Below, piece by piece: positions 1 through 64,000 of a DNA stretch of 64,000 nucleotides; positions within the stretch are counted from its first letter, which is position 1; every line of letters begins with the position of its first letter. The position numbers were made by a program, and so were the translations under genes. Below the pieces are notes generated by a model that was not told where the DNA came from, ran no database searches, and saw nothing but the letters and a program-made list of their open reading frames with translations. The DNA comes from Candidatus Wallbacteria bacterium (GTDB taxonomy: Bacteria; Muiribacteriota; JAQTZZ01): positions 124,001 through 188,000 of the forward strand of contig JAQTZZ010000001.1 in assembly GCA_028687545.1 (NCBI GenBank). Reading direction: 5' to 3'.

Positions 1-71
1 TTTTTGAATCTGTTCCTGATAAAATAAATTGCCTGAAAAATTATTTTATTAATCCGATGAGGAGAGCTCCG

Positions 72-1112
72 ATGAGCAGTAAAAGCTTCCGCTCCGACGA
101 AGTCAGGGCCGGCTTATATGTAATTGCCGCAGCAGTCTCCCTGTTATTCATGCTGCTGGTAATCTCTCATCGCGGCGGGATGGGTCCCAAGAAAGATTAT
201 TTCTCGGATTTCAATTATGTCAATGGGATCGAACAGGGAGCAGTGGTGCGTTTTGGCGGCATGAAGGCCGGTGAAGTGGAAAATCTATCCATTTCACCTG
301 AAAATCCGTCCATGATCAGGATCTTTTTCAAAGTCAACCACGAGATCCCGCTTAAAGCGGACTCGATCGTGACGATCAATTCCATCGGCATGATGGGTGA
401 CTATTACCTGGAAATAATCCCGGGCACAAATAAGAGCGAAACGCTCAAACCAGGCAGCCTGGTGCCTTCACTGTCTTCAACCAGGCTGGACGAATTTTTC
501 CGCAATCTGACGGAGATAGCTGATGAAGTCAAGAGCGTCACCAAGTCCGTTTCAGAGAAGATCGAGACCGTGATGGACAGTGACTCCAGAACCCATCTGA
601 AGAACATCATCGCCAAAGGCGATGAGCTTTCGGTCAAGATAGACAAGCTGGTCGGCAGCCTCAACAACATCACCAATGAGGATCATCAGAAAAAAGTGCA
701 GGAGATCCTTACGGATTTCAGGGATTTCACCAAAACACTCAAAGACAAGACTCATGGGACTCTGGACTCCATCGACAAGCTGGTCAGCCGGCTGGACAGG
801 ATTACAGGGGAGAATGAGCAGGAGATCAGCGGGATTTTCAAGAAACTTTACGGCACTCTGGATAACATGGAGAATATTACCACTGAAAAAAAACAGGATG
901 TCAAAGACCTGATCACTGATCTGCGCGCCACTGCCGGGCATCTTGAGGAAGTCATGCGCAAGAATAAAGGCAGTATCACCGAAACAATGAGCAACATCCG
1001 GGTCGCCTCAGAAAATGCCAGGGAATTCACCAAGAAAATCAGCCTCTATCCCTGGACTCTCATCTGGCGGAGCAAGATGGAGCCGGAATACACACCCAAG
1101 GCAGAAAGATAA
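72..1112 (+). CDS. mlaD: MlaD/Mce-family lipid-transport substrate-binding protein
   Basis: This is a Mce-domain subunit of an Mla-type phospholipid transporter, normally anchored in the inner membrane and facing the periplasm. One N-terminal membrane segment (about residues 14-36) is followed by an MCE domain at about 40-120 (FxxVNGIEQGAVVRFGG region) and a long charged helical tail with repeated DxL heptads, as in Mce/MlaD proteins that form hexameric rings. I place the start at ATG 72 because GAGGAG (59-64) lies 7 bases upstream; the ATG at 57 lacks such a site. Permease and ATPase partners (MlaE/MlaF) would be expected upstream, outside the window. The family is clear; the transported lipid is inferred. 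Confidence 0.85.
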   Translation: MSSKSFRSDEVRAGLYVIAAAVSLLFMLLVISHRGGMGPKKDYFSDFNYVNGIEQGAVVRFGGMKAGEVENLSISPENPSMIRIFFKVNHEIPLKADSIVTINSIGMMGDYYLEIIPGTNKSETLKPGSLVPSLSSTRLDEFFRNLTEIADEVKSVTKSVSEKIETVMDSDSRTHLKNIIAKGDELSVKIDKLVGSLNNITNEDHQKKVQEILTDFRDFTKTLKDKTHGTLDSIDKLVSRLDRITGENEQEISGIFKKLYGTLDNMENITTEKKQDVKDLITDLRATAGHLEEVMRKNKGSITETMSNIRVASENAREFTKKISLYPWTLIWRSKMEPEYTPKAER

Positions 1113-1143
1113 TCGCTACAATCAGACGACAATACCCGGCATG

Positions 1144-1244
1144 AAGTTTGTAAGTTGGTAAGTTATTAAGTTTATAAGTTAGGAAGATGTAAATCCCCAA
1201 CTTATAAACTGACAATCTTAAAAACTTATCAACCAATAAGAACT
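1144..1244. repeat. Octamer-periodic inverted repeat element, copy 1
   Basis: The left arm is five tandem units of AAGTTNNT (AAGTTTGT, AAGTTGGT, AAGTTATT, AAGTTTAT, AAGTTAGG). After a short spacer the complementary arm follows in units such as AACTTATA and AACTTATC. The element can fold into a long imperfect hairpin. It lies between the convergent ends of mlaD and the esterase gene. Similar copies lie near 6677, 39426 and 54345. Confidence 0.75.
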
Positions 1245-1264
1245 GAGCTTGATTTTATAGAAGC

Positions 1265-2377
1265 TTAAAACACATCATATTTCATTTTCATCATGGCATC
1301 GATCAGATGATTGCTCCAGTTGTGCCAGCTATGGCCTTCAGGGAAGAATTGTGGAATAAACTTGAAATTGCCTGCTTCCTTGATCAGATTGGAAAGTTCC
1401 CTGGTTTCCCTGAAAATATCCACCCCGTTGATCGAGGTCTCAAATGTCCCGCTCTGCAGGATCAGGCGTTGAAGTGAGCGTCCTTTTTCCGCAAACAGAT
1501 GGAAAAAATAGTCTTTGAGGTGACCCAGCGGAACCGACTGCACGATGGCGTCGAAACTGGAGGAAGACAGGAAGATCTGCAGTACCGCGATGCCGGCCAT
1601 TGCTTCTCCGATCACCAGATTATTCCTGTCTGAGGTGAGCAGGAATTTTTCATGGAGCATAGGCAGGAGTTCCTCGAAGAAAAAAAGCGGGTAGTCAGGA
1701 TTGCAGCTGAATTCATGAGTGTAATCCCTTGATTCGACAAAAAAAGCCAGGCAGGGGTGGAACTTCTTGCGGTGAAAAAGATTGTCCAGCACAGTGACGA
1801 TACTGCCATACTGGAGGTAATTGTGCCCATCCAGGAAAATCAGGTAGTCATAGCGGGTTTCAGGGTTGAAATCATTGGGAAGATAGACGTAGACGGTGGA
1901 GAAATAGCCCAGATGTTTGCTTTTCAGTACGAAATCCAGCAGCTGTCCCCCTGGATTCTCCTGATAATTCAACTCCTCGTTCTCATGATAGTAAGGCATC
2001 TTCAGGAGTGAGTTCTCCCCAAGCTGGCCTCTGGATTTGGTAGGATTCAGCAGATCCAGCGTGTAGTTTCCACCGATGATCATTTTATATTCAACAGCAG
2101 CATCGTGAGGAAGTTCAACCGGGAGGAAAGTGATGTCTGTGGAAGTCATTTTCCGCATCGGGTGTGATCCTGGTTTCCAGTTGTTGATGTCGCCCAGCAG
2201 TTCCACGTTCTCATACCTGTTTCTGGTCAGAAAAATCACCTCATCCCTGAAAATCAGCGGACAGCGCATTGAACTGACTTTCTGCCAGAAAATGTTAACA
2301 AACCGTTCCTTTTCATATCCGCTGAGTTCTTCGATCCTTTTCTGGAAATCAAAAAAGAAGGAATTTATGGGGAGCAT
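1265..2377 (-). CDS. Enterochelin-esterase-like alpha/beta hydrolase, nucleophile apparently lost
   Basis: The protein has an N-terminal early-set/carbohydrate-binding-like domain (about residues 35-125, with LLGDINNWKPG and the DLLNP motif), followed by an esterase-D/Fes-type alpha/beta hydrolase domain (YVYLPNDF, LIFLDGHNY, ending in GHSWHNW, which supplies the catalytic-His motif). In active relatives the nucleophile elbow is G-x-S-x-G; here it reads IGEAMAG, with Ala where Ser is expected. It may therefore be a non-hydrolytic binding protein. It overlaps the upstream alpha/beta hydrolase gene by 13 bases, so the two are co-transcribed. Family assignment is good; substrate unknown. Confidence 0.75.
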   Translation of the reverse strand: MLPINSFFFDFQKRIEELSGYEKERFVNIFWQKVSSMRCPLIFRDEVIFLTRNRYENVELLGDINNWKPGSHPMRKMTSTDITFLPVELPHDAAVEYKMIIGGNYTLDLLNPTKSRGQLGENSLLKMPYYHENEELNYQENPGGQLLDFVLKSKHLGYFSTVYVYLPNDFNPETRYDYLIFLDGHNYLQYGSIVTVLDNLFHRKKFHPCLAFFVESRDYTHEFSCNPDYPLFFFEELLPMLHEKFLLTSDRNNLVIGEAMAGIAVLQIFLSSSSFDAIVQSVPLGHLKDYFFHLFAEKGRSLQRLILQSGTFETSINGVDIFRETRELSNLIKEAGNFKFIPQFFPEGHSWHNWSNHLIDAMMKMKYDVF

Positions 2378-3405
2378 TTAATAATTTTAGAGTAATTCTC
2401 CGCGAATTCAATGATTTTTTTTATCACCACTGGTCGGAAATAATCTTCTCCGCTGTGGCCGGCATCTTGAAAAACCATGAATTCCGATTTTCCCGGGATG
2501 GAAATTCTGGTAAGCGTTTCCTGATAGAGCTTTAGTTGTTCGGGATCACCGAGGCTGAGGATGTTGTCATTGCGACCGCAGATGAAAAGAGCGGGGCATG
2601 TGAGCCTGCCTGGTTCGATGCTGAAATCTTTCAGGGATTTGTTGACAAAATCAGAACCGCTGGTGATCCGCAGTGCTCCAAAGCCTGTTCCAAGCGGCTC
2701 ATGATTCAGATCAAAGAAAAAATCCACTCTTTTTTCCCGAGAGATGAGCTGGGGCTTTAACAGGTTCTCCTGTTTTGACAGGTCTGTGGGAAGATCCGGA
2801 GCCAGATAATGCTTACAGGTGTCAACTCCGATTTTGATCAGGGCGTCTTTCAGAGGCATCGGTACCGGCAGATTGATGAATGACTTAAGGTTCCTGTAAA
2901 AAATCGAAGATTCGGCAATCTGGGAAAAGGATATGGGTGCGGCAATGGTGATTATTCCTGAGATCCGGTTTTGTTCGGCAAACCTGATCCCCAGCATTCC
3001 TCCCATGCTGCCACCCAGAATAAAAAAAGGCAGGTCTGATAGACCTCGTTCATGCAGAGCTATGAAAAGTCCAGTTTTTACGGCTGAAAGATCAGCGAGA
3101 TATTTATCCAGGTCATATTCACCCCCTGACCGGTCATGCCCTCGATATGAGAAAATGTAAGAAGCGAAATTCGCGTAGGCTAAAAACTGGCAGATGGAAT
3201 AACAATCAGCCCTGTAATTTCCCAGACCGTTCAAAATCAGGAATAACCCCTTCGGCTTCTCCGTAGGGATGAAAATATCCCCTTTCAGCGTCACGTTTTT
3301 GGCCACCTGGATGTCTAAAACATCGGATTTATAGAAAAGGGCTTCTTCGGCAGTCAGGCGTGAAAAACATGGACTTATTAATAAGATTAGCAGCAGGATT
3401 TTCAT
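2365..3405 (-). CDS. Secreted alpha/beta hydrolase
   Basis: An N-terminal signal peptide (about residues 1-19) precedes an alpha/beta hydrolase fold of the serine aminopeptidase/lysophospholipase type. GGSMGG is the nucleophile elbow, with Ser in place, RGHDRSGG is the loop typical of this group, and DAGHSGE near the end supplies the His. ICGRNDNI is the acid-strand region. It is the upstream partner of the esterase-like gene at 1265-2377, so an active secreted hydrolase is paired with an inactive-looking one. Substrate not predictable. Confidence 0.8.
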   Translation of the reverse strand: MKILLLILLISPCFSRLTAEEALFYKSDVLDIQVAKNVTLKGDIFIPTEKPKGLFLILNGLGNYRADCYSICQFLAYANFASYIFSYRGHDRSGGEYDLDKYLADLSAVKTGLFIALHERGLSDLPFFILGGSMGGMLGIRFAEQNRISGIITIAAPISFSQIAESSIFYRNLKSFINLPVPMPLKDALIKIGVDTCKHYLAPDLPTDLSKQENLLKPQLISREKRVDFFFDLNHEPLGTGFGALRITSGSDFVNKSLKDFSIEPGRLTCPALFICGRNDNILSLGDPEQLKLYQETLTRISIPGKSEFMVFQDAGHSGEDYFRPVVIKKIIEFAENYSKIIKCSP

Positions 3406-3450
3406 TGCTTGTCTGTCCTTTGAACTCGATGCAGACTTGTGAAACAGGTT

Positions 3451-4482
3451 CTAAAGTTCTTTAAGCTTTCTGATCGACTCAACTTCACCCAGGACAACCA
3501 GGACGTCTCCGGGCTTCAGCTTGACGTCCCGATCCGGGATATAGAGAAAATCCTTGGAATCTGGCTCCTTCATGGCCATCACCAGGCATCCGGTCCGCTT
3601 CTGCAGGTCCGCTTCCCGCAGTGTTTTTCCCTCGAGAGGAGTGCCTTCCCGGAGAATGTGATCTTCCACCCGCATCACCGCTCCATTCCTGCCGAGCATC
3701 GAATCCATGAAAGTGACAGCATGGGGCCTGATCATTTCGGAAACCAGCCGCATGCCGCCGATGAAATTAGGGGAAACTACTGAATTAGCCCCTGCGTTGA
3801 TGAATTTTTTTCTGTGACCCAGATGGGCGACTCTAACTACGATCCGGATATTACTGTTCAGGCCGCGCGCTGTAATTGTGACAAACAGGTTATCCTTGTC
3901 TTCGCGCAGCGCAGCAATCAACCCGCTGGCTTTCTCTATCCCTGCTTTCAAGAGGATGTGTTCATCTGCAGCGTCGCCCTTGATATAAAGAAGAGGGATC
4001 GGATTTTCCTGATTGAAAGACTCGATTTCTTCGATGATCTCTTCGGTATGTTCCACGATCACGAAAGCCCTTTTGGTTTTATACAGCTCCTGTACTACGG
4101 ACACTCCGGTTTCTCCGTAACCGCAGACGATGATGTGATCATTTAAATTCAGAATCTTTTTTTCCATTTTTTTCCTCCGCCAGGCGTTGTGATATGTTCC
4201 TTCGACTAGGGCAGCAGTGAATTCGGTAACCGCATAAACCATGGTGCCCATTCCGCAGACCAGGACGAGCATGGTATAAACCCTGCCCCATGTCAGATTG
4301 GAAGACATGTCGACCATTTCACCGAATCCTGTTGAGGAAACGGTGATGACAGTCATATAGAGGCAATTCAGAAAGGATTCCTGACCGCCGAACAGTTTTC
4401 CGAACATGAGATAATATCCGAAACTGCCGGCAAAAATTGGAATCAGCAGCAGCAGGAACAGTTTTACAGAGCGCTTCAGCAT
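3451..4482 (-). CDS. RCK-gated potassium channel (two TM segments + TrkA-N/TrkA-C)
   Basis: A two-transmembrane pore module (residues about 8-28 and 68-92) encloses a pore loop ending STGFGEM, a variant of the T-V-G-Y-G-D selectivity filter. It is followed by a TrkA-N Rossmann domain (IIVCGYGETG nucleotide loop near 115) and a TrkA-C domain at the C terminus (about 260-340). This is the MthK-like arrangement, in which cytoplasmic RCK domains bind ligands such as Ca2+ or nucleotides and gate K+ flow. It is followed by the cysteine desulfurase gene on the same strand with a 7-base gap to that gene's stop. The ion and ligand are inferred from the family. Confidence 0.85.
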   Translation of the reverse strand: MLKRSVKLFLLLLIPIFAGSFGYYLMFGKLFGGQESFLNCLYMTVITVSSTGFGEMVDMSSNLTWGRVYTMLVLVCGMGTMVYAVTEFTAALVEGTYHNAWRRKKMEKKILNLNDHIIVCGYGETGVSVVQELYKTKRAFVIVEHTEEIIEEIESFNQENPIPLLYIKGDAADEHILLKAGIEKASGLIAALREDKDNLFVTITARGLNSNIRIVVRVAHLGHRKKFINAGANSVVSPNFIGGMRLVSEMIRPHAVTFMDSMLGRNGAVMRVEDHILREGTPLEGKTLREADLQKRTGCLVMAMKEPDSKDFLYIPDRDVKLKPGDVLVVLGEVESIRKLKEL

Positions 4483-4489
4483 TGAATAT

Positions 4490-5665
4490 TCATCTGTTCA
4501 TGTCCTCTCGGCCAGATAAAGCCGACATTCTGCGGAGGCGCCCGACAATTCCAGGCAATACGGAAAGAAAGCAGTCAATTTCCTCCGCTTCAGTCCATCT
4601 GCCCAGACTGATTCTCAGCGATCCCTGGGCGTAATCTGGAGCCAGACCGATTGCAGTCAGTATCGGGGAAGGCTTGCTGCTGCCGGATGCGCAGGCCGAA
4701 CCTGTGGAAACTGCTATCCCGAGCAGATCCAGTTCTGCGAGCAATGATTCTCCCTCCACATGCCGGATGGAAACATTCAATGTGCCGGACAGGCAGTTTT
4801 TTTCGGGACTGTTGATGATTATTTCCGGGATCTCAGCAATTCCTGAAACAAGCCGGCTTTTCAGGCTGGAAATCCGCTGATTATCGGATTCGCGTTCCAG
4901 CTCCATGATGCGGCTCGCTTCAGCTAAACCGGCCAGGTTATGGATGGATTCGGTTCCCGGACGCAGGCCAAGTTCATGCTTGCCTCCGAATAGAACCGGG
5001 GAGAGCTGGACGCCCTTCCTGACAAACAGGAAACCGCAGCCTTTGGGGCCGTATATCTTATGAGCGGAAGCAGACAGCAGATCGATCCCGGTTTGTCGCA
5101 CATTGATCGGGACTTTACCGAAGGACTGAACTGCATCTGTGTGAAGCAGGGCACCATTTTTCCTGCAGAGTTCCGCAATCCGGGTCAGATCCTGAATGGT
5201 CCCGATTTCATTGTTGGCGTGAATCACTGACACCAGGACAGTAGCCGGAGTGATCAGGCTTTCCAGCTGGGGAAAATCTATAAATCCATGCTTGTCGACA
5301 GCCAGCCTGTCTACATGAAATCCTTCCTGTTCCAAGGCTTTGGCAGTTTTCTCCACAGCCGGGTGTTCGATGCCGCTCACAATCAGGTGCCTGCGGCCAC
5401 TTGCGGTGCATCCCCGCATCACACCAAGCAGCGCCAGGTTGTCCGACTCTGAACCGCTTCCTGTGAATACGATTTCAGCAGGGTTGGAGTTGAGCGCGCC
5501 GGCGATGGTTTCCCTGCAGGATTCAGTAAAGATCCTGGCTTCCTGGCCGGGAGTATGGATACTGGAAGGGTTGGCCGGATAAAGTTCAACCGAAGCCTGC
5601 ATTGCCTTCCAGACTCTTGGGTCAATTGGAGTGGTGGCATTATAATCAAGATAAATCCGTTTCAT
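4490..5665 (-). CDS. nifS: Cysteine desulfurase, NifS/IscS family
   Basis: A PLP-dependent enzyme that removes sulfur from cysteine and holds it as a persulfide. The N-terminal YLDYNATTPIDP motif, the PLP-lysine motif SASAHKIYGPKG and the catalytic-cysteine loop STGSACASG are all present. The 391-residue length is normal. Its start ATG shares one base with the stop of the upstream PP-loop gene (5665), so the two are translationally coupled. This makes tRNA thiolation the likely sulfur sink, although it may also feed Fe-S assembly. Confidence 0.92.
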   Translation of the reverse strand: MKRIYLDYNATTPIDPRVWKAMQASVELYPANPSSIHTPGQEARIFTESCRETIAGALNSNPAEIVFTGSGSESDNLALLGVMRGCTASGRRHLIVSGIEHPAVEKTAKALEQEGFHVDRLAVDKHGFIDFPQLESLITPATVLVSVIHANNEIGTIQDLTRIAELCRKNGALLHTDAVQSFGKVPINVRQTGIDLLSASAHKIYGPKGCGFLFVRKGVQLSPVLFGGKHELGLRPGTESIHNLAGLAEASRIMELERESDNQRISSLKSRLVSGIAEIPEIIINSPEKNCLSGTLNVSIRHVEGESLLAELDLLGIAVSTGSACASGSSKPSPILTAIGLAPDYAQGSLRISLGRWTEAEEIDCFLSVLPGIVGRLRRMSALSGREDMNR

Positions 5666-6639
5666 TATAACCTTTCAAACTGCCCGTCGTTGATGGCAGA
5701 CTCAATTATAATCACCTGTTCAATAATTTTCAAAGCCACGTTTTTTTCGTCCCGGTATTTGGAATAGCGCAGAGTAAGGGCTGCAGCTTTCTGAAGAGCA
5801 CTTTCCCTGGCTCTGATTCCGCCGATCACTACCGTGAGAGGGGATGGTCTGTCGAAGACTCTGATCACGGCATCGTCGGGCTCAACGAGTCCTGCCAGAA
5901 ATTCATTATCTGACTGATTTCTCCCGATCACCACGAGGTACCCCTCTACCATGAAATGGCGTCCGCATTTCAGCAGTTCCAGCTTTTTTCTGCTCAGGAG
6001 CGGATCGTGGAGGATTTTTTTCAAACGCAGGCAGAAATTAGGCTCAGTAAGAAGACATCCTCCAGCTGGAGTTTCAAACTCAGTCAGGCCATACCTGGAG
6101 GCCAGTTCGAGCTGGGCTTTCCGGGAACGGCCATTGATTTCATAGAGTTTCTCCCGGTCCATCCAGCCGTTGAGTTCAGGAATCGTCGGTTCCAGGAGCT
6201 TTGCTGACAGCGGTCGCAGCAGCAGCCCCTGGGTATCGGAATACTTTTCCAGAACATGCAGTGCTTCTCTGGTCTGAGATTTAGGACGTTCACCCAGCAC
6301 TTCTCCTGAAATCAGAAAGTCTGCTCCAGTTTCCGCAAGCATTGCTTTGGCCGTTTTCACCATCAGAATGTGACAGTCCAGGCAGGGATTCAGATTCCTG
6401 CCATAGCCAAATTTAGGATTGCGCAGAATTTTCAGGTGCGGTTCATAGATGTCTTTGACAAATAGAGGCAGATTGATTGCGGCAGCCCCGGTCTCAGCGC
6501 TCCGGGACCCGAAAAAAGGGGTCGTGAATTTGATCCCTATCACTTCCGCGCCGGCATCTCTTGCCACCAGAACCGCCAGGGTGCTGTCGAGACCGCCGGA
6601 AAACAGGGCGAGGGCTTTTTTCTTGATCGGATCAGACAT
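5665..6639 (-). CDS. PP-loop ATPase with NFACT-R-like domain (predicted tRNA thiolation enzyme)
   Basis: An ATP-pyrophosphatase PP-loop (ALFSGGLDST, residues 10-19) and a Cys pair in NPCLDCH indicate a ThiI/MnmA-like enzyme that adenylates a base and inserts sulfur. The last third (about 195-260) has the GRNQSDNEFL pattern of an NFACT-R/DUF814-type RNA-binding domain, so this is a PP-loop plus NFACT-R fusion, not canonical ThiI (no THUMP domain is seen) or MnmA. The adjacent cysteine desulfurase would be the sulfur donor. The target nucleotide is unknown. The start has only a weak ribosome-binding site. Confidence 0.75.
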   Translation of the reverse strand: MSDPIKKKALALFSGGLDSTLAVLVARDAGAEVIGIKFTTPFFGSRSAETGAAAINLPLFVKDIYEPHLKILRNPKFGYGRNLNPCLDCHILMVKTAKAMLAETGADFLISGEVLGERPKSQTREALHVLEKYSDTQGLLLRPLSAKLLEPTIPELNGWMDREKLYEINGRSRKAQLELASRYGLTEFETPAGGCLLTEPNFCLRLKKILHDPLLSRKKLELLKCGRHFMVEGYLVVIGRNQSDNEFLAGLVEPDDAVIRVFDRPSPLTVVIGGIRARESALQKAAALTLRYSKYRDEKNVALKIIEQVIIIESAINDGQFERL

Positions 6640-6676
6640 TAGAAACTCTGTGAAATGCTTGAGGTTGATAAGAGGA

Positions 6677-6760
6677 AAAGTTTATAGGTTTATAAGTTGG
6701 GAATAATATCATTCCTTTATAGTAACTTAAAAACTTACAATCTTACAAACTTACTAACTT
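6677..6760. repeat. Octamer-periodic inverted repeat element, copy 2
   Basis: A shorter left arm (AAGTTTAT, AGGTTTAT, AAGTTGGG) and a longer right arm (AACTTAAA, AACTTACA, ATCTTACA, AACTTACT) show the same 8-base period as the copy near 1144. It lies between the PP-loop gene start and the end of the TPR gene. Confidence 0.7.
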
Positions 6761-6784
6761 CAATGGGAGCGATATGGATAATGG

Positions 6785-9376
6785 TTAAACGTTGCCAATC
6801 GATTTCACCCGCTCCAGCGATTCACGGGCAAAGTTGGTGATGGCTGAACCTTCCTGAGAGAGTTCCAGGGCTCTGCTCCACTCGGTTTTAGCCTTCAGAA
6901 TCAGTCCGACTTCTTCATAGGCGCTGCCCAGATTAAAATGGACATATGGATCGGTGTCGTTGATTTTCAGAAGCTTCTGCCAGATATTGATGGCGTTTTC
7001 ATACATTTTCTTTTCGAAATAGATCAGGCCGAGATTGTACAATGACACTTCATCTTCGGGATTGACGGTTACTGCTTCCTGAAATTTCTCCAGGGCGTTG
7101 TCCAGGTCCCGGTTATCGAAATAGCACAATCCCAGATTGGTGTGAACATAGACATCCTGCGGGTTGAGCAGTGCCACCTGTTTGAACAGATTGATGGCCT
7201 GGTCCAGGGCACCCAGTTTCCGGTAGCAGGTGGCCAGAGAATATGCCACGAATTCATCTTCGGGATTTATCTTAAAGCCTTTTTCCAGCAGCTCACGGGC
7301 TTTGTTGAAATCCCCCCGGGATTTGTAAATATAGCCGAGGCGGTACAGGGCATTCACCAGGGACTGATTGAGTTCAAGCGTCCGTTCCAGTTCGATGATC
7401 GCACGCTCGGTCTCCTCCTTGCGGTAATAGACTTCCCCAAGCTCGTAATGCGCTTCCGGATTTGACTCGTCCAGGTCGATCAGCATCTCCAGCATGCTTT
7501 GCGATTGTTCCAGCTGGGCATTAAGGCGGAAAGTCACGCCAAGTTCCAGCAGGAGATCCCGGCGGGCCGGATTGATGTTCAGGGCACAGTTGAGTACATG
7601 GATGGCTTCCTCGTAATTCCCGGAATTTTTATAGTGCTTGCCGAGTTCCAGAAAAGCAGTGAGATGATTTGGCTTCAGCTGGATCGCACGGTTCCACATC
7701 ATGACTGCTGCATTGGAATTTCCCTGGTCCCTGTAAGCTTCACCGAGAGCCACAATGGATTCTATGAACTGGCTGTTGATGGCCAGGGCTTTCTCCCATT
7801 CCTCGATCGCTTTCTGGATAAAGCCGTCTTCCTTGTAGGCGCCCCCAAGGTGATAATGAGCATTGGAATCCTGTGGATTCAATAGCACTGCTTTCTTCCA
7901 TTTGACTACTTTTTTATCATAATGGCCGACCAGCTGGAAGAGAGTATCCAGGTAATACTGGGCGTAACGGTCTTCAGGATTCAGATCCAGGACTTTTTCG
8001 TATTCCGCGATCGCTTCCTGGGTCAGGCCGCAGTTGCGGAGCGCAGTGGCCAGTTCATAATGCAGTTCAGGCGATTCCGGAGAAACGGCCAGCTTCTTCT
8101 TGAGTTCATCGATCTCCCGCTTCAGCTCTTCCTTTTTCTGCTTGAGCTGCTGCTCGTTCTCGTCCAGCTCCACTCCCTTATTGATCAGTTTTACCCTGAT
8201 TTCATCAGCTTTTTTCCATAATTCGATCGCTTTTTCGTATTCCCCCCTGCCGTCGAAGATGTCCCCAAGTGAGTTATAAGCCTTGTAGTAATTGGCATCC
8301 AGGGCTGTGACGCGCTTGAATTCATAGATCGCCTCGTTCACCATCCCTTTGGCTTTATAAGTCAGTCCGAGGTAATAGTGGGCATCAATATTGGTGGGGT
8401 CGAGCTCGATTTCCAGCAGGAATTCCTTGACCGACAAATCCAGCAGATTTTTCTTTCTCCAGAGTTCGCCCAGGCAGAGGTGCAGATTCTTATACGCCGG
8501 CTGTTTTTTGAGTACAAAATGCAGTTCTATCTCAGCCTTGTCGAGCAGGTCCTTGTGCAGATACGCCTGTCCGAGATAGAAGCGGGCGTCCACATTTTCC
8601 GTGATGATGTTGGCGGCCTTGGAAAGTTCGGCTAAAGCTTCGTCCAGGCGCTTGAGACGCAAGAAAATCTTGCCGAGAGACAAGTGACCGTAAAAATAGT
8701 TGCGGTCCAGCATCACAGCCAGGTGGCTTTTCTTTTCTGCTTCCCTGATCAGGCCTTTTTTCTGATAGGCCTCTGCGAGCATATTGTGTGAATAAGGATC
8801 ATCACGATTGATGGAGACGGCTTTTTTGAGCTGCCTGATCGCAGCGTCCAGCTTCCCGTGCTTCAGAAGCAGCCTTCCCAGGGAATAGTGGGCAAAGGCA
8901 TTGTATGAATTGATCTTGATAGCCTTTTCATAATTGATTTTAGACAGATCGAAGATGCTTTTCCGCTCATAGATCAGACCCAGATTGATATAGGCAGGTG
9001 CATAGAGAGGGTTGATCTTGAGAGCCTGGTTGAAATACAGGATGCCTTCGTCGTAATTGCCCATCTCGCGGTGCAGGGAACCGATGTTGTTGAATGCATA
9101 AAGATAGCGCGGATTGTATTCGATGGCCCGCTTCAGGCATTCCAGGGCTTTCTCATTGTCGCCCTTGAATTTGTAGCAGAGGCCCAGAAAATTATGGCAG
9201 AAGGCGTCCGTCGGATTCCATTTCAGCGACAGGATGAAATACTTAATGGCTTCTTCGTTGCTGCCTTTCAGCTGATAGGCCCGGCCGATGTTATAATATG
9301 CTTGAAAATCCGAAGGATTACGGGAGATCTTCTCCTTCTCTTCTTTGATGATCTGGTCAAACTCCCGCTTATGCAT
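6785..9376 (-). CDS. Very long TPR-repeat protein
   Basis: About 863 residues made almost entirely of tetratricopeptide repeats (recurring A-x-x-x-LG-x-x-Y / A-I-x-x-x-x-KA-L-x-x-NP patterns), more than twenty in all. A charged coiled coil near residues 395-430 (ELKREIDELKKKL) divides it into two arrays. No signal peptide or catalytic domain is visible, so it is probably a cytoplasmic scaffold. I choose ATG 9376 over an in-frame TTG one codon earlier: it overlaps the NUDIX stop as TGATG, with GGGAGG just upstream. It is translationally coupled to the NUDIX gene. Role unknown. Confidence 0.8.
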   Translation of the reverse strand: MHKREFDQIIKEEKEKISRNPSDFQAYYNIGRAYQLKGSNEEAIKYFILSLKWNPTDAFCHNFLGLCYKFKGDNEKALECLKRAIEYNPRYLYAFNNIGSLHREMGNYDEGILYFNQALKINPLYAPAYINLGLIYERKSIFDLSKINYEKAIKINSYNAFAHYSLGRLLLKHGKLDAAIRQLKKAVSINRDDPYSHNMLAEAYQKKGLIREAEKKSHLAVMLDRNYFYGHLSLGKIFLRLKRLDEALAELSKAANIITENVDARFYLGQAYLHKDLLDKAEIELHFVLKKQPAYKNLHLCLGELWRKKNLLDLSVKEFLLEIELDPTNIDAHYYLGLTYKAKGMVNEAIYEFKRVTALDANYYKAYNSLGDIFDGRGEYEKAIELWKKADEIRVKLINKGVELDENEQQLKQKKEELKREIDELKKKLAVSPESPELHYELATALRNCGLTQEAIAEYEKVLDLNPEDRYAQYYLDTLFQLVGHYDKKVVKWKKAVLLNPQDSNAHYHLGGAYKEDGFIQKAIEEWEKALAINSQFIESIVALGEAYRDQGNSNAAVMMWNRAIQLKPNHLTAFLELGKHYKNSGNYEEAIHVLNCALNINPARRDLLLELGVTFRLNAQLEQSQSMLEMLIDLDESNPEAHYELGEVYYRKEETERAIIELERTLELNQSLVNALYRLGYIYKSRGDFNKARELLEKGFKINPEDEFVAYSLATCYRKLGALDQAINLFKQVALLNPQDVYVHTNLGLCYFDNRDLDNALEKFQEAVTVNPEDEVSLYNLGLIYFEKKMYENAINIWQKLLKINDTDPYVHFNLGSAYEEVGLILKAKTEWSRALELSQEGSAITNFARESLERVKSIGNV

Positions 9377-9816
9377 CAATCCTCCCAGATATTACCGAAA
9401 ATGTGCCGTGGCTCGAAGCTTCCGCCCCGCGCCAGTTTCATTAATGTATCGGTAACTTTGGGATAAACTGTAATGGTCGGGAGTTCGGCGATTTTCATGA
9501 ATCCGAGACCTACCAGATTACCTTCTGTTCCAAGTTTTAATTTGCCTGAGAGAATTTTACCTGTGAAGAAAAGATGCAGGATGTGGCGGTGATGCCCACC
9601 GATTGTCTCGCAGGAGAATGCAAAACGATCCACTTCGATTTCCACTCCGCATTCTTCCATGATCTCCCGGCGCAGCGCCTGCTCCACTGTTTCGCCGTAT
9701 TCGATTCCTCCACCTGGTACAAGCCAGTATTCGGAATCATCCTTCCTGTGCTTGATCATCAGGATGGAATCATCCTTGATCATGATCAGCGCGACTCTGA
9801 CGCGGACTGTGTTCAA
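9376..9816 (-). CDS. NUDIX hydrolase
   Basis: A single NUDIX domain of 146 residues. The Nudix box is complete (GGGIEYGETVEQA, then LRREIMEECGVEI), giving the G-x5-E-x7-R-E-x-x-E-E-x-G pattern that binds the metal and cleaves nucleoside-diphosphate-X compounds. The start codon appears to be TTG, preceded by GAGGG 5 bases upstream. It is the first gene of a pair with the long TPR protein. The substrate cannot be read from the sequence. Confidence 0.88.
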   Translation of the reverse strand: MNTVRVRVALIMIKDDSILMIKHRKDDSEYWLVPGGGIEYGETVEQALRREIMEECGVEIEVDRFAFSCETIGGHHRHILHLFFTGKILSGKLKLGTEGNLVGLGFMKIAELPTITVYPKVTDTLMKLARGGSFEPRHIFGNIWED

Positions 9817-9828
9817 GATGCCCTCATA

Positions 9829-10092
9829 TCATCGTTTATAAGCATTTTCCCTGCTCTTGATTGCTTTGATCCTGACAATTTTACTCTTATGATCGATTTC
9901 ATAAACAATCCTGATTTCACCAACTCTCAGGCGATAGTTACCTTCAAACTGACCGTGTAGTTTTTTCACTTGCGGGTTCTTGATCGGTTCGCTGCTTAAG
10001 GAATCAATGGCTTTATTCAATCTGGATTTAAGATCATCAGCCTGTTTCTGATAATATTTCACTGCTTCCCTGGACAGGAGAATTTCATACAT
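9829..10092 (-). CDS. RelE/ParE-family toxin
   Basis: An 87-residue RelE-superfamily mRNA interferase-like toxin. MYEILLSREAVKYYQKQ at the start, LKSRLNKAIDSL, KKLHGQFEGNYRLRVGEIRIVYEID and the basic C-terminal region follow the RelE/ParE fold order. The open frame extends further upstream, but codon 65 of that frame is the right start because it overlaps the antitoxin end by 8 bases. Toxin-antitoxin pair with 10085-10321. Confidence 0.85.
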   Translation of the reverse strand: MYEILLSREAVKYYQKQADDLKSRLNKAIDSLSSEPIKNPQVKKLHGQFEGNYRLRVGEIRIVYEIDHKSKIVRIKAIKSRENAYKR

Positions 10093-10321
10093 CTTCCCTG
10101 ACCTCAGACCATTTCTTGAACGCGCCTTTGTTGAAATCCGCTTCTCCCCTGGCAATGCTTTCCACAAAATCGTCATCCTCGATGATCTCCTTTGTGGCTT
10201 CGATTTCCTCTTTGGCTTTGAGATAAGCGATGAAATCTGTAGCTTCTTTTCTGGCTTTTCTGGAAAGTTTTTCAAAGTCAGCAAAAATTTTCATCTCGTT
10301 AAGTGTAAGTGTTTTTCCCAT
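10085..10321 (-). CDS. Antitoxin of RelE-type pair
   Basis: A 78-residue acidic helical protein immediately upstream of and overlapping the RelE-like toxin. The mid-region is acidic (EATKEIIEDDDFVESIARGEADF), as in toxin-wrapping antitoxin tails. I place the start at ATG 10321 because AGGAGG lies 5 bases upstream; the open frame continues 7 codons further without a ribosome site. The DNA-binding fold is not recognisable by eye. Confidence 0.75.
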   Translation of the reverse strand: MGKTLTLNEMKIFADFEKLSRKARKEATDFIAYLKAKEEIEATKEIIEDDDFVESIARGEADFNKGAFKKWSEVREDV

Positions 10322-10401
10322 TGCAGCCTCCTGAATATTCAAAGTTTAGTCTATCTTTAAACCTGTATCACGGATTCATCCCTCCGCTCGTCCAGTCATT
10401 A

Positions 10402-10506
10402 TTATACCCGATTTCCCGCCGCCGGTTTCCTAAACCCATCGAATTCGACGGGTTTAAAATCGGAATAGACGGTAATTTCTTTGTCTAGGACATTGATTTT
10501 CGCCAT
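10402..10506 (-). pseudogene. Short ORF, possible remnant of a KilA-N-type gene
   Basis: A 34-codon minus-strand frame with a good ribosome site (AGGTG, 5 bases before ATG). It starts MAKINVLDKEITVYSD, which resembles the extreme N terminus of KilA-N/RhuM-type accessory proteins, and then stops. It is most simply the head of a decayed accessory gene beside the toxin-antitoxin pair. The assignment is weak. Confidence 0.3.
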
Positions 10507-10619
10507 TATTCACCTCGCACGTAAGAGATACTTCCGATTTTCATGTAATTTCAGTCTTTCTCGCTCAACTCCGCCGATTTTGTCCCTCGAATGTTAATGT
10601 TGAGATACGGTCTCGGCTT

Positions 10620-11237
10620 TCACGGGATCCCTGATTTAGGAAAGAAATAACACCAGGTGATGAAGCCGATTACCCCGTTAATGGCAGGTGGGAAAAGATA
10701 AAATATATATGCGAACATTGAACTAACAGGCATGGATGACGATTGCGAAACGGTAAATAACAAGAATAAAACCAAACACACGAGGGTTGGTATAATCTGA
10801 CTGAAAAAAATGAGCAACAGAAGGGAAAGTGTTTTCGATGAAGTAATTGAATTGTTAAAAATGAAGCTGATTGTACTGTAAAAACATGTTGCAGTAAAAA
10901 CGCCTATTATTAACAAGACTGTAAATGAAGATCTTTGATAAAAACTTTCAAGAATAGGAAGTGAAACAAAAGCAGACCACACTTTAATAAGATCTGGAAC
11001 GGTAAGATAAGTCAGATTTTGCTTGATCTCGCTGATGGGATCCTGCTTCATAAAAAAAACGACTGCGAGAAAAGGCAGAATCCTTAAAAAGAATTCTTCC
11101 CATTGATTAAAAATCAAAACAGGCATTTTGATTGGAAGAACATGCCAGATAACAAATCTGATTAAGAAAAAGATCAGCAAACCATATAAAATTGACAATG
11201 GCTGATAGAATTTATCTTGAGCTTTACTTCCCTGCAT
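10620..11237 (-). CDS. Multi-pass membrane protein of unknown function
   Basis: About 205 residues with roughly five or six hydrophobic segments (for example at 17-37, 51-62, 88-97, 105-127, 137-161 and 170-198). The coding sequence is AT-rich compared with the flanking housekeeping genes. I do not recognise a family. It lies between an accessory toxin-antitoxin region and the rpmH cluster, where dnaA would often sit, and is probably a later insertion. Confidence 0.55.
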   Translation of the reverse strand: MQGSKAQDKFYQPLSILYGLLIFFLIRFVIWHVLPIKMPVLIFNQWEEFFLRILPFLAVVFFMKQDPISEIKQNLTYLTVPDLIKVWSAFVSLPILESFYQRSSFTVLLIIGVFTATCFYSTISFIFNNSITSSKTLSLLLLIFFSQIIPTLVCLVLFLLFTVSQSSSMPVSSMFAYIFYLFPPAINGVIGFITWCYFFPKSGIP

Positions 11238-11467
11238 TCTTCTTCACCTCATGTCCCGGCAGATCGTAAGCCCTGACTTCAATCTGGCAATGCTCATTGT
11301 CATTCTTCAACTGAGCTTTGTAACAAATTCGATGTCGGATTTCTTCTCTATTGTCGAATGCCTGATTTCCAGGAAATTCTGCTTAAAATCAAGCAACAGC
11401 CAATGAAAGCTTATCGTTTTATGTGATTTTTGTCAAAAAGAAGGGCCGATAGATTTTCCTTGCAGAC

Positions 11468-11515
11468 GGGGACAAGTCGTAATTTGGGCGAGAAATTCGG
11501 GCACGACATGTCCCC
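11468..11515. repeat. Inverted repeat, GGGGACAAGTCGT arms
   Basis: GGGGACAAGTCGT (11468-11480) pairs with ACGACATGTCCCC (11503-11515), 12 of 13 positions, across a 22-base loop. No T-run follows on either side, so it is more like a dispersed repeat than a terminator. A partial similar motif (ACATGTCCCG) recurs near 11641. Confidence 0.6.
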
Positions 11516-11591
11516 ATCTTTTGCATTGCTTTTGAAACCCTTTCAGCTGCTCTAAAATATGGCGGTCCCCTTCGCTGCGCATCGGGGATTA

Positions 11592-11632
11592 AGAAGCTGT
11601 AAATCTTCGCTACGCTCGGATTAACAGCTTCT
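11592..11632. repeat. Inverted repeat, AGAAGCTGT arms
   Basis: AGAAGCTGTAAATC (11592-11605) pairs with GATTAACAGCTTCT (11619-11632), 13 of 14 positions, with a 13-base loop. It resembles the stem at 42814-42847 (AGAGCTTCT/AGAAGCTCT). Confidence 0.6.
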
Positions 11633-11687
11633 AAAGAACAACATGTCCCGTTTGACCCTATGAGGTTACTGGTGAATTAGCCAATAT

Positions 11688-11716
11688 TTGACAGGCATAG
11701 GCGGCCGGTATATTAT
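11688..11716 (+). promoter_or_regulatory. Sigma-70-type promoter for rpmH operon
   Basis: TTGACA (11688-11693) and TATTAT (11711-11716) are separated by exactly 17 bases, about 80 bases before the rpmH start. This is the only near-consensus promoter in the region and probably drives rpmH-rnpA-yidD-yidC-jag-mnmE. Confidence 0.75.
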
Positions 11717-11798
11717 TGACCTCTACCGGCGGGATTCAGCCAGGTTTTGATAGATTTGGATTAAACTTTCGCAGACTGCAATAGGAAAGAGGTGCAAG

Positions 11799-11933
11799 AT
11801 GAAGAGAACTTATCAGCCCAATGTCCGCAAAAAGCATAAGGATCATGGGTTTCTGGTCAGGATGTCCACTCCCGGCGGACGCAATGTGATCAAGCGCAGA
11901 AGAGCCAAGGGCAGAAAAAAGCTCAGCGTCTGA
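11799..11933 (+). CDS. rpmH: 50S ribosomal protein L34
   Basis: A 44-residue basic protein, [18 protein letters not shown] at the start and [12 protein letters not shown] at the end, the full L34 signature. GAAAGAGG lies before the ATG. The stop TGA overlaps the rnpA start as TGATG, the usual rpmH-rnpA coupling. It is part of the large-subunit ribosome. Confidence 0.97.
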
Positions 11934-12240
11934 TGTGGTTTTCACTCAGCAGACATAGAGATTTCGAACAGACGTTCAAAGAGGGCATCGTCAGAAAATC
12001 CAGCCATCTCAAGTTTTACTATTTGCCGAACGAATCCGGGCTCAAGCTCGGGATTCCAGTAAAAAAAAACTCGGCTGCGCGGTTCTTCGGAACTGTTTTC
12101 GCAGAAAAATCCGCGAACTTGCCCGTGTTTTTGCTGCGAGAGGATTTCTGATCGTAATTCCCAGGGATAAAGAGAGCATAACCGCCTCATACCGGCAGCT
12201 AAAAAGTGATTTTGAAGTCCATCGGCAGATTTTTAAATAA
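11933..12240 (+). CDS. rnpA: Ribonuclease P protein component, interrupted by a -1 frameshift
   Basis: RnpA binds the RNase P RNA and aids tRNA 5'-end maturation. The first 43 codons ([18 protein letters not shown]...KLGIPVKK) match the N-terminal half. The frame then runs into a 9-base A run (12061-12069) and leaves the RnpA sequence. Reading -1 from that run restores the conserved [12 protein letters not shown] (RNA-binding RNR-like motif) and the C terminus, ending at TAA 12240. The site reads A-AAA-AAC in the zero frame, a classic slippery heptamer. The cause may be a single missing A in the assembly, transcript slippage or real -1 frameshifting. The gene is essential, so a true null is unlikely. 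Confidence 0.85.
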
Positions 12241-12439
12241 GATTGCTTTCGCACTGATTTCTTTCTATCAGGCTGTTTCTGCCTTTTTTCCGGATACCTG
12301 CCGTTATTACCCTTCCTGCTCGGAATATGCCAGGCAGGCTATCCAGAAATACGGTTTTTTCAGAGGAATTTATCTTGGTACCCGGCGGATTCTCCGTTGC
12401 CACCCATTCAATCCAGGAGGCTACGATCCTATAAGATGA
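12206..12439 (+). CDS. yidD: Membrane protein insertion efficiency factor YidD
   Basis: A 77-residue protein with the family hallmark [11 protein letters not shown] and FNPGGYDP near the end. It is a small amphipathic inner-membrane-associated protein that helps YidC-dependent insertion. The start is GTG, overlapping the 3' end of rnpA by 35 bases, as in many genomes. Its stop overlaps the yidC start (ATGA). Confidence 0.93.
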
Positions 12440-13872
12440 ACAGTCTGATTGTGACCTTTTTCACTTTTCTCTTTTTGTTGCTGCCTGGGATGCTGAGCGC
12501 AGAACAGACCTTTGATTACCTTGTGAAAGACATCAACCTGGATGGCCGTGTCGATTATCTCGAGATCAAGAACGAAAACATCGAAATTGAACTGGATACG
12601 AAAACAGGCGGCCTTACAAAATACAAACTGACAGACAAAAAATTCAAAGCCGAACTGATCCCTGCCAAGAAAACCGACGGCATCGGTTTCGGTCTTCTCA
12701 GGTCAGGCGGGAAACTGGTCGAATTCAGTTTCGACACAGTGGAAATCAAAAATCGGGAACTGCGTGTCGCATTGAAATCAGAAAAAAACAAGCGTTTTTT
12801 TACTTTCTACAGGGGGAAATATTTTTTCCGTGAAGAGCTGACACCTGCGGATGGAATGGACAGCTGTGAGATTTCCTTCGGACCTTACATTGACGATCCC
12901 AGTAATGCCATGGTTTCCTGGATGGCAGATAAAAATGTCCAGGTGAATTTCCAGAAAGCCCTGAAATCAGTGATCCCGGCGCAGACGAAATTCCTGGCAT
13001 TTCTAGCTTCATATTACAATTTCACAGTTCTTCCTGAAGCCGGTGAAATAAGATCGATAACTGCTGTTCCGGCTACTGCGGAAAGCGCTGTAATGACGGA
13101 AGGGGTGAAGCTTTCGCTTGCCTTTTCCCTTCAAAGGAACTTGATTTTCACGGCCTTTCTGGGGCCAAACGACCCTGAAATGCTCAAGGAGGTAAAGGCC
13201 GAGGAACTGATTAATTTCGGCTTTTTCAGCTCCATCGCCCAGTCCCTGCTCTCAGTGATGAAATTCTTCCACAATTTCTGCGGGAACTGGGGGCTCGCCA
13301 TCATTTTACTGACAGTGCTGATCAAGATCCTGCTGCATCCCCTTACTTACAAGCAGACGATCTCCATGGAGGAAATGAAGAAGGTCCAGCCGATCGTCAA
13401 CAATATCCGGGAGCGTTTCAAGAGCGATCCCCAGAAACTGAACGTGGAAATCATGAAAGTTTACAAGGAACACAATATAAATCCTCTTGGGGGCTGCCTG
13501 CCTGTATTGATACAGCTTCCGATTCTTTTTGCTCTGTTCACGGCACTCAGGCTTTCCATTGACCTGAAGGGCGAAGCTTTCCTCTGGATTCCGGATCTGG
13601 CCTTGCCTGACCCTACGCTGGCCCTGCCGCTTCTGGTGGCACTGACTACGTTTTACCAGCAGAAAATGATGCCCAGCAGCCCGGATCCTACGCAGCAGAC
13701 AATGATGTTTTTCATGCCCTTCCTGATGTTCATCTTCGCCAAGGCGCTGGCAGCTGGTGTTGTGCTTTACTGGTTTGTGTCCACTCTACTGGGGACGATC
13801 GAGCAGAAAGTAATTGCATTGCAGGTGGCTTCCCGAAACAGGAAAAATCCGACAAAAGGAGTAAAAAAATGA
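12436..13872 (+). CDS. yidC: Membrane protein insertase YidC
   Basis: A 478-residue YidC of the Gram-negative type. A signal-anchor (residues about 5-22) is followed by a periplasmic beta-super-sandwich domain (about 30-265) and the conserved five-TM core ([56 protein letters not shown]). The open frame extends 13 codons upstream, but ATG 12436 overlaps the yidD stop and is followed directly by the signal-anchor. It inserts and folds inner-membrane proteins with and without SecYEG. The large periplasmic domain supports a diderm organism. Confidence 0.96.
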
Positions 13873-14564
13873 TCAGACTGACCGGGAAAAATCTGGAAGA
13901 AGCAGTTACCAGAGGTCTGGCGGAACTCGGCATCACAAGAGAGCAGGCCGAGATAAGAGTGATCGAGGAAGGCAGCAAGGGCCTGTTCGGGATCGGTTCC
14001 CGCGAAGCAGTGATCGAGATCGGAAAAAAAGCTTCAGTCAGCCCTGAATCAGTGGCCCAGGAGCTTTTCGGTTCTGACGAAAGCTATGAGAAGGCCTGCG
14101 ATTTTCTGCGGGAAATGCTTGAGCGGATGGAAATAAAGGATGCCAAGTTTTCCAGGATGAAATCTGAGACCAGCGTCACGATTCAGATCGATACACTGGA
14201 AGCCGGCATCATCATCGGAAAACGCGGACAGACTCTGAATGCCATTCAGTACCTTTTGAACATATTCCTTAACCGGGGGCAGGAAGACAAAACCTTCTAC
14301 AACCTGGACATTGCAGATTACAGGAGTTCCAGGGAGCGGAGCCTGCAGGACCTGTCTAAAAAACTGGCCCAGAAAGTCAACGAACGGGGAAAGAATATTG
14401 AACTCGAGCCGATGACCTCCAGGGAGCGGCGGATCATCCACATGGCTTTGAAAAATCACCCTCAGGTTACCACGTTCAGCAAGGGCGAGGAACCTTACCG
14501 CAAGGTTGTGATTTCCTTGAAGAACAAGAGGCATCAGCGGCGTTACAGCAATCGCGAAGAGTAG
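13869..14564 (+). CDS. jag: RNA-binding protein Jag/KhpB
   Basis: A 231-residue protein with three parts in order: a Jag-N domain (LTGKNLEEAVTRGLAELG, residues 3-50), a KH domain with the GxxG-type IIGKRGQTL loop near 120, and an R3H domain near the C terminus (RRIIHMALKNHPQV). It is a single-stranded RNA-binding protein linked to cell-envelope and division control in Gram-positives. It overlaps yidC by 4 bases. Confidence 0.94.
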   Translation: MIRLTGKNLEEAVTRGLAELGITREQAEIRVIEEGSKGLFGIGSREAVIEIGKKASVSPESVAQELFGSDESYEKACDFLREMLERMEIKDAKFSRMKSETSVTIQIDTLEAGIIIGKRGQTLNAIQYLLNIFLNRGQEDKTFYNLDIADYRSSRERSLQDLSKKLAQKVNERGKNIELEPMTSRERRIIHMALKNHPQVTTFSKGEEPYRKVVISLKNKRHQRRYSNREE

Positions 14565-14568
14565 TTGA

Positions 14569-15918
14569 GTGTTACAGTCCACTAGTGATACGATTGTCGC
14601 ACTTGCCACGCCGCCCGTACCGTCACCGATCAGCCTGATCCGTCTTTCAGGCAGTCAATCAATCCAGATCGCTGAGCAGATTTTTTACAAAAAAAACGGA
14701 AAACCCGGGAAGACTTTTTCCCATTTCCGTATTTATTACGGATTTATCAAGGACGGAGAGGAATCAGTCGATGAAGTCCTGCTGCACGTGATGCGCGCTC
14801 CTCATACTTATACAGGGGAGGATATGCTGGAAATTACGAGTCACGGCAGCCTGATGATCCAGAAACGGATTCTCGGGCTGCTTACCAGGCACGGTGCGAG
14901 GCTGGCCGGACCGGGGGAATTCACCCGCCGCGCCTTCATCAACGGCAAGCTTGACCTGGTACGGGCTGAAGCGGTAAACGACCTGATCAGCGCAGGGAAT
15001 GAATATGCCTATAAAATCGCACTTGCTCAACTGGAAGGAACTTTGAGCGCGAAAATCAGGAGGTTAAGGGACAGCCTGATAGGATTGGAGTCGGAACTCG
15101 AAGCCATGCTTGATTTTCCTGATGATGTGGAAAATGTGAGCGAGGGAGCCATTTCCGAGCGCATCGCTGAGATTACCGGGATGTTCGAGGAATTGTTGTC
15201 AGGTTCGCGTTTTTCCAGGGTCTACTGGGAGGGATTGCGGACAGTGATCATCGGACCGACGAATGCGGGAAAATCAACGCTTTTCAATTTTCTCTGCCGG
15301 GAAGAGAGGGCGATCGTAACAGAAATTCCGGGAACCACCAGGGATTTTCTGGAAGCTGATACTGATCTGGACGGCATCCCCCTCAAATTGGTCGATACCG
15401 CCGGCTTGAGAGAATCGTCCGAGGTCATTGAAAAAATTGGAATGCAGCGGGCTCTTTCCGCATTGGCGGGAGCAGAACTGGTGCTGCTGGTAGAAGAAGC
15501 AGGCAAATTCGGGGAATTTCAGCTCCCGGAAGAAGCCTTAGGAAAGCCATTGATCCGGATCGCCAATAAAATCGATCTGGCACAGCCTTTGTCCGGAAAT
15601 GATCTCTGCTTTCAGTTGTCATTGCTCACAGGTACCGGGCTCGCCGGTTTCGAATCTGCCCTTGCAGAAGCGATCCGATCCAGATTCCAGCTCTGTCATG
15701 AAGGCAGTTTTATGGTCAACCAGCGACAAAGACAGGAACTGGTCCTGGGTGCAGAGGCAGTAGACAGATCTGCAGAACTGATCAGCACAGGGCATCACCT
15801 GGACCTTGTCTGCGGGGAATTAAGAAAAGCGGTGTTCAATTTGAGAAGCGTGCTTGGCGAAATCACGAGCGAGGAAATACTGGACAATATTTTTTCCAGA
15901 TTCTGCATCGGGAAGTGA
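14569..15918 (+). CDS. mnmE: tRNA modification GTPase MnmE
   Basis: A 449-residue MnmE with an N-terminal formyl-THF-binding domain (STSDTIVALATPP), helical domain, and G domain: GPTNAGKSTLF (G1), GTTRDFLEAD (G2), DTAGLRES (G3), NKIDL (G4). It ends in CIGK, carrying the conserved C-terminal cysteine of MnmE. With MnmG it makes the (carboxymethyl)aminomethyl group of wobble uridine. GTG start 4 bases after the jag stop. It closes the conserved rpmH-mnmE run and is followed 6 bases later by the TPR-PAP2 genes. Confidence 0.96.
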   Translation: MLQSTSDTIVALATPPVPSPISLIRLSGSQSIQIAEQIFYKKNGKPGKTFSHFRIYYGFIKDGEESVDEVLLHVMRAPHTYTGEDMLEITSHGSLMIQKRILGLLTRHGARLAGPGEFTRRAFINGKLDLVRAEAVNDLISAGNEYAYKIALAQLEGTLSAKIRRLRDSLIGLESELEAMLDFPDDVENVSEGAISERIAEITGMFEELLSGSRFSRVYWEGLRTVIIGPTNAGKSTLFNFLCREERAIVTEIPGTTRDFLEADTDLDGIPLKLVDTAGLRESSEVIEKIGMQRALSALAGAELVLLVEEAGKFGEFQLPEEALGKPLIRIANKIDLAQPLSGNDLCFQLSLLTGTGLAGFESALAEAIRSRFQLCHEGSFMVNQRQRQELVLGAEAVDRSAELISTGHHLDLVCGELRKAVFNLRSVLGEITSEEILDNIFSRFCIGK

Positions 15919-15924
15919 AATAAA

Positions 15925-16731
15925 ATGGGCTCAATACTCTGGGAATTTTTCCTGGACTTCATGACCAGGGGGCTCTGGTACCTGGCCGGGATCATTCTGC
16001 TGCTGGGTGTTTTTTTTATATTCGTGAAGAAAGTCGCAAAACCAATGCTGGCTTCCGGGACTCCTGCTGTGCGGAGAAAAGGCATGCTGGAATTCACGGT
16101 TGTTTCCCTGGTTTTTCTCTGGCTTTTCATCCAGTGCCTGTATCCTCTGATCTCATATTTCTTTTTTTATTATGGGTTGGAGTGCCTGAACGATGGGCAG
16201 ATAGTGAATGCCTATCAGGAATTCCGCGAAGCCGGCAGTTATTTTCCTGGAAACAAGGCTTTCCAGGAAAAGCTGGGAATCGTAGCCTTCATTTCCGGGA
16301 AACACGTTGAGGCCTGCGAAATTCTTGCAGCATCGGATACTCATAATCCGGAAGCGAATGTTTATTACGGCGCAGCCCTCCTGGAGTGCGGAAAGATCGA
16401 CCAGGCAATCCAGATCCTCAACAGTACCCTGAGAAGCGTCTACAACCCGACCATGGCTTTTGTATACCTGGGGAGAAGTTACAGCCGCAAGAACGACTTG
16501 CCCAAAGCTCTGATGTCGTTCCAGAGCGCACTCCAGACAGCCGACAAGTATCAGAATCTCGTCAAATGGGAACTTGTGCAGTATTATGAAAAGACAGGTG
16601 ACTTGAAATACGCTCTTTCACTTTGCAGGGAAATCCTGGATAAACCTGACTTTGACCGCTGGACTTTCCGGGAAGCATTAGCATTTTACAGAAATAACGG
16701 GGGTACGATTGAAATTAAGGCTGGAAATTGA
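15925..16731 (+). CDS. Membrane-anchored TPR protein, cassette unit A
   Basis: Residues about 12-33 and 51-76 are two hydrophobic segments around a short basic FVKKV loop; the rest (about 80-260) is a TPR-like helical array (VNAYQEFREAGSYFPGN, LGRSYSRKNDLPKAL). It shares topology and the FxYGLxCL junction (YYFYYGL-like) with the TPR proteins at 17611-18408 and 19311-20096, so the three are paralogues. It overlaps its partner PAP2 gene by 23 bases. The role is unknown; probably it recruits or senses something for the partner enzyme. Confidence 0.75.
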   Translation: MGSILWEFFLDFMTRGLWYLAGIILLLGVFFIFVKKVAKPMLASGTPAVRRKGMLEFTVVSLVFLWLFIQCLYPLISYFFFYYGLECLNDGQIVNAYQEFREAGSYFPGNKAFQEKLGIVAFISGKHVEACEILAASDTHNPEANVYYGAALLECGKIDQAIQILNSTLRSVYNPTMAFVYLGRSYSRKNDLPKALMSFQSALQTADKYQNLVKWELVQYYEKTGDLKYALSLCREILDKPDFDRWTFREALAFYRNNGGTIEIKAGN

Positions 16732-17614
16732 AGACTGCATAGCACTTTGTTATGCCGCAGTCGTTGGGGCACTCTATGCTGCAGCTTATTTTCAGGATGA
16801 TCCGGTAGTCCGGAGAGACGGTCCCATTTTTTATTATTTCCTGTTCCCTTTTTTACTGGTTGTGCTGAAAGAGGTATTCTGTTACCTGTTTTCCGAAGAC
16901 ATGAAGATCAGCCGTTTTTATATCATCTTCAGAGACTGGTTTCCGTTTCTCCTGATTCTTTCCATGTATTACAGCATGTATGATGGATTGAATCATTTCA
17001 TTGTGCGGACGGACCAGGATGCCCTGCTGGCCAGCTGGGATCTGCATCTGTTCGGGTGCCAGCCTTCCGCGAAGCTTCAGGATCTGGTGAATGTTCCCTA
17101 TCTGACGGACTGGCTTTCCTTCTGCTATTTCAGCTTCATTTTCATTCCGCCTCTGACTGCGGGTTATTTTTACTTGAAAGGGATGCGACTGGCATTCAGA
17201 ATGTCGATGCTGGGTCTCGTAATCATAGAATTCATAGGCTGTTTCGGGTATCTTGCTCTCCCTGCAGTCGGCCCTTTGTATGCCTACAAGGAATGGTACA
17301 CTCAGCCACTGTATGGATCTGTACTTACCGATTCGGTAGCGTACCTTCACAATTTAGCTCGTCTGCCCCGTGACTGCTTCCCGTCTCTTCATACAGGAAT
17401 CACCGCACTTTTCTACTTTTTCCTCTGGCGTTATGCGAGAGTCTTCTTTTTCCTTTCTACTCCAATTATTTGCAGCCTGTGGTTTTCCTGCATGTTTCTC
17501 CGCTTTCATTACCTGGTGGATGTGCTGGCCGGCTTTCTGCTTGCTGTTTTGATATTTCTGTTCGAAATCAGTTATCTTGAAGGATATCTGAGGAGAAGGG
17601 ATTCAAGTTTATGA
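16709..17614 (+). CDS. PAP2_3-type membrane phosphatase/phosphotransferase, unit A
   Basis: A 301-residue polytopic protein with the two catalytic motifs of the PAP2_3/inositol-phosphorylceramide-synthase-like group: DCFPSLHTG (H of the PSLH motif, near 225) and RFHYLVDVLAG (H/D motif, near 275). A conserved GLNHF and LPAVGPLYA lie between membrane segments. Such enzymes move a lipid phosphate headgroup or dephosphorylate an isoprenoid or diacylglycerol phosphate at the membrane surface. The start seems to be TTG inside the TPR gene. Substrate unknown. Confidence 0.8.
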   Translation: MKLRLEIEDCIALCYAAVVGALYAAAYFQDDPVVRRDGPIFYYFLFPFLLVVLKEVFCYLFSEDMKISRFYIIFRDWFPFLLILSMYYSMYDGLNHFIVRTDQDALLASWDLHLFGCQPSAKLQDLVNVPYLTDWLSFCYFSFIFIPPLTAGYFYLKGMRLAFRMSMLGLVIIEFIGCFGYLALPAVGPLYAYKEWYTQPLYGSVLTDSVAYLHNLARLPRDCFPSLHTGITALFYFFLWRYARVFFFLSTPIICSLWFSCMFLRFHYLVDVLAGFLLAVLIFLFEISYLEGYLRRRDSSL

Positions 17615-18408
17615 TCGACATCTGGTGGCAAATGATTCTCTCCTTTCTCAACAACAACACAGGAATTCTTCTGCTGCTGGTTCTGGGGATGATGTTTTTT
17701 TTCATCTTCGTGAAGAAAGTGAAGCAGTACTTTTTTTCCAGGGGGAAGACTGGTGCCGGAGTGACAGTGATCTTCATCTCCTGCCTGTTCTTTTTTCAGT
17801 TCCTGGTTTTCTGTCTGAAGCCGATTGTGGCCTATGTTTATTTTTATTATGGCTTCATCTGCCTCTATGAGAAGAAGCATGATATTGCTTATCAGGAATT
17901 TCTGACTGCCCATCAGCTTTCTCCTGACAACCGGGGAATATTGGACAGGCTGGCTTTCGCGGCATATTCCTCCCGGCCTCCTGAAGAAGCAGTCAAGATA
18001 TTTGAAGAACTTGAGAAAGTCGGCATCAGTTCTGATATGATGATTTACTATGGTCATCTGCTGCTGTCTACAGGAAATCCGGAAAAAGCAAAAAAAATGC
18101 TGGAATTTGCTTCCAAACACGCCTTGCATCCGACGTTTGCGTATTTCTACCTGGGGGTTTACAGGCAGCAGCGCAAGGAGTATCCGGAAGCCCTGGCCCT
18201 GATGCAGAAAACTCTAGCTCAGGCCGGGGAAGACAAAAATTTCGTGCGCTGGTACATGCTGCGGATTTATGGCGAAATGCAGGATGAACCTGCGATGCTT
18301 GCCCTGCTCCGGGAAATGGTGAAGGATCCTGATCCGAACGACAAATACGCGCAGGATGCGCAGAAACTACTTGACGTATATGAAAAAGGAAAAAAAATAC
18401 AGCCTTAA
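17611..18408 (+). CDS. Membrane-anchored TPR protein, cassette unit B
   Basis: A paralogue of 15925-16731, 265 residues: two N-terminal membrane segments with the FIFVKKVKQ loop, then YVYFYYGFICLYEKKHDIAY and a TPR array. Start ATG overlaps the PAP2-A stop as ATGA, so translation is coupled. It overlaps the next PAP2 gene by about 30 bases. Confidence 0.75.
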   Translation: MIDIWWQMILSFLNNNTGILLLLVLGMMFFFIFVKKVKQYFFSRGKTGAGVTVIFISCLFFFQFLVFCLKPIVAYVYFYYGFICLYEKKHDIAYQEFLTAHQLSPDNRGILDRLAFAAYSSRPPEEAVKIFEELEKVGISSDMMIYYGHLLLSTGNPEKAKKMLEFASKHALHPTFAYFYLGVYRQQRKEYPEALALMQKTLAQAGEDKNFVRWYMLRIYGEMQDEPAMLALLREMVKDPDPNDKYAQDAQKLLDVYEKGKKIQP

Positions 18409-19306
18409 CCTGCATCTGGAAGATTACATTGCCATCGGCTTTGTGCTGGTTGTGGGATTGATGTATCTGATCGTCTATCTCAAGCGCTGGCAGGTTACTC
18501 ACGGAATGGCTGTGACATTTTATTATTTTCTTTTTCCTTTCATACTTGTCCTTTTCAAGGAAGCCTTTTCCTATTTTCTTTCAGACAATCCTTCTTCAAA
18601 GTTTTTTCTGAAGGTCCTGCGGGACTGGTTTCCGTTTCTCCTGATCCTTTCCATGTATTACAGCTTCTATGACGGGTTGAATCATTTCATCGTTTCCACA
18701 GACAAGGATCAGCTCCTGGCTGATTGGGACAAATTCCTGTTCGGAGGACACATTTCGGTCTGGCTTGAGCGATACATGGGCATCCCCTATCTGGTGGACT
18801 GGCTCTCTTTCTGTTACCTGGCTTTTGTTTTCCTGATGCCGCTGATAGCCGGAGTCTTTTATTTCAGGCGCGACTATCTGGCGTTCCGCACAGTGATGAT
18901 CGGGGTTGTACTCATGGAGTGCATCGGCTGCCTCGGTTATACGATCATGCCTGCCGTGGGACCCAGATTTGCTTTCCGGGACTGGTACAGCATTTCAATC
19001 ACCGGCGGCAAGATGACATACTGGGCACTTGATTTCATCAATTTCACGCGTCTTCCGCGTGACTGTTTTCCCTCTCTGCATGTCGGACTGACTGCGCTTT
19101 TTTATTTTTCCTCTTTCAGGCATTGCAGGTGGCTGTTCTGGTGTGTCACGCCGGTAATCCTCAGCCTCTGGTTTGCCTGTATTTTCCTGAGATATCATTA
19201 TCTGGTGGATGTTGTTGCCGGACTCTTACTGGCAGTAGCAATTCATTTTTTTTCGGTAAAGGTTCTGGAGCCGTATTACAGGAAGCATGATTTGATTTCC
19301 GGGTGA
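18380..19306 (+). CDS. PAP2_3-type membrane phosphatase/phosphotransferase, unit B
   Basis: Second PAP2_3 paralogue, about 308 residues. Catalytic motifs DCFPSLHVG and RYHYLVDVVAG are intact, with GLNHFIV and IMPAVGPRFA between membrane segments. The open frame begins at 18356, but ATG 18380 aligns with the start of the LHLEDYIAIGF segment shared with the other copies. It lies inside the coupled six-gene run. Confidence 0.78.
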   Translation: MKKEKKYSLNLHLEDYIAIGFVLVVGLMYLIVYLKRWQVTHGMAVTFYYFLFPFILVLFKEAFSYFLSDNPSSKFFLKVLRDWFPFLLILSMYYSFYDGLNHFIVSTDKDQLLADWDKFLFGGHISVWLERYMGIPYLVDWLSFCYLAFVFLMPLIAGVFYFRRDYLAFRTVMIGVVLMECIGCLGYTIMPAVGPRFAFRDWYSISITGGKMTYWALDFINFTRLPRDCFPSLHVGLTALFYFSSFRHCRWLFWCVTPVILSLWFACIFLRYHYLVDVVAGLLLAVAIHFFSVKVLEPYYRKHDLISG

Positions 19307-19310
19307 TTGA

Positions 19311-20096
19311 ATGGGTGTGAAGATCTGGGACCTGGTGCTGTCCTTCTACAAGGACGGAATGAAGGAAGTCTTTCTCCTGCTTTTTTCGCTGGCCGGATAT
19401 CTGATCATTTACAGGAATCTGATGGTTCAAGTAAGGAACAGCGGGAAAAAAATCCTTTATCTGGTGCTGGCTGTCTTTACAGTGTTCTGCCTTCTGATTG
19501 TAATCAGACAGTCAAAGCGAATTACAGGTTTCGTTTATTTTTATTATGGCCTCAAGAGCCAGTCTGAAGAGCAGATAGATCTGGCATTCAAAGAATATTG
19601 TGATGCATACACCCTTTTTCCGGACAATCCCAGGTTTCTGGAGAAGGCCGCATATTTTTCATACTATTTCGCCCTTTTTCAGCAGGCCGTGAAATTGTAT
19701 GATGAGCTCCAGGCACTCGGGAAAATGACCGACAGCGACCGCTATCTGCTGATCGAATGTCTGCTGCAATGCGGGGAACTGCAGAGGGCTGGAAAACTTC
19801 TGGAGAGTATGCCGGAGGGTCAGGAAAACCCGGAAGTCAATTTCTATCTGGGATGGTATTTCTGTAAACTCGGAAAAATGGAAAAATCGCTTGAATATTA
19901 TCGGAAGTCCGCTGCCCTGGATCAAAGAAAATCCCGCTGCTACTGGGAAATGTTCCAGATTGAACTTCAAACCGGAACTAAAGAAGCTCTCTCGGAACTT
20001 TCTAAGATTCTTGAACTTCCGGATAAAACTGATAAGTATTACAAAAAAGCCAGAAGTTATCTAAAAAGCAATTTTCCGGAAAACGGAGATCAATAA
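19311..20096 (+). CDS. Membrane-anchored TPR protein, cassette unit C
   Basis: Third TPR paralogue, 261 residues. N-terminal membrane segments (about 18-35 and 46-66), the YFYYGLKSQSEEQIDLAF junction, then TPRs (YLGWYFCKLGKMEKSLEYY). It starts 4 bases after the PAP2-B stop and ends 8 bases before PAP2-C. It keeps the shared architecture but is divergent in sequence. Confidence 0.75.
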   Translation: MGVKIWDLVLSFYKDGMKEVFLLLFSLAGYLIIYRNLMVQVRNSGKKILYLVLAVFTVFCLLIVIRQSKRITGFVYFYYGLKSQSEEQIDLAFKEYCDAYTLFPDNPRFLEKAAYFSYYFALFQQAVKLYDELQALGKMTDSDRYLLIECLLQCGELQRAGKLLESMPEGQENPEVNFYLGWYFCKLGKMEKSLEYYRKSAALDQRKSRCYWEMFQIELQTGTKEALSELSKILELPDKTDKYYKKARSYLKSNFPENGDQ

Positions 20097-20104
20097 GAGG
20101 CTGA

Positions 20105-21082
20105 ATGGGAATTATGCAGATGGAGCAAAAAAAACTACGGTTCGGCAGCTTCCTGGAAATAGAAGATTATATTGCAGTCCTTTTTGTCGCGATTGTCGGA
20201 GCTCTGTATCTTTACACCTATCTGCACCACCAAAGAGTTTCAGGCGAAAAATTCAATATCTTTTATTATTTCCTGCTCCCGCTGGCACTGGTGATCCTGA
20301 AGGAAACCCTGCTCTACTTTTGGAGCCAGTCAGCATCAGCCTGGGGTTTTGTGAGGATTTTCAGGGACTGGTTTCCCTTCATGCTGATCCTGGGGCTCTA
20401 TTACAGTTTTTACGACGGAGTGAATCAGTTCATAAATCTGGCAGCAAAGGACAGGGTTCTAGCTGATCTTGACGCCTTCCTCTTCGGCGGACAGATTTCG
20501 ATCTACACGGAAAAATTTCTGGATTTTCCCGGCCTGGCAGACTGGCTTTCCTTCGCTTATTTCTCCTTCATCTTCATCCCGGCTCTGATCGGAGGTTTTT
20601 TCTATTTCAAGCGGGATTACCTGAGTTTCAAGTCCGCGATGCTGAGCCTGGTGATCCTGGAATTCTTCGGCTGCCTCGGATATCTGCTGGTGCCTGCCAT
20701 TGGCCCGCTTTATGCTTTCCCGGAATGGTACACCATGCCAGTCTATTCGTTCGGATCTGATTTTAACCGCTGGATGGAAAACATGCACCATCTGGTCAAA
20801 TTACCCAGGGACTGCTTTCCATCCCTGCATACAGCCATCAGTGCACTTTTCCTTTTTTCCTGCTGGCCAAAGTACAGATGGCTTTTTTTTCTGATGTTTC
20901 CCCTGGTTTTCAGCTTGTGGGTGTCGACCGTGATGCTGAGATATCACTACCTGGTTGATGTGTTGGCAGGATTGCTGCTTGCAGCCGCAATTTACTGGCT
21001 GCAGAGAAAACTGATAATTCCCTACTATAAAAAAAGGCTGGAGAGATCTCCAGCCTTTAACGAAACTTTTTTCAAACTCTAG
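20105..21082 (+). CDS. PAP2_3-type membrane phosphatase/phosphotransferase, unit C
   Basis: Third PAP2_3 paralogue, 325 residues. DCFPSLHTA and RYHYLVDVLAG are intact. Its last codons (21033-21058) encode a perfect 12-bp hairpin that also serves as a terminator for the opposing pilus operon, and its end overlaps the pilin end by 4 bases. Confidence 0.8.
   Translation: MGIMQMEQKKLRFGSFLEIEDYIAVLFVAIVGALYLYTYLHHQRVSGEKFNIFYYFLLPLALVILKETLLYFWSQSASAWGFVRIFRDWFPFMLILGLYYSFYDGVNQFINLAAKDRVLADLDAFLFGGQISIYTEKFLDFPGLADWLSFAYFSFIFIPALIGGFFYFKRDYLSFKSAMLSLVILEFFGCLGYLLVPAIGPLYAFPEWYTMPVYSFGSDFNRWMENMHHLVKLPRDCFPSLHTAISALFLFSCWPKYRWLFFLMFPLVFSLWVSTVMLRYHYLVDVLAGLLLAAAIYWLQRKLIIPYYKKRLERSPAFNETFFKL
21029..21058 (-). 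terminator. Rho-independent terminator of the pilus operon, inside a coding end
   Basis: AAAGGCTGGAGA (21033-21044) pairs perfectly with TCTCCAGCCTTT (21047-21058). On the minus strand the stem is followed by seven T (complement of the A run 21029-21035), giving a classic terminator just past the pilin stop. The same bases are coding sequence for the convergent PAP2-C gene. Confidence 0.75.
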
Positions 21083-21480
21083 GTCCCCGGTGGATTGGGA
21101 TTGGCACCGCCGGATCCTTCGTCAGTAGGGTCGTCGACAGTGTGGTGGATGGAGCAGGCGATGTAATAACCTGTCACATCTGAACCGCTGATGGTGTAGC
21201 TGCCTTCCATCTGAGTTGTCGGGCATTTTGGTATTTTGTTGCCCTGGACATAGCCGGTAAGTGTAGTGATTGCGGGCTTTGTCGTAGAAGCATTCTCCAT
21301 CATATACATTTCCAGGGCCGACTCCATTGTTCTCATGTTGGCGACGCAGGCTTTGCATTTCGCCTTGACACGAGCCTTGGTGAAGTTAGGGATAGCGATG
21401 GCGGCCAAAATACCAATGATTGCGATAACGATCATAAGTTCGATCAGTGTGAAGCCGCGGGTCTTCATTTCTTTCTTCAT
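21079..21480 (-). CDS. Type IV pilin or pseudopilin
   Basis: A prepilin of about 133 residues: short basic leader MKKEMKTRG, then FTLIELMIVIAIIGILAAIA, the class III cleavage site with E+5 and hydrophobic spine. The globular part has four cysteines that may form disulfides (CKAC, C, C). It is probably the structural subunit made by the upstream pilB-pilT-pilC genes. ATG 21480 is chosen over an in-frame GTG because GGGAGG lies 8 bases before it. Confidence 0.9.
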   Translation of the reverse strand: MKKEMKTRGFTLIELMIVIAIIGILAAIAIPNFTKARVKAKCKACVANMRTMESALEMYMMENASTTKPAITTLTGYVQGNKIPKCPTTQMEGSYTISGSDVTGYYIACSIHHTVDDPTDEGSGGANPNPPGT

Positions 21481-21627
21481 GGTGTTCACCTCCCTTCGAT
21501 CAAAATATAAGGACCGTCAAGGTCCTTATGAACATTGTTTATCCTCTAATTTAATTATAACATCCAATACCGGTAAAGTCAATTTTATAACTATTTATTA
21601 TTCTGCCACAATCTTTTCTGACCGGAA

Positions 21628-22827
21628 TCAGGATGCCTTGTTGATGATTTCGATCATCGGGAGGAAGATTGCCATGACTATGCCGCCGACCACGATGCCC
21701 ATGAACACTATGATGATAGGTTCAATGATCGAGGTCAGTCCCTTGACTGCAGTATCCACTTCCTGTTCATAGAAGTCAGCGATCTTGATCAGCATGTTGT
21801 CGAGTTCACCGGTTTCTTCCCCGACCGCGATCATCTGCACGACCATCGGCGGGAAGACCTGGCTGGCCTTGAGGGGTTCGGCGATGCTTTCTCCTTCGCG
21901 GATACTGACCCTGGTCTTGTGGATGGCGTCGGCGATCACCACGTTTCCGGAAGTGGCAGCCACGACTTCAAGTGCCTGCAGGATCGGAACGCCTGAAGCA
22001 ACAAGAGTACCCAGTGTGCGGGTGAATTTCGCGATGGCCACTTTTTTGAGCAGCAGCCCGATCACAGGCATTCTGAGCACATTCACATCCCAGAGCCTGC
22101 GACCCTGTTTGGTGGTGAAAAACTTCTTCAAACCATAAATTCCTGCTGCGATGCCCAGGATGATGAAGACAAAGTAAGCGCTCAGAAAATCTGAAAGCTG
22201 CAGAAGCACTCTGGTGGGAAGAGGCAGGTTGGCGTCGCCCATTCCCTGGAAGATATTCTTGAAGTTTGGGAGCACGAAGGTCAGCAGGAAGAAAACGACC
22301 AGTACTGCGATGGTGGCGACCACGATCGGATATGTGAGAGCACCCTTGACCTTGGACTTCAGCTGTTCTGAAGCTTCAAGGTAATTGGCGAGACGGGTCA
22401 GAATTTCGTCAAGGATACCGCCCGCTTCTCCGGCGCGTACCAGGTCGACGAAAAGATCGTTGAATACTTCAGGAAATTTTTCCAGGGCTTTGGAAAAAGT
22501 GGCGCCGCCTTCCACGTCCTGTCTGATTCTGTTCAGGACCTGCCTGAAACGCGGGTTTTCGCTCTGCTCCTGAAGAATTCCGAGGCAGCGGACCAGCGGA
22601 ACGCCGGCACCGATCATGGTGGCGAATTGCCTGGAAAAAACCGCGACTTCATAAGTTTTGACTTTTTTGGCAAAAAGTACTATTTCCTTGGTTTTTTCCT
22701 TGACCTGGGTAACGAAGAAGCCTTTTTCACGTAGTCGCGCGATGATTACGTCTTTGGAGTCGCCCTCCATTTCTCCGCTGATGATTTTACCATCTTTCGC
22801 GCGGGCCTTGTAAGCGAATTTGCCCAT
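21628..22827 (-). CDS. pilC: Type IV pilus inner-membrane platform protein PilC/GspF
   Basis: A 399-residue T2SSF family protein. Two cytoplasmic T2SSF domains (about 65-190 and 270-395) each end in a membrane segment (IVVATIAVLVVFFLLTFVLP; IIIVFMGIVVGGIVMAIFLP), and the RQFATMIGAGVPLVRCL and TRTLGTLVASGVPIL motifs mark each domain. It forms the platform for assembly by PilB. Third gene of the pilB-pilT-pilC-pilin run. Confidence 0.95.
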   Translation of the reverse strand: MGKFAYKARAKDGKIISGEMEGDSKDVIIARLREKGFFVTQVKEKTKEIVLFAKKVKTYEVAVFSRQFATMIGAGVPLVRCLGILQEQSENPRFRQVLNRIRQDVEGGATFSKALEKFPEVFNDLFVDLVRAGEAGGILDEILTRLANYLEASEQLKSKVKGALTYPIVVATIAVLVVFFLLTFVLPNFKNIFQGMGDANLPLPTRVLLQLSDFLSAYFVFIILGIAAGIYGLKKFFTTKQGRRLWDVNVLRMPVIGLLLKKVAIAKFTRTLGTLVASGVPILQALEVVAATSGNVVIADAIHKTRVSIREGESIAEPLKASQVFPPMVVQMIAVGEETGELDNMLIKIADFYEQEVDTAVKGLTSIIEPIIIVFMGIVVGGIVMAIFLPMIEIINKAS

Positions 22828-22855
22828 TGTTGACCCTCACTTATCGATTTGTTAG

Positions 22856-22912
22856 GAGCCTCTTGCGAAACATTTCTTCGCTGCATCTCGGGTAGACATT
22901 TGTCAGAGGCTC
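22856..22912. repeat. GAGCCTCTT stem-loop element, copy 1
   Basis: GAGCCTCTTGC ... AGAGGCTC, a 57-base element between the pilC start and the pilT stop. It aligns along its whole length with the copy at 28491-28550 (shared CTCGGGTA/CTTGGGTA loop core), so these are dispersed copies of one element. Confidence 0.7.
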
Positions 22913-23974
22913 TTAGTTCTGCTTAAGCATTCTCTTCAACTCGTCCGGATAAATAGTGCGCGACAGCGCCGCTTCCAGAGTGATGGCGCCTTTCTGGTAA
23001 AGTTCGACCAGTGTCTGCTCGAAAGTGCGCATGCCAAGATTCTGGCTGGTCTGGATTACTGTGTAAAGCTGGTGCACCTTGGCTTCGCGGATCAGGTTCT
23101 GGACAGCAGATGTGGAAACGAGGATTTCCACCGCCGGGATACGTCCTTTGCCGCTCGCCAGCGGCAGGAGCTGCTGCGCAACGACTGCCTGAAGCACGAA
23201 GGAGACCTGGGTCCGGACCTGCTGCTGCTGATGGGAAGGGAAGATGTCCACGATACGGTTGATGGTCTGCGGAGCATCGGTGGTGTGCAGGGTGGCCAGC
23301 ACAAGGTGGCCTGTTTCGGCGAGCACCAGAGCCGACTCCACTGTTTCCAGGTCGCGCATTTCACCGATCAGAATCACATCCGGGTCCTGACGGAGGACAT
23401 GGCGCAGGGCTTCTCCAAATGAATAGGTATCGACTCCCAGCTCGCGCTGGTTGATGACGGACTTTTTATGATAATGCAGATATTCGATCGGGTCTTCGAT
23501 GGTTACTATGTGGCAGCGCTTTTCATTGTTGATGATGTCGATGACAGAGGCGAGAGTGGTTGATTTACCTGAACCGGTGGGGCCGGTCACCAGGATCAGA
23601 CCTTTTGGAAGTCTGGCGAAATCCTCGACCTTACCAGGCAGATTGAGCTCGGAGATGGATGGGATTTTGGACGGGATTACGCGGAAGGCGGCTCCAATGC
23701 AGCCTCTCTGCTTATAGACATTGACTCGGAAGCGGCCAAAGCCGTGCACAGAATAGGAAATATCGAGTTCCAGATTTTCCTCGAAGGTTTTCTGCTGTTC
23801 GGAAGTCAGCATGCTGTAAATCAGGCTTCTGGTATCCATGGGAGTGAGAACATCGAGATCTGTAGTGATCAGATCACCGTCTACCCTGATTACCGGTGGT
23901 GAACCCACTGTCAGGTGTAAGTCGGATGCATCGTTGTCGATAACCAGATTCAGAAGATCATTGAGAACAAACAT
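22913..23974 (-). CDS. pilT: Type IV pilus retraction ATPase PilT
   Basis: A 353-residue PilT: N-terminal PAS-like domain (NDASDLHLTVGSPPVIRVDG), Walker A GPTGSGKSTT (near 130), Asp box and Walker B (PDVILIGEMRD), His box (HLVLATLHT), and the AIRNLIRE-like AVQNLIREAK motif typical of PilT rather than PilB. It drives pilus retraction and twitching. It starts 12 bases from the pilB stop. Confidence 0.95.
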   Translation of the reverse strand: MFVLNDLLNLVIDNDASDLHLTVGSPPVIRVDGDLITTDLDVLTPMDTRSLIYSMLTSEQQKTFEENLELDISYSVHGFGRFRVNVYKQRGCIGAAFRVIPSKIPSISELNLPGKVEDFARLPKGLILVTGPTGSGKSTTLASVIDIINNEKRCHIVTIEDPIEYLHYHKKSVINQRELGVDTYSFGEALRHVLRQDPDVILIGEMRDLETVESALVLAETGHLVLATLHTTDAPQTINRIVDIFPSHQQQQVRTQVSFVLQAVVAQQLLPLASGKGRIPAVEILVSTSAVQNLIREAKVHQLYTVIQTSQNLGMRTFEQTLVELYQKGAITLEAALSRTIYPDELKRMLKQN

Positions 23975-23985
23975 TTGTACCCCCG

Positions 23986-25737
23986 TTATTCTTCGATTGA
24001 TGCTTCGCCGGCAGTAGTGCGGATGACTTCGTCGACAGTGGTGACACCGAGCAGCACCTTGCGCAATGCTGATTCTCTCAGAGAGAGCATTCCTTCCTCG
24101 CGTGCCACGTTTTTCAGCAGTGACGTTGATTCCCGGTCCAGAATCATTTTTTTGATTTTCTCTGTAACGATCAGCACTTCATAAATTCCGACTCTGCCTT
24201 TATATCCTTCGTTGTTGCACTTTTCGCAACCTTTTCCCTTATAAAACACCAGGTTGTTGTAATTCAGATGCGGCACTTCGAGCTTGACCAGCATTTCAGG
24301 TGTGATACCCATGGTTTTCAAAAGATCTGCCTTGGGTTTGTATTCGACCTTGCAATCCTTGCAGATTATGCGCACCAGACGCTGAGCCTGGATCAGGAGC
24401 AGTGAAGTGGCGACGAGGAAGGGCTCGATGCCCATATTCAGAAGCCTGCCGATGGTGGAAGGCGCATCGTTGGTATGAAGCGTGGAAAGCACAAGATGGC
24501 CTGTGAGGGAAGCCTTGACGGCGATCTCAGCGGTTTCGTAGTCTCTGATTTCGCCGACCATGATGATGTTCGGGTCGCAGCGCAGGAAGGACCTGAGAGC
24601 AGCGGCGAAGGAAAGTCCGATGTCCGCTTTGCAGTGCACCTGGTTGATACCATGGAGCTGATATTCCACCGGGTCTTCGGCGGTCATGATATTGACTTCC
24701 GGGCGATTCAGGCGGTTCAGGGCAGAATAAAGGGTAGTGGATTTTCCCGAACCCGTAGGACCGGTGACCAGAATGATGCCATTCGGGTTTTCGATGGAGC
24801 GCAGGAATTTTTTAAGGGTCGAGGGCTCGAAACCGAGGTCTTCCATGTTAAGCTTCAAAGCGCTCTGGTCGAGGATTCTCATCACAATTTTTTCGCCGTG
24901 CAGGATCGGGCAGGTGGCCACGCGGATATCGATCGGGCGGTTGTTGACTTTGATCTTGATACGGCCGTCCTGCGGCAGGCGCTTTTCGGCGATGTCCAGC
25001 TGGGCCATGATCTTGATACGGGAAAGGATGGCTGACTGGGCGCGTTTCGGCGGAGTCATCTTGTTGTGCAGAACTCCGTCGTATCTAAAGCGTACCCGCA
25101 GGTCCTTCTCATAAGGCTCGACGTGGATGTCGCTGGCGCCCATTTCCACAGCCTGCGAGATCACAAGGTTGACAAGGCGGATGATCGGAGCGTCGTTTTC
25201 ACCGAATTCGTCGCCCAGGTCTTCCAGGTTCGGGTCTTCAGACACTTCTTTTCCGATATCCTGGAGATCTTCCATCAGGCCGTCCATCTGCGATTCTGCG
25301 CCAAAGGCGTTGGTGAGGGCGGCATTGATATCCTTGGATGTGGCTACTACAGGGCGGACCACCAGTCCGGTCATGAGCTGGATATCGTCGATGGCCAGGA
25401 TGTTGAGAGGATCTGCCATTGCGACTGTGAGCTTATTACCCACTTTATTGATGGGAATCAGCTGATATCTTCTGGCCACGTGTTCCGGAACTGTTCTGGC
25501 GATCGTGGGGTCGATCAGGTAAGTGCTGAGGTTGAGGTAGGGAAGCTTGAGCTGCTTGGCAAGTGCCTGGACAATGTCTTCTTCCTTGACCACGCTCATC
25601 TCAACCAGGACCTGCCCAAGTCTTTTGCCGGTCTTCTTCTGGATCGTGAGCGCCTGATTCAGCTTTTCGTCATCAATCAAGCCCTCTGCCTTGAGGGCGT
25701 CTCCGAGCATCAATCTTGTTTTTGTCGGTTGAGCCAT
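23986..25737 (-). CDS. pilB: Type IV pilus assembly ATPase PilB/GspE
   Basis: A 583-residue extension ATPase: N-terminal MshEN/GSPII-E N domain (about 8-150), Walker A GPTGSGKSTT (near 330), Walker B PNIIMVGEIRD, and the four-cysteine zinc site (CKDCKVEY ... CEKCNNEGYKGR). First gene of the pilus operon (AGGAAGAGA before ATG). Confidence 0.95.
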   Translation of the reverse strand: MAQPTKTRLMLGDALKAEGLIDDEKLNQALTIQKKTGKRLGQVLVEMSVVKEEDIVQALAKQLKLPYLNLSTYLIDPTIARTVPEHVARRYQLIPINKVGNKLTVAMADPLNILAIDDIQLMTGLVVRPVVATSKDINAALTNAFGAESQMDGLMEDLQDIGKEVSEDPNLEDLGDEFGENDAPIIRLVNLVISQAVEMGASDIHVEPYEKDLRVRFRYDGVLHNKMTPPKRAQSAILSRIKIMAQLDIAEKRLPQDGRIKIKVNNRPIDIRVATCPILHGEKIVMRILDQSALKLNMEDLGFEPSTLKKFLRSIENPNGIILVTGPTGSGKSTTLYSALNRLNRPEVNIMTAEDPVEYQLHGINQVHCKADIGLSFAAALRSFLRCDPNIIMVGEIRDYETAEIAVKASLTGHLVLSTLHTNDAPSTIGRLLNMGIEPFLVATSLLLIQAQRLVRIICKDCKVEYKPKADLLKTMGITPEMLVKLEVPHLNYNNLVFYKGKGCEKCNNEGYKGRVGIYEVLIVTEKIKKMILDRESTSLLKNVAREEGMLSLRESALRKVLLGVTTVDEVIRTTAGEASIEE

Positions 25738-25848
25738 AAATTTATCTCTTCCTGTCTGGTATTAGCTGGATTAATTATACTCAGAACAGGGCTAAAAAAT
25801 CAAAATAACAAGGAATTTTAGAATTTATCGGCAATCGGGTGGAAAAAA

Positions 25849-26202
25849 TTACTGTTCAAGTTCCGCAGTAGCTTTATCCAGTGAAGATGAAATCTCGAAG
25901 ATCTGGTTCATCTTGGTGATTTCGAATAAACGTGTGCACATGCGATTCAGACTGCAGATCATGACTTTCAGAGAGGCTTCATTGCATCTGCGGTAGAAAT
26001 GGGTGATCACACCCAGACCCGTGCTGTTAATGTATTCCAGCTCGCGAAAACTGAGAATGATGTTTGTTTTTTTTAAACTGGCTTGCGAAAAGACTTTTTC
26101 CAGTTCAAGCTGGAAAAGATCTTCATTGCCAGGATTGACTTCTCCGGAAAGGTGGACGATCAGGATACCTTTCGTTTCTTCAGTTGTGAGGTTGAAATTC
26201 AT
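25849..26202 (-). CDS. STAS-domain protein (anti-sigma-factor antagonist family)
   Basis: About 117 residues forming a single STAS domain: LIVHLSGEVNPGNED and ELEYINSTGLGVITHF, with the S-T in the position phosphorylated in SpoIIAA/RsbV-type antagonists. No anti-sigma kinase is nearby. The open frame extends 28 codons upstream, but ATG 26202 fits the domain start; GGGAG lies about 12 bases before it. It may act in partner-switch regulation. Confidence 0.8.
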   Translation of the reverse strand: MNFNLTTEETKGILIVHLSGEVNPGNEDLFQLELEKVFSQASLKKTNIILSFRELEYINSTGLGVITHFYRRCNEASLKVMICSLNRMCTRLFEITKMNQIFEISSSLDKATAELEQ

Positions 26203-26510
26203 GGTTCGTCTGTTCTCCCTTATTTCTTGCCTATCCGGAACCATCTGGTCAGTTCGGACTGTTTCACTGCTGCATAAATCCCGCACTTTGAAACCGGATT
26301 GATCTTCCGCGAAGTCTCAAAATAGACGATTGAGAATAAATTAACCAGATTTTTCCGTTACTGTCAATACATATTCTGCAGTCTGCCATCTTCAGGATAA
26401 AAGAGATTTTTTTAGCGGGATTCCCAAAATCGGTCTGGAAAAAATGAGGTGCTTTTTATTTTTTTTTGCTATTCTTATGAGTGTCAAGCAAATACAAAAT
26501 CGGAGGATTT
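26203..26510. other. Divergent intergenic region between STAS gene and glgE
   Basis: 308 bases without a gene. On the minus strand TTGACA (complement of 26362-26367) sits 17 bases from a poor -10 (TTAATT), a candidate promoter for the STAS gene. On the plus strand GGAGG precedes glgE. No other structure seen. Confidence 0.4.
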
Positions 26511-28214
26511 ATGCCAAGCAAGGATAGGGCGATTTTCAACGTCTATCCCGAGATCGAAGGCGGAAAATTTCTGGTGAAACGAGAGGAAGATCGCGCATTG
26601 ACTGTTTCCTGCTCCACTCTCATCAGCGGAAAGCCAGCTCTTTTTCTGAAATCCCGGAAAAAGGGAGAGAGAGTCTGGAGCAAAAAAGCGATGCATCTGA
26701 ACAGCAGCGGGAAATGGGAAGCTTCAGTACTTTTTCCCGATCCCGGAAGGTATGAGTATACAATCGAAGCCGAATCCTCAGATGGGAAAACCAAGAGCCT
26801 CCAATACGGGAAAATCCTGGAGGTCGCTGTGCGTCCGGCCAGGGCACGATTCGCCGCCTGGTACGAAATGTTCCACCGCTCCCAAGGTAAAATTCCAGGC
26901 CAGAGCGCCACTTTCCGGGATATGGAGGGGAGGCTTGACGATATTGAGCGGATGGGCTTTGATGTGATCTATCTGCCGCCAGTCCATCCGATCGGAGTCA
27001 CCAAACGCAAGGGACCGGACAATTCACTTTATGCAGGTCCCAACGACCCTGGCTGCCCCTGGGCGATCGGCAACCATTTTGGAGGGCACAAGGCAGTGAA
27101 TCCTGAGCTCGGCACTCTGGAGGAATTCCGGAAATTCATCCGCTCCTGCAAAAAACGGGGAATGGATGTGGCGATCGACCTGGCTTTCAACTGCTCGCCG
27201 GACCATCCTTATCTGAAAGAGCATCCTGAATGGTTTTTCAAGCGTGCCGACGGGACGATCGCCTACGCCGAGAATCCCCCGAAAAAATATGAGGATATCT
27301 ATCCCCTGAATTTTTTTCCTGAGAACAAAGATGCAATGTGGCAGGAAATGAAAAGCATCTTCACTTTCTGGTGCAAACAGGGCATCACCACTTTCCGGGT
27401 TGACAATCCCCACACCAAGCCTGCCGATTTCTGGGAATGGCTGATCAGGGAAGTGAAAGCAGAATACCCGGAAGCCATGTTCCTGGCCGAGGCTTTCACA
27501 GCCTATGACAAGCTCGAATACCTGGCTAAAGTCGGATATGATCAGTCTTACACATATTTCACCTGGCGCAACCAGAAAAATGAGCTGATCGAATATTTTC
27601 TGAAACTGACAGGCTCCTATCTCAAGGAATTCCTGTTCGGGAACCTTTTCGTGAACACCCCGGACATCTGTCCGCCTGTGCTGCAGAATGGAGGACGCCC
27701 GGCTTTCAAGCTGCGGATCGCCCTGGCTGCCACGCTCTCGTCGGTATACGGGATGTACAACGGTTATGAGCTTTGCGAAGCAGGCGCTTATCCAGGCACA
27801 GAGATCTACAAGGACTCGGAGAAATATCAATATAAAGTATGGGACTGGGACCGGCCGGGCAATATCAAGGATTACATCGGCAGCCTGAATCGGATCAGGA
27901 GGGAAAATCCGGCACTGCAGCAGTACGATAATCTGCGGATTTACAATTCCACCAACGACAGCATTCTTTTCTACGGAAAAGCTACCATTGACAAGGAAAA
28001 TGTGATCCTGGTGGCCGTGAACCTGGACCCGTTCAATTCCCAGGAGGCCAGAGTCACAGTTCCTGTCGAGGAGCTGGGCTTGTCTTCAGACGAGGAATAT
28101 CAGGTGGATGAGTTGATCAGCGGCAGAAGTTACAGCTGGAGAGGGAGAGAAAACTATCTCCGGATCGAACCCTGGGTAGAGCCTGTCTATATTTTCAAAG
28201 TGAGGAAAATATGA
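26511..28214 (+). CDS. glgE: Alpha-1,4-glucan:maltose-1-phosphate maltosyltransferase
   Basis: A GH13 family enzyme that extends alpha-1,4-glucan by maltosyl units from maltose-1-phosphate. Seen: FAAWYEMFHRS, DVIYLPPVHPIG, CPWAIGNHFGGH, nucleophile region TTFRVDNPHTKP, acid/base region FLAEAFT. These fit GlgE rather than an ordinary amylase. At about 567 residues it is shorter than the usual 650-700, mostly in the N-terminal part. ATG 26511 follows GGAGG by 5-7 bases; the open frame begins 10 codons earlier. The downstream GlgM-type gene makes its donor. Confidence 0.92.
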   Translation: MPSKDRAIFNVYPEIEGGKFLVKREEDRALTVSCSTLISGKPALFLKSRKKGERVWSKKAMHLNSSGKWEASVLFPDPGRYEYTIEAESSDGKTKSLQYGKILEVAVRPARARFAAWYEMFHRSQGKIPGQSATFRDMEGRLDDIERMGFDVIYLPPVHPIGVTKRKGPDNSLYAGPNDPGCPWAIGNHFGGHKAVNPELGTLEEFRKFIRSCKKRGMDVAIDLAFNCSPDHPYLKEHPEWFFKRADGTIAYAENPPKKYEDIYPLNFFPENKDAMWQEMKSIFTFWCKQGITTFRVDNPHTKPADFWEWLIREVKAEYPEAMFLAEAFTAYDKLEYLAKVGYDQSYTYFTWRNQKNELIEYFLKLTGSYLKEFLFGNLFVNTPDICPPVLQNGGRPAFKLRIALAATLSSVYGMYNGYELCEAGAYPGTEIYKDSEKYQYKVWDWDRPGNIKDYIGSLNRIRRENPALQQYDNLRIYNSTNDSILFYGKATIDKENVILVAVNLDPFNSQEARVTVPVEELGLSSDEEYQVDELISGRSYSWRGRENYLRIEPWVEPVYIFKVRKI

Positions 28215-28456
28215 ATTCCAAAGAATTGGCATTAGAACATTTTCTCAAGTTCTTCGAGCTGCGGATGCGGGTAACGAAACAGAACGATGCCTTGCTGCAG
28301 AGAGAAGCCATGAATTTTTTCGGTCAGCAGATTTCTCCCAGGATCTGCAGCGGCCCAGCCTATGACCAGGATTATTGCGGAGAAATCAACCGCCTGAGCC
28401 GGGAGCAGGGATTTCTGGACATGATGGAGGTTTTCGTCTCCATGCCTGGAAAGTGA
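28211..28456 (+). CDS. Small protein of unknown function, coupled to glgE
   Basis: 81 residues, helical and mixed-charge, starting in an ATGA overlap with glgE. It has two cysteines (ICSGP, DYCGE). Coupling to glgE and position before glgM suggest a link to the maltose-1-phosphate pathway. I do not recognise a family. Confidence 0.6.
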   Translation: MNSKELALEHFLKFFELRMRVTKQNDALLQREAMNFFGQQISPRICSGPAYDQDYCGEINRLSREQGFLDMMEVFVSMPGK

Positions 28457-28490
28457 AAAACTGTGGAATGGACAGCTATGTTTTTGCTTT

Positions 28491-28550
28491 GAGCCTCTTG
28501 CAAAATGTTTTATTCGGCAGTATCTTGGGTAAACATTTTGTTAGAGGCTC
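28491..28550. repeat. GAGCCTCTT stem-loop element, copy 2
   Basis: GAGCCTCTTGCAAAATGTTT pairs with AAACATTTTGTTAGAGGCTC, 18 of 20 positions, around a 20-base loop. No T-run follows. It lies between the glgE-coupled small gene and glgM and is homologous to the element at 22856-22912. Confidence 0.8.
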
Positions 28551-28598
28551 ATAGGATTATCCGGAAACCAGTCATGAAAAAACTTCAGGAGGAACAGG

Positions 28599-29774
28599 AT
28601 GAAAGTCTCAATAGTCACCAGGGAATACCCTCCCCACATTTACGGCGGTGCCGGTGTGCATGTCAATTATCTGGTCGGGGAATTGAAAAAACTGATGGAA
28701 GTCGATGTCAGAAGCTGGGGAGACCAGAACATATCTGAGAAAAATCTCAGCGTGAAGGGCTTTACAACATGGGATGCCCTGAAGAACGAGCAGACCCCAA
28801 AACTGGACCTTCCGCTCCAGACACTTGCCACTGACCTTGCGATTGTCGGTAAAACCATGGATGCCGACATTGTCCATACCCACACCTGGTATGCTTCTTT
28901 CGCAGGTTACCTCGCTAAAATGCTTTATCAGATCCCGCTGGTGGCCACCACCCACTCTCTTGAACCGCTGCGCCCCTGGAAAGAGGAGCAGATCGGCACA
29001 GGCTATCATCTCAGCAGCTGGGCGGAAAAACTGGCGCTGGAAAATGCGGACAAGATCATCGCTGTTTCCGATGAAATGAAGCGGGACATCCTGAATCTGT
29101 TCAAAGTCAAAGCGAAAAATATCGAAGTCATCCATAACGGGATCGATCCCAAGGAATGGCACCCGATTTCCAAGGATGAAATCAGGGGAGAACTGGAAAA
29201 GAAATACGGCATTACAGGTGATTACGTGCTTTTCGTCGGCAGGATCACCCGCCAGAAAGGAATCGATGTTCTGGTGGAAGCTTCCAAGAGTCTTCCCAAA
29301 GGGGTGAAACTTGTGATGCGGGCCGGCTCCCCGGACACTCCTGAGATCAAGCAGGAACTGGAAGAGTGGGTGAAGGGCAGGGAAAACATCATCTGGATCA
29401 GGCAGAGCCTTCCCAATGAAGAACTGATCAAGGTCTATAACTGCGCACTGCTGTTCATCTGCCCGTCGGTTTATGAACCTTTCGGAATCATCAACCTGGA
29501 AGCCATGTCCTGTAATGTGCCGGTTGTGGCGAGCGCAGTCGGAGGCATCAAGGAAGTGGTGGTAGACGGTGAAACCGGATTCCTGGTGCCCCCGAGCAAT
29601 CCCAAAGTGCTGGCCGACGCGGTCTGCAGCCTGCTGCATGACAGGGAAAAAGCCTGCAGGTTCGGGCTCGCCGGACGGGAAAGAGTATTGCAGAAGTTCA
29701 CCTGGGAAAAGATCGCCAGGGACACCAAAAAATGCTACGAGAAGACTATCGCCGACTACAGGAAGAAGAAATAA
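28599..29774 (+). CDS. glgM: Alpha-maltose-1-phosphate synthase (GlgM-type GT4 glycosyltransferase)
   Basis: A 391-residue GT4 enzyme. VTREYPPHIYGGAGVHV, VHTHTWYASFAGYLAK, THSLEPLRPWKEEQ and HNGIDPKEWHP match the actinobacterial GlgA/GlgM group, which makes maltose-1-phosphate from ADP-glucose and glucose-1-phosphate, rather than the GT5 glycogen synthase. GRITRQKGID and YEPFGIINLEAM are the C-terminal nucleotide-sugar motifs. With glgE alongside, the GlgE pathway is the consistent reading. AGGAGG before the ATG. Confidence 0.9.
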   Translation: MKVSIVTREYPPHIYGGAGVHVNYLVGELKKLMEVDVRSWGDQNISEKNLSVKGFTTWDALKNEQTPKLDLPLQTLATDLAIVGKTMDADIVHTHTWYASFAGYLAKMLYQIPLVATTHSLEPLRPWKEEQIGTGYHLSSWAEKLALENADKIIAVSDEMKRDILNLFKVKAKNIEVIHNGIDPKEWHPISKDEIRGELEKKYGITGDYVLFVGRITRQKGIDVLVEASKSLPKGVKLVMRAGSPDTPEIKQELEEWVKGRENIIWIRQSLPNEELIKVYNCALLFICPSVYEPFGIINLEAMSCNVPVVASAVGGIKEVVVDGETGFLVPPSNPKVLADAVCSLLHDREKACRFGLAGRERVLQKFTWEKIARDTKKCYEKTIADYRKKK

Positions 29775-29778
29775 GCGG

Positions 29779-30693
29779 TTAAGGGGCTGACTTTATTTTA
29801 GTCCCTTTCCCGATCACGCAGTTCCTGAGCTTGACGCCTGAGATCAGGCAGTCTTCGTCCACTGCGCAGCCTTCCAACTCGGAATCCGTGACTGTGGTAT
29901 TGCCGAGCAGCACTGAACTGCTGACTTTGCTGTTCTCGATTTTAACGTCTTTCCCGTAATAGCTGTCTGCCTTGGCATAATGCTGATTGGCTTCGATATA
30001 AGCGCCGCGGCTGCCGATGTCGAACCAGTGTTCGGAAAAGATATAGGCGTCAGCCTTGATGTTTTTCGTCTTCAGCAGGTATTTGCAGAAATAACCCATG
30101 GCATCCTTTTTCTTGTTCTCTGAAGCCAGAAATTCAGGCAGCATTTTCAGCGTATCAGGCGGGAAGATATAGACTCCTGTGGAAACCAGAGTGGTCTTCG
30201 GCTGCGCCGGTTTTTCCTCGAAATCCACGATCGCATTGTCAGGGCCGAGAATCACGCTGCCGTATCTGTTGCGGACTTTCTCGATGTCCCCGATGTCGTA
30301 GACTGCGATCATCAGGTTGCCGCGGTAGGCTTTGACGAATTTCGAGAGATCGAGTTCCAGCAGATTGTCTCCAGCGATCAGCAGCAGGGGCTCATCAATT
30401 TTCTCTTTTTCCACCAGATACTGGATCGCGCCGACTGAGCCGAGTTTCTGCTCTTCCATGCGCGAATCCTCGACTACAGCCTTGATCTTGATCTTTTTGT
30501 CGCGTACGAATTTCTTGAGCTCAGGTTCGAATCTCTTGTTCGTGGAAATTATGGGAGTAGTATCCAGGGGAAAATTTTCTAAAAGACACTGCAGAATCGG
30601 TTTTCCAGCTACAGGCAGCATGGCCTTGGCAACGTTTTCAGTGAGCGGCAGAAGCCTTGTCCCGTATCCGCCAGTCAAGATCGCTCCTCTCAT
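29779..30693 (-). CDS. NDP-sugar nucleotidyltransferase with beta-helix tail
   Basis: A 304-residue RmlA/GlmU/GlgC-like nucleotidyltransferase: AILTGGYGTRLLPLT (nucleotide-binding loop), the PLLLIAGDNLLE metal site, VDFEEKP, WFDIGSRGAY. A short left-handed beta-helix C terminus follows (hexapeptides such as SSVLLGNTTVT). It is convergent with glgM (5 bases between stops). The sugar and nucleotide cannot be fixed from sequence; a role in supplying ADP-glucose is only a possibility. Confidence 0.8.
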   Translation of the reverse strand: MRGAILTGGYGTRLLPLTENVAKAMLPVAGKPILQCLLENFPLDTTPIISTNKRFEPELKKFVRDKKIKIKAVVEDSRMEEQKLGSVGAIQYLVEKEKIDEPLLLIAGDNLLELDLSKFVKAYRGNLMIAVYDIGDIEKVRNRYGSVILGPDNAIVDFEEKPAQPKTTLVSTGVYIFPPDTLKMLPEFLASENKKKDAMGYFCKYLLKTKNIKADAYIFSEHWFDIGSRGAYIEANQHYAKADSYYGKDVKIENSKVSSSVLLGNTTVTDSELEGCAVDEDCLISGVKLRNCVIGKGTKIKSAP

Positions 30694-30988
30694 CGTAACC
30701 TCCTGTTTGTAGGGTTAAAATTTTCGGTATCCCGAAATAAATTCCTTTTAATATCATAACATCATTCCCTGATTGATTGCGAATGAGCCATACACTCGCG
30801 TCAGGGAATCCGCCCTCTCGGAAAGATTTCCTGACAGTCTGTATGAATAAAGCGATTGAATAGGATTTCATACCGAAATCTCACCCTGCATATTTAACTT
30901 TGTAAAGTTAATTTGCAGTATGTCAATCTGCCGTTCCGTCTGCAGTTAAAATTAATTCCAGGCAATGCTTGATTTTCCGAACCAATGA
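30694..30988. other. Intergenic region without a gene
   Basis: 295 AT-rich bases between the nucleotidyltransferase start and the end of the DUF2442 gene. I see no convincing gene or RNA. Confidence 0.4.
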
Positions 30989-31300
30989 TCAGACCGCTTT
31001 TTTTCGGGATGACTTAGCGCTGCAAACTGCCACCTGCTGTTTTGTAAATGATTGCAGGGGATATTTCCCGGGGTTTTCGAGATTATCGATTTCCAGGTCA
31101 ACATCCAGTTCAGGCCAATACAGATGATATCCGTGCGTCAGGGTTACATTCAGGATTGATTTCAGTGTCTGGTCCTTGAAATAAGGAAACTCTGCATAGC
31201 TGAGAAAATACTCTTTCAGGTCGGCAAAAAGCCAGATACCGAAAGGTGTCACGTTTTCAACGCTTACCGAAATGCTCCTGCCAGGCACTGATAATTTCAC
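30989..31300 (-). CDS. DUF2442 protein
   Basis: About 103 residues matching DUF2442: YFLSYAEFPYFKDQTL and LYWPELDVDLEIDNLENP. I place the start at GTG 31300 because GAGGAG lies 7 bases before it; an in-frame TTG at 31315 lacks one. It overlaps the upstream DUF4160 gene by 44 bases. DUF4160-DUF2442 pairs recur as small accessory modules and have been suggested to be toxin-antitoxin-like, but function is unproven. Confidence 0.8.
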   Translation of the reverse strand: MKLSVPGRSISVSVENVTPFGIWLFADLKEYFLSYAEFPYFKDQTLKSILNVTLTHGYHLYWPELDVDLEIDNLENPGKYPLQSFTKQQVAVCSAKSSRKKAV

Positions 31301-31499
31301 TCTTGTGCTCCTCAATGATTTTCTGGATCTCTTTCAATTTTCCCGGGTTCAATTCATGGTAGACAGCAAGGGAAATGATCGGCTCCAGCCAGAATTTGGC
31401 TTCCCCGTTCTCACAGGTAACGTGAACATGGATCCTGTTCTCCTCGTTCGACAGGAAATAGAACCTGTATCCCTTATTCCTGAAAATTGTCGGACTCAT
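31257..31499 (-). CDS. DUF4160 protein
   Basis: About 80 residues matching DUF4160: SPTIFRNKGYRFYFLSNEE, HVHVTCENGEAKFWLEPI and the C-terminal helical region EEHKSEIISAWQEHFG. ATG 31499 is used; the frame stays open 30 codons further upstream. A near-consensus promoter ends only 9 bases before this ATG, so the mRNA is probably leaderless. First gene of the pair with DUF2442. Confidence 0.85.
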   Translation of the reverse strand: MSPTIFRNKGYRFYFLSNEENRIHVHVTCENGEAKFWLEPIISLAVYHELNPGKLKEIQKIIEEHKSEIISAWQEHFGKR

Positions 31500-31508
31500 A
31501 ATGAGTAG

Positions 31509-31537
31509 ATTATACCGTTTTCCTTTGATGCTGGCAA
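31509..31537 (-). promoter_or_regulatory. Promoter of the DUF4160-DUF2442 pair
   Basis: On the minus strand TTGCCA (31532-31537) and a perfect TATAAT (31509-31514) are separated by 17 bases. The transcript start would fall about at the DUF4160 ATG (31499), leaving no room for a ribosome-binding site. Confidence 0.7.
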
Positions 31538-31617
31538 TCAGGCAGCTTTTCGCATTTTCGAAGGTGGCAAGGTAGTTCTCTGAAAGCATCGATTTATGTT
31601 ATAGTGTAAACATAAGA

Positions 31618-31692
31618 GGCACTTACAAAACTCATTTTCAGGTCTGAGAATGAACTTTTCAGTAATTCGGTTGCAAGAGTTTTGTTAGTGCC
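31618..31692. repeat. Stem-loop element with GGCACTTACAAAACTC arms
   Basis: GGCACTTACAAAACTC (31618-31633) pairs with GAGTTTTGTTAGTGCC (31677-31692), 15 of 16 positions. It lies just before the GAGCCTCT hairpin at 31699-31726 and looks like a third, diverged type of the same stem-loop family. Confidence 0.65.
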
Positions 31693-31698
31693 CCTTAG

Positions 31699-31726
31699 GA
31701 GCCTCTAATCTTAAGACAAGAGGCTC
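31699..31726. repeat. GAGCCTCT hairpin
   Basis: GAGCCTCT (31699-31706) pairs with AGAGGCTC (31719-31726) with a 12-base loop. Same arms as the elements at 22856 and 28491. Tandem with 31618-31692. Confidence 0.65.
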
Positions 31727-31788
31727 ATAAATCTAGTTAATTATCACTTGACCAATGAACTTTCGGTTAACTTTAAGGGAAAGAAGAG

Positions 31789-32337
31789 ATGAAAGTCTGG
31801 AAATGCAAGTGCGGAGAAATAAATCTCGAACAGGAAAAGAAATGCGGGTTGTGCCGAAAAACGCGCAAAAATGAAGTTGTTGAGGAAATGGATCCTGTTC
31901 AGAAAAAAGACGTATTTCCAGAAAGCCAGTTCCAGAAGAGTAGTATTTTAGAAGAATCGTCAATACCTATTCTTAAAGACAGCTATCTAATACCCAAAAA
32001 GCTGACAATAGACTTTTTCGCTGGAATAATTTCAGTTTTTTTAGCTGGTTTTGTATTTTATTATTTCAGAGATCAATTTAAACATCCGGAAATTTTACAT
32101 ACTTCAATTTTAGTCATTATTGTGTGCCTGTTAGCGTTGTTAAGGGATAATTATATTAAAGGGTTTATAACAGGAATCTTTTTACTTTCGACTGGTTTTT
32201 TAATAATAATCCCTTATTTAGCATATCGTAGATGGGGATCTAGTTCGATCTGGTTTTTGTTAAGTGTGCTGTTGCTGCCATTATTATTTTTTGGGGCATG
32301 CACGATTTCCTTTATTAAAAATCCAGGGGGGTGTTAG
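31789..32337 (+). CDS. Tandem zinc-finger membrane protein, member 1
   Basis: 182 residues. The N-terminal finger is KVWKCKCGEINLEQ, then CGLC: W-x-C-x-C-G-x-x-N and C-x-x-C, a compact four-cysteine zinc finger resembling the RanBP2 type but with C-x-C in the first pair. A charged linker (30-65) leads to three or four membrane segments (about 68-88, 102-114, 118-138, 150-170). The last ends LLFFGACTISF and the protein ends in GGC. First of six tandem paralogues. Promoter not obvious. Confidence 0.75.
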   Translation: MKVWKCKCGEINLEQEKKCGLCRKTRKNEVVEEMDPVQKKDVFPESQFQKSSILEESSIPILKDSYLIPKKLTIDFFAGIISVFLAGFVFYYFRDQFKHPEILHTSILVIIVCLLALLRDNYIKGFITGIFLLSTGFLIIIPYLAYRRWGSSSIWFLLSVLLLPLLFFGACTISFIKNPGGC

Positions 32338-32382
32338 AGTTTTTTCAATGGAAAGAAATTTCGACAAAGAGCAGGTATCTGA

Positions 32383-32859
32383 ATGAAAATGTGGAAATGC
32401 CGCTGCGGCATAGTTTATCAGGAAAAAAGTTCAGTCTGCAGTAAATGCGGGCAGATTCTAGTCGAGCAAAACGATAATGAAACAACATCTGGACAGGTGA
32501 ATTCTCAATCTGAGGATTCGAATTTATTAAGAGTTGATTTTTTCCCACGCAAACCATTAACTATCGAGTATTTCATCGGAATAGCGGCTTTTATTATCGC
32601 TTTGATAGCCGTTGAAATATGGATTAAACAAACACCTGCTGGCTCGATTGTGTTCCGCGATGGGATACTTTGGAAAGGTTTGACAGGCCTATGGATTTTT
32701 GTATGTGTTTTTCGCAAAAGAATTCAGTTTTGGAGAGGCGTGCTTACTGCATTTTTATGGGCAGTACTTTTCGCTTTTCTATTTATGGGAGCATGTACAC
32801 TAGGGATGCTTAATATGATTCAGGACGGGCTTAACAAGGGAATTCCAATCGGATGTTAA
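32383..32859 (+). CDS. Tandem zinc-finger membrane protein, member 2
   Basis: 158 residues: MWKCRCGIVYQEKSSVCSKCG finger, linker, then membrane segments about 65-82, 97-109 and 120-137. The last membrane segment contains LFMGACTLG and the protein ends in IPIGC. PLTIEYFIGIAAF matches LTIDFFAGIISVF of member 1. Paralogue of 31789-32337. Confidence 0.75.
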   Translation: MKMWKCRCGIVYQEKSSVCSKCGQILVEQNDNETTSGQVNSQSEDSNLLRVDFFPRKPLTIEYFIGIAAFIIALIAVEIWIKQTPAGSIVFRDGILWKGLTGLWIFVCVFRKRIQFWRGVLTAFLWAVLFAFLFMGACTLGMLNMIQDGLNKGIPIGC

Positions 32860-32900
32860 TGAGATGTGAAAAACTCAGTATCATCACACATGGTGAAATT

Positions 32901-33377
32901 ATGAAAGTCTGGAAATGCAAGTGTGGGGAAACGAATCCAGAGCAGCTAGGAGTTTGCAGTCAGTGTGGTGGGCAAATCCCTTCAAAACCTAAAACAAAAA
33001 CACTTGTTATTTTAGTTGGAATTTCGATTTTTTTAGCAGCATCTTGTTTATGGTATTATTTCAGAAACCAGTTTGAGTACCCGTTATATGTTCTACTAAT
33101 CATTCTAGTCGTAACCGGTTTGATGCTTGCGATATTGAGAGAAACTGATTTTATTTCAGGAAGGACTCACACTGAAAGCGACAATGAGCAAAGTCCAGAT
33201 TTTTTTTCAAAGCGGCCGGCAACACCTGAACACTATGAATCTTGTAACGAAGCTGATTCTAAAAACATGGGGTGTTTTGCAGTTTTGTTCTATTTTATTT
33301 TTGCATTGATATTTCTGATTTCGCTGCTTTTCGGTGCATTTGCATTGTTTACAGGATCAAGAGCAGGCTGCAATTAA
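32901..33377 (+). CDS. Tandem zinc-finger membrane protein, member 3
   Basis: 158 residues from ATG 32901, chosen because the family finger begins there (KVWKCKCGETNPEQ, CSQCGG); the open frame starts 16 codons earlier and overlaps member 2. Membrane segments at about 34-48, 62-77 and 125-150; the last has LLFGAFALF, with Phe where the others have Cys, and the end is SRAGCN. Confidence 0.7.
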   Translation: MKVWKCKCGETNPEQLGVCSQCGGQIPSKPKTKTLVILVGISIFLAASCLWYYFRNQFEYPLYVLLIILVVTGLMLAILRETDFISGRTHTESDNEQSPDFFSKRPATPEHYESCNEADSKNMGCFAVLFYFIFALIFLISLLFGAFALFTGSRAGCN

Positions 33378-33396
33378 AATATTGGTAGGTATCTGA

Positions 33397-33645
33397 ATGA
33401 AAATCTGGAAATGCAGATGCGGGACGTTGAACGAGGAACTAGTAATATCCTGCCGCAATTGTGGTGAACCCAGGCCAGATGAAATCAATAGTGATGAGAA
33501 AACGGGGCAGGAAGAAGCTGTATCTGGTTCCGAGTCGGCCTCCGGGCTTTTAAAGGGCTGCTTTATTATTGTAAATATTGTGGTGTTAATCATTGTTTTG
33601 CTATACGGCGCGTGCTTTTTCGTTGGACTGGTGAAAGGAAATTGA
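33397..33645 (+). CDS. Tandem zinc-finger membrane protein, member 4 (short)
   Basis: 82 residues: finger IWKCRCGTLNEE ... CRNCG, short charged linker, then one membrane segment ending LLYGACFFVGLVKGN. It has lost the first membrane segments and keeps only the finger plus the terminal GAC segment, which marks those two parts as the core of the family. Confidence 0.7.
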   Translation: MKIWKCRCGTLNEELVISCRNCGEPRPDEINSDEKTGQEEAVSGSESASGLLKGCFIIVNIVVLIIVLLYGACFFVGLVKGN

Positions 33646-33656
33646 AGGGATTGAGA

Positions 33657-34085
33657 ATGAAATCCTGGAAATGCAAATGCGGTATTGTAAATCCAGATTT
33701 TAAGGCAACCTGCAGTAAATGCGGGCAACACAGATCTGAAAATTTTGTTGCAGGTACACTGCCAGGGAATCAGGGAAAAACCAACACTAATAATAAGCAA
33801 AACACGATTGATCAACCTGTTAAAAAAAAATCGAACAAGTATTACTACGGTATGTTGATTACAATTATTACAATCTGGACTTCTTTGCATCCAGGACTGA
33901 TTAATCTGTTTTTAGCCTTAATAATTATACTTGCAATTTTTGCGGATATTAACTAGGATTTTCAATCTGGTTTTAAAACAATTTGGAATTTCTGGTCTTT
34001 GCTTTCTCTAGTAATTTTTGTCTCAGCTATCATAATCCTAAACTGGGATAGACTGGAGGTTTTTTTACTGGGACTGTGGCTTTAG
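33657..34085 (+). pseudogene. Tandem zinc-finger membrane protein, member 5, interrupted by an in-frame TAG
   Basis: The frame opens with SWKCKCGIVNPDFK and CSKCG. It stops at TAG 33954-33956 after 99 residues. Reading on in the same frame gives 42 more hydrophobic codons (DFQSGFKTI ... FLLGLWL) to a second TAG at 34083-34085. This part aligns with member 6 (KDFLCGIYNGF and following membrane segment), so the first TAG cuts a former longer gene. The last GAC segment is missing. Probably decaying; readthrough is possible but unsupported. Confidence 0.65.
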
Positions 34086-34253
34086 TTTGAGGAGCCTATT
34101 TGGCGTTGAAAAATATTTGCTGCATTTTCATTGAAATTACTGTTAGCTTGAATTATGGACTTATGCACTATATGGATTCTTTATGACTCAATATAGATGA
34201 GATGTTAGCGATTTTATGAACACATAGGTTTTCTTGAAAAAAAAGGATTGTAA

Positions 34254-34736
34254 ATGAAAATCTGGAAATGCAAATGCGGGGAAGTGAACGAAGAGCAGGT
34301 TGATTTCTGCCTCAAGTGCGGACATTTAAGAACCGATGAAATAATTGTGGAAAAATTGCCGGAATCTCAGGAAGACAAAATTCCTGATCAATTATCAATT
34401 CCAGAGAAAACTAATATTATTTTCAAATATTTTGAAATTCCCAAACCTGTTACATTTGCATTTCTGGCCGGTGTGGCAGCATTTTATCTATCTTTGTATG
34501 TGTTTTACAAGATGTTTTCGCTATTTACACCCAAGACAAGCTTAACCCCATGGGCTGTCGTTCTGACCGAACTACTTTGTCTGGAAGCTTTAATGTTTGC
34601 ATTTCGCAAAAAAAAGGATTTTTTGTGCGGTATTTATAATGGATTTAGGTTATCTATTTTACTGATTTTCCTCTTGTTACTACTGTTGTTTGGATCGTGT
34701 ACTTATGTTTTTTTAAATTACGGCTGCAGTGGTTGA
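34254..34736 (+). CDS. Tandem zinc-finger membrane protein, member 6
   Basis: 160 residues: IWKCKCGEVNEEQVDFCLKCG, linker with EKLPESQEDK similar to the linker in member 1, membrane segments about 62-82, 101-113 and 126-150. The last segment carries LLFGSCTYV and the protein ends YGCSG. It sits 23 bases before the Tes-like operon. Confidence 0.75.
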   Translation: MKIWKCKCGEVNEEQVDFCLKCGHLRTDEIIVEKLPESQEDKIPDQLSIPEKTNIIFKYFEIPKPVTFAFLAGVAAFYLSLYVFYKMFSLFTPKTSLTPWAVVLTELLCLEALMFAFRKKKDFLCGIYNGFRLSILLIFLLLLLLFGSCTYVFLNYGCSG

Positions 34737-34759
34737 TACATTGAAAGCATGGAAATAAA

Positions 34760-36142
34760 ATGGACTTGATGCAAAATAATTTATCTGACACAGCGTCAAT
34801 CTGCCCGGAATGCAGAAAGCTAATTCCCGCTGCTTATGTTGAAAGAGCCGGAGCGGTTTATCTGGATAAAACCTGCCCTGAGCACGGGGAATTCCACAGC
34901 CTTGTCGAAGAAGATGCACGTTTTTTTCATCGCAGAGCTGAATTTGACAAGCCTGCCACTGAATCGATCAAGCAGACTGTTAAAACTAAAGGCTGTCCTC
35001 ATGACTGCGGTCTTTGCGATCAGCATGATCAGCATACCTGCATTGCTGTGCTGGAAATAACCGGGGAGTGCGATTTGTCCTGTCCGGTTTGCTATGCGCA
35101 ACCTCTCACAGGCGGATTCATGGCCTTGGAAACTGTCGGGAAAATACTGGATTTTTACCAGCACTGCGAGTCAGGGAATGCGGAGATCCTGCAGCTCAGC
35201 GGAGGAGAGCCTACGCTTCATCCGCAACTGCTCAAAATCATCGAAACTGCGATTGATAAGAAAATAAAGTATGTGATGCTGAATACAAATGGCTATAACC
35301 TGGCTCACAATAAAGAATTGGTTAAAAGCCTGGCCGGAATCGGCTCAGGCTTCGAGATTTATCTGCAGTTTGACGGGCTGCAGCCTGGCTCAATGCAGAC
35401 ACTCAGAGGAATTGATCAGCTTTCCTGGAAAATCAGAGCCTTAGACAACATTCTGGAATCCGGGATTCCTGTGACTCTGGTTACTACTGTTGCCAATGGA
35501 ATCAATGACGATCAGCTTGGCGAAATCTTGAATTACGGCATTTCCAGGCCAGGCATCAGAGGCATCAATTTCCAGGCTGCAGCAGCTTTCAGTCCAAGCT
35601 CTCCAGTCAACGCGGAACAATGCATCACAATCAGCGGCCTGGCTGCCAGGCTTGAAAAACAGACTTCCGGACTCATCAAAATCAATGACCTGGTTCCCCT
35701 GCCCTGCAATGTGCATAACCATGGCCTGACTTTCATGGTGCGGAATGAGAGGGGGTTCCAGCCCATTACCCGCCAGGTGGATCTCAAGCCTCACCTGGAC
35801 CTGATCGAAAATTCCTTTTATCATGACGCTACAGGGATTATGAAAAAAATGGAATCAGGGTTGTGTGGAAATTCAACTGTCTGCAAGTGCATGAGTTTTC
35901 TGACTGATTTCAGCACCATGCTGCCTGAACTTTTCAAAAGCGGCACGCTCGAACAAAAGCGGAATTTCATCAACCACAATCTATTCAGAATCAGCCTGAG
36001 CAGATTCAATGACCTGCATTCATTTGCCCTGGACGCAGTAGCCAAGGAATGTGTGCATATTTTTACGCCTGATCTGCTGAGGATTCCTTTTTCAGTCTAC
36101 AACCTGTTCCATCGCGGAGGAAAAAAAGCACATGCCGAATAA
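34760..36142 (+). CDS. Tes-like radical SAM enzyme (tetraether-lipid-synthase family)
   Basis: 460 residues. The radical SAM motif ECDLSCPVCYA (C-x3-C-x2-C) binds the core [4Fe-4S]. Two extra cysteine regions precede it: ICPECRKLIPA with TCPEHGEF, and GCPHDCGLCDQHDQHTC. This layout is that of the Tes/MJ0619 family, whose archaeal member joins two lipid tails by C-C bond formation. QLSGGEPTLHP is the SAM-binding GGE motif. It leads a run of five overlapping genes that includes membrane enzymes. In a bacterium the substrate would be a bacterial lipid, which is inference. Bacterial homologues are known but mostly uncharacterised. Confidence 0.82.
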   Translation: MDLMQNNLSDTASICPECRKLIPAAYVERAGAVYLDKTCPEHGEFHSLVEEDARFFHRRAEFDKPATESIKQTVKTKGCPHDCGLCDQHDQHTCIAVLEITGECDLSCPVCYAQPLTGGFMALETVGKILDFYQHCESGNAEILQLSGGEPTLHPQLLKIIETAIDKKIKYVMLNTNGYNLAHNKELVKSLAGIGSGFEIYLQFDGLQPGSMQTLRGIDQLSWKIRALDNILESGIPVTLVTTVANGINDDQLGEILNYGISRPGIRGINFQAAAAFSPSSPVNAEQCITISGLAARLEKQTSGLIKINDLVPLPCNVHNHGLTFMVRNERGFQPITRQVDLKPHLDLIENSFYHDATGIMKKMESGLCGNSTVCKCMSFLTDFSTMLPELFKSGTLEQKRNFINHNLFRISLSRFNDLHSFALDAVAKECVHIFTPDLLRIPFSVYNLFHRGGKKAHAE

Positions 36143-36797
36143 TCCCGCAGTTATGCTCCTGTTACTCAAAGAGCGATTCCTGACCGGTGACATTTACGTA
36201 AAAATTGATATCATTGCTGCCTTGATTGTCGTGATCTGCGCCTGGCTGATCATTGTCTCAGTTTTCATGAATTTCATGGATGCCCAGAAAGCTGATAAAG
36301 TACGCCATGAAAAGAAACACCTGGTAGCAACTGCCAGCATGAGCCTGTTTTATCTGTTTTATTATCTGCTGCTCCGCTTCCAGATCGGCGGTTTCCGGAT
36401 CGCGGACCCGATGCTCCGCCTGACTCTCATCTTCATTGGCCTGACTGTTCTGATCACAGGCACTGCTGTTAATCTTCTGGGAAGATTGTCTCTGGGTCAT
36501 AACTGGGGGGATCAGATCAGGATTTATCACGGCCATCAGCTGGTCAATCGCGGAGTTTACAGGCTGGTCAGGCATCCGCTGTATGCTTCGCTGATCTGGA
36601 TTTTTTACGCGGGCTGCCTGATTTATCCGAATTACGCGGGTTTCCTTGCCAATACTGCCGTATTTCTGCCCATGATGTTTTACAGGGCCAGGCAGGAAGA
36701 AGAGATCCTGATCCGGGAATTTCCAGAATATATAAATTATCAAAAGGAGGTCGGCATGTTCATGCCCATTTTCAGGAGGCGCAATGACGGAAAATAA
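36132..36797 (+). CDS. Isoprenylcysteine carboxyl methyltransferase-like membrane protein
   Basis: 221 residues with about five membrane segments. The C-terminal half has the ICMT/PEMT fold motif: GVYRLVRHPLYAS and RARQEEEILIREFPEY followed by a P-containing tail. Related enzymes use SAM to methylate lipids or prenylated substrates at the membrane. It overlaps the Tes-like gene by 11 bases, so both are coupled. The real methyl acceptor is unknown. Confidence 0.8.
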   Translation: MPNNPAVMLLLLKERFLTGDIYVKIDIIAALIVVICAWLIIVSVFMNFMDAQKADKVRHEKKHLVATASMSLFYLFYYLLLRFQIGGFRIADPMLRLTLIFIGLTVLITGTAVNLLGRLSLGHNWGDQIRIYHGHQLVNRGVYRLVRHPLYASLIWIFYAGCLIYPNYAGFLANTAVFLPMMFYRARQEEEILIREFPEYINYQKEVGMFMPIFRRRNDGK

Positions 36798-37221
36798 AGT
36801 GATGGTTTCAAGGGGAGGGTTCCTTTTCTGCAGATGGACTGTGGCAGTAATACTCTGGTGCGCGTTTTTTCTGCGGAGCAGGGAACTGGTGATTTTGTCC
36901 TGCGCGATTCTTGCTCTGTCAGCACTGCTCAAGATCAGGAAAGCTCCTCTGGTCTGGATTTACACGATGACACTGGGAAAATTGTTCCAGTCTTCTTTGG
37001 AAGAGCTGGACGAATCCGCAATGCGTTTCGCGCATTCCTTCGGCACAGTGCTGCATCTGATCGCGATTTCATTGCTCTATCTGCCAAACCCCAGGGCCGG
37101 CTGGCTGCTGGTGCTGATCCTATGCTTCGGTAAAACCGCAGGAGCCATGGGATTCTGCACAGCCCTGAAGATTTACGGCTGCCTGAAGAGCGGCGGCTGC
37201 TGCAGATTTACCGGCAAATGA
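36784..37221 (+). CDS. DUF4395-like membrane protein
   Basis: 145 residues with four likely membrane segments and a C-terminal cysteine cluster (MGFCTALKIYGCLKSGGCC). The GFC-x-x-x-K-I-Y-G-C pattern resembles DUF4395 proteins. Overlaps the ICMT-like gene (14 bases) and the Lgt-like gene (4 bases). Function unknown; the cysteines may bind metal or form disulfides. Confidence 0.6.
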   Translation: MTENKVMVSRGGFLFCRWTVAVILWCAFFLRSRELVILSCAILALSALLKIRKAPLVWIYTMTLGKLFQSSLEELDESAMRFAHSFGTVLHLIAISLLYLPNPRAGWLLVLILCFGKTAGAMGFCTALKIYGCLKSGGCCRFTGK

Positions 37222-37997
37222 ATACAGTCCAGTGCTGCCCTCAGAACTGGGGAGTTCTGCCTGTACTTTTCCATTTCGGGAATGTTTTGATCAGCAGTTA
37301 TTTCGTGTTTATCGGCCTGGGCCTCATGGCTGCACTTGCTTCATATTACCTGGAATTCCGGCGGGAACCTCAACGCAATGCCCAACTCTTGCCGCTGGTG
37401 TTTTTCGCTTTTGCGGGTGGTGTAATAGGTGCCAAGCTTCCTATGTGGATCATTAATTTTAAAGCGATCATAGCCGGTGGTTTTGCGCCTGAGCTGATTT
37501 TTCCCGGTAAAACCATAGTCGGAGGCCTGATCGGCGGCACGATCGCAGTCAGGATCGCTAAAAGGCAAATGGGTATCAAAACCAGGATGGGAAATTCCAT
37601 TGCTCCTGCGATCGCGATTGGACTGGCTGTTGCCAGGATCGGCTGCTTCCTGCAGGGCTGTTGCTTCGGAAGACCGACACTTCTTCCCTGGGGCGTGAAT
37701 TTCGGCGATGGAATCATGCGACATCCGACTCAGCTTTATGAGTCGCTTTTCATGTTCGTTCTGTTCTTTTTGCTGATCCGTAAAAGCAGGAACAATCCTG
37801 CCCCAGGTGAACTCTTCGACTTTCTGATGGCCATGTATTTCGGTTTCAGGTTTTTCGAGGAATTTTTGCGTGCGAGCGATATCGTCTTTATAGGACTGAC
37901 AGGATATCAGCTTGTTTCCCTGCCGCTCGCGAGCTGGTTCGGTTTAAGGCTGAACAGCAGCTTGATATTCCGGAAAGGCAAGGAAGAAAGTCCATGA
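37218..37997 (+). CDS. Lgt-like prolipoprotein diacylglyceryl transferase family protein
   Basis: 259 residues with seven or so membrane segments. The ARIGCFLQGCCFGRPT stretch carries the Arg of the Lgt signature G-R-x-G-N-F-x-N-G in divergent form, and RHPTQLYE is the conserved HPxQLYE of Lgt. Canonical Lgt transfers diacylglyceryl from phosphatidylglycerol to lipobox cysteine. The altered signature and operon with Tes-like and ICMT-like genes suggest a specialised paralogue working on another acceptor. It overlaps neighbours by 4 bases at both ends. Confidence 0.78.
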   Translation: MNTVQCCPQNWGVLPVLFHFGNVLISSYFVFIGLGLMAALASYYLEFRREPQRNAQLLPLVFFAFAGGVIGAKLPMWIINFKAIIAGGFAPELIFPGKTIVGGLIGGTIAVRIAKRQMGIKTRMGNSIAPAIAIGLAVARIGCFLQGCCFGRPTLLPWGVNFGDGIMRHPTQLYESLFMFVLFFLLIRKSRNNPAPGELFDFLMAMYFGFRFFEEFLRASDIVFIGLTGYQLVSLPLASWFGLRLNSSLIFRKGKEESP

Positions 37998-38854
37998 AAA
38001 TATCGATAAAAAGGATAATCCGCTCTATAGTCGAAATCATAGTTGTCACCTACCTGATCAGCGCTTGTTTTCTGTATTTTTTCCAGGACAAGCTCCTTTT
38101 TCTGACCACCAGGGAAATGTACAGCACCACTCCTGCAATCCACGGCATTGAGTACAAAGACGTTTATTTCAAGACAAAGGACGGGCTGAAGCTGCACGGC
38201 TGGTTCATCACCGGAAAATCAGAAAATCCGTATCTTCTTTTCTGCCACGGCAATGCGGAAAATGTCTCAGGACTGCTGGAATCAGCCCTGCAGTTTTACC
38301 AGCTCGGCTTGAATGTGCTTTTCTTTGATTATCGCTGCTACGGCAAAAGTGAAGGAAAGACAATCTCCGAAACAGGCACTTACCTGGATGCTGAGGCTGC
38401 CTGGGATTTCATGGTGAATGAATTGAAAATCCCGTCTGATAAGATCATCATTTTCGGCAGGTCGCTAGGTGGAGCAGTAGCGACAAAACTGGCAAGTGAG
38501 CGGACCTGCGAAGCCCTGATCGTGGAATCAGGATTTTATTCGGCAACTGAGCGGGCAGCTGAACTCTATAAATGGTATCCGATAAAATGGATGATCAGGA
38601 ATCCTTACGAGTCAGGCAAGAATCTCCGCAGCATCAAATGTCCGGTCTTAATCATCCACAGCCCAGATGATGAGATCATCCCCTTCCATCACGGCCAGGA
38701 ATTGTTCGCTGCAGCTAATGAACCGAAGAGATTTCTGACCCTTAAAGGGGACCATAATAACGGATACTGGATTTATCAGGAGATTTACCTGGCAGGGATA
38801 AAGCAGTTTTTAGTGGAATTTAATTTGATGAATTTCAGAGCAGCGGGCCGCTGA
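37994..38854 (+). CDS. Membrane-anchored alpha/beta hydrolase (ABHD13/YqiK-like)
   Basis: 286 residues: N-terminal membrane anchor (about 12-30), then an alpha/beta hydrolase domain with CHGNAENVSG, DYRCYGKSEG, nucleophile elbow GRSLGGAVA, acid HSPDDEIIP, and His in GDHNNGY. It is the last gene of the Tes-like run (4-base overlap). Likely acts on an ester or lipid at the membrane; substrate unknown. Confidence 0.78.
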   Translation: MKISIKRIIRSIVEIIVVTYLISACFLYFFQDKLLFLTTREMYSTTPAIHGIEYKDVYFKTKDGLKLHGWFITGKSENPYLLFCHGNAENVSGLLESALQFYQLGLNVLFFDYRCYGKSEGKTISETGTYLDAEAAWDFMVNELKIPSDKIIIFGRSLGGAVATKLASERTCEALIVESGFYSATERAAELYKWYPIKWMIRNPYESGKNLRSIKCPVLIIHSPDDEIIPFHHGQELFAAANEPKRFLTLKGDHNNGYWIYQEIYLAGIKQFLVEFNLMNFRAAGR

Positions 38855-39359
38855 TTACGAGCAGCAGGATGCCTGAGAGGAAGAGGAGAAGGGCGTAGCG
38901 GAAGAAGCGGAATTTCTTGTGTGCGATGCAGGCATTGGCGTAAACTCCGATCAGAATGTCCCTGTCCAGGGGAGACAAAGCCTCTGATCCGTAATATTTC
39001 TTCACAATAGCTTGCTCGAAAGAGGCGAATTCAGGGAAAGAGGCGATTTCAGAGAAAAGGAACAGGTTGCGCTCCCTGCTGTCTGTGCCTGGCGCACTTT
39101 TCAGGCTGGGCGGATTGTTGATCACAGGAAAGAATGACCAGAAAGACAGGACCAGGGCCAGCACAATCAGGCAGTAGCCTGTGGAAAACAGAAGCTGCGG
39201 CCAGGTTGTGAATCCCAGTTTCTGATAGATCAGGAGCACGATCGCGCCGGCTGAAGCCGCCACTGCCGAATTCTTGGCTTCAGCGTATTTCACCATATCC
39301 TGGAGATTCAGGAAAATCCTGAAAATCGTCTCGCGTAGAGGTGCGTCAGGGCAATTCAT
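38835..39359 (-). CDS. Pycsar-effector/DUF5706-like membrane protein
   Basis: 174 residues. LNLQDMVKYAEAKNSAVAASAG at the N-terminal side resembles the Y-A-D-x-K-A-x-x-L motif of DUF5706/Pycsar-effector and related 2-3TM proteins. Three membrane segments at about 33-47, 53-76 and 150-173, with the AHKKFRFFRYALLLFL region before the last. Such proteins are membrane effectors of nucleotide-signal defence systems. No cyclase is adjacent, so a defence role is only a possibility. Convergent with the hydrolase gene (20-base overlap). Confidence 0.5.
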   Translation of the reverse strand: MNCPDAPLRETIFRIFLNLQDMVKYAEAKNSAVAASAGAIVLLIYQKLGFTTWPQLLFSTGYCLIVLALVLSFWSFFPVINNPPSLKSAPGTDSRERNLFLFSEIASFPEFASFEQAIVKKYYGSEALSPLDRDILIGVYANACIAHKKFRFFRYALLLFLSGILLLVISGPLL

Positions 39360-39425
39360 GGAATCATTATCTCATTAGATGTGGATGCGTTCAATGCTTC
39401 AGATAATTTTGTGTTCATGAGTTTG

Positions 39426-39521
39426 AGGTTTGTAAGTCAGTAAGTTTATAAGGGCGTAAGATGCGTATCTCTTCTCTTTCTTAACAACTTACCAACTTGT
39501 AATCTTACAAACTTACAAACC
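39426..39521. repeat. Octamer-periodic inverted repeat element, copy 3
   Basis: Left arm units AGGTTTGT, AAGTCAGT, AAGTTTAT; right arm units AACAACTT, ACCAACTT, GTAATCTT, ACAAACTT. Same 8-base period and dyad layout as the copies near 1144, 6677 and 54345, somewhat more diverged on the left. Confidence 0.7.
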
Positions 39522-39659
39522 ACTTGCCCTTGACCATTAAAAAAAATAAGTTGTTCCTTTAGTCGTGGCGGTACTGTTTTGCCCCGTTTTCTGATTATCA
39601 ATCAACATAAACTATCCACGGGTGGGTGGTAGGAATTAAGGTTTGACTAAAATTTATCG

Positions 39660-39675
39660 ATACTATATATAGTGT
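39660..39675 (+). promoter_or_regulatory. NrdR box 1
   Basis: ATACTATATATAGTGT matches the NrdR-box consensus (ACACTATATATAGTGT) at 15 of 16 positions and holds a perfect 12-base palindrome. It lies 41 bases before the nrdR ATG, fitting autoregulation of nrdR-nrdD by dATP/ATP-loaded NrdR. Confidence 0.85.
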
Positions 39676-39701
39676 GGACGCCTAAAATTTCAAAAGGAAA
39701 A

Positions 39702-39717
39702 ACACTAACTGTAGTAT
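39702..39717 (+). promoter_or_regulatory. NrdR box 2 (weaker, over the nrdR start)
   Basis: ACACTAACTGTAGTAT matches the NrdR consensus at 12 of 16 positions. Its centre is 42 bases from box 1, four helical turns, so both boxes face the same side. It overlaps the nrdR start codon. Confidence 0.55.
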
Positions 39718-40195
39718 GAAATGTCCTTACTGCAAATCCGACGATACCAGGGTAATCGAAACCAGGGAAATCGACAACAACTATGAAATCAGGCGGAGAC
39801 GCGAGTGCCCTACCTGCAGCAGGCGCTTTACCACACGAGAAAAACTGGAAGGGGTGGTGAAAATGGTGGTAAAGAACGACGGCAGGAGAGAAGAATTCAG
39901 CTCGCAGAAGCTGCGTCATGGGCTTCAGCGTGCCTGCGAGAAAAGACCGATCTCTGCAGAAGCGATCGAGAGTATAGTTTCCGGGGTGGAGCAGGAAGTT
40001 TTTCTGCTGCCCCAGAAAGAAGTGGACAGCAGATTCCTGGGGAAAATGGTGATGGAGGCCCTGAAACGGCTGGATGATGTGGCATATATCAGATTTGCCT
40101 CCGTTTACAAGCAATTCAAGGATGTAACTGAATTCGCAGTTGAAATTGAAAACATCAAAAAAGGAAGAGGAAAGGAAAGGAGCCGTCAAGTATGA
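39716..40195 (+). CDS. nrdR: Transcriptional repressor NrdR
   Basis: A 159-residue protein with an N-terminal zinc ribbon (CPYC ... CPTC with RRRRECPTCSRRFTT) and an ATP-cone (about 48-138) that senses dATP/ATP. It represses ribonucleotide reductase genes. It overlaps nrdD as ATGA. Two matching NrdR boxes lie just upstream. Confidence 0.96.
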   Translation: MKCPYCKSDDTRVIETREIDNNYEIRRRRECPTCSRRFTTREKLEGVVKMVVKNDGRREEFSSQKLRHGLQRACEKRPISAEAIESIVSGVEQEVFLLPQKEVDSRFLGKMVMEALKRLDDVAYIRFASVYKQFKDVTEFAVEIENIKKGRGKERSRQV

Positions 40196-42603
40196 GCTGG
40201 GGAGAAATGTTTAAAGTCACAAAAAGAAACAATGAGATAGTCGAGTTCGATCAGGACAGGATAACCAATGCCATCTATAAGGCAGCCATAGCCGTAGGCG
40301 GACGGAACCGCAACACAGCCACCCAGGTCTCGGAAAAGGTGGTCGAATACCTGAAACAGCGCTACCCGAACCGCTTTGTAGTGACTGTGGAAGAAATCCA
40401 GGATGCAGTGGAAAAGACCCTGATCGAAAACGGGCATGCCAAGACCGCCAAAGCATACATATTGTACCGCGAGCGGCATCAGAGACTGCGCGAGATGAAA
40501 TCTGTAGCTCTTGACGTGGAAAAGACCATCCACGAATACATCTGCAAATCGGACTGGCGGGTCTGGGAGAACAGCAATTCAAATTTTTCCTTCTCGGGTC
40601 TGATGCTGCATATCTCAGGCAAGGTCATTTCCAATTACATGCTTTCCGAGATTTACACCCCTGCTCTGGCTGAATCCCATCGCAACGGCTACATCCATAT
40701 TCACGATCTGGCGAATGGAGTGGTCGGATACTGCTCAGGCTGGTCGCTGAAAGACCTTCTGGTCAAGGGTTTCGGCAATGTCCCGAACAAGGTGGATGCC
40801 AAACCGGCCAAGCACCTGGATGTAGTCGTGTCCCAGATGGTGAACTTCATCGGCTGCATGCAGATGGAATTTGCCGGAGCCCAGGCCTTTTCCAGTGTGG
40901 ACACACTGCTCGCTCCTTTCGTGAAGGCAGACAAGCTCAATTTTGACGAAGTCAAGCAGAATATGCAGAGAATGATTTTCTCTCTCAACATTCCTTCACG
41001 CTGGGGTTCCCAGACGCCATTCTCCAATCTTACATTCGACCTGACCACCCCTCTGGACATGAAAAATCAGAAAGCGATCGTGGGCGGGAAAGAAATGGAT
41101 TTCACCTATGGCGAGTGCCAGGTGGAAATGGATATGATCAACACGGCGTTCCTGGAACTGATGGAAATCGGAGACGCCAAGGGCCGGATTTTCACCTTTC
41201 CGATACCTACCTACAATCTGACCAAGGATTTCAAGTGGGATACCCCGATCGCCAAGTTGCTGTTCAAAGTCACGGCAAAATACGGGATCCCCTATTTCCA
41301 GAATTACATCGGATCAGATCTTGACCCGAAATCAATCCGCGCCATGTGCTGCAGGCTGAATCTCAACCAGCTGGAACTTATGAACAGACCGGGTTCCATC
41401 TGGGGTCCTGGAGACAACACCGGCTCCATCGGCGTAATCACGATCAATCTGAATCGCCTGGCTTTTGAAGCCCACAACCAGAAGGAATTCTTCAATCTCG
41501 TCCAGTATTACATGGAACTGGGCCGGGACGCCCTGGAAATCAAGCGCAGGATGATCACGACCAACCTTGCCAATGGCCTGATGCCTTACACGAAAGCTTA
41601 CATGGGGAGTTTCCAGAACCATTTTTCCACCATCGGCATCTGCGGAATGCATGACGCCTGCATCAACTTCCTGGGCAAAGGCATCGACACGGACGAAGGC
41701 AAAAAGTTCGCGATCAAGACTCTGGAATTCATGAAAAAACAGCTGAAGAAATTCCAGGAAGAGACCAGCAATCTTTACAATCTTGAAGCCACCCCGGCCG
41801 AGTCCACTTCATATCGCCTGGCCAAGCTTGACAAGGAGAAGTACCCTCAGATATATACCTCCGGCAAAGATGCCCCTTATCTAACTAATTCAACCCAGCT
41901 CCCAGTCGATTCCAAGCTGGATCTCTTCGAAGCCCTGGCTCATCAGAGCGAAATCCAGGTTCATTACACTGGCGGGACCATGTTCCATACTTTCATCGGC
42001 GAGGAAATCGATGATCCTGAAGTCTGCAAAAATCTGGTGAAAAAGATCGCGGAAAATACCAAACTCCCTTATTTTTCGATCACACCCACTTTCAGCGTCT
42101 GTAAAGACCATGGATATCTGAAAGGTGAGCAGTTCGAATGCCCACAGTGTCACAGTAAGACCGAAGTCTACAGCCGGATCGTAGGTTATTACAGACCTGT
42201 GCAGAACTGGAATCCAGGCAAGAAAGAGGAATTTTTCCAGCGCGCGACTTATGACAAGGCGGTTGAACAGGTCAAGGCGCAGTTTCCGTCTGGAAAAGAT
42301 GCGGCAGCAGTGAAAATTGCGGATGCGCCGGTTGCAATAGAGAAAGCCGATGAAGCCAAGTCTGAGGAGAAGGTCAAGAAGGTCAAACTCTTTGTTTCGA
42401 CCAACTGTCCGACCTGCACTCAGCTTAAAACTCATCTCACCAAATTCGCCTATCCGGTGGAAGAATGGAATGTGTACACTGACGAAGGACTGAAAGAATC
42501 GCAGCGTTATCAGGTGATGAGCGTGCCGACCCTGGTTTTCCTCGACGACCAGGAGCAGGTGATCATGAAGGCCAATAAATGGGACGAGAAATGGGGTGCC
42601 TGA
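40192..42603 (+). CDS. nrdD: Anaerobic ribonucleoside-triphosphate reductase fused to a glutaredoxin-like domain
   Basis: 803 residues. ATP-cone at about 5-95 (allosteric), catalytic barrel about 110-640, then the C-terminal zinc/glycyl-radical region: ECPQCHSKTEV followed by RIVGYYRPVQNWNPGKK, with the Gly radical site. After an Ala/Lys-rich linker (about 690-725) a thioredoxin-fold domain follows with CPTC and the cis-Pro SVPTL, ending the protein. It reduces NTPs to dNTPs under anaerobiosis. The fused domain is a likely built-in disulfide reductant, replacing free NrdH/glutaredoxin. ATG 40192 has AGGAG 9 bases upstream. Confidence 0.94.
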   Translation: MSWGEMFKVTKRNNEIVEFDQDRITNAIYKAAIAVGGRNRNTATQVSEKVVEYLKQRYPNRFVVTVEEIQDAVEKTLIENGHAKTAKAYILYRERHQRLREMKSVALDVEKTIHEYICKSDWRVWENSNSNFSFSGLMLHISGKVISNYMLSEIYTPALAESHRNGYIHIHDLANGVVGYCSGWSLKDLLVKGFGNVPNKVDAKPAKHLDVVVSQMVNFIGCMQMEFAGAQAFSSVDTLLAPFVKADKLNFDEVKQNMQRMIFSLNIPSRWGSQTPFSNLTFDLTTPLDMKNQKAIVGGKEMDFTYGECQVEMDMINTAFLELMEIGDAKGRIFTFPIPTYNLTKDFKWDTPIAKLLFKVTAKYGIPYFQNYIGSDLDPKSIRAMCCRLNLNQLELMNRPGSIWGPGDNTGSIGVITINLNRLAFEAHNQKEFFNLVQYYMELGRDALEIKRRMITTNLANGLMPYTKAYMGSFQNHFSTIGICGMHDACINFLGKGIDTDEGKKFAIKTLEFMKKQLKKFQEETSNLYNLEATPAESTSYRLAKLDKEKYPQIYTSGKDAPYLTNSTQLPVDSKLDLFEALAHQSEIQVHYTGGTMFHTFIGEEIDDPEVCKNLVKKIAENTKLPYFSITPTFSVCKDHGYLKGEQFECPQCHSKTEVYSRIVGYYRPVQNWNPGKKEEFFQRATYDKAVEQVKAQFPSGKDAAAVKIADAPVAIEKADEAKSEEKVKKVKLFVSTNCPTCTQLKTHLTKFAYPVEEWNVYTDEGLKESQRYQVMSVPTLVFLDDQEQVIMKANKWDEKWGA

Positions 42604-42650
42604 CGGCCTGCTGAGCTACGACTAACAATCGTTCGATATAGGAATAAAGC

Positions 42651-42684
42651 AACATCCCCGGACTGAACATGGGGATGTTTTTTT
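42651..42684 (+). terminator. Rho-independent terminator of nrdR-nrdD
   Basis: AACATCCCC (42651-42659) pairs perfectly with GGGGATGTT (42671-42679), followed by a T run to 42684. Confidence 0.9.
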
Positions 42685-42745
42685 GTCAAAAAACATCTGA
42701 TACCGTCAAAATTCTGACGGTTTGTGGCAGCATACTCAATCCAGA

Positions 42746-42769
42746 AGGCCTGAAGCCAGGCCTTTTTTT
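42746..42769 (+). terminator. Second rho-independent terminator
   Basis: AGGCCTG and CAGGCCT form a stem (42746-42752 / 42757-42763) with an AAGC loop and seven T at 42763-42769. It backs up the terminator at 42651-42684. Confidence 0.85.
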
Positions 42770-42813
42770 CTTTGGCATAGGTACTGCTAAATAATAAATT
42801 GCCGATACAATGT

Positions 42814-42847
42814 AGAGCTTCTTACAATTACTATTGTTAGAAGCTCT
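42814..42847. repeat. Inverted repeat, AGAGCTTCT arms
   Basis: AGAGCTTCTTACAAT (42814-42828) pairs with ATTGTTAGAAGCTCT (42833-42847), 14 of 15 positions, with a TACT loop. It shares the tCTTxCAAxxx...TTGTTAGA pattern of the GAGCCTCTT elements. Confidence 0.7.
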
Positions 42848-42914
42848 TACCCGGATGACAAAGGCATCTGAGCGCTCCATGGCTCAGATTGAACAGCTGC
42901 TAAAGAGGTAATTC

Positions 42915-43598
42915 ATGAAAACAATCATCATCGCAATCACACTCTTACTCACACTTCAGATTCTGGAGGCAAGTCAGGCTGATTCCAGACTGGTCGCTGC
43001 GGTGATGGACGGAAATCTCCGCGAAGTGCAGAATCTGGCCGGGAATGGGATGGAAATCAACGCTTATGATCATCTCGGCGGTTATACACTGCTGAGCATC
43101 GCTTGCGCGAAGGGCTACCGTGAAGTGATTAAATTTCTGCTTAAATCAGGCGCAGATCCAAATCTCAGGGATAGCGAAGGCAATTCACCGCTGTTCTTTG
43201 CCATCAGGAACGACAGGATGCAAGTGGTTCGGCAATTGATTGAAGGGGGAGCTGACCCTGAGATATCTGACAGAAGGCAGGTAACTCCATTGATGTGTGC
43301 AATCTTCGAAGACCGCGACGAGATTGCTGAATACCTGATCTGCAGGGGCGTGAATCTGGATGCCAGGAACAGTCTGGGAGCTACAGCTCTGATGTACGCA
43401 GCTGCTTCAGGAAATCAGAAGATAGTTGAATTACTGCTTGATAAAGGCGCTGACAGGAATCTGCTGGACCAGAACGGGTGCAATGCGGTGGCTGTTGCAA
43501 GAGAATCCGGGCACGGGAGAATTGCCAACCTGATCAATGAAATCAAGCCTGAAAACAGGAAAAAGAAGGTGTATACAGTTTCCCCATCAATAATCTGA
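42915..43598 (+). CDS. Exported ankyrin-repeat protein
   Basis: 227 residues. A signal peptide (about 1-19) precedes five ankyrin repeats (YTLLSIACAKGYREVIKFLL, then units at about 33-residue steps with GADPNLRD-type turns). GAGG precedes the ATG. Likely a periplasmic or outer-membrane-linked binding protein; partner unknown. Confidence 0.85.
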   Translation: MKTIIIAITLLLTLQILEASQADSRLVAAVMDGNLREVQNLAGNGMEINAYDHLGGYTLLSIACAKGYREVIKFLLKSGADPNLRDSEGNSPLFFAIRNDRMQVVRQLIEGGADPEISDRRQVTPLMCAIFEDRDEIAEYLICRGVNLDARNSLGATALMYAAASGNQKIVELLLDKGADRNLLDQNGCNAVAVARESGHGRIANLINEIKPENRKKKVYTVSPSII

Positions 43599-43665
43599 TC
43601 TAAAAAATGTCTGAAATCATTCAGATTACTCTTTCTCAGGTGTATAATGGCATGAGGAGAGAGAA

Positions 43666-43827
43666 ATGGGTAAATTGCTGCAGCAGATTCTGACCAACCT
43701 ACTGGGGCATAAATTTGGAGAGTGGCTGGACAGCCACCCTGAAGTCATCAATTGTGTGGAGTTTATCCTGATCGCCGGGATCAGCCTGGGCTGCCTGATC
43801 TATATCATCCGCCAGTTTCTGGTTTAA
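43666..43827 (+). CDS. Small membrane protein (53 residues)
   Basis: ATG 43666 follows a strong GAGGAGAGAG. The product is a short amphipathic head (MGKLLQQILTNLLGHKFGEW) and one membrane segment (about 32-50, VEFILIAGISLGCLIYII). Too short for family assignment, but ribosome site and hydrophobic segment suggest a real gene. Confidence 0.55.
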   Translation: MGKLLQQILTNLLGHKFGEWLDSHPEVINCVEFILIAGISLGCLIYIIRQFLV

Positions 43828-44005
43828 CTTCCCCGTCCTTCACTTCAATCGGCATTCGAATTATCGATTGTTGCGGAATGTTGCCGGTAAGACATTCATT
43901 TTTCCATTGGAATGATCATTTTTATCGTTCTGCAGATATAGAAGTTCCTTCTGTCGGATCTGGAAGCTGGCAACAGAAATCAGTCCCTGATATCATTTTC
44001 CAAAG

Positions 44006-44653
44006 ATGAAAATCGGCGGATTCCTGAAAAAAAGTCTGATCGAGTACCCTGGGTGCATCTCAGCGGTGGTTTTCACCATTGGCTGCAACTTCCGCTGCCC
44101 TTTCTGCCATAATCCGGAACTGGTTTTGCAGGCTGAAGCATCATTCACCGAAGCAGAAATTTTCGCCTATCTGGATCTGAATCGCAAATGGCTTGATGCG
44201 CTGGTGATTTCCGGAGGGGAACCCACGCTTCAGCCTGATCTCGCCGATTTCTGCCTAGAGATCAGGAAAATGGGCTTTCCGGTCAAGATCGAGACAAATG
44301 GCACCAGACCTGAGATTCTTTCCAGCCTGATCAGCGAAAAGCTGATCCAGAGGATCCAGATGGATATCAAGACCCGGCTTGACCAACCGGAATACTCCAG
44401 GATCACGGATGCAGCAATAGAGCTGGATCAGATCAGAAAAAGCATCGAGATCATAAAAAAATCGGGATTGCCTTTCGAATTCGTGACTACGACTGTCCCT
44501 GGGATCCACAATGCCCGTGATATTGCCGAGATCCGCAGGGAACTTTCGCATGATATCCCTCACAGGCTGCAGGAATTCAGACCAGGGAAAGTTTTAAATG
44601 AAAAGCTGCTGCTTGAATTGGGGTATGTAAAAGAGGTAATAGGTAAAAGGTGA
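44006..44653 (+). CDS. nrdG: Anaerobic ribonucleotide reductase activating protein, NrdG-like
   Basis: A 215-residue radical SAM protein: FTIGCNFRCPFCHN (C-x3-C-x2-C), VISGGEPTLQ (GGE motif), KIETNGT. It generates the glycyl radical on NrdD, whose gene lies 1.4 kb upstream. The ankyrin and small membrane genes intervene, so it is not in the same transcript by position alone. The length fits the shorter NrdG subgroup. Confidence 0.9.
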   Translation: MKIGGFLKKSLIEYPGCISAVVFTIGCNFRCPFCHNPELVLQAEASFTEAEIFAYLDLNRKWLDALVISGGEPTLQPDLADFCLEIRKMGFPVKIETNGTRPEILSSLISEKLIQRIQMDIKTRLDQPEYSRITDAAIELDQIRKSIEIIKKSGLPFEFVTTTVPGIHNARDIAEIRRELSHDIPHRLQEFRPGKVLNEKLLLELGYVKEVIGKR

Positions 44654-44677
44654 ATGGTGAATGGTGAATGGTGAATG
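44650..44677 (+). repeat. GTGAATG heptamer tandem repeat, four units
   Basis: GTGAATG repeated four times without mismatch (44650-44677), starting at the nrdG stop region. The unit equals the length of a ribosome-site-to-codon step but encodes nothing obvious. Possibly a slippage-prone site. Confidence 0.8.
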
Positions 44678-44739
44678 GATGCAAGTAGGGACCCTTCACC
44701 TACCAGATTGGTATACTGGTAACAAATCTTGAATAAAAT

Positions 44740-44767
44740 TAAAGTTCCCCTTGAAACAGCCCGATAA
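44740..44767 (+). promoter_or_regulatory. Sigma-28 promoter, distal (flgM)
   Basis: TAAA (44740-44743), 16 bases, CCCGATAA (44760-44767). Near the sigma-28 consensus TAAA-N15-GCCGATAA with one extra spacer base and one mismatch. Confidence 0.55.
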
Positions 44768-44810
44768 CTTAGATATAACACAAACGATTCCTGGTTACCT
44801 GTGACCGGAT

Positions 44811-44837
44811 TAAAGTAATTTTGGATTTTGCCGATAG
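44811..44837 (+). promoter_or_regulatory. Sigma-28 promoter, proximal (flgM)
   Basis: TAAA (44811-44814), exactly 15 bases, GCCGATAG (44830-44837). This fits the flagellar sigma-28 consensus with a single last-base mismatch, about 75 bases before the flgM start. Confidence 0.85.
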
Positions 44838-44858
44838 GTAATTTAGGATAAGAAAAGA

Positions 44859-44876
44859 TAAAGCTTATAAGCTTTA
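44859..44876. promoter_or_regulatory. Perfect 18-bp palindrome in the flgM leader
   Basis: TAAAGCTTATAAGCTTTA is an exact palindrome located about 20 bases after the expected sigma-28 transcript start and 36 bases before the flgM ATG. It could be an operator or an RNA hairpin. Confidence 0.6.
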
Positions 44877-44911
44877 CGCAGAGAGGGAACATCTCAACAA
44901 GGGGGGAAATT

Positions 44912-45271
44912 ATGAGCATAATTTCCAAAGATTCCATCCGCATCGATCAGCATGTTAAAACCGACAAAACTTCCAGAACCCACAAGAAGGATGACTTTCA
45001 GAAAGTCCTGAGCCAGGAAACTGAAAAAATCGACGACTCCGGCAAAATTGACCAGTCCACAAGTTCGATCAAGAATGCAGACCTTTCCTCAATTATCAGA
45101 GTGAATCAGGAGGTCGCCCTCGCCAGAGCGGTGATTGACAGCACTCCTGAAATCCGGGAAGATCTGGTCAAGCAGATCAAGCAAGAAATCCAGAACGGGA
45201 CCTACAAAATCGAGCTTGATTCTGTCGCTGATAATATGATTAAGAGCGGCGTTTTCGACGACCTGCTTTAG
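44912..45271 (+). CDS. flgM: Anti-sigma-28 factor FlgM
   Basis: A 119-residue FlgM: charged unstructured N-terminal half and C-terminal helices with LARAVIDSTPEIREDLVKQIKQ and IQNGTYKIELDSVADNMI, the sigma-28-binding motif. AAGGGGGG precedes the ATG. FlgM inhibits sigma-28 until the hook is complete and is exported. Tandem sigma-28 promoters upstream support this role. No other flagellar gene is in the window. Confidence 0.9.
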   Translation: MSIISKDSIRIDQHVKTDKTSRTHKKDDFQKVLSQETEKIDDSGKIDQSTSSIKNADLSSIIRVNQEVALARAVIDSTPEIREDLVKQIKQEIQNGTYKIELDSVADNMIKSGVFDDLL

Positions 45272-45299
45272 AGCTGGAAGAGCCTTTAAAAGCCTTTTT

Positions 45300-45590
45300 T
45301 TATCTGCCGATCTTCTTGAGATTGGCAGAGTATTTAAGGAAAGGGGTTTTCCTGGCGGGAATCGGTACGGCTTCTCTGGTGTGCGGATTGCGGCCGATCC
45401 TGGGTTTTCTCTCCTTCAGCATGAAAGTGCCGAAGCGGGAAATTACAACCCTGCCGTCTTCCTTGAGACAATTTTCAATGATGTAAAAAGTTTCCTGAAT
45501 CGCCCTGAGGGCTTTTGCCTGCGAGATGTTTATTTTTTTCGCCAGTTCCTTGGCCAGATCTCTCTTGGTCATGCTTTTTTTCATGTTCAT
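45300..45590 (-). CDS. HU-family DNA-binding protein
   Basis: A 96-residue HU/IHF protein: MTKRDLAKELAKKINISQAKA, ISRFGTFMLKERKPRIGRNPHT with the DNA-contacting GRNP loop, and the KFSxxxxLK-like C terminus. A nucleoid protein bending DNA. It is convergent with flgM (28 bases between stops). Confidence 0.95.
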   Translation of the reverse strand: MNMKKSMTKRDLAKELAKKINISQAKALRAIQETFYIIENCLKEDGRVVISRFGTFMLKERKPRIGRNPHTREAVPIPARKTPFLKYSANLKKIGR

Positions 45591-45608
45591 CCTCCGTTTG
45601 ATATTTCA

Positions 45609-45738
45609 GTAAGCCTCATGCAAAAAGTCCGGTTTCAGTCTGATCCTGTGAATCAACCCGTTCCTGTTGATGCACATTACATTTTATTGCCTGAGAGTGA
45701 GTTTTGCAAGTAAGCCTCAGGCAAAAAGTCCGGTTTTC
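45609..45738. repeat. Direct repeat pair around TAAGCCTCAxGCAAAAAGTC
   Basis: TAAGCCTCATGCAAAAAGTC (from 45610) recurs as TAAGCCTCAGGCAAAAAGTC (from 45713), about 102 bases apart. Between them TTGCCTGAG faces CTCAGGCAA, forming an inverted repeat with the second copy. The AAGCCTC core resembles the GAGCCTCTT stem-loops. Confidence 0.6.
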
Positions 45739-45768
45739 AATAATTCGTGCCCGGAATTTATTTTTCGA

Positions 45769-47355
45769 CTAAGCGTTTCCCGGATGAAAATTGCCGATGT
45801 TCTTTCCTTCCAATACTGTCCGAGCAAAAATATTACCGTTACCAGCCATGATTTGTAAAGTTTTTTCAGCTTTCTGCGAAATCAGAGGCTTGCGTGAACT
45901 TCTGAGTTTATCCAGCAGGGTGGCAGTTTTTCCGTCACCGAGGTTTGCGAGCACATAAAACGCTTCCAGTTTCATGTCGTCTGAAGGGGAATCCAGCATG
46001 TTTTCAATGATTTTATGAGCATTGATCGCAGGATAGTCACGGAGGGCAAGGATCGCAGTTCCGCGCACAGAAGGTGTTGCATCATCAAGCAGCGGGACAA
46101 GCAGCTGGATAGTGTCCTTGGTGTTGAGAATCTTGACGGCTGCAATGGCGCCTTTCTTGACCTCAGGAAACCGGCTTTTCAATCCCCTGGAAATCACTGA
46201 CAGGAACTGTTCTCCGCCGAGCTTTGCCACGGCTCTCAGACATTGCCCCTTGACCATCGCGTTTTCGCTGCTTTTCAACAATTCAAGCACATTCTCGAAC
46301 AGCTTGTATTTTCTCTGGCTGATGATCAGGTTTATCCCTCTGATGTTTTCTTCAGGCCGACCTGGTTTAAGCATTTTCAATATTTTTTCGGTATCAACAG
46401 CTTCTGTGTTGATCAGATTTTTCTCATAACGCTTGGTTTTCAGAAAATTCTGGAGATAACCGGATATTTCAGAGGTCTTGAAATCGAATGTGCTGGAAAG
46501 GGAATCATGATTATCGGATTGTAGATTTTGTTTTTTCAGGACCGAGGAGGCTCCGGTGATATTGAGGCTGCTTAATGATTTCAGGACTTCAGCTGCCTTT
46601 TCCTTGGTTTTCGGGTCGAGTGATTTCAAGGCGAGTTCGAGAAGAGGAAGGGAACTTTCTCCAAAATATCCGGCGGTCACGACTGCAGCTTCCACAAGTT
46701 CGGGATCGCGGTGCTTGATCATGCCTTCCAGAAGCTCCAGCACATGAGTCTGGCCGAAAAATTTGAGAAAATTCAAGACTGGCTGATGCAGAGATTCCTC
46801 ATCATCGATCAGAAACAGGATCAGTATTTCGTAAGCTTCGCGTGATGCGAATCCGCCGAGAATTTCGATAATCTGGCGCTTTACGGCTTTGGAGGGGTGT
46901 TTGACGAACTGACGGTAGAACTGAACATCGCTCTGGATGGAGAAGCGGGAAAGCACATGCAGCAGCCGGCAGATCAGTTTTTCCGATCGCTCGGTTTTCA
47001 ACTGTTTTTTGATCAGCGGGTAAAATTCCAGATTGAGATGCTCAGCCAGTGAATCTAAAGCTTTAAGTTTTTCGTCATCTGTTCCTGACTCGATGAAGAT
47101 TCTGATTTTCTCATCACTCAGATACTCAACGGTCTTCTTCGCCGGTGTCAACTTGGGCTCGATCTGAAAAATACCTTGCTGGGCGAGAAAGCGGAGACCT
47201 GGAGATTCGTCTCCTGCAGCGATTTTTTTCAAATACGGGAGTGCCTGACTGTCGGACTTTTTCACCAGCAGCATGATGGCATTTTTTCTGGTCTCTTCCA
47301 GAGGGCTGTCCAGGTCGAACAGAATTTCTTCGAAGTTCATTTCCAAGGGCGACAT
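45769..47355 (-). CDS. HEAT-repeat protein
   Basis: About 528 residues of HEAT-like repeats throughout (for example AIMLLVKKSDSQALPYLKKI, GAIAAVKILNTKDTIQLL, AILALRDYPAINAHK), no signal peptide. I use ATG 47355; the open frame runs 18 codons further. A promoter (TTGATA-17-TAGAAT, minus strand) ends 7 bases before this ATG, so the mRNA may be leaderless. Likely a scaffold protein; partner unknown. Confidence 0.75.
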   Translation of the reverse strand: MSPLEMNFEEILFDLDSPLEETRKNAIMLLVKKSDSQALPYLKKIAAGDESPGLRFLAQQGIFQIEPKLTPAKKTVEYLSDEKIRIFIESGTDDEKLKALDSLAEHLNLEFYPLIKKQLKTERSEKLICRLLHVLSRFSIQSDVQFYRQFVKHPSKAVKRQIIEILGGFASREAYEILILFLIDDEESLHQPVLNFLKFFGQTHVLELLEGMIKHRDPELVEAAVVTAGYFGESSLPLLELALKSLDPKTKEKAAEVLKSLSSLNITGASSVLKKQNLQSDNHDSLSSTFDFKTSEISGYLQNFLKTKRYEKNLINTEAVDTEKILKMLKPGRPEENIRGINLIISQRKYKLFENVLELLKSSENAMVKGQCLRAVAKLGGEQFLSVISRGLKSRFPEVKKGAIAAVKILNTKDTIQLLVPLLDDATPSVRGTAILALRDYPAINAHKIIENMLDSPSDDMKLEAFYVLANLGDGKTATLLDKLRSSRKPLISQKAEKTLQIMAGNGNIFARTVLEGKNIGNFHPGNA

Positions 47356-47479
47356 AAGTAAAATTCTACAATGAATCAGGCTCGATATCAAAAGAAAGAT
47401 GTATGGCATGTGGATGACAGAGGACCGGTCAATGTGATAAAATAGCGATAGCTTCTAATTTGTGCTCAAGGTGGATTAA

Positions 47480-49219
47480 ATGCCTGAAAATCTGGATAAG
47501 CTCAAAAAGATCATCGGAGTCGCTCTAGGCGAAATCGAGGGTGACTTGATCCTCAAGAATGGGATCGTGTTCAACACTATTTCCGGAGAGATATATACAG
47601 CCGACATTATAGTTGCCGACGACATCATCGCCGGGGTGGGGAGTTACGACAATGCCGCCAAAGTGATTGACGTCAAGGGAAAGTTCGTGTTGCCGGGGCT
47701 GATAGACGGGCATGTGCACGTGGAAAGCTCAATGCTCGGGCTGGGCGAATTCTCCAGAGCCCTTATTTCGCATGGAGTAACGACAGTAATCGCCGATCCT
47801 CATGAATTCACGAATATCTTTGGTAAGGAAGGGATCAGGTATTTTCTGAAGGAATCGGAAAAAATACCTCTCAATTTCTACCTGATGATTCCTTCCTGCA
47901 TACCTCCAACTTCCCTGGAAACAGCTGCAGCGATGATCACTGCCGATGAATATCCTGAATTGATGGCTGACCCGAGAGTGCTCGGGCTGGCCGAGATGAT
48001 GAATTTTCCCGGGGTTATCCGCCGGGATGAAGCTGTGCTCAAAAAGCTCCTCTGCACCGGTGGAAAACTGATCGACGGCCACGCCCCGAAACTTTCAGGC
48101 CGGGAACTTTGCGCTTACATCTCCGGAGGGGTAACTTCTGAACACGAATGTGTGAGCACCAAGGAAGCGCAGGAGAAATTAAGGCTCGGGATGTACATAA
48201 TGTTGAGGGAAGGATCTGCTACAAAAAATCTGCACGACCTGCTGCCGCTTGTCAACAAATTCAACAGTCAGCGCTGTTTCCTCGCTACTGACGACCTGCA
48301 TCCTGATGATATCCAGGATGGACACATCGACCAGCTGGTGCGCACGATCATCAAGGAATCCGGCAATGCGATGCGGGCAGTGAGGATGGCTTCATTGAAT
48401 GCGGCTGAATATTACGGACTTCGAAATCTGGGTGCGATCGCTCCCGGAAAACTGGCCGACCTGCTGGTGGTACCGGAGATGGAGTCTTTCAAACTTGAAA
48501 CAGTGATCAAGTCAGGACGGGTTATCTATGAACACGGCAATTTTTTCTGGAAAAAGAGCGATACCGAAGAATATCTGAGAAAAACCTATCCTGGATTTTT
48601 TTCGTCCTTCTTGGTCAAGGATTTTTCCAGGAAACGCCTTTCGATTCCTGTGGGAACCGGGAAAATGAGAGTGATCAATATCCTCCCGGATCAGCTCTTG
48701 ACCAGCGTGTCGTACGAGGAGCCGACTGTCTCTGACGGACTGGTGCAATGCGACCTTGAACGTGATCTTCTCAAGCTCTGTGTGGTGGAACGGCACCGGG
48801 CTACAGGAAATATAGGCTTAGGATTCGTAAAGGGACTGAAATTGAAAAGAGGAGCGCTGGCGGCCTCGATCGCGCACGACTCCCATAACATTATCGCAGC
48901 CGGTACCAATGATGAGGACATCTATCGGGCGGTCAGTCTGGTGATAGGGGCGGGAGGTGGAATCGCCATAGCCTGCGGTTCCGATTCCAAAGTGCTTTCA
49001 CTTCCGATGGGTGGATTGATGTCACCTGCCGGAATCGACGAAGTGGCGGGACGCCTCAGGGAATTGAAACGGGAAGTCGCAGAATGGGGGACCGATCTCA
49101 GGGACCCGTTCATGCAGCTCTCATTCCTCGCACTGCCCGTGATTCCTGAAATCAAACTTACTGATCTCGGTCTTGTGAATGTACTGGAGCAAAGTCTGAT
49201 TTCGTTATGGACCAGGTGA
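47480..49219 (+). CDS. ade: Adenine deaminase
   Basis: A 579-residue amidohydrolase of the Ade type: GHVHVESSMLGLGEF (metal HxH), VTTVIADPHEF, CVSTKE and FLATDDLHPDD (metal Asp), and the C-terminal beta-region GGIAIACGSD. It converts adenine to hypoxanthine and ammonia in purine salvage. AAGGTGG precedes ATG. No purine riboswitch is seen in the 70-base gap upstream. Confidence 0.94.
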   Translation: MPENLDKLKKIIGVALGEIEGDLILKNGIVFNTISGEIYTADIIVADDIIAGVGSYDNAAKVIDVKGKFVLPGLIDGHVHVESSMLGLGEFSRALISHGVTTVIADPHEFTNIFGKEGIRYFLKESEKIPLNFYLMIPSCIPPTSLETAAAMITADEYPELMADPRVLGLAEMMNFPGVIRRDEAVLKKLLCTGGKLIDGHAPKLSGRELCAYISGGVTSEHECVSTKEAQEKLRLGMYIMLREGSATKNLHDLLPLVNKFNSQRCFLATDDLHPDDIQDGHIDQLVRTIIKESGNAMRAVRMASLNAAEYYGLRNLGAIAPGKLADLLVVPEMESFKLETVIKSGRVIYEHGNFFWKKSDTEEYLRKTYPGFFSSFLVKDFSRKRLSIPVGTGKMRVINILPDQLLTSVSYEEPTVSDGLVQCDLERDLLKLCVVERHRATGNIGLGFVKGLKLKRGALAASIAHDSHNIIAAGTNDEDIYRAVSLVIGAGGGIAIACGSDSKVLSLPMGGLMSPAGIDEVAGRLRELKREVAEWGTDLRDPFMQLSFLALPVIPEIKLTDLGLVNVLEQSLISLWTR

Positions 49220-49269
49220 AATGACTGAGAGTTTTAACGACATTTTCAAATCAATTGCGAGGTGAAAAT

Positions 49270-50394
49270 TTGAAAAGAGGAATTGTTTTAATTGCGTTTC
49301 TGTTCTGTACATCCCTTTTTGCCGAAAACGTGGCTGAGACTACTGTCAAGGCCAAGGAATATCTGGACAAGGGAAATCTTGAAAATGCCATCACTTTATA
49401 CAAGCTGGCTCTGAAATCGGGCCCGACAGCTTCCGAAGAAATCGAACTGGATAAGGCTCTTGCTGATTGCTACGAGGACCTGACCAGAAAGTCACCCGAA
49501 TACTGCTTTTACTATTGGGACACTTACCTGTCGAAGCTGAAAAAAGACGATCTTGGAGAAGCCTTGAATGACCTGTATGCACGCTGGGGCGAAGAAAAAC
49601 CGGTCCAGGTGCTGGAACTTTTTGATAAATACCTGCCGCTAGCCCGGGAAGGCGATCTGTCGTATGATGAATTTCTTTACAAACTGGCTGAATTGAACGT
49701 CAGATTGAAGAAACCTGAGGAAGCGGAGCGGCTCTGGCAGGAAATTGTGAAATATTACAGCAACAGCGATCTGAAGAAGCAGGTCCTGAAGCACCTGTAC
49801 GAGAGTGCAGTGAACCGCAAGGACTACCCGGAGGCGATTTCCTATCTCGAAAAACTTCCGCAGACAGCCGTGAATCTGATTCAATTGGGAGACATCTATT
49901 ACGGCGACCAGGATTATTATCAGGCAATCGGTTTTTATCAGAAAGCGCTGGCTGAGGGCCCGGACGATGAGACCCAGACAACGGTTTTACGGAAGCTTTA
50001 CGAGATCGCCATCAAGCTCGGAAATTTTGACCGTGCGCTTACACTGCTTGCCGACCTGAGCAAAAGTTCTCCTGACGACAAATCCGAATTCGCTTTGAAT
50101 GAGGCCAGGATCTGGTTTAGGGGTAAGAATTCATTCATACCCTCGAAAGACAATACCTATCTGAACACCTACGAGAATTACAGGAAAGCTGAAAAGCTTT
50201 ACCTGAATGTCAAGGATTCAGCCAAGGAACACCCTGAACTGGCGAGAAAAGCCTGTCTGGAGCTGGCCGATCTTTATCTGGCCACCTTTGATAACAAAAG
50301 GGCTAGAGAGCAGCTTGACTTCATCCTGAAGGAATGGAAGGAATCGGCTGAAGCGGAGATAGCGGCGGAGATGCTCAAGACTCTTAAAGAATAG
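49270..50394 (+). CDS. Exported TPR protein
   Basis: About 374 residues. Signal peptide KRGIVLIAFLFCTSLFAEN, then TPR repeats (AKEYLDKGNLENAITLYKLAL; DYYQAIGFYQKALAEGPD; YLNVKDSAKEHPELARKAC). I choose TTG 49270, which has GAGGTG 5 bases upstream, over TTG 49255. Followed 10 bases later by the SGNH-TPR gene. Confidence 0.75.
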   Translation: MKRGIVLIAFLFCTSLFAENVAETTVKAKEYLDKGNLENAITLYKLALKSGPTASEEIELDKALADCYEDLTRKSPEYCFYYWDTYLSKLKKDDLGEALNDLYARWGEEKPVQVLELFDKYLPLAREGDLSYDEFLYKLAELNVRLKKPEEAERLWQEIVKYYSNSDLKKQVLKHLYESAVNRKDYPEAISYLEKLPQTAVNLIQLGDIYYGDQDYYQAIGFYQKALAEGPDDETQTTVLRKLYEIAIKLGNFDRALTLLADLSKSSPDDKSEFALNEARIWFRGKNSFIPSKDNTYLNTYENYRKAEKLYLNVKDSAKEHPELARKACLELADLYLATFDNKRAREQLDFILKEWKESAEAEIAAEMLKTLKE

Positions 50395-50403
50395 GCTCCT
50401 TGA

Positions 50404-52155
50404 ATGAAGGAGCGATTCCTGGTTTTTTGCCTGGGCGTGATGTCCGCGTTCCTTCTGCTGGAATCTGCGATCAGAGTCTGTGCTCTGTTTCAGGAATCGA
50501 TGCGTCCCGTTTCATTTCAGAAAAAATCCGGGGTGGTGATCCTGTGCGCCGGTGATTCATTCACATACGGTTATGGTCTTCCCGGGGGGCAGGACTATCC
50601 TTCACAACTCGAAGCGCTGCTCTCTTCGGGCGGAGACGGCTATCGGGTGCTGAATCTGGGACGGAATGGCGGAACATCCTGGATGCTTGCAGATAAGATT
50701 GAGGGATACATTGATTCTTATGTGCCTGACCTTGCCATAATCATGATCGGAAGAGCCAACAGGAATCAGCTGGTCCACCCTGGGGAAGGTTCATGGATAA
50801 TCAAACTTTTTTCCCGTTCCAGAAGCCTGCAGTTTCTGCATCTGCTGTTCTCAGATATCCGGGAGAGAAAACCTGGCCTTCTGGCAGCGGTCAGGGCCGG
50901 ATGGGACAGATTCAATTTTTTCAGTCTCAAATCGACCGGAAACCTTGAAGCGCCGGCTGCCTTTTCCGGACCTTCAGTTTGTTCGATCGATTTCCCACGA
51001 TTTACTGGTGAAGTCTGGGAGCAGGCGAAAAAAAAAGATCTCTCAGCACTGGAAGCCAGGCTTTCGGAAAAGCCCTGGCCAGATACCGAGGAAATTTTAG
51101 CCTGCGGTGTATCCTATCTGCTGTCCGGTGACTTTGACAAGGCCTATGCTTTGTTCGACCGGGCAGCTGAAACCAGGGGGAAATACTATTTTTTCAGCGT
51201 TTATAGAGGAGTATGCAGGCTGCTCGAATTTAAGATCAATGCAGCAGCCGACCAGTTCCGGGAAGCTCTTGCCATGGAACCGGAGGACACTGGAGCCATG
51301 ATCGGGTTCGGATGCACTTTGCTGCTGAAACAGCAGCGGGAAGAGGCACGTCTCTGGTTTGAAAGGGTCAGGAAGATTGATCCTGGAAACGGCTGGGCAT
51401 ACAATTTTCTGGGCAGGTGCTGCCTGGACGCACGGGATCTTGAAAACGCCCGCAGCTTTTATCTGGAAGGCATCAGGAGAGAGCCTGAACTTACCATGAA
51501 TTATACCGCTCTTGGAGAACTGTACAGCCATGAAAGAAAATTTGCCGAGGCTCAGCAGATACTTACCGAGGCTTTACGCAGGGGGATTGTTCTGAACTGG
51601 GAAAAGAGCAGAGCCCTTCTTGTGCTGGGACTGTGTGAGTGCACACTCAATCCCCGGGAAGGTGCTGAAAAAGCCCGGGAGTTTTTAATGGAATCCATCC
51701 GCTGCGATCAAAAAAATCATGTGGCTCTCACTTATCTAATCAGTCTTGCCGGCGGGAAAGCGGAAGTTTTAGAGAGCATGATCGATTCGTTTGAAAAATC
51801 CGGTCATGGCGATGCAGCTTTTTTTCTGCGCCATCAGGAAAATGCTCTTCCGCTGTCCGAAGTTGTCTGGAAGCAGCTGCGGGCAGATCTGGAGAAGATC
51901 GTCGAATCCTGCAGGAGTAAAGGCGTGAAATTGATTTTCATGAATTATCCGAATGAAGAGAATCCTGTTTTAAAGGATGTCGCTTTGGAGCAGTCTGTTC
52001 CTTTCGTCGATCTGCTCGATGCCTTCAATAAATTGTGGGATACAGGAGAAAAAAGCTGGGATTATTTTCTGCCTGACCTTCACTGCGGCGAACAGGGTAA
52101 CCGCAAGATCGCGGAAGTGCTGAAACCGGTAGTGCTGGAAGTGCTGGCAAAATGA
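50404..52155 (+). CDS. SGNH hydrolase with inserted TPR domain
   Basis: 583 residues. N-terminal membrane anchor (about 5-25); SGNH block I CAGDSFTYGYG near 50; block II NLGRNGGTSW; then about 200 residues of TPRs (roughly 215-430) before the final block FLPDLHCGEQGN with the Asp and His. Block III is altered (MIGRANRNQ instead of G-x-N-D). So the TPR array is inserted inside the hydrolase fold. The active site Ser, Asp and His remain. A role in envelope acyl-ester or glycan modification is an inference. Overlaps the SPL-like gene by 4 bases. Confidence 0.75.
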   Translation: MKERFLVFCLGVMSAFLLLESAIRVCALFQESMRPVSFQKKSGVVILCAGDSFTYGYGLPGGQDYPSQLEALLSSGGDGYRVLNLGRNGGTSWMLADKIEGYIDSYVPDLAIIMIGRANRNQLVHPGEGSWIIKLFSRSRSLQFLHLLFSDIRERKPGLLAAVRAGWDRFNFFSLKSTGNLEAPAAFSGPSVCSIDFPRFTGEVWEQAKKKDLSALEARLSEKPWPDTEEILACGVSYLLSGDFDKAYALFDRAAETRGKYYFFSVYRGVCRLLEFKINAAADQFREALAMEPEDTGAMIGFGCTLLLKQQREEARLWFERVRKIDPGNGWAYNFLGRCCLDARDLENARSFYLEGIRREPELTMNYTALGELYSHERKFAEAQQILTEALRRGIVLNWEKSRALLVLGLCECTLNPREGAEKAREFLMESIRCDQKNHVALTYLISLAGGKAEVLESMIDSFEKSGHGDAAFFLRHQENALPLSEVVWKQLRADLEKIVESCRSKGVKLIFMNYPNEENPVLKDVALEQSVPFVDLLDAFNKLWDTGEKSWDYFLPDLHCGEQGNRKIAEVLKPVVLEVLAK

Positions 52156-53156
52156 GACCGGATTCTCCGGATTTTCTGTATGTTCACCGCTCGCTTGAAC
52201 CCGAAGCCAGGCTTCGGGATTTCCTGCACGGGCTTGAATTTTATCAAGATGAAACAGAGCTTTTTCCGGGAGTTCCACGAGCAGTATCCAGGAAGAATTC
52301 TTTTCTTAAGCCTTATGTTTACGGTACAGGAGTAATCGATCGCAGGCAGCATGTCCTGAGAATTTCCCAGGCCTGTCCTTGTGACTGTCTGTATTGTTAC
52401 ATCAAAGCCGTTTATCCAGACACCCCTCCCTATTTTTTTTACAATCTGAGTGATCTGTATCATGAAATCCATGAGCTGACAGCGATTGAACAGTCACCGT
52501 ATCTGAACGCGGGTGAAAATGCTGATTCCTTCGCCTTTGACGGCCAATCCTGCCTGAGCCTGCTGCTTTCGCAGATTGCCATGGATTTTCCGCAGATCAC
52601 CCTGGAATTGAGGACAAAGATACCTTCAAGGGTGAATCCTGGTTTCCTGAAGCAGAAAGCGCCGGCCAACATGCTGATTGCAGTTTCCCTGAATCCTGAA
52701 GAAATCATCGGAGAATATGAATCAGGGACAGATCTGCTGGATTCCAGAATCAGTGGTTTGAAAGATATATCAAGAGCCGGTTACAGGATCGCAATCCGCC
52801 TTGACCCGATGGTCTATTCCGCTGATTTTGAGAAGAACTATGGAAAACTCCTGGAAAAATTGAAGGGAGAATTCAGTGCCGGCTGTTTCAGCAATATTCA
52901 GCTCGGCTGTCTGAGATTCACGAAAGAACAATCCAGATTGTTGCGAGCTACGGGATTCGGAGTTCGGGGTACAGGACAATCTGCTATTGCAAGTGAACTG
53001 CTTGCCGAGGAGATGATCTTATCCACTGACGGGCATTGGCGGTATTTCGTCGAAATCCGGAAGAAAATGTATAAGTTCATGCTGGACGGATTGAAACATT
53101 TCGATTGCCCCAAAAGCCTCAGCAATGAAACGGCAAAATGTCAAAGCACGTTATAG
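52152..53156 (+). CDS. Spore-photoproduct-lyase-like radical SAM protein
   Basis: 334 residues. SQACPCDCLYCYIKA gives C-x3-C-x2-C-Y, the SPL-family cluster motif. TGVIDRRQHVLRISQ upstream and RLDPMVYSADFEKNYGKLLEKL near 235 also fit SPL. SPL repairs thymine photoproducts in spores, but family members in other bacteria have unknown targets. Coupled to SGNH-TPR (ATGA overlap). Convergent with the barrel-sandwich gene. Confidence 0.72.
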   Translation: MRPDSPDFLYVHRSLEPEARLRDFLHGLEFYQDETELFPGVPRAVSRKNSFLKPYVYGTGVIDRRQHVLRISQACPCDCLYCYIKAVYPDTPPYFFYNLSDLYHEIHELTAIEQSPYLNAGENADSFAFDGQSCLSLLLSQIAMDFPQITLELRTKIPSRVNPGFLKQKAPANMLIAVSLNPEEIIGEYESGTDLLDSRISGLKDISRAGYRIAIRLDPMVYSADFEKNYGKLLEKLKGEFSAGCFSNIQLGCLRFTKEQSRLLRATGFGVRGTGQSAIASELLAEEMILSTDGHWRYFVEIRKKMYKFMLDGLKHFDCPKSLSNETAKCQSTL

Positions 53157-53175
53157 AGACGTGCCAGGTCTCTAT
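53153..53175. terminator. Hairpin spanning two convergent stop codons
   Basis: ATAGAGAC (53153-53160) pairs perfectly with GTCTCTAT (53168-53175) with a GTGCCAG loop. It covers the stops of both convergent genes (53156 and 53172). No T run follows, so true termination is doubtful. Confidence 0.4.
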
Positions 53176-54302
53176 GATTCGATGATTTCTATATTCGCCC
53201 TCGGTACGACTCTAACCGATCCATCAGGATGCTCGACCTCAACCACACGGACCATTGTCTCAGATTCGAGCTTCATAAGGGTCACTGGCAGTGATTTTAC
53301 TTTGACTACAGCCCCGAAATCAGGTTCGCGGATGATGCGGACGAGTTTTCCGGGTGTCAGTCCTACATCTTTCCTGATTTCAGCTTCCTTGATTTTATCT
53401 TCTTCGATATTTTTCAGTGGGATGATGATTTCCGGTCTGATGACTCCGGCACGGATCTGAGTGGCTCCGTTAATTGAGGCCTGCTTTCCATTGTGCTTGG
53501 AAAGGAGGTCGTAAGTTTTCTTGGCCATGTTGATCTTTCCAAATCCCTCGGTCAGGATCATGGTCAGTCCCATTTCTTCGGAACCGGTGATGGCCACGCC
53601 AATGTCGTAACCCAGGAAATCCCTCAGATCTTTGGCGTCGATACCTCCTACAATGATGCCTTTTACCCCTGTGTCAACTGCTTTTTTCAAGGCATCGGCT
53701 ACTATGAACGAACCGCCCACTATGATCTTTCCCGCGTGTTCAGGAAGGATTTCACGCGCCACGATCTCGTCTTCCAAACCCCTGGAGATCATTGAAATTT
53801 CTCCCACGACCTCGCCTCCGATGCCGAAAACACCTTGAACAAAGGCGGCCTGCAGCTTGATAGTTACACCTACATCCTTGTGGATTTCCTCCACGATTCC
53901 GTCGACATAGGCGTGGACTTCTACGGGTATTGGTGGTTCGCGCAGCACTACCTGTCCGGTGATACTGGAAATGTTTTCCACTGTGCCGGAGACCGGAGAC
54001 TGACAGGATGATTTGAAATAGCCGAAAAAGCCCTTACTCTGGGCGAGCATCTGACCTTTGGAAATTATGTCGCCTTCACGGGCCAGCATGCATGATCCAA
54101 GCTCTGCCGGAGTGATGGCCAGTTTATTCACAACATTGATCAGTTCCACATTGCCTGGCAGATTGGTGGCAGCCACAACATCAGAAGCTTTGACCTTGTC
54201 GCCTATTTTGACTTTGATTTCACCCTTCAGAGGGAGAACACGCTCTTTATGGACAATCTGCCGCTCGCTGACTTTCAATCCTGGTACATATGCCTGACCC
54301 AT
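53172..54302 (-). CDS. Barrel-sandwich-hybrid plus KOW-like protein of unknown function
   Basis: 376 residues. N-terminal half has a biotinyl/RnfC-like barrel-sandwich pattern: VKIGDKVKASDVVAA, REGDIISKGQMLAQ and SSCQSPVSGTVENI. The central part has IIVGGSFIVADALKKAV and ITGSEEMGLTMILTEG-like segments, and the C terminus has a KOW-like LVRIIREPDFGAVVKVKSLP. No lipoyl lysine (EMKM or DK) motif is visible. It is the last gene of the MutL-ASKHA membrane operon. Role unknown. Confidence 0.65.
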   Translation of the reverse strand: MGQAYVPGLKVSERQIVHKERVLPLKGEIKVKIGDKVKASDVVAATNLPGNVELINVVNKLAITPAELGSCMLAREGDIISKGQMLAQSKGFFGYFKSSCQSPVSGTVENISSITGQVVLREPPIPVEVHAYVDGIVEEIHKDVGVTIKLQAAFVQGVFGIGGEVVGEISMISRGLEDEIVAREILPEHAGKIIVGGSFIVADALKKAVDTGVKGIIVGGIDAKDLRDFLGYDIGVAITGSEEMGLTMILTEGFGKINMAKKTYDLLSKHNGKQASINGATQIRAGVIRPEIIIPLKNIEEDKIKEAEIRKDVGLTPGKLVRIIREPDFGAVVKVKSLPVTLMKLESETMVRVVEVEHPDGSVRVVPRANIEIIES

Positions 54303-54344
54303 TTTTCCTCCTTGACGATATCAATTAATGACTTTCTTGTGCTT

Positions 54345-54440
54345 GGAAGTTTGTATGTTGGTATGTTTGTAAGTTAGTAGGTTCTCAGACAATCCTTTCC
54401 CAACATACCAACCTATAAACATGCAAACTTACCAACTTCC
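54345..54440. repeat. Octamer-periodic inverted repeat element, copy 4
   Basis: Left arm AAGTTTGT, ATGTTGGT, ATGTTTGT, AAGTTAGT; right arm CCCAACAT, ACCAACCT, ATAAACAT, GCAAACTT, ACCAACTT. Same period and dyad form as copies 1-3. It separates the barrel-sandwich gene from the MutL-type gene. Confidence 0.75.
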
Positions 54441-54469
54441 TGCAGTTTTCATTCGATTTTCACCGTTGA

Positions 54470-56269
54470 CTAGTAGTTTGGATACGCATTCATGCTGCTC
54501 AACCAGCGCTGCATTTTTGCCACGCGTTCGCTCTTGTTTTCAGGAAGCTTGAATGGTCTGCGTCCTCTGGTATCGAAAATGATACCTACTACGCCTCCGT
54601 AAAGTGTATCTTCAATCGAAATCCCGGGACCTGCACCCAGGTCAAGATTTTTAGCCGGTTTTGCATAGAGTTTGGCAACCTGCCCGACACCCAGAGGGTA
54701 AACCCTGATATCACCGAAAGTCAGTTCATCCTGAATCACCTTGCCGTCAGGCATGCTGATTTTGAATTCCAGGCATTTTTTACCGTCTTTTTCAGCACCG
54801 ATGGGAGCAACGCAGGTGCCCAGATAGATCAGGCAGTCTTTTTCAAAGACCTGGGCAGCAGCTTCAGGATGGAAATTTGTCAGCACTCCCAGCTGAGGCA
54901 TCATGAAAATAGAATCCACTGTGAGCTGTGTGACTCCTTCAGGCAGGAAGGCATCGATCATCATGATCGCAGCCTGGTGCCGCCGCGGAGAGTGGGACAG
55001 CACGCCGCCGCTGCCGATGATCATGTTCAGGGTAGTCATGTTGACCAGCGAGGAGTCGCTGGACTGGGAGAAGATGTCACTCATAGTGCGCTCTTTCTGA
55101 ACACCTTTCAGGCTGACTGCCATTTCCTTGTGCTGAATCAGCGAAAGTCTCAGCGCCTCCCTGGCTACAGCCTGTTCGAAAATCAGTTCTTCCATGAGCT
55201 GCGGAATTGAGGTTGGCCTGATCATCTTGTTCTTGACCCGGTTCATCAGATCCTTCTCATTCATGTCGAACGGTATCCAGCGCATTACATTATCCAGTCC
55301 GGCTTCGGAAACTGTGTTGGAAATGCTGTAGCTCATGCCGAAGTTGGCTGAAACAGTGCGGTTGTATATTCCCTGAAAAACAGAAAAAACGTCTGTTGTC
55401 GCACCGCCAATGTCCACGCCGAGGATCTGTATCTTCTTCTCTCTGGCGATGCGCTGCATGATGGTGCCTACTGCGCCGGGTGTTGGTTCGATTTCATAAT
55501 CAGTCATTGCCATCAGTTGCTTGTATCCAGGTGCCTGCTGCATTACATGCTCCAAAAACTGGTCATGGATCAGATGTCTGGCAGGCAGCAGATTTTCACG
55601 CTCCAACACCGGGCGGAGATTGTCTGTAACGGTCAGGGCGACTTTTTTACTGATCAGTTCCTTGACCAATTCGCGGGCATCCTTGTTCCCTGCATAGATT
55701 ACCGGTAGCTGGAAGGTGATCCCGAATCTTGGTTTAGGGTCGGCTGCAGCAAGGATCTGGGCGATTTCCACCACGTGCTTAGTGGTGCCTCCGTCGATGC
55801 CTCCGGAAAACAGGATCATATCCGGCCGGAGTTTGCGGATGCGCTCAATCTTCTGATGGGGCAGCCTGCCGTCGTTGCTGGCAATGGTATCCATGACTAT
55901 GGCGCCAGCGCCTAGTGCGGCGCGTGCAGCCGATTCAGCGCTCATGGCCTTGACTACGCCTGCCACCATCATCTGCAGTCCGCCTCCGGCGCTGCTGGTG
56001 GAAATATAAATATCGAATCCATCACTGCCCTTTTTGGGTTTCAACAAGGTGTCCCCGTCCGTGAACTTCCGCCCCACGATTTCTTCCAGCTCGTTGATGG
56101 CGTTAAAAACACCCTTGGTGACGTCTTCTACAGGAGCTTCAACCGTTGTCGGAGCTTCACCTCTCGCGATCAGGCGGAATTCCTCGCCCTGCTGTTCGAT
56201 CAGGATTGCTTTGGTGGTAGTGCTGCCACAGTCAGTGGCAACGATAGTCCTGATGTCCTCTTTTTTCAT
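54470..56269 (-). CDS. GlmL/MutL-type ASKHA ATPase (not DNA-repair MutL)
   Basis: 599 residues. TDCGSTTTKAILIE and GVDIGGATTDVFSVF are the two phosphate motifs of an actin/Hsp70-type ASKHA fold. The sequence fits the MutL family named after the glutamate-mutase accessory GlmL (RPDMILFSGGIDGGTTKHV; IIGSGGVLSH). In known operons this accompanies a B12 mutase; here none is in sight, and the neighbours are membrane proteins. It may be an ATPase for that complex. AGGAG lies just before the ATG. Confidence 0.82.
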   Translation of the reverse strand: MKKEDIRTIVATDCGSTTTKAILIEQQGEEFRLIARGEAPTTVEAPVEDVTKGVFNAINELEEIVGRKFTDGDTLLKPKKGSDGFDIYISTSSAGGGLQMMVAGVVKAMSAESAARAALGAGAIVMDTIASNDGRLPHQKIERIRKLRPDMILFSGGIDGGTTKHVVEIAQILAAADPKPRFGITFQLPVIYAGNKDARELVKELISKKVALTVTDNLRPVLERENLLPARHLIHDQFLEHVMQQAPGYKQLMAMTDYEIEPTPGAVGTIMQRIAREKKIQILGVDIGGATTDVFSVFQGIYNRTVSANFGMSYSISNTVSEAGLDNVMRWIPFDMNEKDLMNRVKNKMIRPTSIPQLMEELIFEQAVAREALRLSLIQHKEMAVSLKGVQKERTMSDIFSQSSDSSLVNMTTLNMIIGSGGVLSHSPRRHQAAIMMIDAFLPEGVTQLTVDSIFMMPQLGVLTNFHPEAAAQVFEKDCLIYLGTCVAPIGAEKDGKKCLEFKISMPDGKVIQDELTFGDIRVYPLGVGQVAKLYAKPAKNLDLGAGPGISIEDTLYGGVVGIIFDTRGRRPFKLPENKSERVAKMQRWLSSMNAYPNY

Positions 56270-56333
56270 AAAAACTCCTTAGGAGGATTTTTGGTAAAAA
56301 ACAGATGAATTTTATCAGAAAACCAGTGGTTTT

Positions 56334-56627
56334 TCAAATTTTCTCCCCGGCTTCCCTTTTACGGGTGATGTCTTCCAGAGTCTGGATCAGCTGTTCGATG
56401 CTTTCCCGATCTTCCAGGATCTGCTGGAATCTCTTGTAATCCTTGATGTCCAGAAAAAGAGACACCAGCGGCTCCGCACCCAGCATCATCTGGGAGCTGA
56501 TGAAATTCAAGGGTTTCATTGATTCCAGGAAGAAAATCAGCGGGGCTTCCAGCCTCCTCCTGACAACTTTCCTGGCATATTTTTCCAGAAGTTCATGGTC
56601 TTCAGCACTCAGAATGTGATTATCCAT
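56334..56627 (-). CDS. Small helical protein in the MutL-ASKHA operon
   Basis: 97 residues, mostly helical with a hydrophobic mid-section (PLIFFLESMKPLNFISSQMML) and a charged C-terminal coiled-coil-like tail (QILEDRESIEQLIQTLEDI). No known family recognised. It follows the membrane PH-like gene by 3 bases, so co-transcription is expected. Confidence 0.55.
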   Translation of the reverse strand: MDNHILSAEDHELLEKYARKVVRRRLEAPLIFFLESMKPLNFISSQMMLGAEPLVSLFLDIKDYKRFQQILEDRESIEQLIQTLEDITRKREAGEKI

Positions 56628-56630
56628 GCT

Positions 56631-57044
56631 TTATTTTTTCCCGTCCTGAACTGTACCCGTTTTCTGCCTGGCGAAAGCCAGAATTTCAATTTTCTTTTCC
56701 GCTTTGGAGGGCAGGAACAGGCCTCGAAAATTGTCCAGTCTGGAAGGTTTCGCGAACGGGCTCAGGAAAACTCCGTTCCTGCAGTCCAGGACACGCTGAA
56801 AATCGCTCCATTTGCGGGTTGAGGTTACTCCGAGGTGAGTGATTGTGATACCTGAATCTTCCATCAGGTATTCTGTGGGAAAGAAAAAGCCATGCAGAGA
56901 CATAAAAAAAAGGAGGGCGGCCAGTGCCACCCATCCAATATTCTCACCAATCAGGAATAACCCGGCAAGGAAGGCCAGGATGATCAGCAGAATCGTAGCC
57001 AGTCTTTTCCTGTCCTCAACCAGCGGGTGTACTCTCCAATTCAT
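56631..57044 (-). CDS. Membrane-anchored small beta protein (PH-like?) in the MutL-ASKHA operon
   Basis: 137 residues with two N-terminal membrane segments (about 14-33 and 36-52), then a beta-rich domain (EYLMEDSGITITHLG, WSDFQRVLDCRNGVFLSPF) suggestive of a bacterial PH/YcxB-like domain. Ends two bases from the next gene. Function unknown. Confidence 0.55.
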   Translation of the reverse strand: MNWRVHPLVEDRKRLATILLIILAFLAGLFLIGENIGWVALAALLFFMSLHGFFFPTEYLMEDSGITITHLGVTSTRKWSDFQRVLDCRNGVFLSPFAKPSRLDNFRGLFLPSKAEKKIEILAFARQKTGTVQDGKK

Positions 57045-57045
57045 G

Positions 57046-57681
57046 TCAGGAAATCACATGCAGCCATCGCTCCATCAGGAACTGCATTCGGCCGATCAGA
57101 AGCGAGATACGGGCCATCACTGTGTTCCCGAATGATCCTCCCAGCATGATCATCAGAAAGCAGATACCTACAAAAGACACGTTTTTATAGATGCCTTTGT
57201 GCTCCACTGAAAAGAAGAAATAAAAGAGCGATGTGAGCACTCCGGCAATCAGGATCAGATTCTGGAGGTTGGTGATAAAATCACCGCCCATGATCGGTTT
57301 CAGGGTATCGTAAATCTGAGCCATGATATCTGTCTGGACTGAAGCGGTGATGGCGAGTCCGGATCCAAGACCGACAATGTATGCCATCGGCCAGCGCGAA
57401 AGCCAGGCAAAATCCTTGTTCAGCCTGGCTACCATCATTAACCCCAGAATGCCTGGAATCAGATACCACCAGTTGTGTTCCGCTAGTTTGTCCACAAGAT
57501 TGGGTTTCACCTGATTGAAATATGTGATGGTCAGGAGATAGCCGTTAGCCACACCGATGAAAATATATTCAGCCAGCCGGTATACGATGTTGTCCTTATA
57601 GAGGAAGCTGAAGATAGCTAGCGTGAGCAGGGCTCCGATCCAGACTCCGGCGGTTTCGTTATAGAAAATTCCATGTTCCAT
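57046..57681 (-). CDS. Multi-pass membrane protein, MutL-ASKHA operon
   Basis: 211 residues with about six membrane segments (for example 12-30, 37-54, 70-82, 95-112, 141-157, 166-181). It pairs in operon with 57690-58511, 58513-59136 and 59146-60315. It shows some general similarity in topology to the DUF6754-neighbourhood membrane proteins. I do not assign a function. Confidence 0.6.
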   Translation of the reverse strand: MEHGIFYNETAGVWIGALLTLAIFSFLYKDNIVYRLAEYIFIGVANGYLLTITYFNQVKPNLVDKLAEHNWWYLIPGILGLMMVARLNKDFAWLSRWPMAYIVGLGSGLAITASVQTDIMAQIYDTLKPIMGGDFITNLQNLILIAGVLTSLFYFFFSVEHKGIYKNVSFVGICFLMIMLGGSFGNTVMARISLLIGRMQFLMERWLHVIS

Positions 57682-57689
57682 GTTGCCCC

Positions 57690-58511
57690 CTATTTCTTTC
57701 CGTATTTTTCGGTCAGGTAAATGACATTGCCAAGGATGATGAATCCGATGATCACCAGATGCGACATGGACTGGGCGTCCATTCCCCTGATTCCCTTGCC
57801 TGGTGCTCCGACCATTTTTTCATATTCAGCTGCCCCTGCCAGTCCGTTGATCAGACCCTTGAACTGACCTGAGCTGTAATACGGATAGAATTCTGTGGCT
57901 GAGACTGCGGTGCAGCCAGTGATCACATCAACGTGGTATTTTGTGCCGCCATACGCAACCCAGACAACTCCTCCGGAAGAACCTGCAGACAGGGAGATGA
58001 CCAAACCGAAGGAGGAATAGTTCTTGACGTCCTGCAGAATCGGAAGTTCCCTGATATCGGTTCCAGCCTGGTCCTTAGGAAAGGCAATCGTGAAATCAGA
58101 ACCGATGGAGTTTACGACCACTAAACCGCCGGCCTTGTACCCAACATTCACATAATCAGTTCCATATGTGAGTGTTGGATAATCCTTCTTGATTTCGCCG
58201 AAGGCTTTATTCATTTCAGCCGGGCCCTGAGGCCAGAGGCCGGTCATCACAACCCTCAGCTTTTTCTGGAAGCAGTGGCGCAGTATGGCTATATTCATCG
58301 GAAACAATTCAGCTTCGCTGCCAGGGTCATAGTCAGCTGAAAAAAGCACTCTTGATCCGGGAGGGAGGTTGTCCACTGCCTGGAATGCCCTTCTGGTCTC
58401 TTCTGTGATTACGATCGGCAGGCCGATCGGATTGAGCATCGGAATGATCACAGAGAGAGCTACACAGAGATAAATGATTCTTTTATCCAGATTTTTTATT
58501 TTTTCCCACAT
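57690..58511 (-). CDS. Bitopic membrane protein with a large soluble domain, MutL-ASKHA operon
   Basis: 273 residues. Membrane segments near 12-30 and 248-265 enclose a soluble domain: RVLFSADYDPGSEAELFP, then a Rossmann-like RHCFQKKLRVVMTGLWPQ and GLVVVNSIGSDFTIAF. ATG 58511 is used: GGAGGTGGAG just upstream; the longer frame extends 28 codons into the previous gene. Ends 8 bases before the next. Function unknown. Confidence 0.65.
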   Translation of the reverse strand: MWEKIKNLDKRIIYLCVALSVIIPMLNPIGLPIVITEETRRAFQAVDNLPPGSRVLFSADYDPGSEAELFPMNIAILRHCFQKKLRVVMTGLWPQGPAEMNKAFGEIKKDYPTLTYGTDYVNVGYKAGGLVVVNSIGSDFTIAFPKDQAGTDIRELPILQDVKNYSSFGLVISLSAGSSGGVVWVAYGGTKYHVDVITGCTAVSATEFYPYYSSGQFKGLINGLAGAAEYEKMVGAPGKGIRGMDAQSMSHLVIIGFIILGNVIYLTEKYGKK

Positions 58512-58512
58512 G

Positions 58513-59136
58513 TTAGTCTCCACCTCCCAGATATGCTCTTTCCAGTCCGAAAATAATCTTGATCGACATGGAGACTGCACCGATGGCGACTCCAATTGTG
58601 ATCGCCCTCATAGCGCCTGTGGCGAAGTAATTCATGATCCAGGACTGGACTGTCGGGAACTGGTCCCAGATCGCTGATCCGATCGGCACACGTCCCAGCA
58701 TCACGAAAAATCCGGCGATCATCATCAGCGTGGCTTCCTTGGTCTTGATGCGGAAAGCCCTGAAAGAAGCGGAAGATACATAGAAGGCCAGCAGGGAGAA
58801 CATGGTGGCCTGCAGCGGATTATAAATGAAATTGTAGACAAAACTGAAGTTCGTCGTGCCGTCCATATCTGCCTTGTCCAGAAAACCCACGATCGAGGTG
58901 AAAAAGAAGAAAAAGATCAGAACGACCGACAAGCCCCAGTTTTTTCCCTGGCGGTAGACATTGGAAGAATGCACCATCAGGAGATTCAAGATGGCTACGA
59001 GCAGAGCGAAGGCCGCAATGACCAGGTATCCGCGCTGGCCTGCGTCGCTGATATCTGAAAGAGCTGGGGCAAAGAACGCGATGACGAAAAATATCCCGGT
59101 GCAAAAGGTAATCAGCAATGGTATGTTTCTTTTCAT
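58513..59136 (-). CDS. Multi-pass membrane protein, MutL-ASKHA operon
   Basis: 207 residues, six membrane segments (about 7-24, 35-53, 66-82, 98-114, 138-150, 171-190). It is packed against its neighbours (9 bases from DUF6754 gene; 1-2 bases from the next). Likely a subunit of the same membrane complex. Confidence 0.6.
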   Translation of the reverse strand: MKRNIPLLITFCTGIFFVIAFFAPALSDISDAGQRGYLVIAAFALLVAILNLLMVHSSNVYRQGKNWGLSVVLIFFFFFTSIVGFLDKADMDGTTNFSFVYNFIYNPLQATMFSLLAFYVSSASFRAFRIKTKEATLMMIAGFFVMLGRVPIGSAIWDQFPTVQSWIMNYFATGAMRAITIGVAIGAVSMSIKIIFGLERAYLGGGD

Positions 59137-59145
59137 CAGGCCTCC

Positions 59146-60315
59146 TTAATTTTTGACCTGGAACAGGTCCTTGAAAAAATCGAACCATGGGGTGCCGGTA
59201 AATTTAGCGATAGAAGTCATGATCACTCCGATGACGATCGAGATCATGACTATCAGTTTCCCTGCGTCCTGACCTTTGAGGCTGCCGAGTTGCATCGGTT
59301 CTCTGGAGAAGTAGGCGGAGGCTGCGTATAACTCTTCTCCTATGATCGTATAGTCGCAGGCTGCGACGAAAAAGGGCAGCTGGGATGGCATTGTGGTTCC
59401 GGCAATCTGAATGGCCTTGATCGAGTTTCCGGTCTCTGCCAGAACAAGCGATTCGGCGTAGAAGGTTCCCAGGTAAAAAATAGTGGCCGGTTTTTCACGT
59501 ATCATTTTGCCGCAGACTCCGGCTGCATAGCTGAACTGGTCATTAGCTATATAACGGACACAATCTTCTTTATAGGTATCCGGACGCCCTACCTTTAGGT
59601 GGGCTTCCTTGATCACTTCCTTGGCTGTGGAGAAGACGATGGGTCCGGCGACAGGGACTGTGATTTCAGTATCATATTCCGCGGTTTTCTTGGCAATATG
59701 CCCCAGAATCGAGATGGCTGCAATCGTAGGAAGGTCGTCCATGTCGTAAATGCCAGGCACGAACATCACCTCGCGTCCCATTTCAGTGGCGCGACCCACT
59801 GCCTCATCAATGGCCGAGAGACCGGCGATCGGCCGAACATAGAGATCCTGGCCCTTCAAGGCTGAAGTGATGTAGAAACCAACAAAACCGGCGATTACCA
59901 GCAGGGCTACCAGGAGATTGCCTAGTTCCGGGTTGAACATGCGGTGTTTTTTCTGATAGTCATTCGTGAAGTCGGCTGACAGCTGGGTGACGATTTCGGC
60001 TTCAACTGAGCCTTTCTGAAGATAGGTCTTGATCTGTCCCTCGATCTGTTCGAGATTCCAGTCTTTTACTCCGTTGCTTTCCAGGGACTTGATCACAAGA
60101 TTCTTGACTTTGTCGATGGCGAACTGAGTGACTGGAGCCGCGGCTGCTGGAGCATTCACCGCCGCTTCCACTGGGGCAGCAGTTGAAGTTTCGACAGATG
60201 CCGCAGTTGTAATGGCGGCTTCCTGTGTGGCTGCGGCCGGAGGCGCTTCCTCAGCCAGAAGCATGCACCCTGTGAAGAAGATCATCATCAACAGTAGCAG
60301 CTTTTCCTTTTTCAT
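59146..60315 (-). CDS. DUF6754-type membrane protein, first gene of the MutL-ASKHA operon
   Basis: 389 residues. An N-terminal signal (with FTGC, a possible lipobox) precedes an Ala/Thr/Pro-rich stretch (about 24-60). Membrane segments near 128-148 and 360-380 surround a domain with IAGLSAIDEAVGRATEMG, ISILGHIAKKTAEYDTEITVP, MIREKPATIFYLGTF, QIAGTTMPSQLPFFVAACDYTIIGEELYAASAYFS. This pattern fits DUF6754, a family without known function. It leads a seven-gene run on the minus strand. Confidence 0.7.
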   Translation of the reverse strand: MKKEKLLLLMMIFFTGCMLLAEEAPPAAATQEAAITTAASVETSTAAPVEAAVNAPAAAAPVTQFAIDKVKNLVIKSLESNGVKDWNLEQIEGQIKTYLQKGSVEAEIVTQLSADFTNDYQKKHRMFNPELGNLLVALLVIAGFVGFYITSALKGQDLYVRPIAGLSAIDEAVGRATEMGREVMFVPGIYDMDDLPTIAAISILGHIAKKTAEYDTEITVPVAGPIVFSTAKEVIKEAHLKVGRPDTYKEDCVRYIANDQFSYAAGVCGKMIREKPATIFYLGTFYAESLVLAETGNSIKAIQIAGTTMPSQLPFFVAACDYTIIGEELYAASAYFSREPMQLGSLKGQDAGKLIVMISIVIGVIMTSIAKFTGTPWFDFFKDLFQVKN

Positions 60316-60530
60316 TTATGACTCCTTTTGTAAAAAGATCTGAAAAAAAACAGAATCCCCTCCCTAAGCTATATTGTTTTTCTATTCCCATTTCACATTA
60401 TCTACAGGCAGACATTGATCTCAAGTTACATTTTCCTGCAGATGGATTTAGGATTATTTTAATCAGGGAGGTTTTTAAAGTCAAAGGGAAATTTATTTTT
60501 CGGGATTCTCTAAGATTTGTGCCATTCCGG

Positions 60531-60899
60531 TCACTGACCGAGCTGGATCGCGGCATCCTGGGCAAAGACCCTGATATTGTTTTTCATGATGTTCACTGAA
60601 TAAACGACAGCCGTGCCACTTTCACTGACCATCACAGACGCATTGACCGAAGTGTCCCCTGTGAGTTGAATTTCTGCCGGTTTACCCTTCAGACAGACAA
60701 TTTTTGGGGAGGCGTAAGTTTCGTTTGTATAAATGTCTTTGATGGTCAGAGCGCAGAAGTAGTTGCCTGATTTGTAAGGTTGGATTTCCCATCTCACACT
60801 GTACTGATTATCCGAATAATTTTTTCCGATCGCTCCACTCAGCAGGCAGACCGAGAACAGCATGATCAAGATGCTGGAGAAGAGAAATGATTTTTTCAT
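60531..60899 (-). CDS. Small secreted protein of unknown function
   Basis: 122 residues. Signal peptide KKSFLFSSILIMLFSVCLLSGAIG, then a small beta-rich domain. ATG 60899 follows GGGAGG by about 5 bases; a longer frame adds 9 codons. It lies alone upstream of the MutL-ASKHA operon. No family recognised. Confidence 0.6.
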   Translation of the reverse strand: MKKSFLFSSILIMLFSVCLLSGAIGKNYSDNQYSVRWEIQPYKSGNYFCALTIKDIYTNETYASPKIVCLKGKPAEIQLTGDTSVNASVMVSESGTAVVYSVNIMKNNIRVFAQDAAIQLGQ

Positions 60900-61215
60900 A
60901 GTTCCTCCCAATAGTATTTGTTTCATACTCTTTCGACTGGATCAGAAAAAAGGTGAGACGGAAGTAGTAACAGATTTGCGGAAATTGGTTACTGATTCTT
61001 ATTGAGCTTTTACCTGGCCAAAGAAGCATTGAAAACTGCGAAATCGGCCAGTAGAATGGAATTCGTTGGACAGTTAAAGATCATCGGAGACTGTTGTCAG
61101 CCTGAGGGCGACAGCACGAAGGATGATTACAGCGTCAGATCCCCAAAGTGGGATTATTGATTGCAGATCAATAAGTGGACTCAACACTCAAACCGTTTTG
61201 GAGTAAAATGTTTTC
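60900..61215. other. Intergenic region
   Basis: About 316 bases between divergent genes. Only a short inverted repeat (ATCCC ... GGGAT near 61138-61155) is seen. No gene or clear promoter. Confidence 0.35.
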
Positions 61216-63507
61216 ATGAACGATCTGAAATACAGCCTCATCCATTCTTTGATCCCATCCCAGGCCGCATTCGTGTCCGGCATGACAGGCATCATCTGTC
61301 AGATCTTACTTCTGAGGGAACTCCTGGTGCTTTTTTCAGGGAATGAATTCGCCATCGGCTTTATCCTGGGCTCCTGGGTACTATGGGAAGCGGCCGGATC
61401 TTTGCTGGCAGGGAATCTTCTTGACAAGGTGGACGGAAGAAAAGCCTATTCTGTCTGCAATCTTCTTTTCCTGATCAGCTTTTTTGTAAACATTATGCTG
61501 ATCAGAGATTTCAAGGTGCTGACAGGGACCGGAATGGGGGTGATCGAAAGCCTGACAGCTTCAGTGCTGCTGCTATTTCCGTCCGGGATCTCTCACGGAG
61601 CCCTTCTGGTGTTGGCAATCCGCTTGTTCGATGGAACAGGAGCAGCCGGATCCGGATTCGGCAGAGCATATTTTTTTGAAACCATGGGAACGATTGCCGG
61701 TGGAATTCTGGGCTCCTATTTTCTGCTTCCCGGAGTCATGAGTTTCTCAATCGCAGCAGTCTGCCTCTGCGCAGGTATCTTGTCCACTCTTCCGCTGCTC
61801 AAAGGGCGGACATTTTTCCTGGCCTTGCTGGTTCTTCTAGTACTCTCGATTTTCTCAGGGCCGGGTTTACAGAAACTGAATCAATTTACCCTCAGCAGGC
61901 AGTGGAAAAAAGAACCTGCTTACTATGGCAACAGTTTTTATCAGAACATCGCAGTAATCAAAGAAGAAGAGCAGTATACGTTTTTTACGGATGGAATCCC
62001 CAGGCTGACCCTGCCGCCTGCAGAAATAGAGGCAATGGAAGATTTCGTGCACTTTCCCATGCTGTCACAGGACAACCCTGAAGCAGTGCTTGTGCTTGGC
62101 AATGGAATAGGAGGAGTTTTACGGGAAGTGGAAAAATATTCCTCTGTCAGGAGGATAGACTGCCTGGAGCCTGACCCGACTTTTCTCGCGACTGTCTGTG
62201 ATTTTTCGCGAAGGGCAGGCCTTTCCGAACTTGCCGATCCCAGAGTCACCGTGTTTCCTGAGGACGGCCGCTTTTTTGTGCAGCACAGCCTGAACGGAAA
62301 ATCCGCGGCTTTTCCGGACAGGAGATACGACGTTATTCTGATGGGAATTCCAGCGCCTGACACGCTGCAGTCAAACCGTTTCTTCACTGCGGAATTTTTC
62401 GGAAACGCCGGACAATTGCTCGGAGACGGGGGGGTTTTTGTTTGCTCGCTCCCCGGTTCCCTGGCATATTACGGGCCTGAGCTCAGAAAATTAAATGCAG
62501 TGGTGCTGCATGCGCTGGAGCGGTCCTTCAGGCAGGTGGTTGTGCTTCCTGGTTATCAGAATCTCTTCCTGTGTTTTAATGCTTCCGTGGTTTTTCCGAC
62601 TCCGGAGGGGCTGGCAGAAAGGCTTTCCGGATCCGGTATTTCCACGCTGGCGTTCAACAGGTATTCAATAGCTTCCCGGATGAGGAATGAATACCGGGAC
62701 TGGTTTTACTCGGCCATGGCCGATCCTGCCGGATACAACAGCGACCGGAAGCCCATTGCGGTGTTTTATGATCTGGCCTATCGCAGCCAGATTTACGATT
62801 ACAGGCTGAGCTGGATTTTCGGGGTACTTTCGCAGCCGGGATGGGCGATTGCACTGTTTCTGGCTGCTTGTCTGATCTCTGGCCTGACCGGAAAGATAAA
62901 ACCCGCTGTGGCTTTCAGCCTTGGCAGCACAGGCTTTTCAGGGATGCTTTTTCAGCTTCTGCTTCTGTTCGGGTTCCAGGCGGCCTGGGGTGTCGTTTTT
63001 TACGAAACAGGGCTCTTCACTGCCTGCCTGATGGGAGGGATCGCCCTGGGTACATTCCTGACCAGCCGTTCGCTGGAGCGTGACTCAGGGAAGGGGTTTT
63101 TCGGATTTTCTGATCGACAGGCTCTCCTGGGGCTGGAGATCATTTTCTTCGTTTTTTTTCTTAGCCAGTCCCTTGTCTTCGGATTCATTGACCCTTTCTT
63201 GAGCGGTTCCGTGTCAATACACTGCTTCTTTCTGCTGCCCCTCTTTTTCACCGGAGTAATCATGGGCATGGAATTTCTCCTCTGCAATCGGATCTGCCTG
63301 AAGTCATCTCAGGCCGGTCAGGGGAGGGCAGCCGGCCTGATTTTTGCTTCAGACCTTTTCGGTGGTTTCCTGGGCGGAGTCATGAGCGGTTTTTTTATCC
63401 AGGCAGCTCTTGGCTGGCCTGCCATCTGTCTGATGCTGGCTGCCCTGAAGCTGGTCAGCCTGTATTGGCTGACTGTGGCATTTCAAAAAAAAATATTTGA
63501 GATATAA
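61216..63507 (+). CDS. Membrane-fused spermidine-synthase-like protein
   Basis: 763 residues. N-terminal block of about seven membrane segments (about 15-225), then a spermidine-synthase-like SAM-fold domain (about 235-480: VLVLGNGIGGVLREV, RIDCLEPDPTF, RYDVILMGIPAPDTL), then a second block of about five or six membrane segments (about 525-755). The D in the catalytic D-x-x-D region of true SpeE is replaced by MGIPAPD, so polyamine synthesis is doubtful. It is followed 33 bases later by an AmmeMemoRadiSam-type gene. Confidence 0.75.
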   Translation: MNDLKYSLIHSLIPSQAAFVSGMTGIICQILLLRELLVLFSGNEFAIGFILGSWVLWEAAGSLLAGNLLDKVDGRKAYSVCNLLFLISFFVNIMLIRDFKVLTGTGMGVIESLTASVLLLFPSGISHGALLVLAIRLFDGTGAAGSGFGRAYFFETMGTIAGGILGSYFLLPGVMSFSIAAVCLCAGILSTLPLLKGRTFFLALLVLLVLSIFSGPGLQKLNQFTLSRQWKKEPAYYGNSFYQNIAVIKEEEQYTFFTDGIPRLTLPPAEIEAMEDFVHFPMLSQDNPEAVLVLGNGIGGVLREVEKYSSVRRIDCLEPDPTFLATVCDFSRRAGLSELADPRVTVFPEDGRFFVQHSLNGKSAAFPDRRYDVILMGIPAPDTLQSNRFFTAEFFGNAGQLLGDGGVFVCSLPGSLAYYGPELRKLNAVVLHALERSFRQVVVLPGYQNLFLCFNASVVFPTPEGLAERLSGSGISTLAFNRYSIASRMRNEYRDWFYSAMADPAGYNSDRKPIAVFYDLAYRSQIYDYRLSWIFGVLSQPGWAIALFLAACLISGLTGKIKPAVAFSLGSTGFSGMLFQLLLLFGFQAAWGVVFYETGLFTACLMGGIALGTFLTSRSLERDSGKGFFGFSDRQALLGLEIIFFVFFLSQSLVFGFIDPFLSGSVSIHCFFLLPLFFTGVIMGMEFLLCNRICLKSSQAGQGRAAGLIFASDLFGGFLGGVMSGFFIQAALGWPAICLMLAALKLVSLYWLTVAFQKKIFEI

Positions 63508-63539
63508 TAAGAAAAAAATACCTCTTTTAAGGTGTGAAG

Positions 63540-64000
63540 ATGAGACTCGCCTTTTTCTTTATTTTAATCAACGCAGTTTTTGATTTACCAGGTGGAATTC
63601 CGCTGGCCTGGGCTGAATCTGGTTTTAAGGCCGAACATCTGAATCACGTCACAGTCGAGGCGTCTGCACCGGGATACAAGGAAGCGCTTTATTACTCGAT
63701 GCTTGACACCAAAGAGCGGACCGTCCAGTGCAGGCTCTGCCCTAAAAAATGCACGGTCGCCGAGGGAGCCCAGGGTTTCTGCAGGGCCAGGGAGAACAGG
63801 GACGGCAAGCTTTATTCGCTTGGTTATGGCTTTCCCTGCGCAGTGCATGTCGACCCGATTGAAAAGAAGCCATTTTTCCAGGTGATGCCAAAGACGCTCT
63901 CGTTTTCGCTGGCTGCTGCCGGCTGTAATTTTCGCTGCCAGAACTGCCAGAACTGGCAGATCTCACAGATTTCTCCAAAAGAATCCCAGAATCTGAAACT
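63540..64000 (+). CDS. AmmeMemoRadiSam-type radical SAM protein, 5' part only
   Basis: The gene opens at ATG 63540 and runs off the window (at least 153 codons). The first 25 residues form a signal-like hydrophobic segment (LAFFFILINAVFDL). Then CRLCPKKCTVAEGAQGFC, and AAAGCNFRCQNCQNWQISQ, with the C-x3-C-x2-C radical SAM motif and the conserved NCQN-W-x-IS. This matches the PflA-like member of the AmmeMemoRadiSam system (AMMECR1, Memo, radical SAM). A signal peptide on a radical SAM enzyme is unusual but found in this family. Confidence 0.85.
   Translation, partial: MRLAFFFILINAVFDLPGGIPLAWAESGFKAEHLNHVTVEASAPGYKEALYYSMLDTKERTVQCRLCPKKCTVAEGAQGFCRARENRDGKLYSLGYGFPCAVHVDPIEKKPFFQVMPKTLSFSLAAAGCNFRCQNCQNWQISQISPKESQNLK

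What the first reader, a model, noticed from the sequence alone, without database searches (positions are those of the whole stretch)
31789..34736. Six tandem paralogues: N-terminal zinc finger joined to a C-terminal membrane segment with a GAC motif
Each starts with W-K-C-[KR]-C-G-x-x-N/Y followed by C-x-x-C, resembling a RanBP2 finger with a shortened first pair. Each intact member ends in a membrane segment carrying (L/F)xGAC or GSC and most end in Gly-Cys. Linkers and middle membrane segments vary and member 4 retains only finger and tail. The AT-rich base composition and serial duplication suggest fast evolution, as in immune, contact-dependent or surface-variation loci. I know of no described family with this shape.
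Basis: seen in the sequence. Interest (0 to 1): 0.82.

Follow-up and report, generated by a model that had tools for sequence, protein, structure and literature searches.

The report
Repeated zinc-finger membrane protein genes
An uncultured bacterium of the Wallbacteria group carries six side-by-side, long-diverged copies of a gene for a small membrane protein with a zinc-binding finger at its front; the general design is widespread in bacteria, so this is an undescribed local expansion of a known kind of protein rather than a new kind of system.

Summary
The array is real. Six ORFs on the + strand at 31789-34736 start with M-K-x-W-K-C-[KR]-C-G...C-x-x-C, and several copies are homologous along their whole length. 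Four of six carry GAC/GSC in the last membrane segment. Member 3 has GAF. Member 5 stops at an in-frame TAG before its tail. Only two copies end exactly in Gly-Cys.

AlphaFold predicts the finger well (first 20 residues, pLDDT about 88). It superposes on RanBP2/NZF fingers and the ArnA finger at about 0.5-0.8 Å, although the Pfam RanBP model does not detect it. The bodies match no Pfam, NCBIfam or PHROGs family at cut-off.

The architecture is not unique. Twelve genes in this genome, in six places, carry the same strict finger near the N terminus of different membrane bodies, including a CAAX-type protease. The pattern occurs in many phyla, and zinc-ribbon-plus-membrane proteins such as TcaA are known.

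Fast or diversifying evolution is not supported: synonymous sites are saturated and the finger is under purifying selection. Defence, contact or surface roles have no direct evidence.

Most likely these are inner-membrane proteins whose cytosolic finger docks a partner; that function is inferred. Side findings: a lipid-enzyme gene run 23 bp downstream, toxin-antitoxin-type neighbours, a dispersed palindromic repeat.

The parts
31789..32337 (+). member 1, 182 aa: finger (1-26), charged linker, about 4 membrane segments, LLFFGACT, ends PGGC
32383..32859 (+). member 2, 158 aa: finger with Tyr in place of Asn12, 2-3 membrane segments, FMGACT, ends IGC
32901..33377 (+). member 3, 158 aa (the likely start is 32901, not 32853): finger, about 3 membrane segments, LLFGAF instead of GAC, ends AGCN
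33397..33645 (+). member 4, 82 aa: finger, linker and one membrane segment only, LLYGAC, ends KGN
33657..33956 (+). member 5, 99 aa: finger and membrane stretch, stopped by an in-frame TAG before any tail
33957..34085 (+). continuation of member 5's frame after the TAG, with one membrane-like segment and no GAC: probable remnant of its tail
   Evidence: (profile match runs across the TAG, E=1.3e-32)
34254..34736 (+). member 6, 160 aa: finger, about 3 membrane segments, LLFGSCT, ends YGCSG
31617..31728 (.). dispersed palindromic repeat (two hairpins) just upstream of the array; 24 full or partial places in the genome
31257..31589 (-). DUF4160 protein, toxin-antitoxin-type neighbour, divergent from the array
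30989..31315 (-). DUF2442 protein, partner of the DUF4160 gene
34760..36142 (+). radical SAM protein with HMPTM zinc ribbon, related to TrsS and tetraether synthase Tes but below both cut-offs; starts 23 bp after the array
36132..36797 (+). ICMT/PEMT-type membrane methyltransferase
36784..37221 (+). DUF4395 membrane protein
37218..37997 (+). Lgt-family (prolipoprotein diacylglyceryl transferase-like) membrane protein
37994..38854 (+). alpha/beta hydrolase; its 56%-identical relative lies about 2.4 kb from a finger gene in the sister-genus genome

Best explanation
The locus is a lineage-specific tandem expansion, now old and partly decaying, of a small inner-membrane protein. Each copy displays an N-terminal, cytosolic, single-zinc finger of the RanBP2/NZF fold (Cys6, Cys8, Cys19, Cys22), followed in most copies by a charged linker and then one to four membrane segments. 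The most likely way it works is as a membrane-tethered docking protein: the finger binds a cytosolic partner, protein more likely than RNA, and the membrane part fixes that partner at, or couples it to, the membrane. Different copies have kept the finger and varied the linker and membrane part. Shown: paralogy, finger conservation under purifying selection, predicted finger fold, hydrophobic segments, placement of the same finger type on other membrane bodies in the same genome. Inferred: zinc binding, cytosolic placement of the finger, partner docking. Not shown: the partner, expression, any phenotype. Confidence is about 0.85 for the identity and evolutionary part and about 0.4 for the docking mechanism; the figure given is for the whole.
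For: Four Cys, Trp4 and Gly9 are invariant in all six copies. Nonsynonymous change is below synonymous change in every finger pair (pN 0.23-0.41 against pS 0.58-0.94), and orphan C50 against m1 has dN 0.08 and dS 0.97 over the finger. The AlphaFold finger model matches RanBP2/NZF and ArnA fingers, whose solved relatives bind Ran, ubiquitin or ssRNA or sit in the ArnAB complex. The stretch before the first hydrophobic segment is rich in K and R (6 to 15 residues), which favours an inside N terminus. The same finger starts other membrane proteins in the genome: a Rce1-like CAAX protease at C5, glycine-rich membrane proteins at C9, one at C55, and an orphan at C50 whose first 49 residues are 59% identical to m1 while its body differs. 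A described protein, S. aureus TcaA, has an intracellular zinc finger joined to one membrane span in an AlphaFold model (PMC10328498), and member 2's N terminus gives a weak hit to the TcaA model (E=0.005).
Against: No partner is identified. The bodies have no homologue of known function. By crude hydropathy the number of membrane segments differs in parity between copies, so a conserved C-terminal side is not established. Members 4 and 5 are reduced or truncated, which weakens the case that every copy works. The full-length model is poor outside the finger (mean pLDDT 60).
Confidence: 0.45

Rival explanations
1. The array is an accessory-gene block of the toxin-antitoxin or defence sort: small hydrophobic effectors whose finger senses or is restrained by something, carried in AT-rich islets.
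For: Low G+C. The array abuts a DUF4160/DUF2442 pair; DUF4160 occurs 3 times in the genome. A finger-CAAX-protease gene lies about 0.5 kb from one of only 5 ORF6N places, and in the sister genus an ORF6N gene lies 38 bp upstream of a finger gene. A PIN gene at C55 and a nucleotidyltransferase gene at C50 lie within about 2.5 kb of finger genes. A PycTM-like gene lies at 38835-39359.
Against: The families were chosen after seeing the neighbours, so the count (4 of 6 loci within 3 kb of one of 38 such genes) is only suggestive. The copies are old (dS saturated), unlike fast-turnover defence genes. No relative was confirmed in viral contigs and PHROGs gave no convincing match. PADLOC was not run.
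Confidence: 0.17
2. The array works with the downstream run of membrane/lipid enzymes (radical SAM of the Tes/TrsS branch, ICMT, DUF4395, Lgt-like, hydrolase), as membrane subunits, substrates or regulators.
For: The radical SAM gene starts 23 bp after member 6 on the same strand, and no terminator-like site was found in the gap. A second Tes-like pair in the genome (C9:106200-109736) lies about 5 kb from the second finger cluster (C9:114972-122409). The alpha/beta hydrolase relative also lies near a finger gene in the sister genus.
Against: G+C and GC3 change sharply at the junction (GC3 0.32-0.49 in the array against 0.52-0.59 downstream). Fourteen other genomes of the phylum have the radical SAM gene at E<=1e-40, and none of them has a match to the array profile at E<=0.01. 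Shuffled sequence gives about as many terminator-like sites as were found, so their absence says little.
Confidence: 0.15
3. The array is a relic: an old duplicated accessory membrane gene drifting towards loss, with no present function for most copies.
For: Member 5 is truncated by a stop, member 4 is reduced to 82 aa, a 297-bp gap with a remnant follows member 5, and base composition is AT-rich.
Against: Finger residues are invariant in all six copies and synonymous change exceeds nonsynonymous change; plausible ribosome sites precede most starts.
Confidence: 0.2

Closest known systems
RanBP2/NZF-type zinc finger (Pfam PF00641, Zn_ribbon_RanBP)
   Same: W-x-C...C-x3-N-x6-C-x2-C spacing; predicted fold superposes on solved members at about 0.5-1.5 A over 25-28 residues
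   Different: First pair is C-x-C rather than C-x2-4-C; the Pfam model does not detect any array member
ArnA N-terminal zinc finger (Sulfolobales; PDB 5a8i, 8s05)
   Same: M-x-W-K-C...C-G-x-x-N...C-x-x-C-G at the extreme N terminus; best fold match and a profile match at E=2e-4
   Different: To my knowledge ArnA is a soluble FHA-domain signalling protein; its first pair has one more residue (alignment)
TcaA (Staphylococcus; NCBIfam NF053815)
   Same: Intracellular zinc finger followed by a membrane segment (PMC10328498); weak profile hit of member 2 over its N terminus (E=0.005)
   Different: TcaA has one span and a large extracellular part; array members are 82-182 aa with up to four spans and no extracellular domain; far below the family cut-off (15.7 of 550 bits)
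Generic zinc-ribbon domains of Pfam (PF13240, PF13248, DUF7577 PF24463)
   Same: C-x1-2-C-G...C-x-x-C-G ribbons; best but sub-threshold hits of members 4, 5 and 6
   Different: Scores of 10-17 bits against cut-offs of 25-28; membership not reached

Membership tests
RanBP2-type zinc finger (PF00641) | Match to the Pfam model above its cut-off | tested here: not met
   no array member among the matches at E<=10; best in the genome 20 bits of 27
RanBP2-type zinc finger (PF00641) | Fold: two stacked short hairpins around one C4 zinc site | tested here: met
   predicted model, pLDDT about 88 over residues 1-20, prob about 0.97-0.99 to solved RanBP2/NZF fingers (E-values 0.35 and above because of the short length)
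RanBP2-type zinc finger (PF00641) | C-x2-4-C first pair | tested here: not met
   C6-x-C8 in all six
RanBP2-type zinc finger (PF00641) | Binds one zinc ion | not testable with these tools
   needs metal analysis of the purified finger
TcaA family (NF053815) | Score above family cut-off; single span plus extracellular domain | tested here: not met
   15.7 bits of 550; no large extracellular part
Rapidly diversifying or surface-variation locus | dN above dS, or recent near-identical copies | tested here: not met
   dN below dS in all pairs; dS saturated or above 1 in all array pairs
Rapidly diversifying or surface-variation locus | Copy number differs between strains | not testable with these tools
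   no genome of the same genus is held
Single shared 'finger tag' family within this genome | Fingers on other bodies closer to array fingers than unrelated fingers of the same pattern | tested here: not met
   only C50 exceeds all 83 worldwide fingers; the other eight do not differ from them (Mann-Whitney p=0.19)
Anti-phage defence system | Match to a PADLOC model | not tested
   PADLOC search not run; PHROGs gave no convincing match

The most novel reading that the evidence does not exclude
In this family of Wallbacteria one N-terminal finger type has proliferated onto many unrelated membrane proteins (this array, a CAAX-type protease, glycine-rich membrane proteins, an ankyrin-repeat protein in the sister genus) as an interchangeable N-terminal address that one dedicated cytosolic partner reads to gather membrane proteins. 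For it: twelve strict-pattern genes in one genome against 90 stretches in a collection covering 84,980 species, all within the first nine residues, and orphan C50 as a case of an m1-like front on another body. Against it: apart from C50 the fingers are not demonstrably closer to each other than to generic ones, and the pattern was derived from this genome.
Probability: 0.2. Interest if true: 0.55.

Novelty: new member of a known kind. Interest (0 to 1): 0.27.

Why it matters
It documents an undescribed, lineage-specific expansion of membrane proteins bearing a RanBP2/NZF-fold finger in an uncultured phylum. If the finger proves to be a common docking address, it would be a simple bacterial way of assembling membrane proteins on one cytosolic partner. 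As it stands the find is modest: the architecture is common and the function untested.

Tried and rejected
Rejected or led nowhere:

- A genome-contig scan with the six-protein alignment confirmed no relative by tblastn; viral contigs likewise.
- Pfam, NCBIfam and PHROGs gave nothing above cut-off for any member. PADLOC was not run.
- An integron-cassette reading was dropped because gaps between most copies are 11-45 bp with no repeated site other than the coding start.
- A lipoprotein-like reading of the GAC motif (Lgt-family gene nearby; weak hit of member 2 to NCBIfam 'invert_tail', E=0.23) was dropped: it is far below cut-off, member 3 lacks the Cys, and hydrophobic residues continue past the Cys. 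The library held no paper on 'lipo-invert'.
- Diversifying selection: dS is saturated, so only purifying constraint on the finger can be read.
- A shared ancestry of all fingers in the genome could not be shown.
- No Rfam family in the region.
- The whole genome was not available as a file, so neighbour statistics rest on family searches chosen after inspection.
- The full-length fold search returned only finger matches of any weight.

Full report
What is there. The window lies in contig 1 of a 4.54-Mb draft genome (97% complete, 108 contigs). Their first 29 codons align without gaps, with nine invariant residues, and the coding stretch is a six-copy direct repeat with spacings of 594, 518, 496, 260 and 597 bases. 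BLAST between the proteins shows homology beyond the finger: m1-m6 E=2e-22, m2-m6 E=1e-17, m1-m2 E=2e-10, m4-m6 tail E=6e-4. These are true tandem paralogues.

Details that differ from the finding. Member 3 begins at 32901. GAC/GSC is found in m1, m2, m4 and m6; m3 has GAF. Member 5 ends at TAG 33954-33956, and a profile match to the family continues through that stop, with a further membrane-like stretch to 34085, so member 5 is probably a truncated gene. Only m1 and m2 end exactly in Gly-Cys. Hydropathy gives about 4, 2, 3, 1, 1 and 3 membrane segments for members 1 to 6.

The finger. An alignment of 15 fingers from this genome and G001 gives an AlphaFold model with pLDDT about 88 over the first 20 residues and two short hairpins. 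Foldseek against the PDB ranks the ArnA finger, Nup153/NUP358 fingers bound to RanGDP, ZRANB2 bound to RNA and TRABID NZF1 bound to ubiquitin among the first (rmsd 0.5-1.5 Å; E-values weak because the domain is about 25 residues, probabilities about 0.97-0.99). A profile of the fingers finds a chain named RanBP2-type zinc finger (6e-6), ArnA (2e-4) and archaeal eL40. The Pfam RanBP model does not report any array member even at E=10, as expected from the shortened C-x-C pair. So it is RanBP2/NZF-like in predicted fold, and not a member by the curated sequence test.

Where else the finger occurs. In its own genome the array profile finds further N-terminal copies at C50 (first 49 residues 59% identical to m1, body different), four at C9 (glycine-rich membrane proteins), one at C5 (Rce1-like CAAX protease, Pfam 4e-21) and one at C55. 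In G001 it finds two larger proteins, one with ankyrin repeats. A strict pattern scan of a collection covering 84,980 species found 90 stretches in Clostridia and other Firmicutes, Planctomycetes, Bacteroidetes, Nitrosopumilus, Proteobacteria and others. Some are N-terminal with membrane segments behind (Planctomycetes L107 and L148; Clostridia L100 with two genes; Lachnospiraceae L101, L105 and relatives), many are C-terminal or multi-finger. The architecture is therefore widespread. A test of whether this genome's fingers form one close group was negative except for C50.

Evolution. Synonymous differences are at or near saturation (pS 0.58-0.94 in the finger) and nonsynonymous differences are lower in all pairs (0.23-0.41); C50 against m1 gives dN 0.08 and dS 0.97 over the finger. 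This is old duplication with constraint on the finger. The rest of the proteins is less constrained. G+C and GC3 are well below the neighbours. Strain-level copy-number variation cannot be tested here.

Surroundings. Upstream on the other strand is a DUF4160/DUF2442 pair, and between it and the array lies a copy of a dispersed palindromic repeat. Downstream, 23 bp after member 6, begins a same-strand run: radical SAM of the TrsS/Tes branch (E 6.5e-93 and 1e-81, below both cut-offs), ICMT-type methyltransferase, DUF4395, Lgt-family protein and hydrolase. Finger genes elsewhere lie near ORF6N, PIN and nucleotidyltransferase genes. Four of six finger loci lie within 3 kb of one of 38 such genes. 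The families were picked after inspection, so this is a lead only.

How it most likely works. An inside N terminus (K/R-rich stretch before the first hydrophobic segment), a finger fold whose solved relatives bind proteins or RNA, and variable membrane parts suggest membrane-tethered docking. The closest described analogue in layout is TcaA, with an intracellular zinc finger and one span by AlphaFold (PMC10328498). Zinc binding, topology and partner are inferred. Rivals (accessory toxin/defence block, helper of the lipid enzymes, decaying relic) are listed with tests.

Verdict. The immune or surface-variation interpretation is unsupported. This is an undescribed family of a known kind.

Noticed in passing
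31617-31728: Copy of a dispersed palindromic repeat: a roughly 80-bp element with about 16-bp terminal inverted repeats (GGCACTTACAAAACTC...GAGTTTTGTTAGTGCC) plus a second hairpin (GAGCCTCT...AGAGGCTC); 24 full or partial places in the genome, MITE- or REP-like. One Y1 transposase match in the genome (C73:9447).
   Followed up: partly
34760-38854: Gene run joining a Tes/TrsS-branch radical SAM protein, an ICMT-type methyltransferase, DUF4395, an Lgt-family protein and an alpha/beta hydrolase; looks like a membrane-lipid or lipid-attachment module. The radical SAM protein is below cut-off for both TrsS and Tes.
   Followed up: partly
L048 and L021 (G000 contig 9, 106200-109736 and 114972-122409): A second pair of Tes-like radical SAM genes lies about 5 kb from the genome's other cluster of finger-membrane genes.
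   Followed up: no
L020:6598-7050 (-), G000 contig 50: Orphan gene whose first 49 codons match member 1 (59% identity, finger dN 0.08) while the membrane body is unrelated: front-end swap between genes.
   Followed up: partly
L022:5427-7123 (-) and L050:4455-7558 (+): ORF6N-domain gene directly upstream of, and on the same strand as, a finger-membrane gene in two genera, although ORF6N genes are few (5 and 9 places per genome).
   Followed up: partly
38835-39359 (-): Protein matching the Pycsar effector membrane domain PycTM (E=2.5e-7); no cyclase partner was looked for.
   Followed up: no
10620-11237 (-): AT-rich (G+C 0.35) 205-aa membrane protein with no Pfam match, compositionally like the array.
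   Followed up: no
15925-21082 (+): Three alternating pairs of similar-looking membrane proteins (about 265 and 315 aa), apparently another tandem duplication of membrane genes in the same window.
   Followed up: no

What the first reader, a model, noticed from the sequence alone, without database searches (positions are those of the whole stretch)
34760..38854. Tes-like radical SAM enzyme coupled to ICMT-like, DUF4395, Lgt-like and hydrolase genes: possible membrane-lipid modification pathway
Five genes overlap by 4-14 bases. The leader has the exact cysteine layout of the tetraether-lipid-synthase family, which joins lipid tails. The others are membrane enzymes of lipid-methylation (ICMT/PEMT), diacylglyceryl-transfer (Lgt, divergent ARIGCFLQGCCFGRPT signature) and ester-hydrolysis types. 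Together they look like a route that makes, methylates and attaches an unusual lipid or a membrane-spanning lipid in a bacterium.
Basis: partly seen in the sequence, partly recalled or inferred. Interest (0 to 1): 0.88.

Follow-up and report, generated by a model that had tools for sequence, protein, structure and literature searches.

The report
Radical-SAM/Lgt-like system with cysteine-tailed membrane proteins
The five genes are one version of a widespread, apparently undescribed bacterial gene set that pairs a radical enzyme and a lipoprotein-type enzyme with tiny membrane proteins carrying one conserved cysteine, and so may be a new way for bacteria to modify, probably lipidate, membrane proteins.

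Summary
The five overlapping genes are real, but they are not the natural unit. The radical SAM protein has the Tes (tetraether synthase) fold and the exact N-terminal and central Cys motifs. It lacks most of Tes's C-terminal cysteines, misses the Tes and TrsS cut-offs, and forms its own clade. Across Bacteroidota, Pseudomonadota, Planctomycetota, Chloroflexota, Bacillota and Armatimonadota that clade sits beside a second Lgt paralog (66 of 80 loci; 41 of 48 in an independent set). This paralog keeps the phospholipid-pocket residues but never has the essential His103. 72 of 75 directly downstream copies have the cysteine (41% of background ORFs do). In 247 Bacteroidia genomes their profile's top six hits all lie next to the pair. 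In the window they are a tandem zinc-ribbon array just upstream. ICMT-like and DUF4395 genes are an add-on shared by four genomes; the hydrolase occurs only here. Best reading: the Lgt-like enzyme lipidates that cysteine with help from the radical SAM enzyme. Membrane-spanning lipid synthesis is not supported. Function is inferred.

The parts
31789..32337 (+). Zinc-ribbon + C-terminal TM-Cys protein (tail LLPLLFFGAC-TISFIKNPGGC), putative substrate
   Evidence: ORF; tail signature; array alignment
32383..32859 (+). Zinc-ribbon + C-terminal TM-Cys protein (tail AFLFMGAC-TLGM...), putative substrate
32901..33377 (+). Zinc-ribbon paralog; TM tail has LLFGAF (Cys replaced by Phe), ends AGCN
   Evidence: family of paralogs confirmed
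33397..33645 (+). Zinc-ribbon + C-terminal TM-Cys protein (82 aa; tail VLLYGAC-FFVGLVKGN), putative substrate
33657..33956 (+). Zinc-ribbon paralog without the TM-Cys tail, probably truncated
34254..34736 (+). Zinc-ribbon + C-terminal TM-Cys protein (tail LLLLLLFGSC-TYVFLNYGCSG), 23 bp upstream of the radical SAM gene, putative substrate
34760..36142 (+). Tes-like radical SAM enzyme, own clade (not Tes, not TrsS); Tes C-terminal cluster cysteines mostly lost, Cys-rich insert C369/C374/C376 present
36132..36797 (+). ICMT/PEMT-family membrane methyltransferase (closest solved structure Ma-ICMT 4a2n, E 1.9e-16)
   Evidence: same position in L031, L033, L144
36784..37221 (+). DUF4395 membrane protein with conserved GFC...C...CC at the C-terminus
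   Evidence: predicted helical membrane protein without a PDB match
37218..37997 (+). Lgt-like protein, second Lgt paralog; R143/E202/Y235/R239 equivalents kept, catalytic His103 position is Val
37994..38854 (+). Membrane-anchored alpha/beta hydrolase; overlaps LGT gene by 4 bp but not found beside the pair in the other three four-gene loci

Best explanation
The locus is one version of a three-part bacterial membrane-protein modification system. (a) The substrates are small membrane proteins in which a positively charged cytoplasmic flank is followed by a transmembrane helix and a conserved Cys at its outer end (consensus [LI]-[LI]-G-[FL]-[GS]-x-C), usually 4-11 residues from the C-terminus. 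In the window they are the zinc-ribbon proteins at 31789-34736. (b) The Lgt-like enzyme binds a phosphatidylglycerol-type donor, like Lgt, and transfers its glyceryl-lipid part to that Cys, with no catalytic His of its own. (c) The Tes-like radical SAM enzyme does a radical step on the lipid donor, or on the tail, that makes this transfer possible or finishes it. In the window and three other genomes an ICMT-like methyltransferase and a DUF4395 protein add a further step. Shown by sequence: the three parts, their linkage, the conserved Cys and its geometry, and the lost or kept catalytic residues. Inferred: that the Cys is the acceptor, that the group is a glycerolipid, and every reaction order.
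For: LGT-like gene next to the radical SAM gene on the same strand in 66 of 80 loci and in 41 of 48 independent ones; the label clusters on the tree (0 of 500 shuffles as low). It is a second copy beside a higher-scoring Lgt in 12 of 13 genomes and in the host. Small TM-Cys ORFs: strict motif 54/696 near against 3/5929 far (Fisher 5e-50); tail signature in the independent set 27/373 near against 11/5587 background (8e-25); rare beside related radical SAM genes without LGT (3 of 57 against 24 of 48 loci). With no Cys required, 72 of 75 immediately downstream ORFs have it, against 49 of 119 background ORFs (1.6e-16); median distance from the radical SAM stop is -1 bp. In 247 Bacteroidia genomes the top six profile hits are all adjacent to the radical SAM gene. 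N-side net charge +2.1, positive in 86 of 105; median tail 8 residues, so the Cys lies on the outer side, where Lgt works. All 53 linked LGTs keep Arg143, Glu202, Tyr235 and Arg239 equivalents. The four-gene variant (window, L031, L033, L032 with L144) always has a small [FLV]G[AST]C protein, overlapping the LGT gene by 8 bp in L144.
Against: No biochemistry. His103, without which E. coli Lgt is inactive (PMC4728403), is aliphatic or Thr in all 53 copies, so thiol activation would have to differ. The motif is not a classical lipobox. About a third of the clade's loci show no tail protein by my criteria, partly from contig ends or strict filters. One window paralog has Phe in place of the Cys and one lacks the tail. 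What the radical SAM enzyme does is not determined by any result here.
Confidence: 0.45

Rival explanations
1. RiPP-like maturation: the radical SAM enzyme modifies the small TM proteins directly (for example C-methylation or a thioether at the Gly/Cys motif), and the Lgt-like protein is a membrane scaffold or presents the tail.
For: Small ORFs are translationally coupled to the radical SAM gene (median -1 bp); tandem variable paralogs with a constant motif resemble precursor-peptide families; loss of His103 weakens transferase activity of the Lgt-like protein.
Against: The enzyme has the full-length lipid-synthase (GDGT-MAS) fold, not a SPASM peptide maturase (Pfam, fold); phospholipid-pocket residues of the Lgt-like protein are invariant; the Cys is predicted outside while a radical SAM enzyme works in the cytoplasm.
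Confidence: 0.25
2. One reading: the radical SAM enzyme joins lipid tails, and ICMT-like, Lgt-like and hydrolase proteins methylate, attach and trim a membrane-spanning lipid.
For: Closest solved structure is GDGT-MAS (E 1e-112 by profile, TM-score 0.82); bacterial Tes homologs have been proposed for brGDGT synthesis (PMC8941075).
Against: Tes cut-off not met (275 against 450 bits); own clade; Tes cysteines C455 and C470 and M439 and Y459 missing; ICMT, DUF4395 and hydrolase are not conserved parts.
Confidence: 0.08
3. The TM-Cys proteins and partners form a membrane redox or metal-handling complex, and the single TM Cys is a ligand rather than a modification site.
For: Zinc-ribbon domains in several TM-Cys proteins; Cys-rich DUF4395; Fe-S rich radical SAM enzyme.
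Against: Most small proteins have only one conserved Cys and no zinc ribbon; a radical SAM/Lgt pair has no obvious redox role.
Confidence: 0.12
4. CaaX-like finishing in the window clade: after lipidation the short tail after the Cys is cut off and the ICMT-like enzyme methylates the new C-terminal carboxyl group, like prenylcysteine processing in eukaryotes. It extends the best explanation and would not replace it.
For: ICMT-like gene sits in all four loci of the clade, each with a TM-[FLV]G[AST]C protein; closest structure is Ma-ICMT; window has an extra hydrolase.
Against: No conserved protease in the four loci; the hydrolase is only in the window; the ICMT family also holds S- and phospholipid methyltransferases.
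Confidence: 0.1

Closest known systems
Tetraether lipid synthase Tes / GDGT-MAS (MJ0619, PDB 7TOL/7TOM, NF045702)
   Same: Full-length fold, rubredoxin-like site, N-terminal cluster and radical SAM CX3CX2C motif
   Different: C-terminal cluster cysteines and M439/Y459 mostly lost, below family cut-off, separate bacterial clade tied to an Lgt-like gene
Radical SAM (seleno)protein TrsS (NF045646)
   Same: Best-scoring NCBIfam model (312 bits), same superfamily
   Different: Cut-off 490 not met; TrsS members (550-703 bits) form another clade without Lgt neighbours
Prolipoprotein diacylglyceryl transferase Lgt (PDB 5AZB/5AZC)
   Same: Same fold family; Arg143, Glu202, Tyr235 and Arg239 equivalents invariant
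   Different: Catalytic His103 never present (V/M/L/I/T in 53 of 53), extra copy beside the housekeeping Lgt, tied to the radical SAM gene
Bacterial lipoprotein lipobox
   Same: Positive flank, hydrophobic helix, small residues before the Cys, Gly/Ser/Ala after it, Cys on the outer side
   Different: Usually at the C-terminus with a 4-11 residue tail; motif G-[FL]-[GS]-x-C, not L-[AS]-[GA]-C
NCBIfam NF058595 'lipo-invert putative C-terminal anchoring domain'
   Same: The name suggests a related idea
   Different: No match over cut-off in the host or in 27 genomes including system-bearing ones, and no tail protein scored against it beyond noise
Isoprenylcysteine carboxyl methyltransferase ICMT (Ma-ICMT 4A2N)
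   Same: Family match, RHPLYxS and EE motifs
   Different: Below the NCBIfam equivalog cut-off (75 against 160 bits); substrate unknown

Membership tests
Tes tetraether lipid synthase | Score over NCBIfam NF045702 cut-off (450 bits) | tested here: not met
   275 bits
Tes tetraether lipid synthase | Rubredoxin CX2CX20CX2H, N-cluster CX3CX2C, radical SAM CX3CX2C | tested here: met
   C15/C18/C39/H42, C79/C83/C86, C104/C108/C111
Tes tetraether lipid synthase | C-terminal auxiliary cluster region (C455, C456, C470, M439) and conserved Y459 | tested here: not met
   Only C456 kept; E, S, S and I at C455, C470, M439 and Y459. Which Cys are ligands is inferred from the alignment and the paper's text
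Tes tetraether lipid synthase | Forms C-C bonds between lipid tails | not testable with these tools
   needs in vitro or in vivo lipid analysis
TrsS | Score over NF045646 cut-off (490 bits) and clade membership | tested here: not met
   312 bits; rows scoring as TrsS lie in another clade
Lgt | Pfam LGT over cut-off | tested here: met
   129 against 24.9 bits
Lgt | TIGR00544 lgt equivalog cut-off (118.9 bits) | tested here: not met
   69.8 bits
Lgt | Catalytic His103 (HGGL motif) | tested here: not met
   Val101 in the window; aliphatic or Thr in 53 of 53 linked copies. Caveat: the host's housekeeping Lgt has Tyr here
Lgt | Phosphatidylglycerol-pocket residues R143, E202, Y235, R239 | tested here: met
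   R140, E175, Y207, R211; invariant in 53 of 53
ICMT / PEMT methyltransferases | Pfam ICMT cut-off | tested here: met
   44.6 against 24 bits
Protein-S-isoprenylcysteine O-methyltransferase equivalog | NF040696 cut-off (160 bits) | tested here: not met
   74.7 bits
SPASM-type RiPP maturases | SPASM auxiliary domain | tested here: not met
   no SPASM match at E <= 1
NCBIfam lipo-invert tail (NF058595) | Score over cut-off (37 bits) | tested here: not met
   0 over cut-off in the host and in 27 genomes
Bacterial membrane-spanning lipid synthase MSS | Sequence family membership | not tested
   no MSS sequence at hand; recalled from the literature only

The most novel reading that the evidence does not exclude
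A widespread bacterial system that lipidates a cysteine at the outer end of a (mostly C-terminal) transmembrane helix, using an Lgt homolog without the catalytic His together with a Tes-fold radical SAM enzyme that makes or finishes an unusual lipid or thioether: a second lipoprotein-making route, with CaaX-like carboxyl methylation in the window's clade.
Probability: 0.35. Interest if true: 0.93.

Novelty: categorically new. Interest (0 to 1): 0.8.

Why it matters
If the reading holds, bacteria of at least six phyla own a second, C-terminal type of protein lipidation (or another radical-based tail modification), with dozens of unannotated small proteins as substrates. It would also give a function to bacterial Tes homologs of this clade, which have been put forward as candidates for brGDGT synthesis and so matter for tracing lipid biomarkers. 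The hosts include culturable relatives (Aquimarina, Mucilaginibacter, Chitinophaga, Hymenobacter, Methylococcus, Massilia, Brevibacillus), so it can be tested directly.

Tried and rejected
Reading the five genes as the unit: rejected, because only L031, L033 and L032 with L144 share ICMT and DUF4395, and none has the hydrolase beside the pair. The RIGCFLxGCCxG motif as special: rejected, the housekeeping Lgt has it. Tes or TrsS membership: cut-offs and tree fail. NF058595 lipo-invert tail as the name of the small proteins: no matches over cut-off; its best hit, about 8 kb from the Ktedonosporobacter pair, lies in unrelated genes. Pfam and NCBIfam names for the small proteins: none. Fold of DUF4395: low-similarity PDB matches only, best E 0.3. 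Literature on an Lgt/radical SAM pair: none found in open-access PMC; subscription papers and preprints not searched. The host phylum was not identified.
Full report
What was checked. The genome has 71 radical SAM matches, three of them in the wider Tes-like group, but this protein is the only one of its own clade. In 40 genomes of the host phylum all other Tes-like proteins are at most about 36% identical and those placed on the tree fall in a different clade, so this locus looks acquired by transfer. The region is also AT-rich (32-34 kb at 37% GC against about 48%).

The radical SAM enzyme. Its best NCBIfam models are TrsS (312 bits, cut-off 490) and Tes (275 bits, cut-off 450), neither met. 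The only close solved structure is GDGT-MAS/Tes (phmmer 2.6e-56; family profile 1e-112; predicted model against 7TOM TM-score 0.82, all others about 0.4 or lower). The rubredoxin-like, N-terminal cluster and radical SAM motifs match Tes exactly. The C-terminal region does not: Tes C438, M439, C455, Y459 and C470 are L, S, E, I and S here, and only C456 (=C431) stays. In 75 members of the wider bacterial set, C316 and C431 are invariant, at least two more Cys lie in the linker, and the Tes pair C455/C470 is either both present (10) or both absent (65). The window's clade carries a Cys-rich insert instead (C369, C374, C376). So the Tes-type radical-holding cluster is rebuilt or gone; which one cannot be told from sequence. 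The tree puts the window with L031, L032 and L033 (support 100), apart from Tes and from TrsS.

The Lgt-like partner. Of 80 loci from named genomes, 66 have an LGT homolog within 5 kb on the same strand, usually within 400 bp. Several of the 14 exceptions are contig ends or belong to a related clade without LGT. In an independent draw of whole genomes 41 of 48 loci have it. The family is patchy: 12 of 247 Bacteroidia genomes, 11 of 369 gammaproteobacterial genomes, about 30 of 246 genomes of the phylum of L041 (Planctomycetota) and 2 of 300 genomes of the phylum of L035 at the high-scoring level, with a clear gap to other Tes-like proteins. It is an extra copy: 12 of 13 genomes, and the host, have a separate higher-scoring Lgt. 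Aligned to E. coli Lgt, residues that bind the phospholipid (R143, E202, Y235, R239) are invariant in 53 of 53, while the essential His103 (H103A/N/Q/R/Y inactive, PMC4728403; proposed base, PMC8689077) is V, M, L, I or T. Caution: the host's housekeeping Lgt has Tyr at that place and Cys at the N146 place, so only the aliphatic residue at 103 sets the paralogs apart.

The third part. Scanning around the pairs showed small hydrophobic ORFs with a Cys in a constant setting. Aligned on the Cys, 105 of them give: positive flank (net +2.1 on the N side, positive in 86), about 15 hydrophobic residues, [LI][LI]G[FL][GS]x, Cys, Gly/Ser/Ala, and a tail of median 8 residues. By the positive-inside rule the Cys is at the outer end of the helix, as in a lipobox. 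Tests: strict motif 54/696 near against 3/5929 elsewhere; a motif-free 'tail' signature, applied to loci not used to define it, 27/373 against 11/5587; loci of related radical SAM genes without LGT 3 of 57 against 24 of 48. With no Cys required, 75 small TM ORFs start at the radical SAM stop (median -1 bp) and 72 carry the Cys, against 49 of 119 background ORFs; two of the three exceptions have a Cys-bearing paralog next door. A profile of one Bacteroidota group, run on 247 genomes, has as its six best hits exactly six system genomes, each hit close beside the radical SAM gene; the first hit elsewhere is at E 4e-4. The small proteins fall into many sequence groups, and none has a Pfam or NCBIfam name. 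These counts treat loci as independent, which related genomes are not; the independent set and the many phyla reduce but do not remove that concern.

The window's own version. Six zinc-ribbon proteins stand in a row at 31789-34736; four end in TM-[FMY]G[AS]C, one has Phe for Cys and one lacks the tail. The last ends 23 bp before the radical SAM gene. In the whole genome relatives occur almost only here; one on another contig has another C-terminus. Zinc ribbon plus TM-Cys tail recurs beside the pair in loci of the L041 (Planctomycetota) phylum search (L176, L178, L179, L183, L184, also L160, L161) and in L188. The four-gene order radical SAM-ICMT-DUF4395-LGT is shared with L031, L033 and with L032, whose missing half is on contig L144, where a 97-aa protein ending LALGAC-AAAVAASGFG overlaps the LGT gene by 8 bp.

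How it probably works. Shown: three linked parts, one conserved Cys with lipobox-like geometry, a kept phospholipid pocket, a lost Lgt base, and a lipid-enzyme fold in the radical SAM protein. Inferred: the Lgt-like enzyme puts a glycerolipid on the Cys, and the radical SAM enzyme prepares the donor or finishes the product. Why both are needed is open; loss of His103 fits a changed chemistry. The ICMT-like enzyme in the window's clade could methylate a freed C-terminal carboxyl group, as in CaaX processing, but no conserved protease is present.

Verdict. Observation partly confirmed; lipid idea kept in altered form; membrane-spanning lipid not supported. The linkage of the three parts is strong (I put it near 0.9); lipidation of the Cys is a hypothesis (0.45). 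I found no description of such a system in the libraries or open-access papers searched, which is not proof that none exists.

Noticed in passing
window 38835-39359 (-): 174-aa membrane protein with a PycTM (Pycsar effector) domain, E 2.5e-7, convergent to the operon; no cyclase gene sought or seen beside it.
   Followed up: no
L018 and L002 (own genome contig C9 106-111 kb; G029 C360): Tandem pairs of other Tes-like radical SAM proteins, found in about 17 of 40 genomes of the phylum, beside short-chain dehydrogenase, acyltransferase-like or cysteine desulfurase genes; a separate clade (23 rows) with Tes-type C-terminal Cys. These may be better candidates for lipid-tail chemistry than the gene in the finding.
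   Followed up: partly
L034 9541-10461 and L035 10124-11005: Both loci have a similar permease (motif TPFCxCT) directly behind the pair; family not tested.
   Followed up: no
L031: The contig is labelled Paceibacterota (1.1 Mb MAG, a single LGT hit which is the linked paralog); the label may be a binning error or a transfer.
   Followed up: no
L127 (own genome C50), 1150-1602 (-): 150-aa zinc-ribbon relative of the window array without the TM-Cys tail, away from any pair.
   Followed up: partly
window 33957-34253: Gap in the zinc-ribbon array that looks like decayed remains of the preceding paralog's C-terminal half.
   Followed up: no
NCBIfam NF058595: A model named 'lipo-invert putative C-terminal anchoring domain' exists but I could find no paper on it; it may mark a related idea by its curators.
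   Followed up: partly
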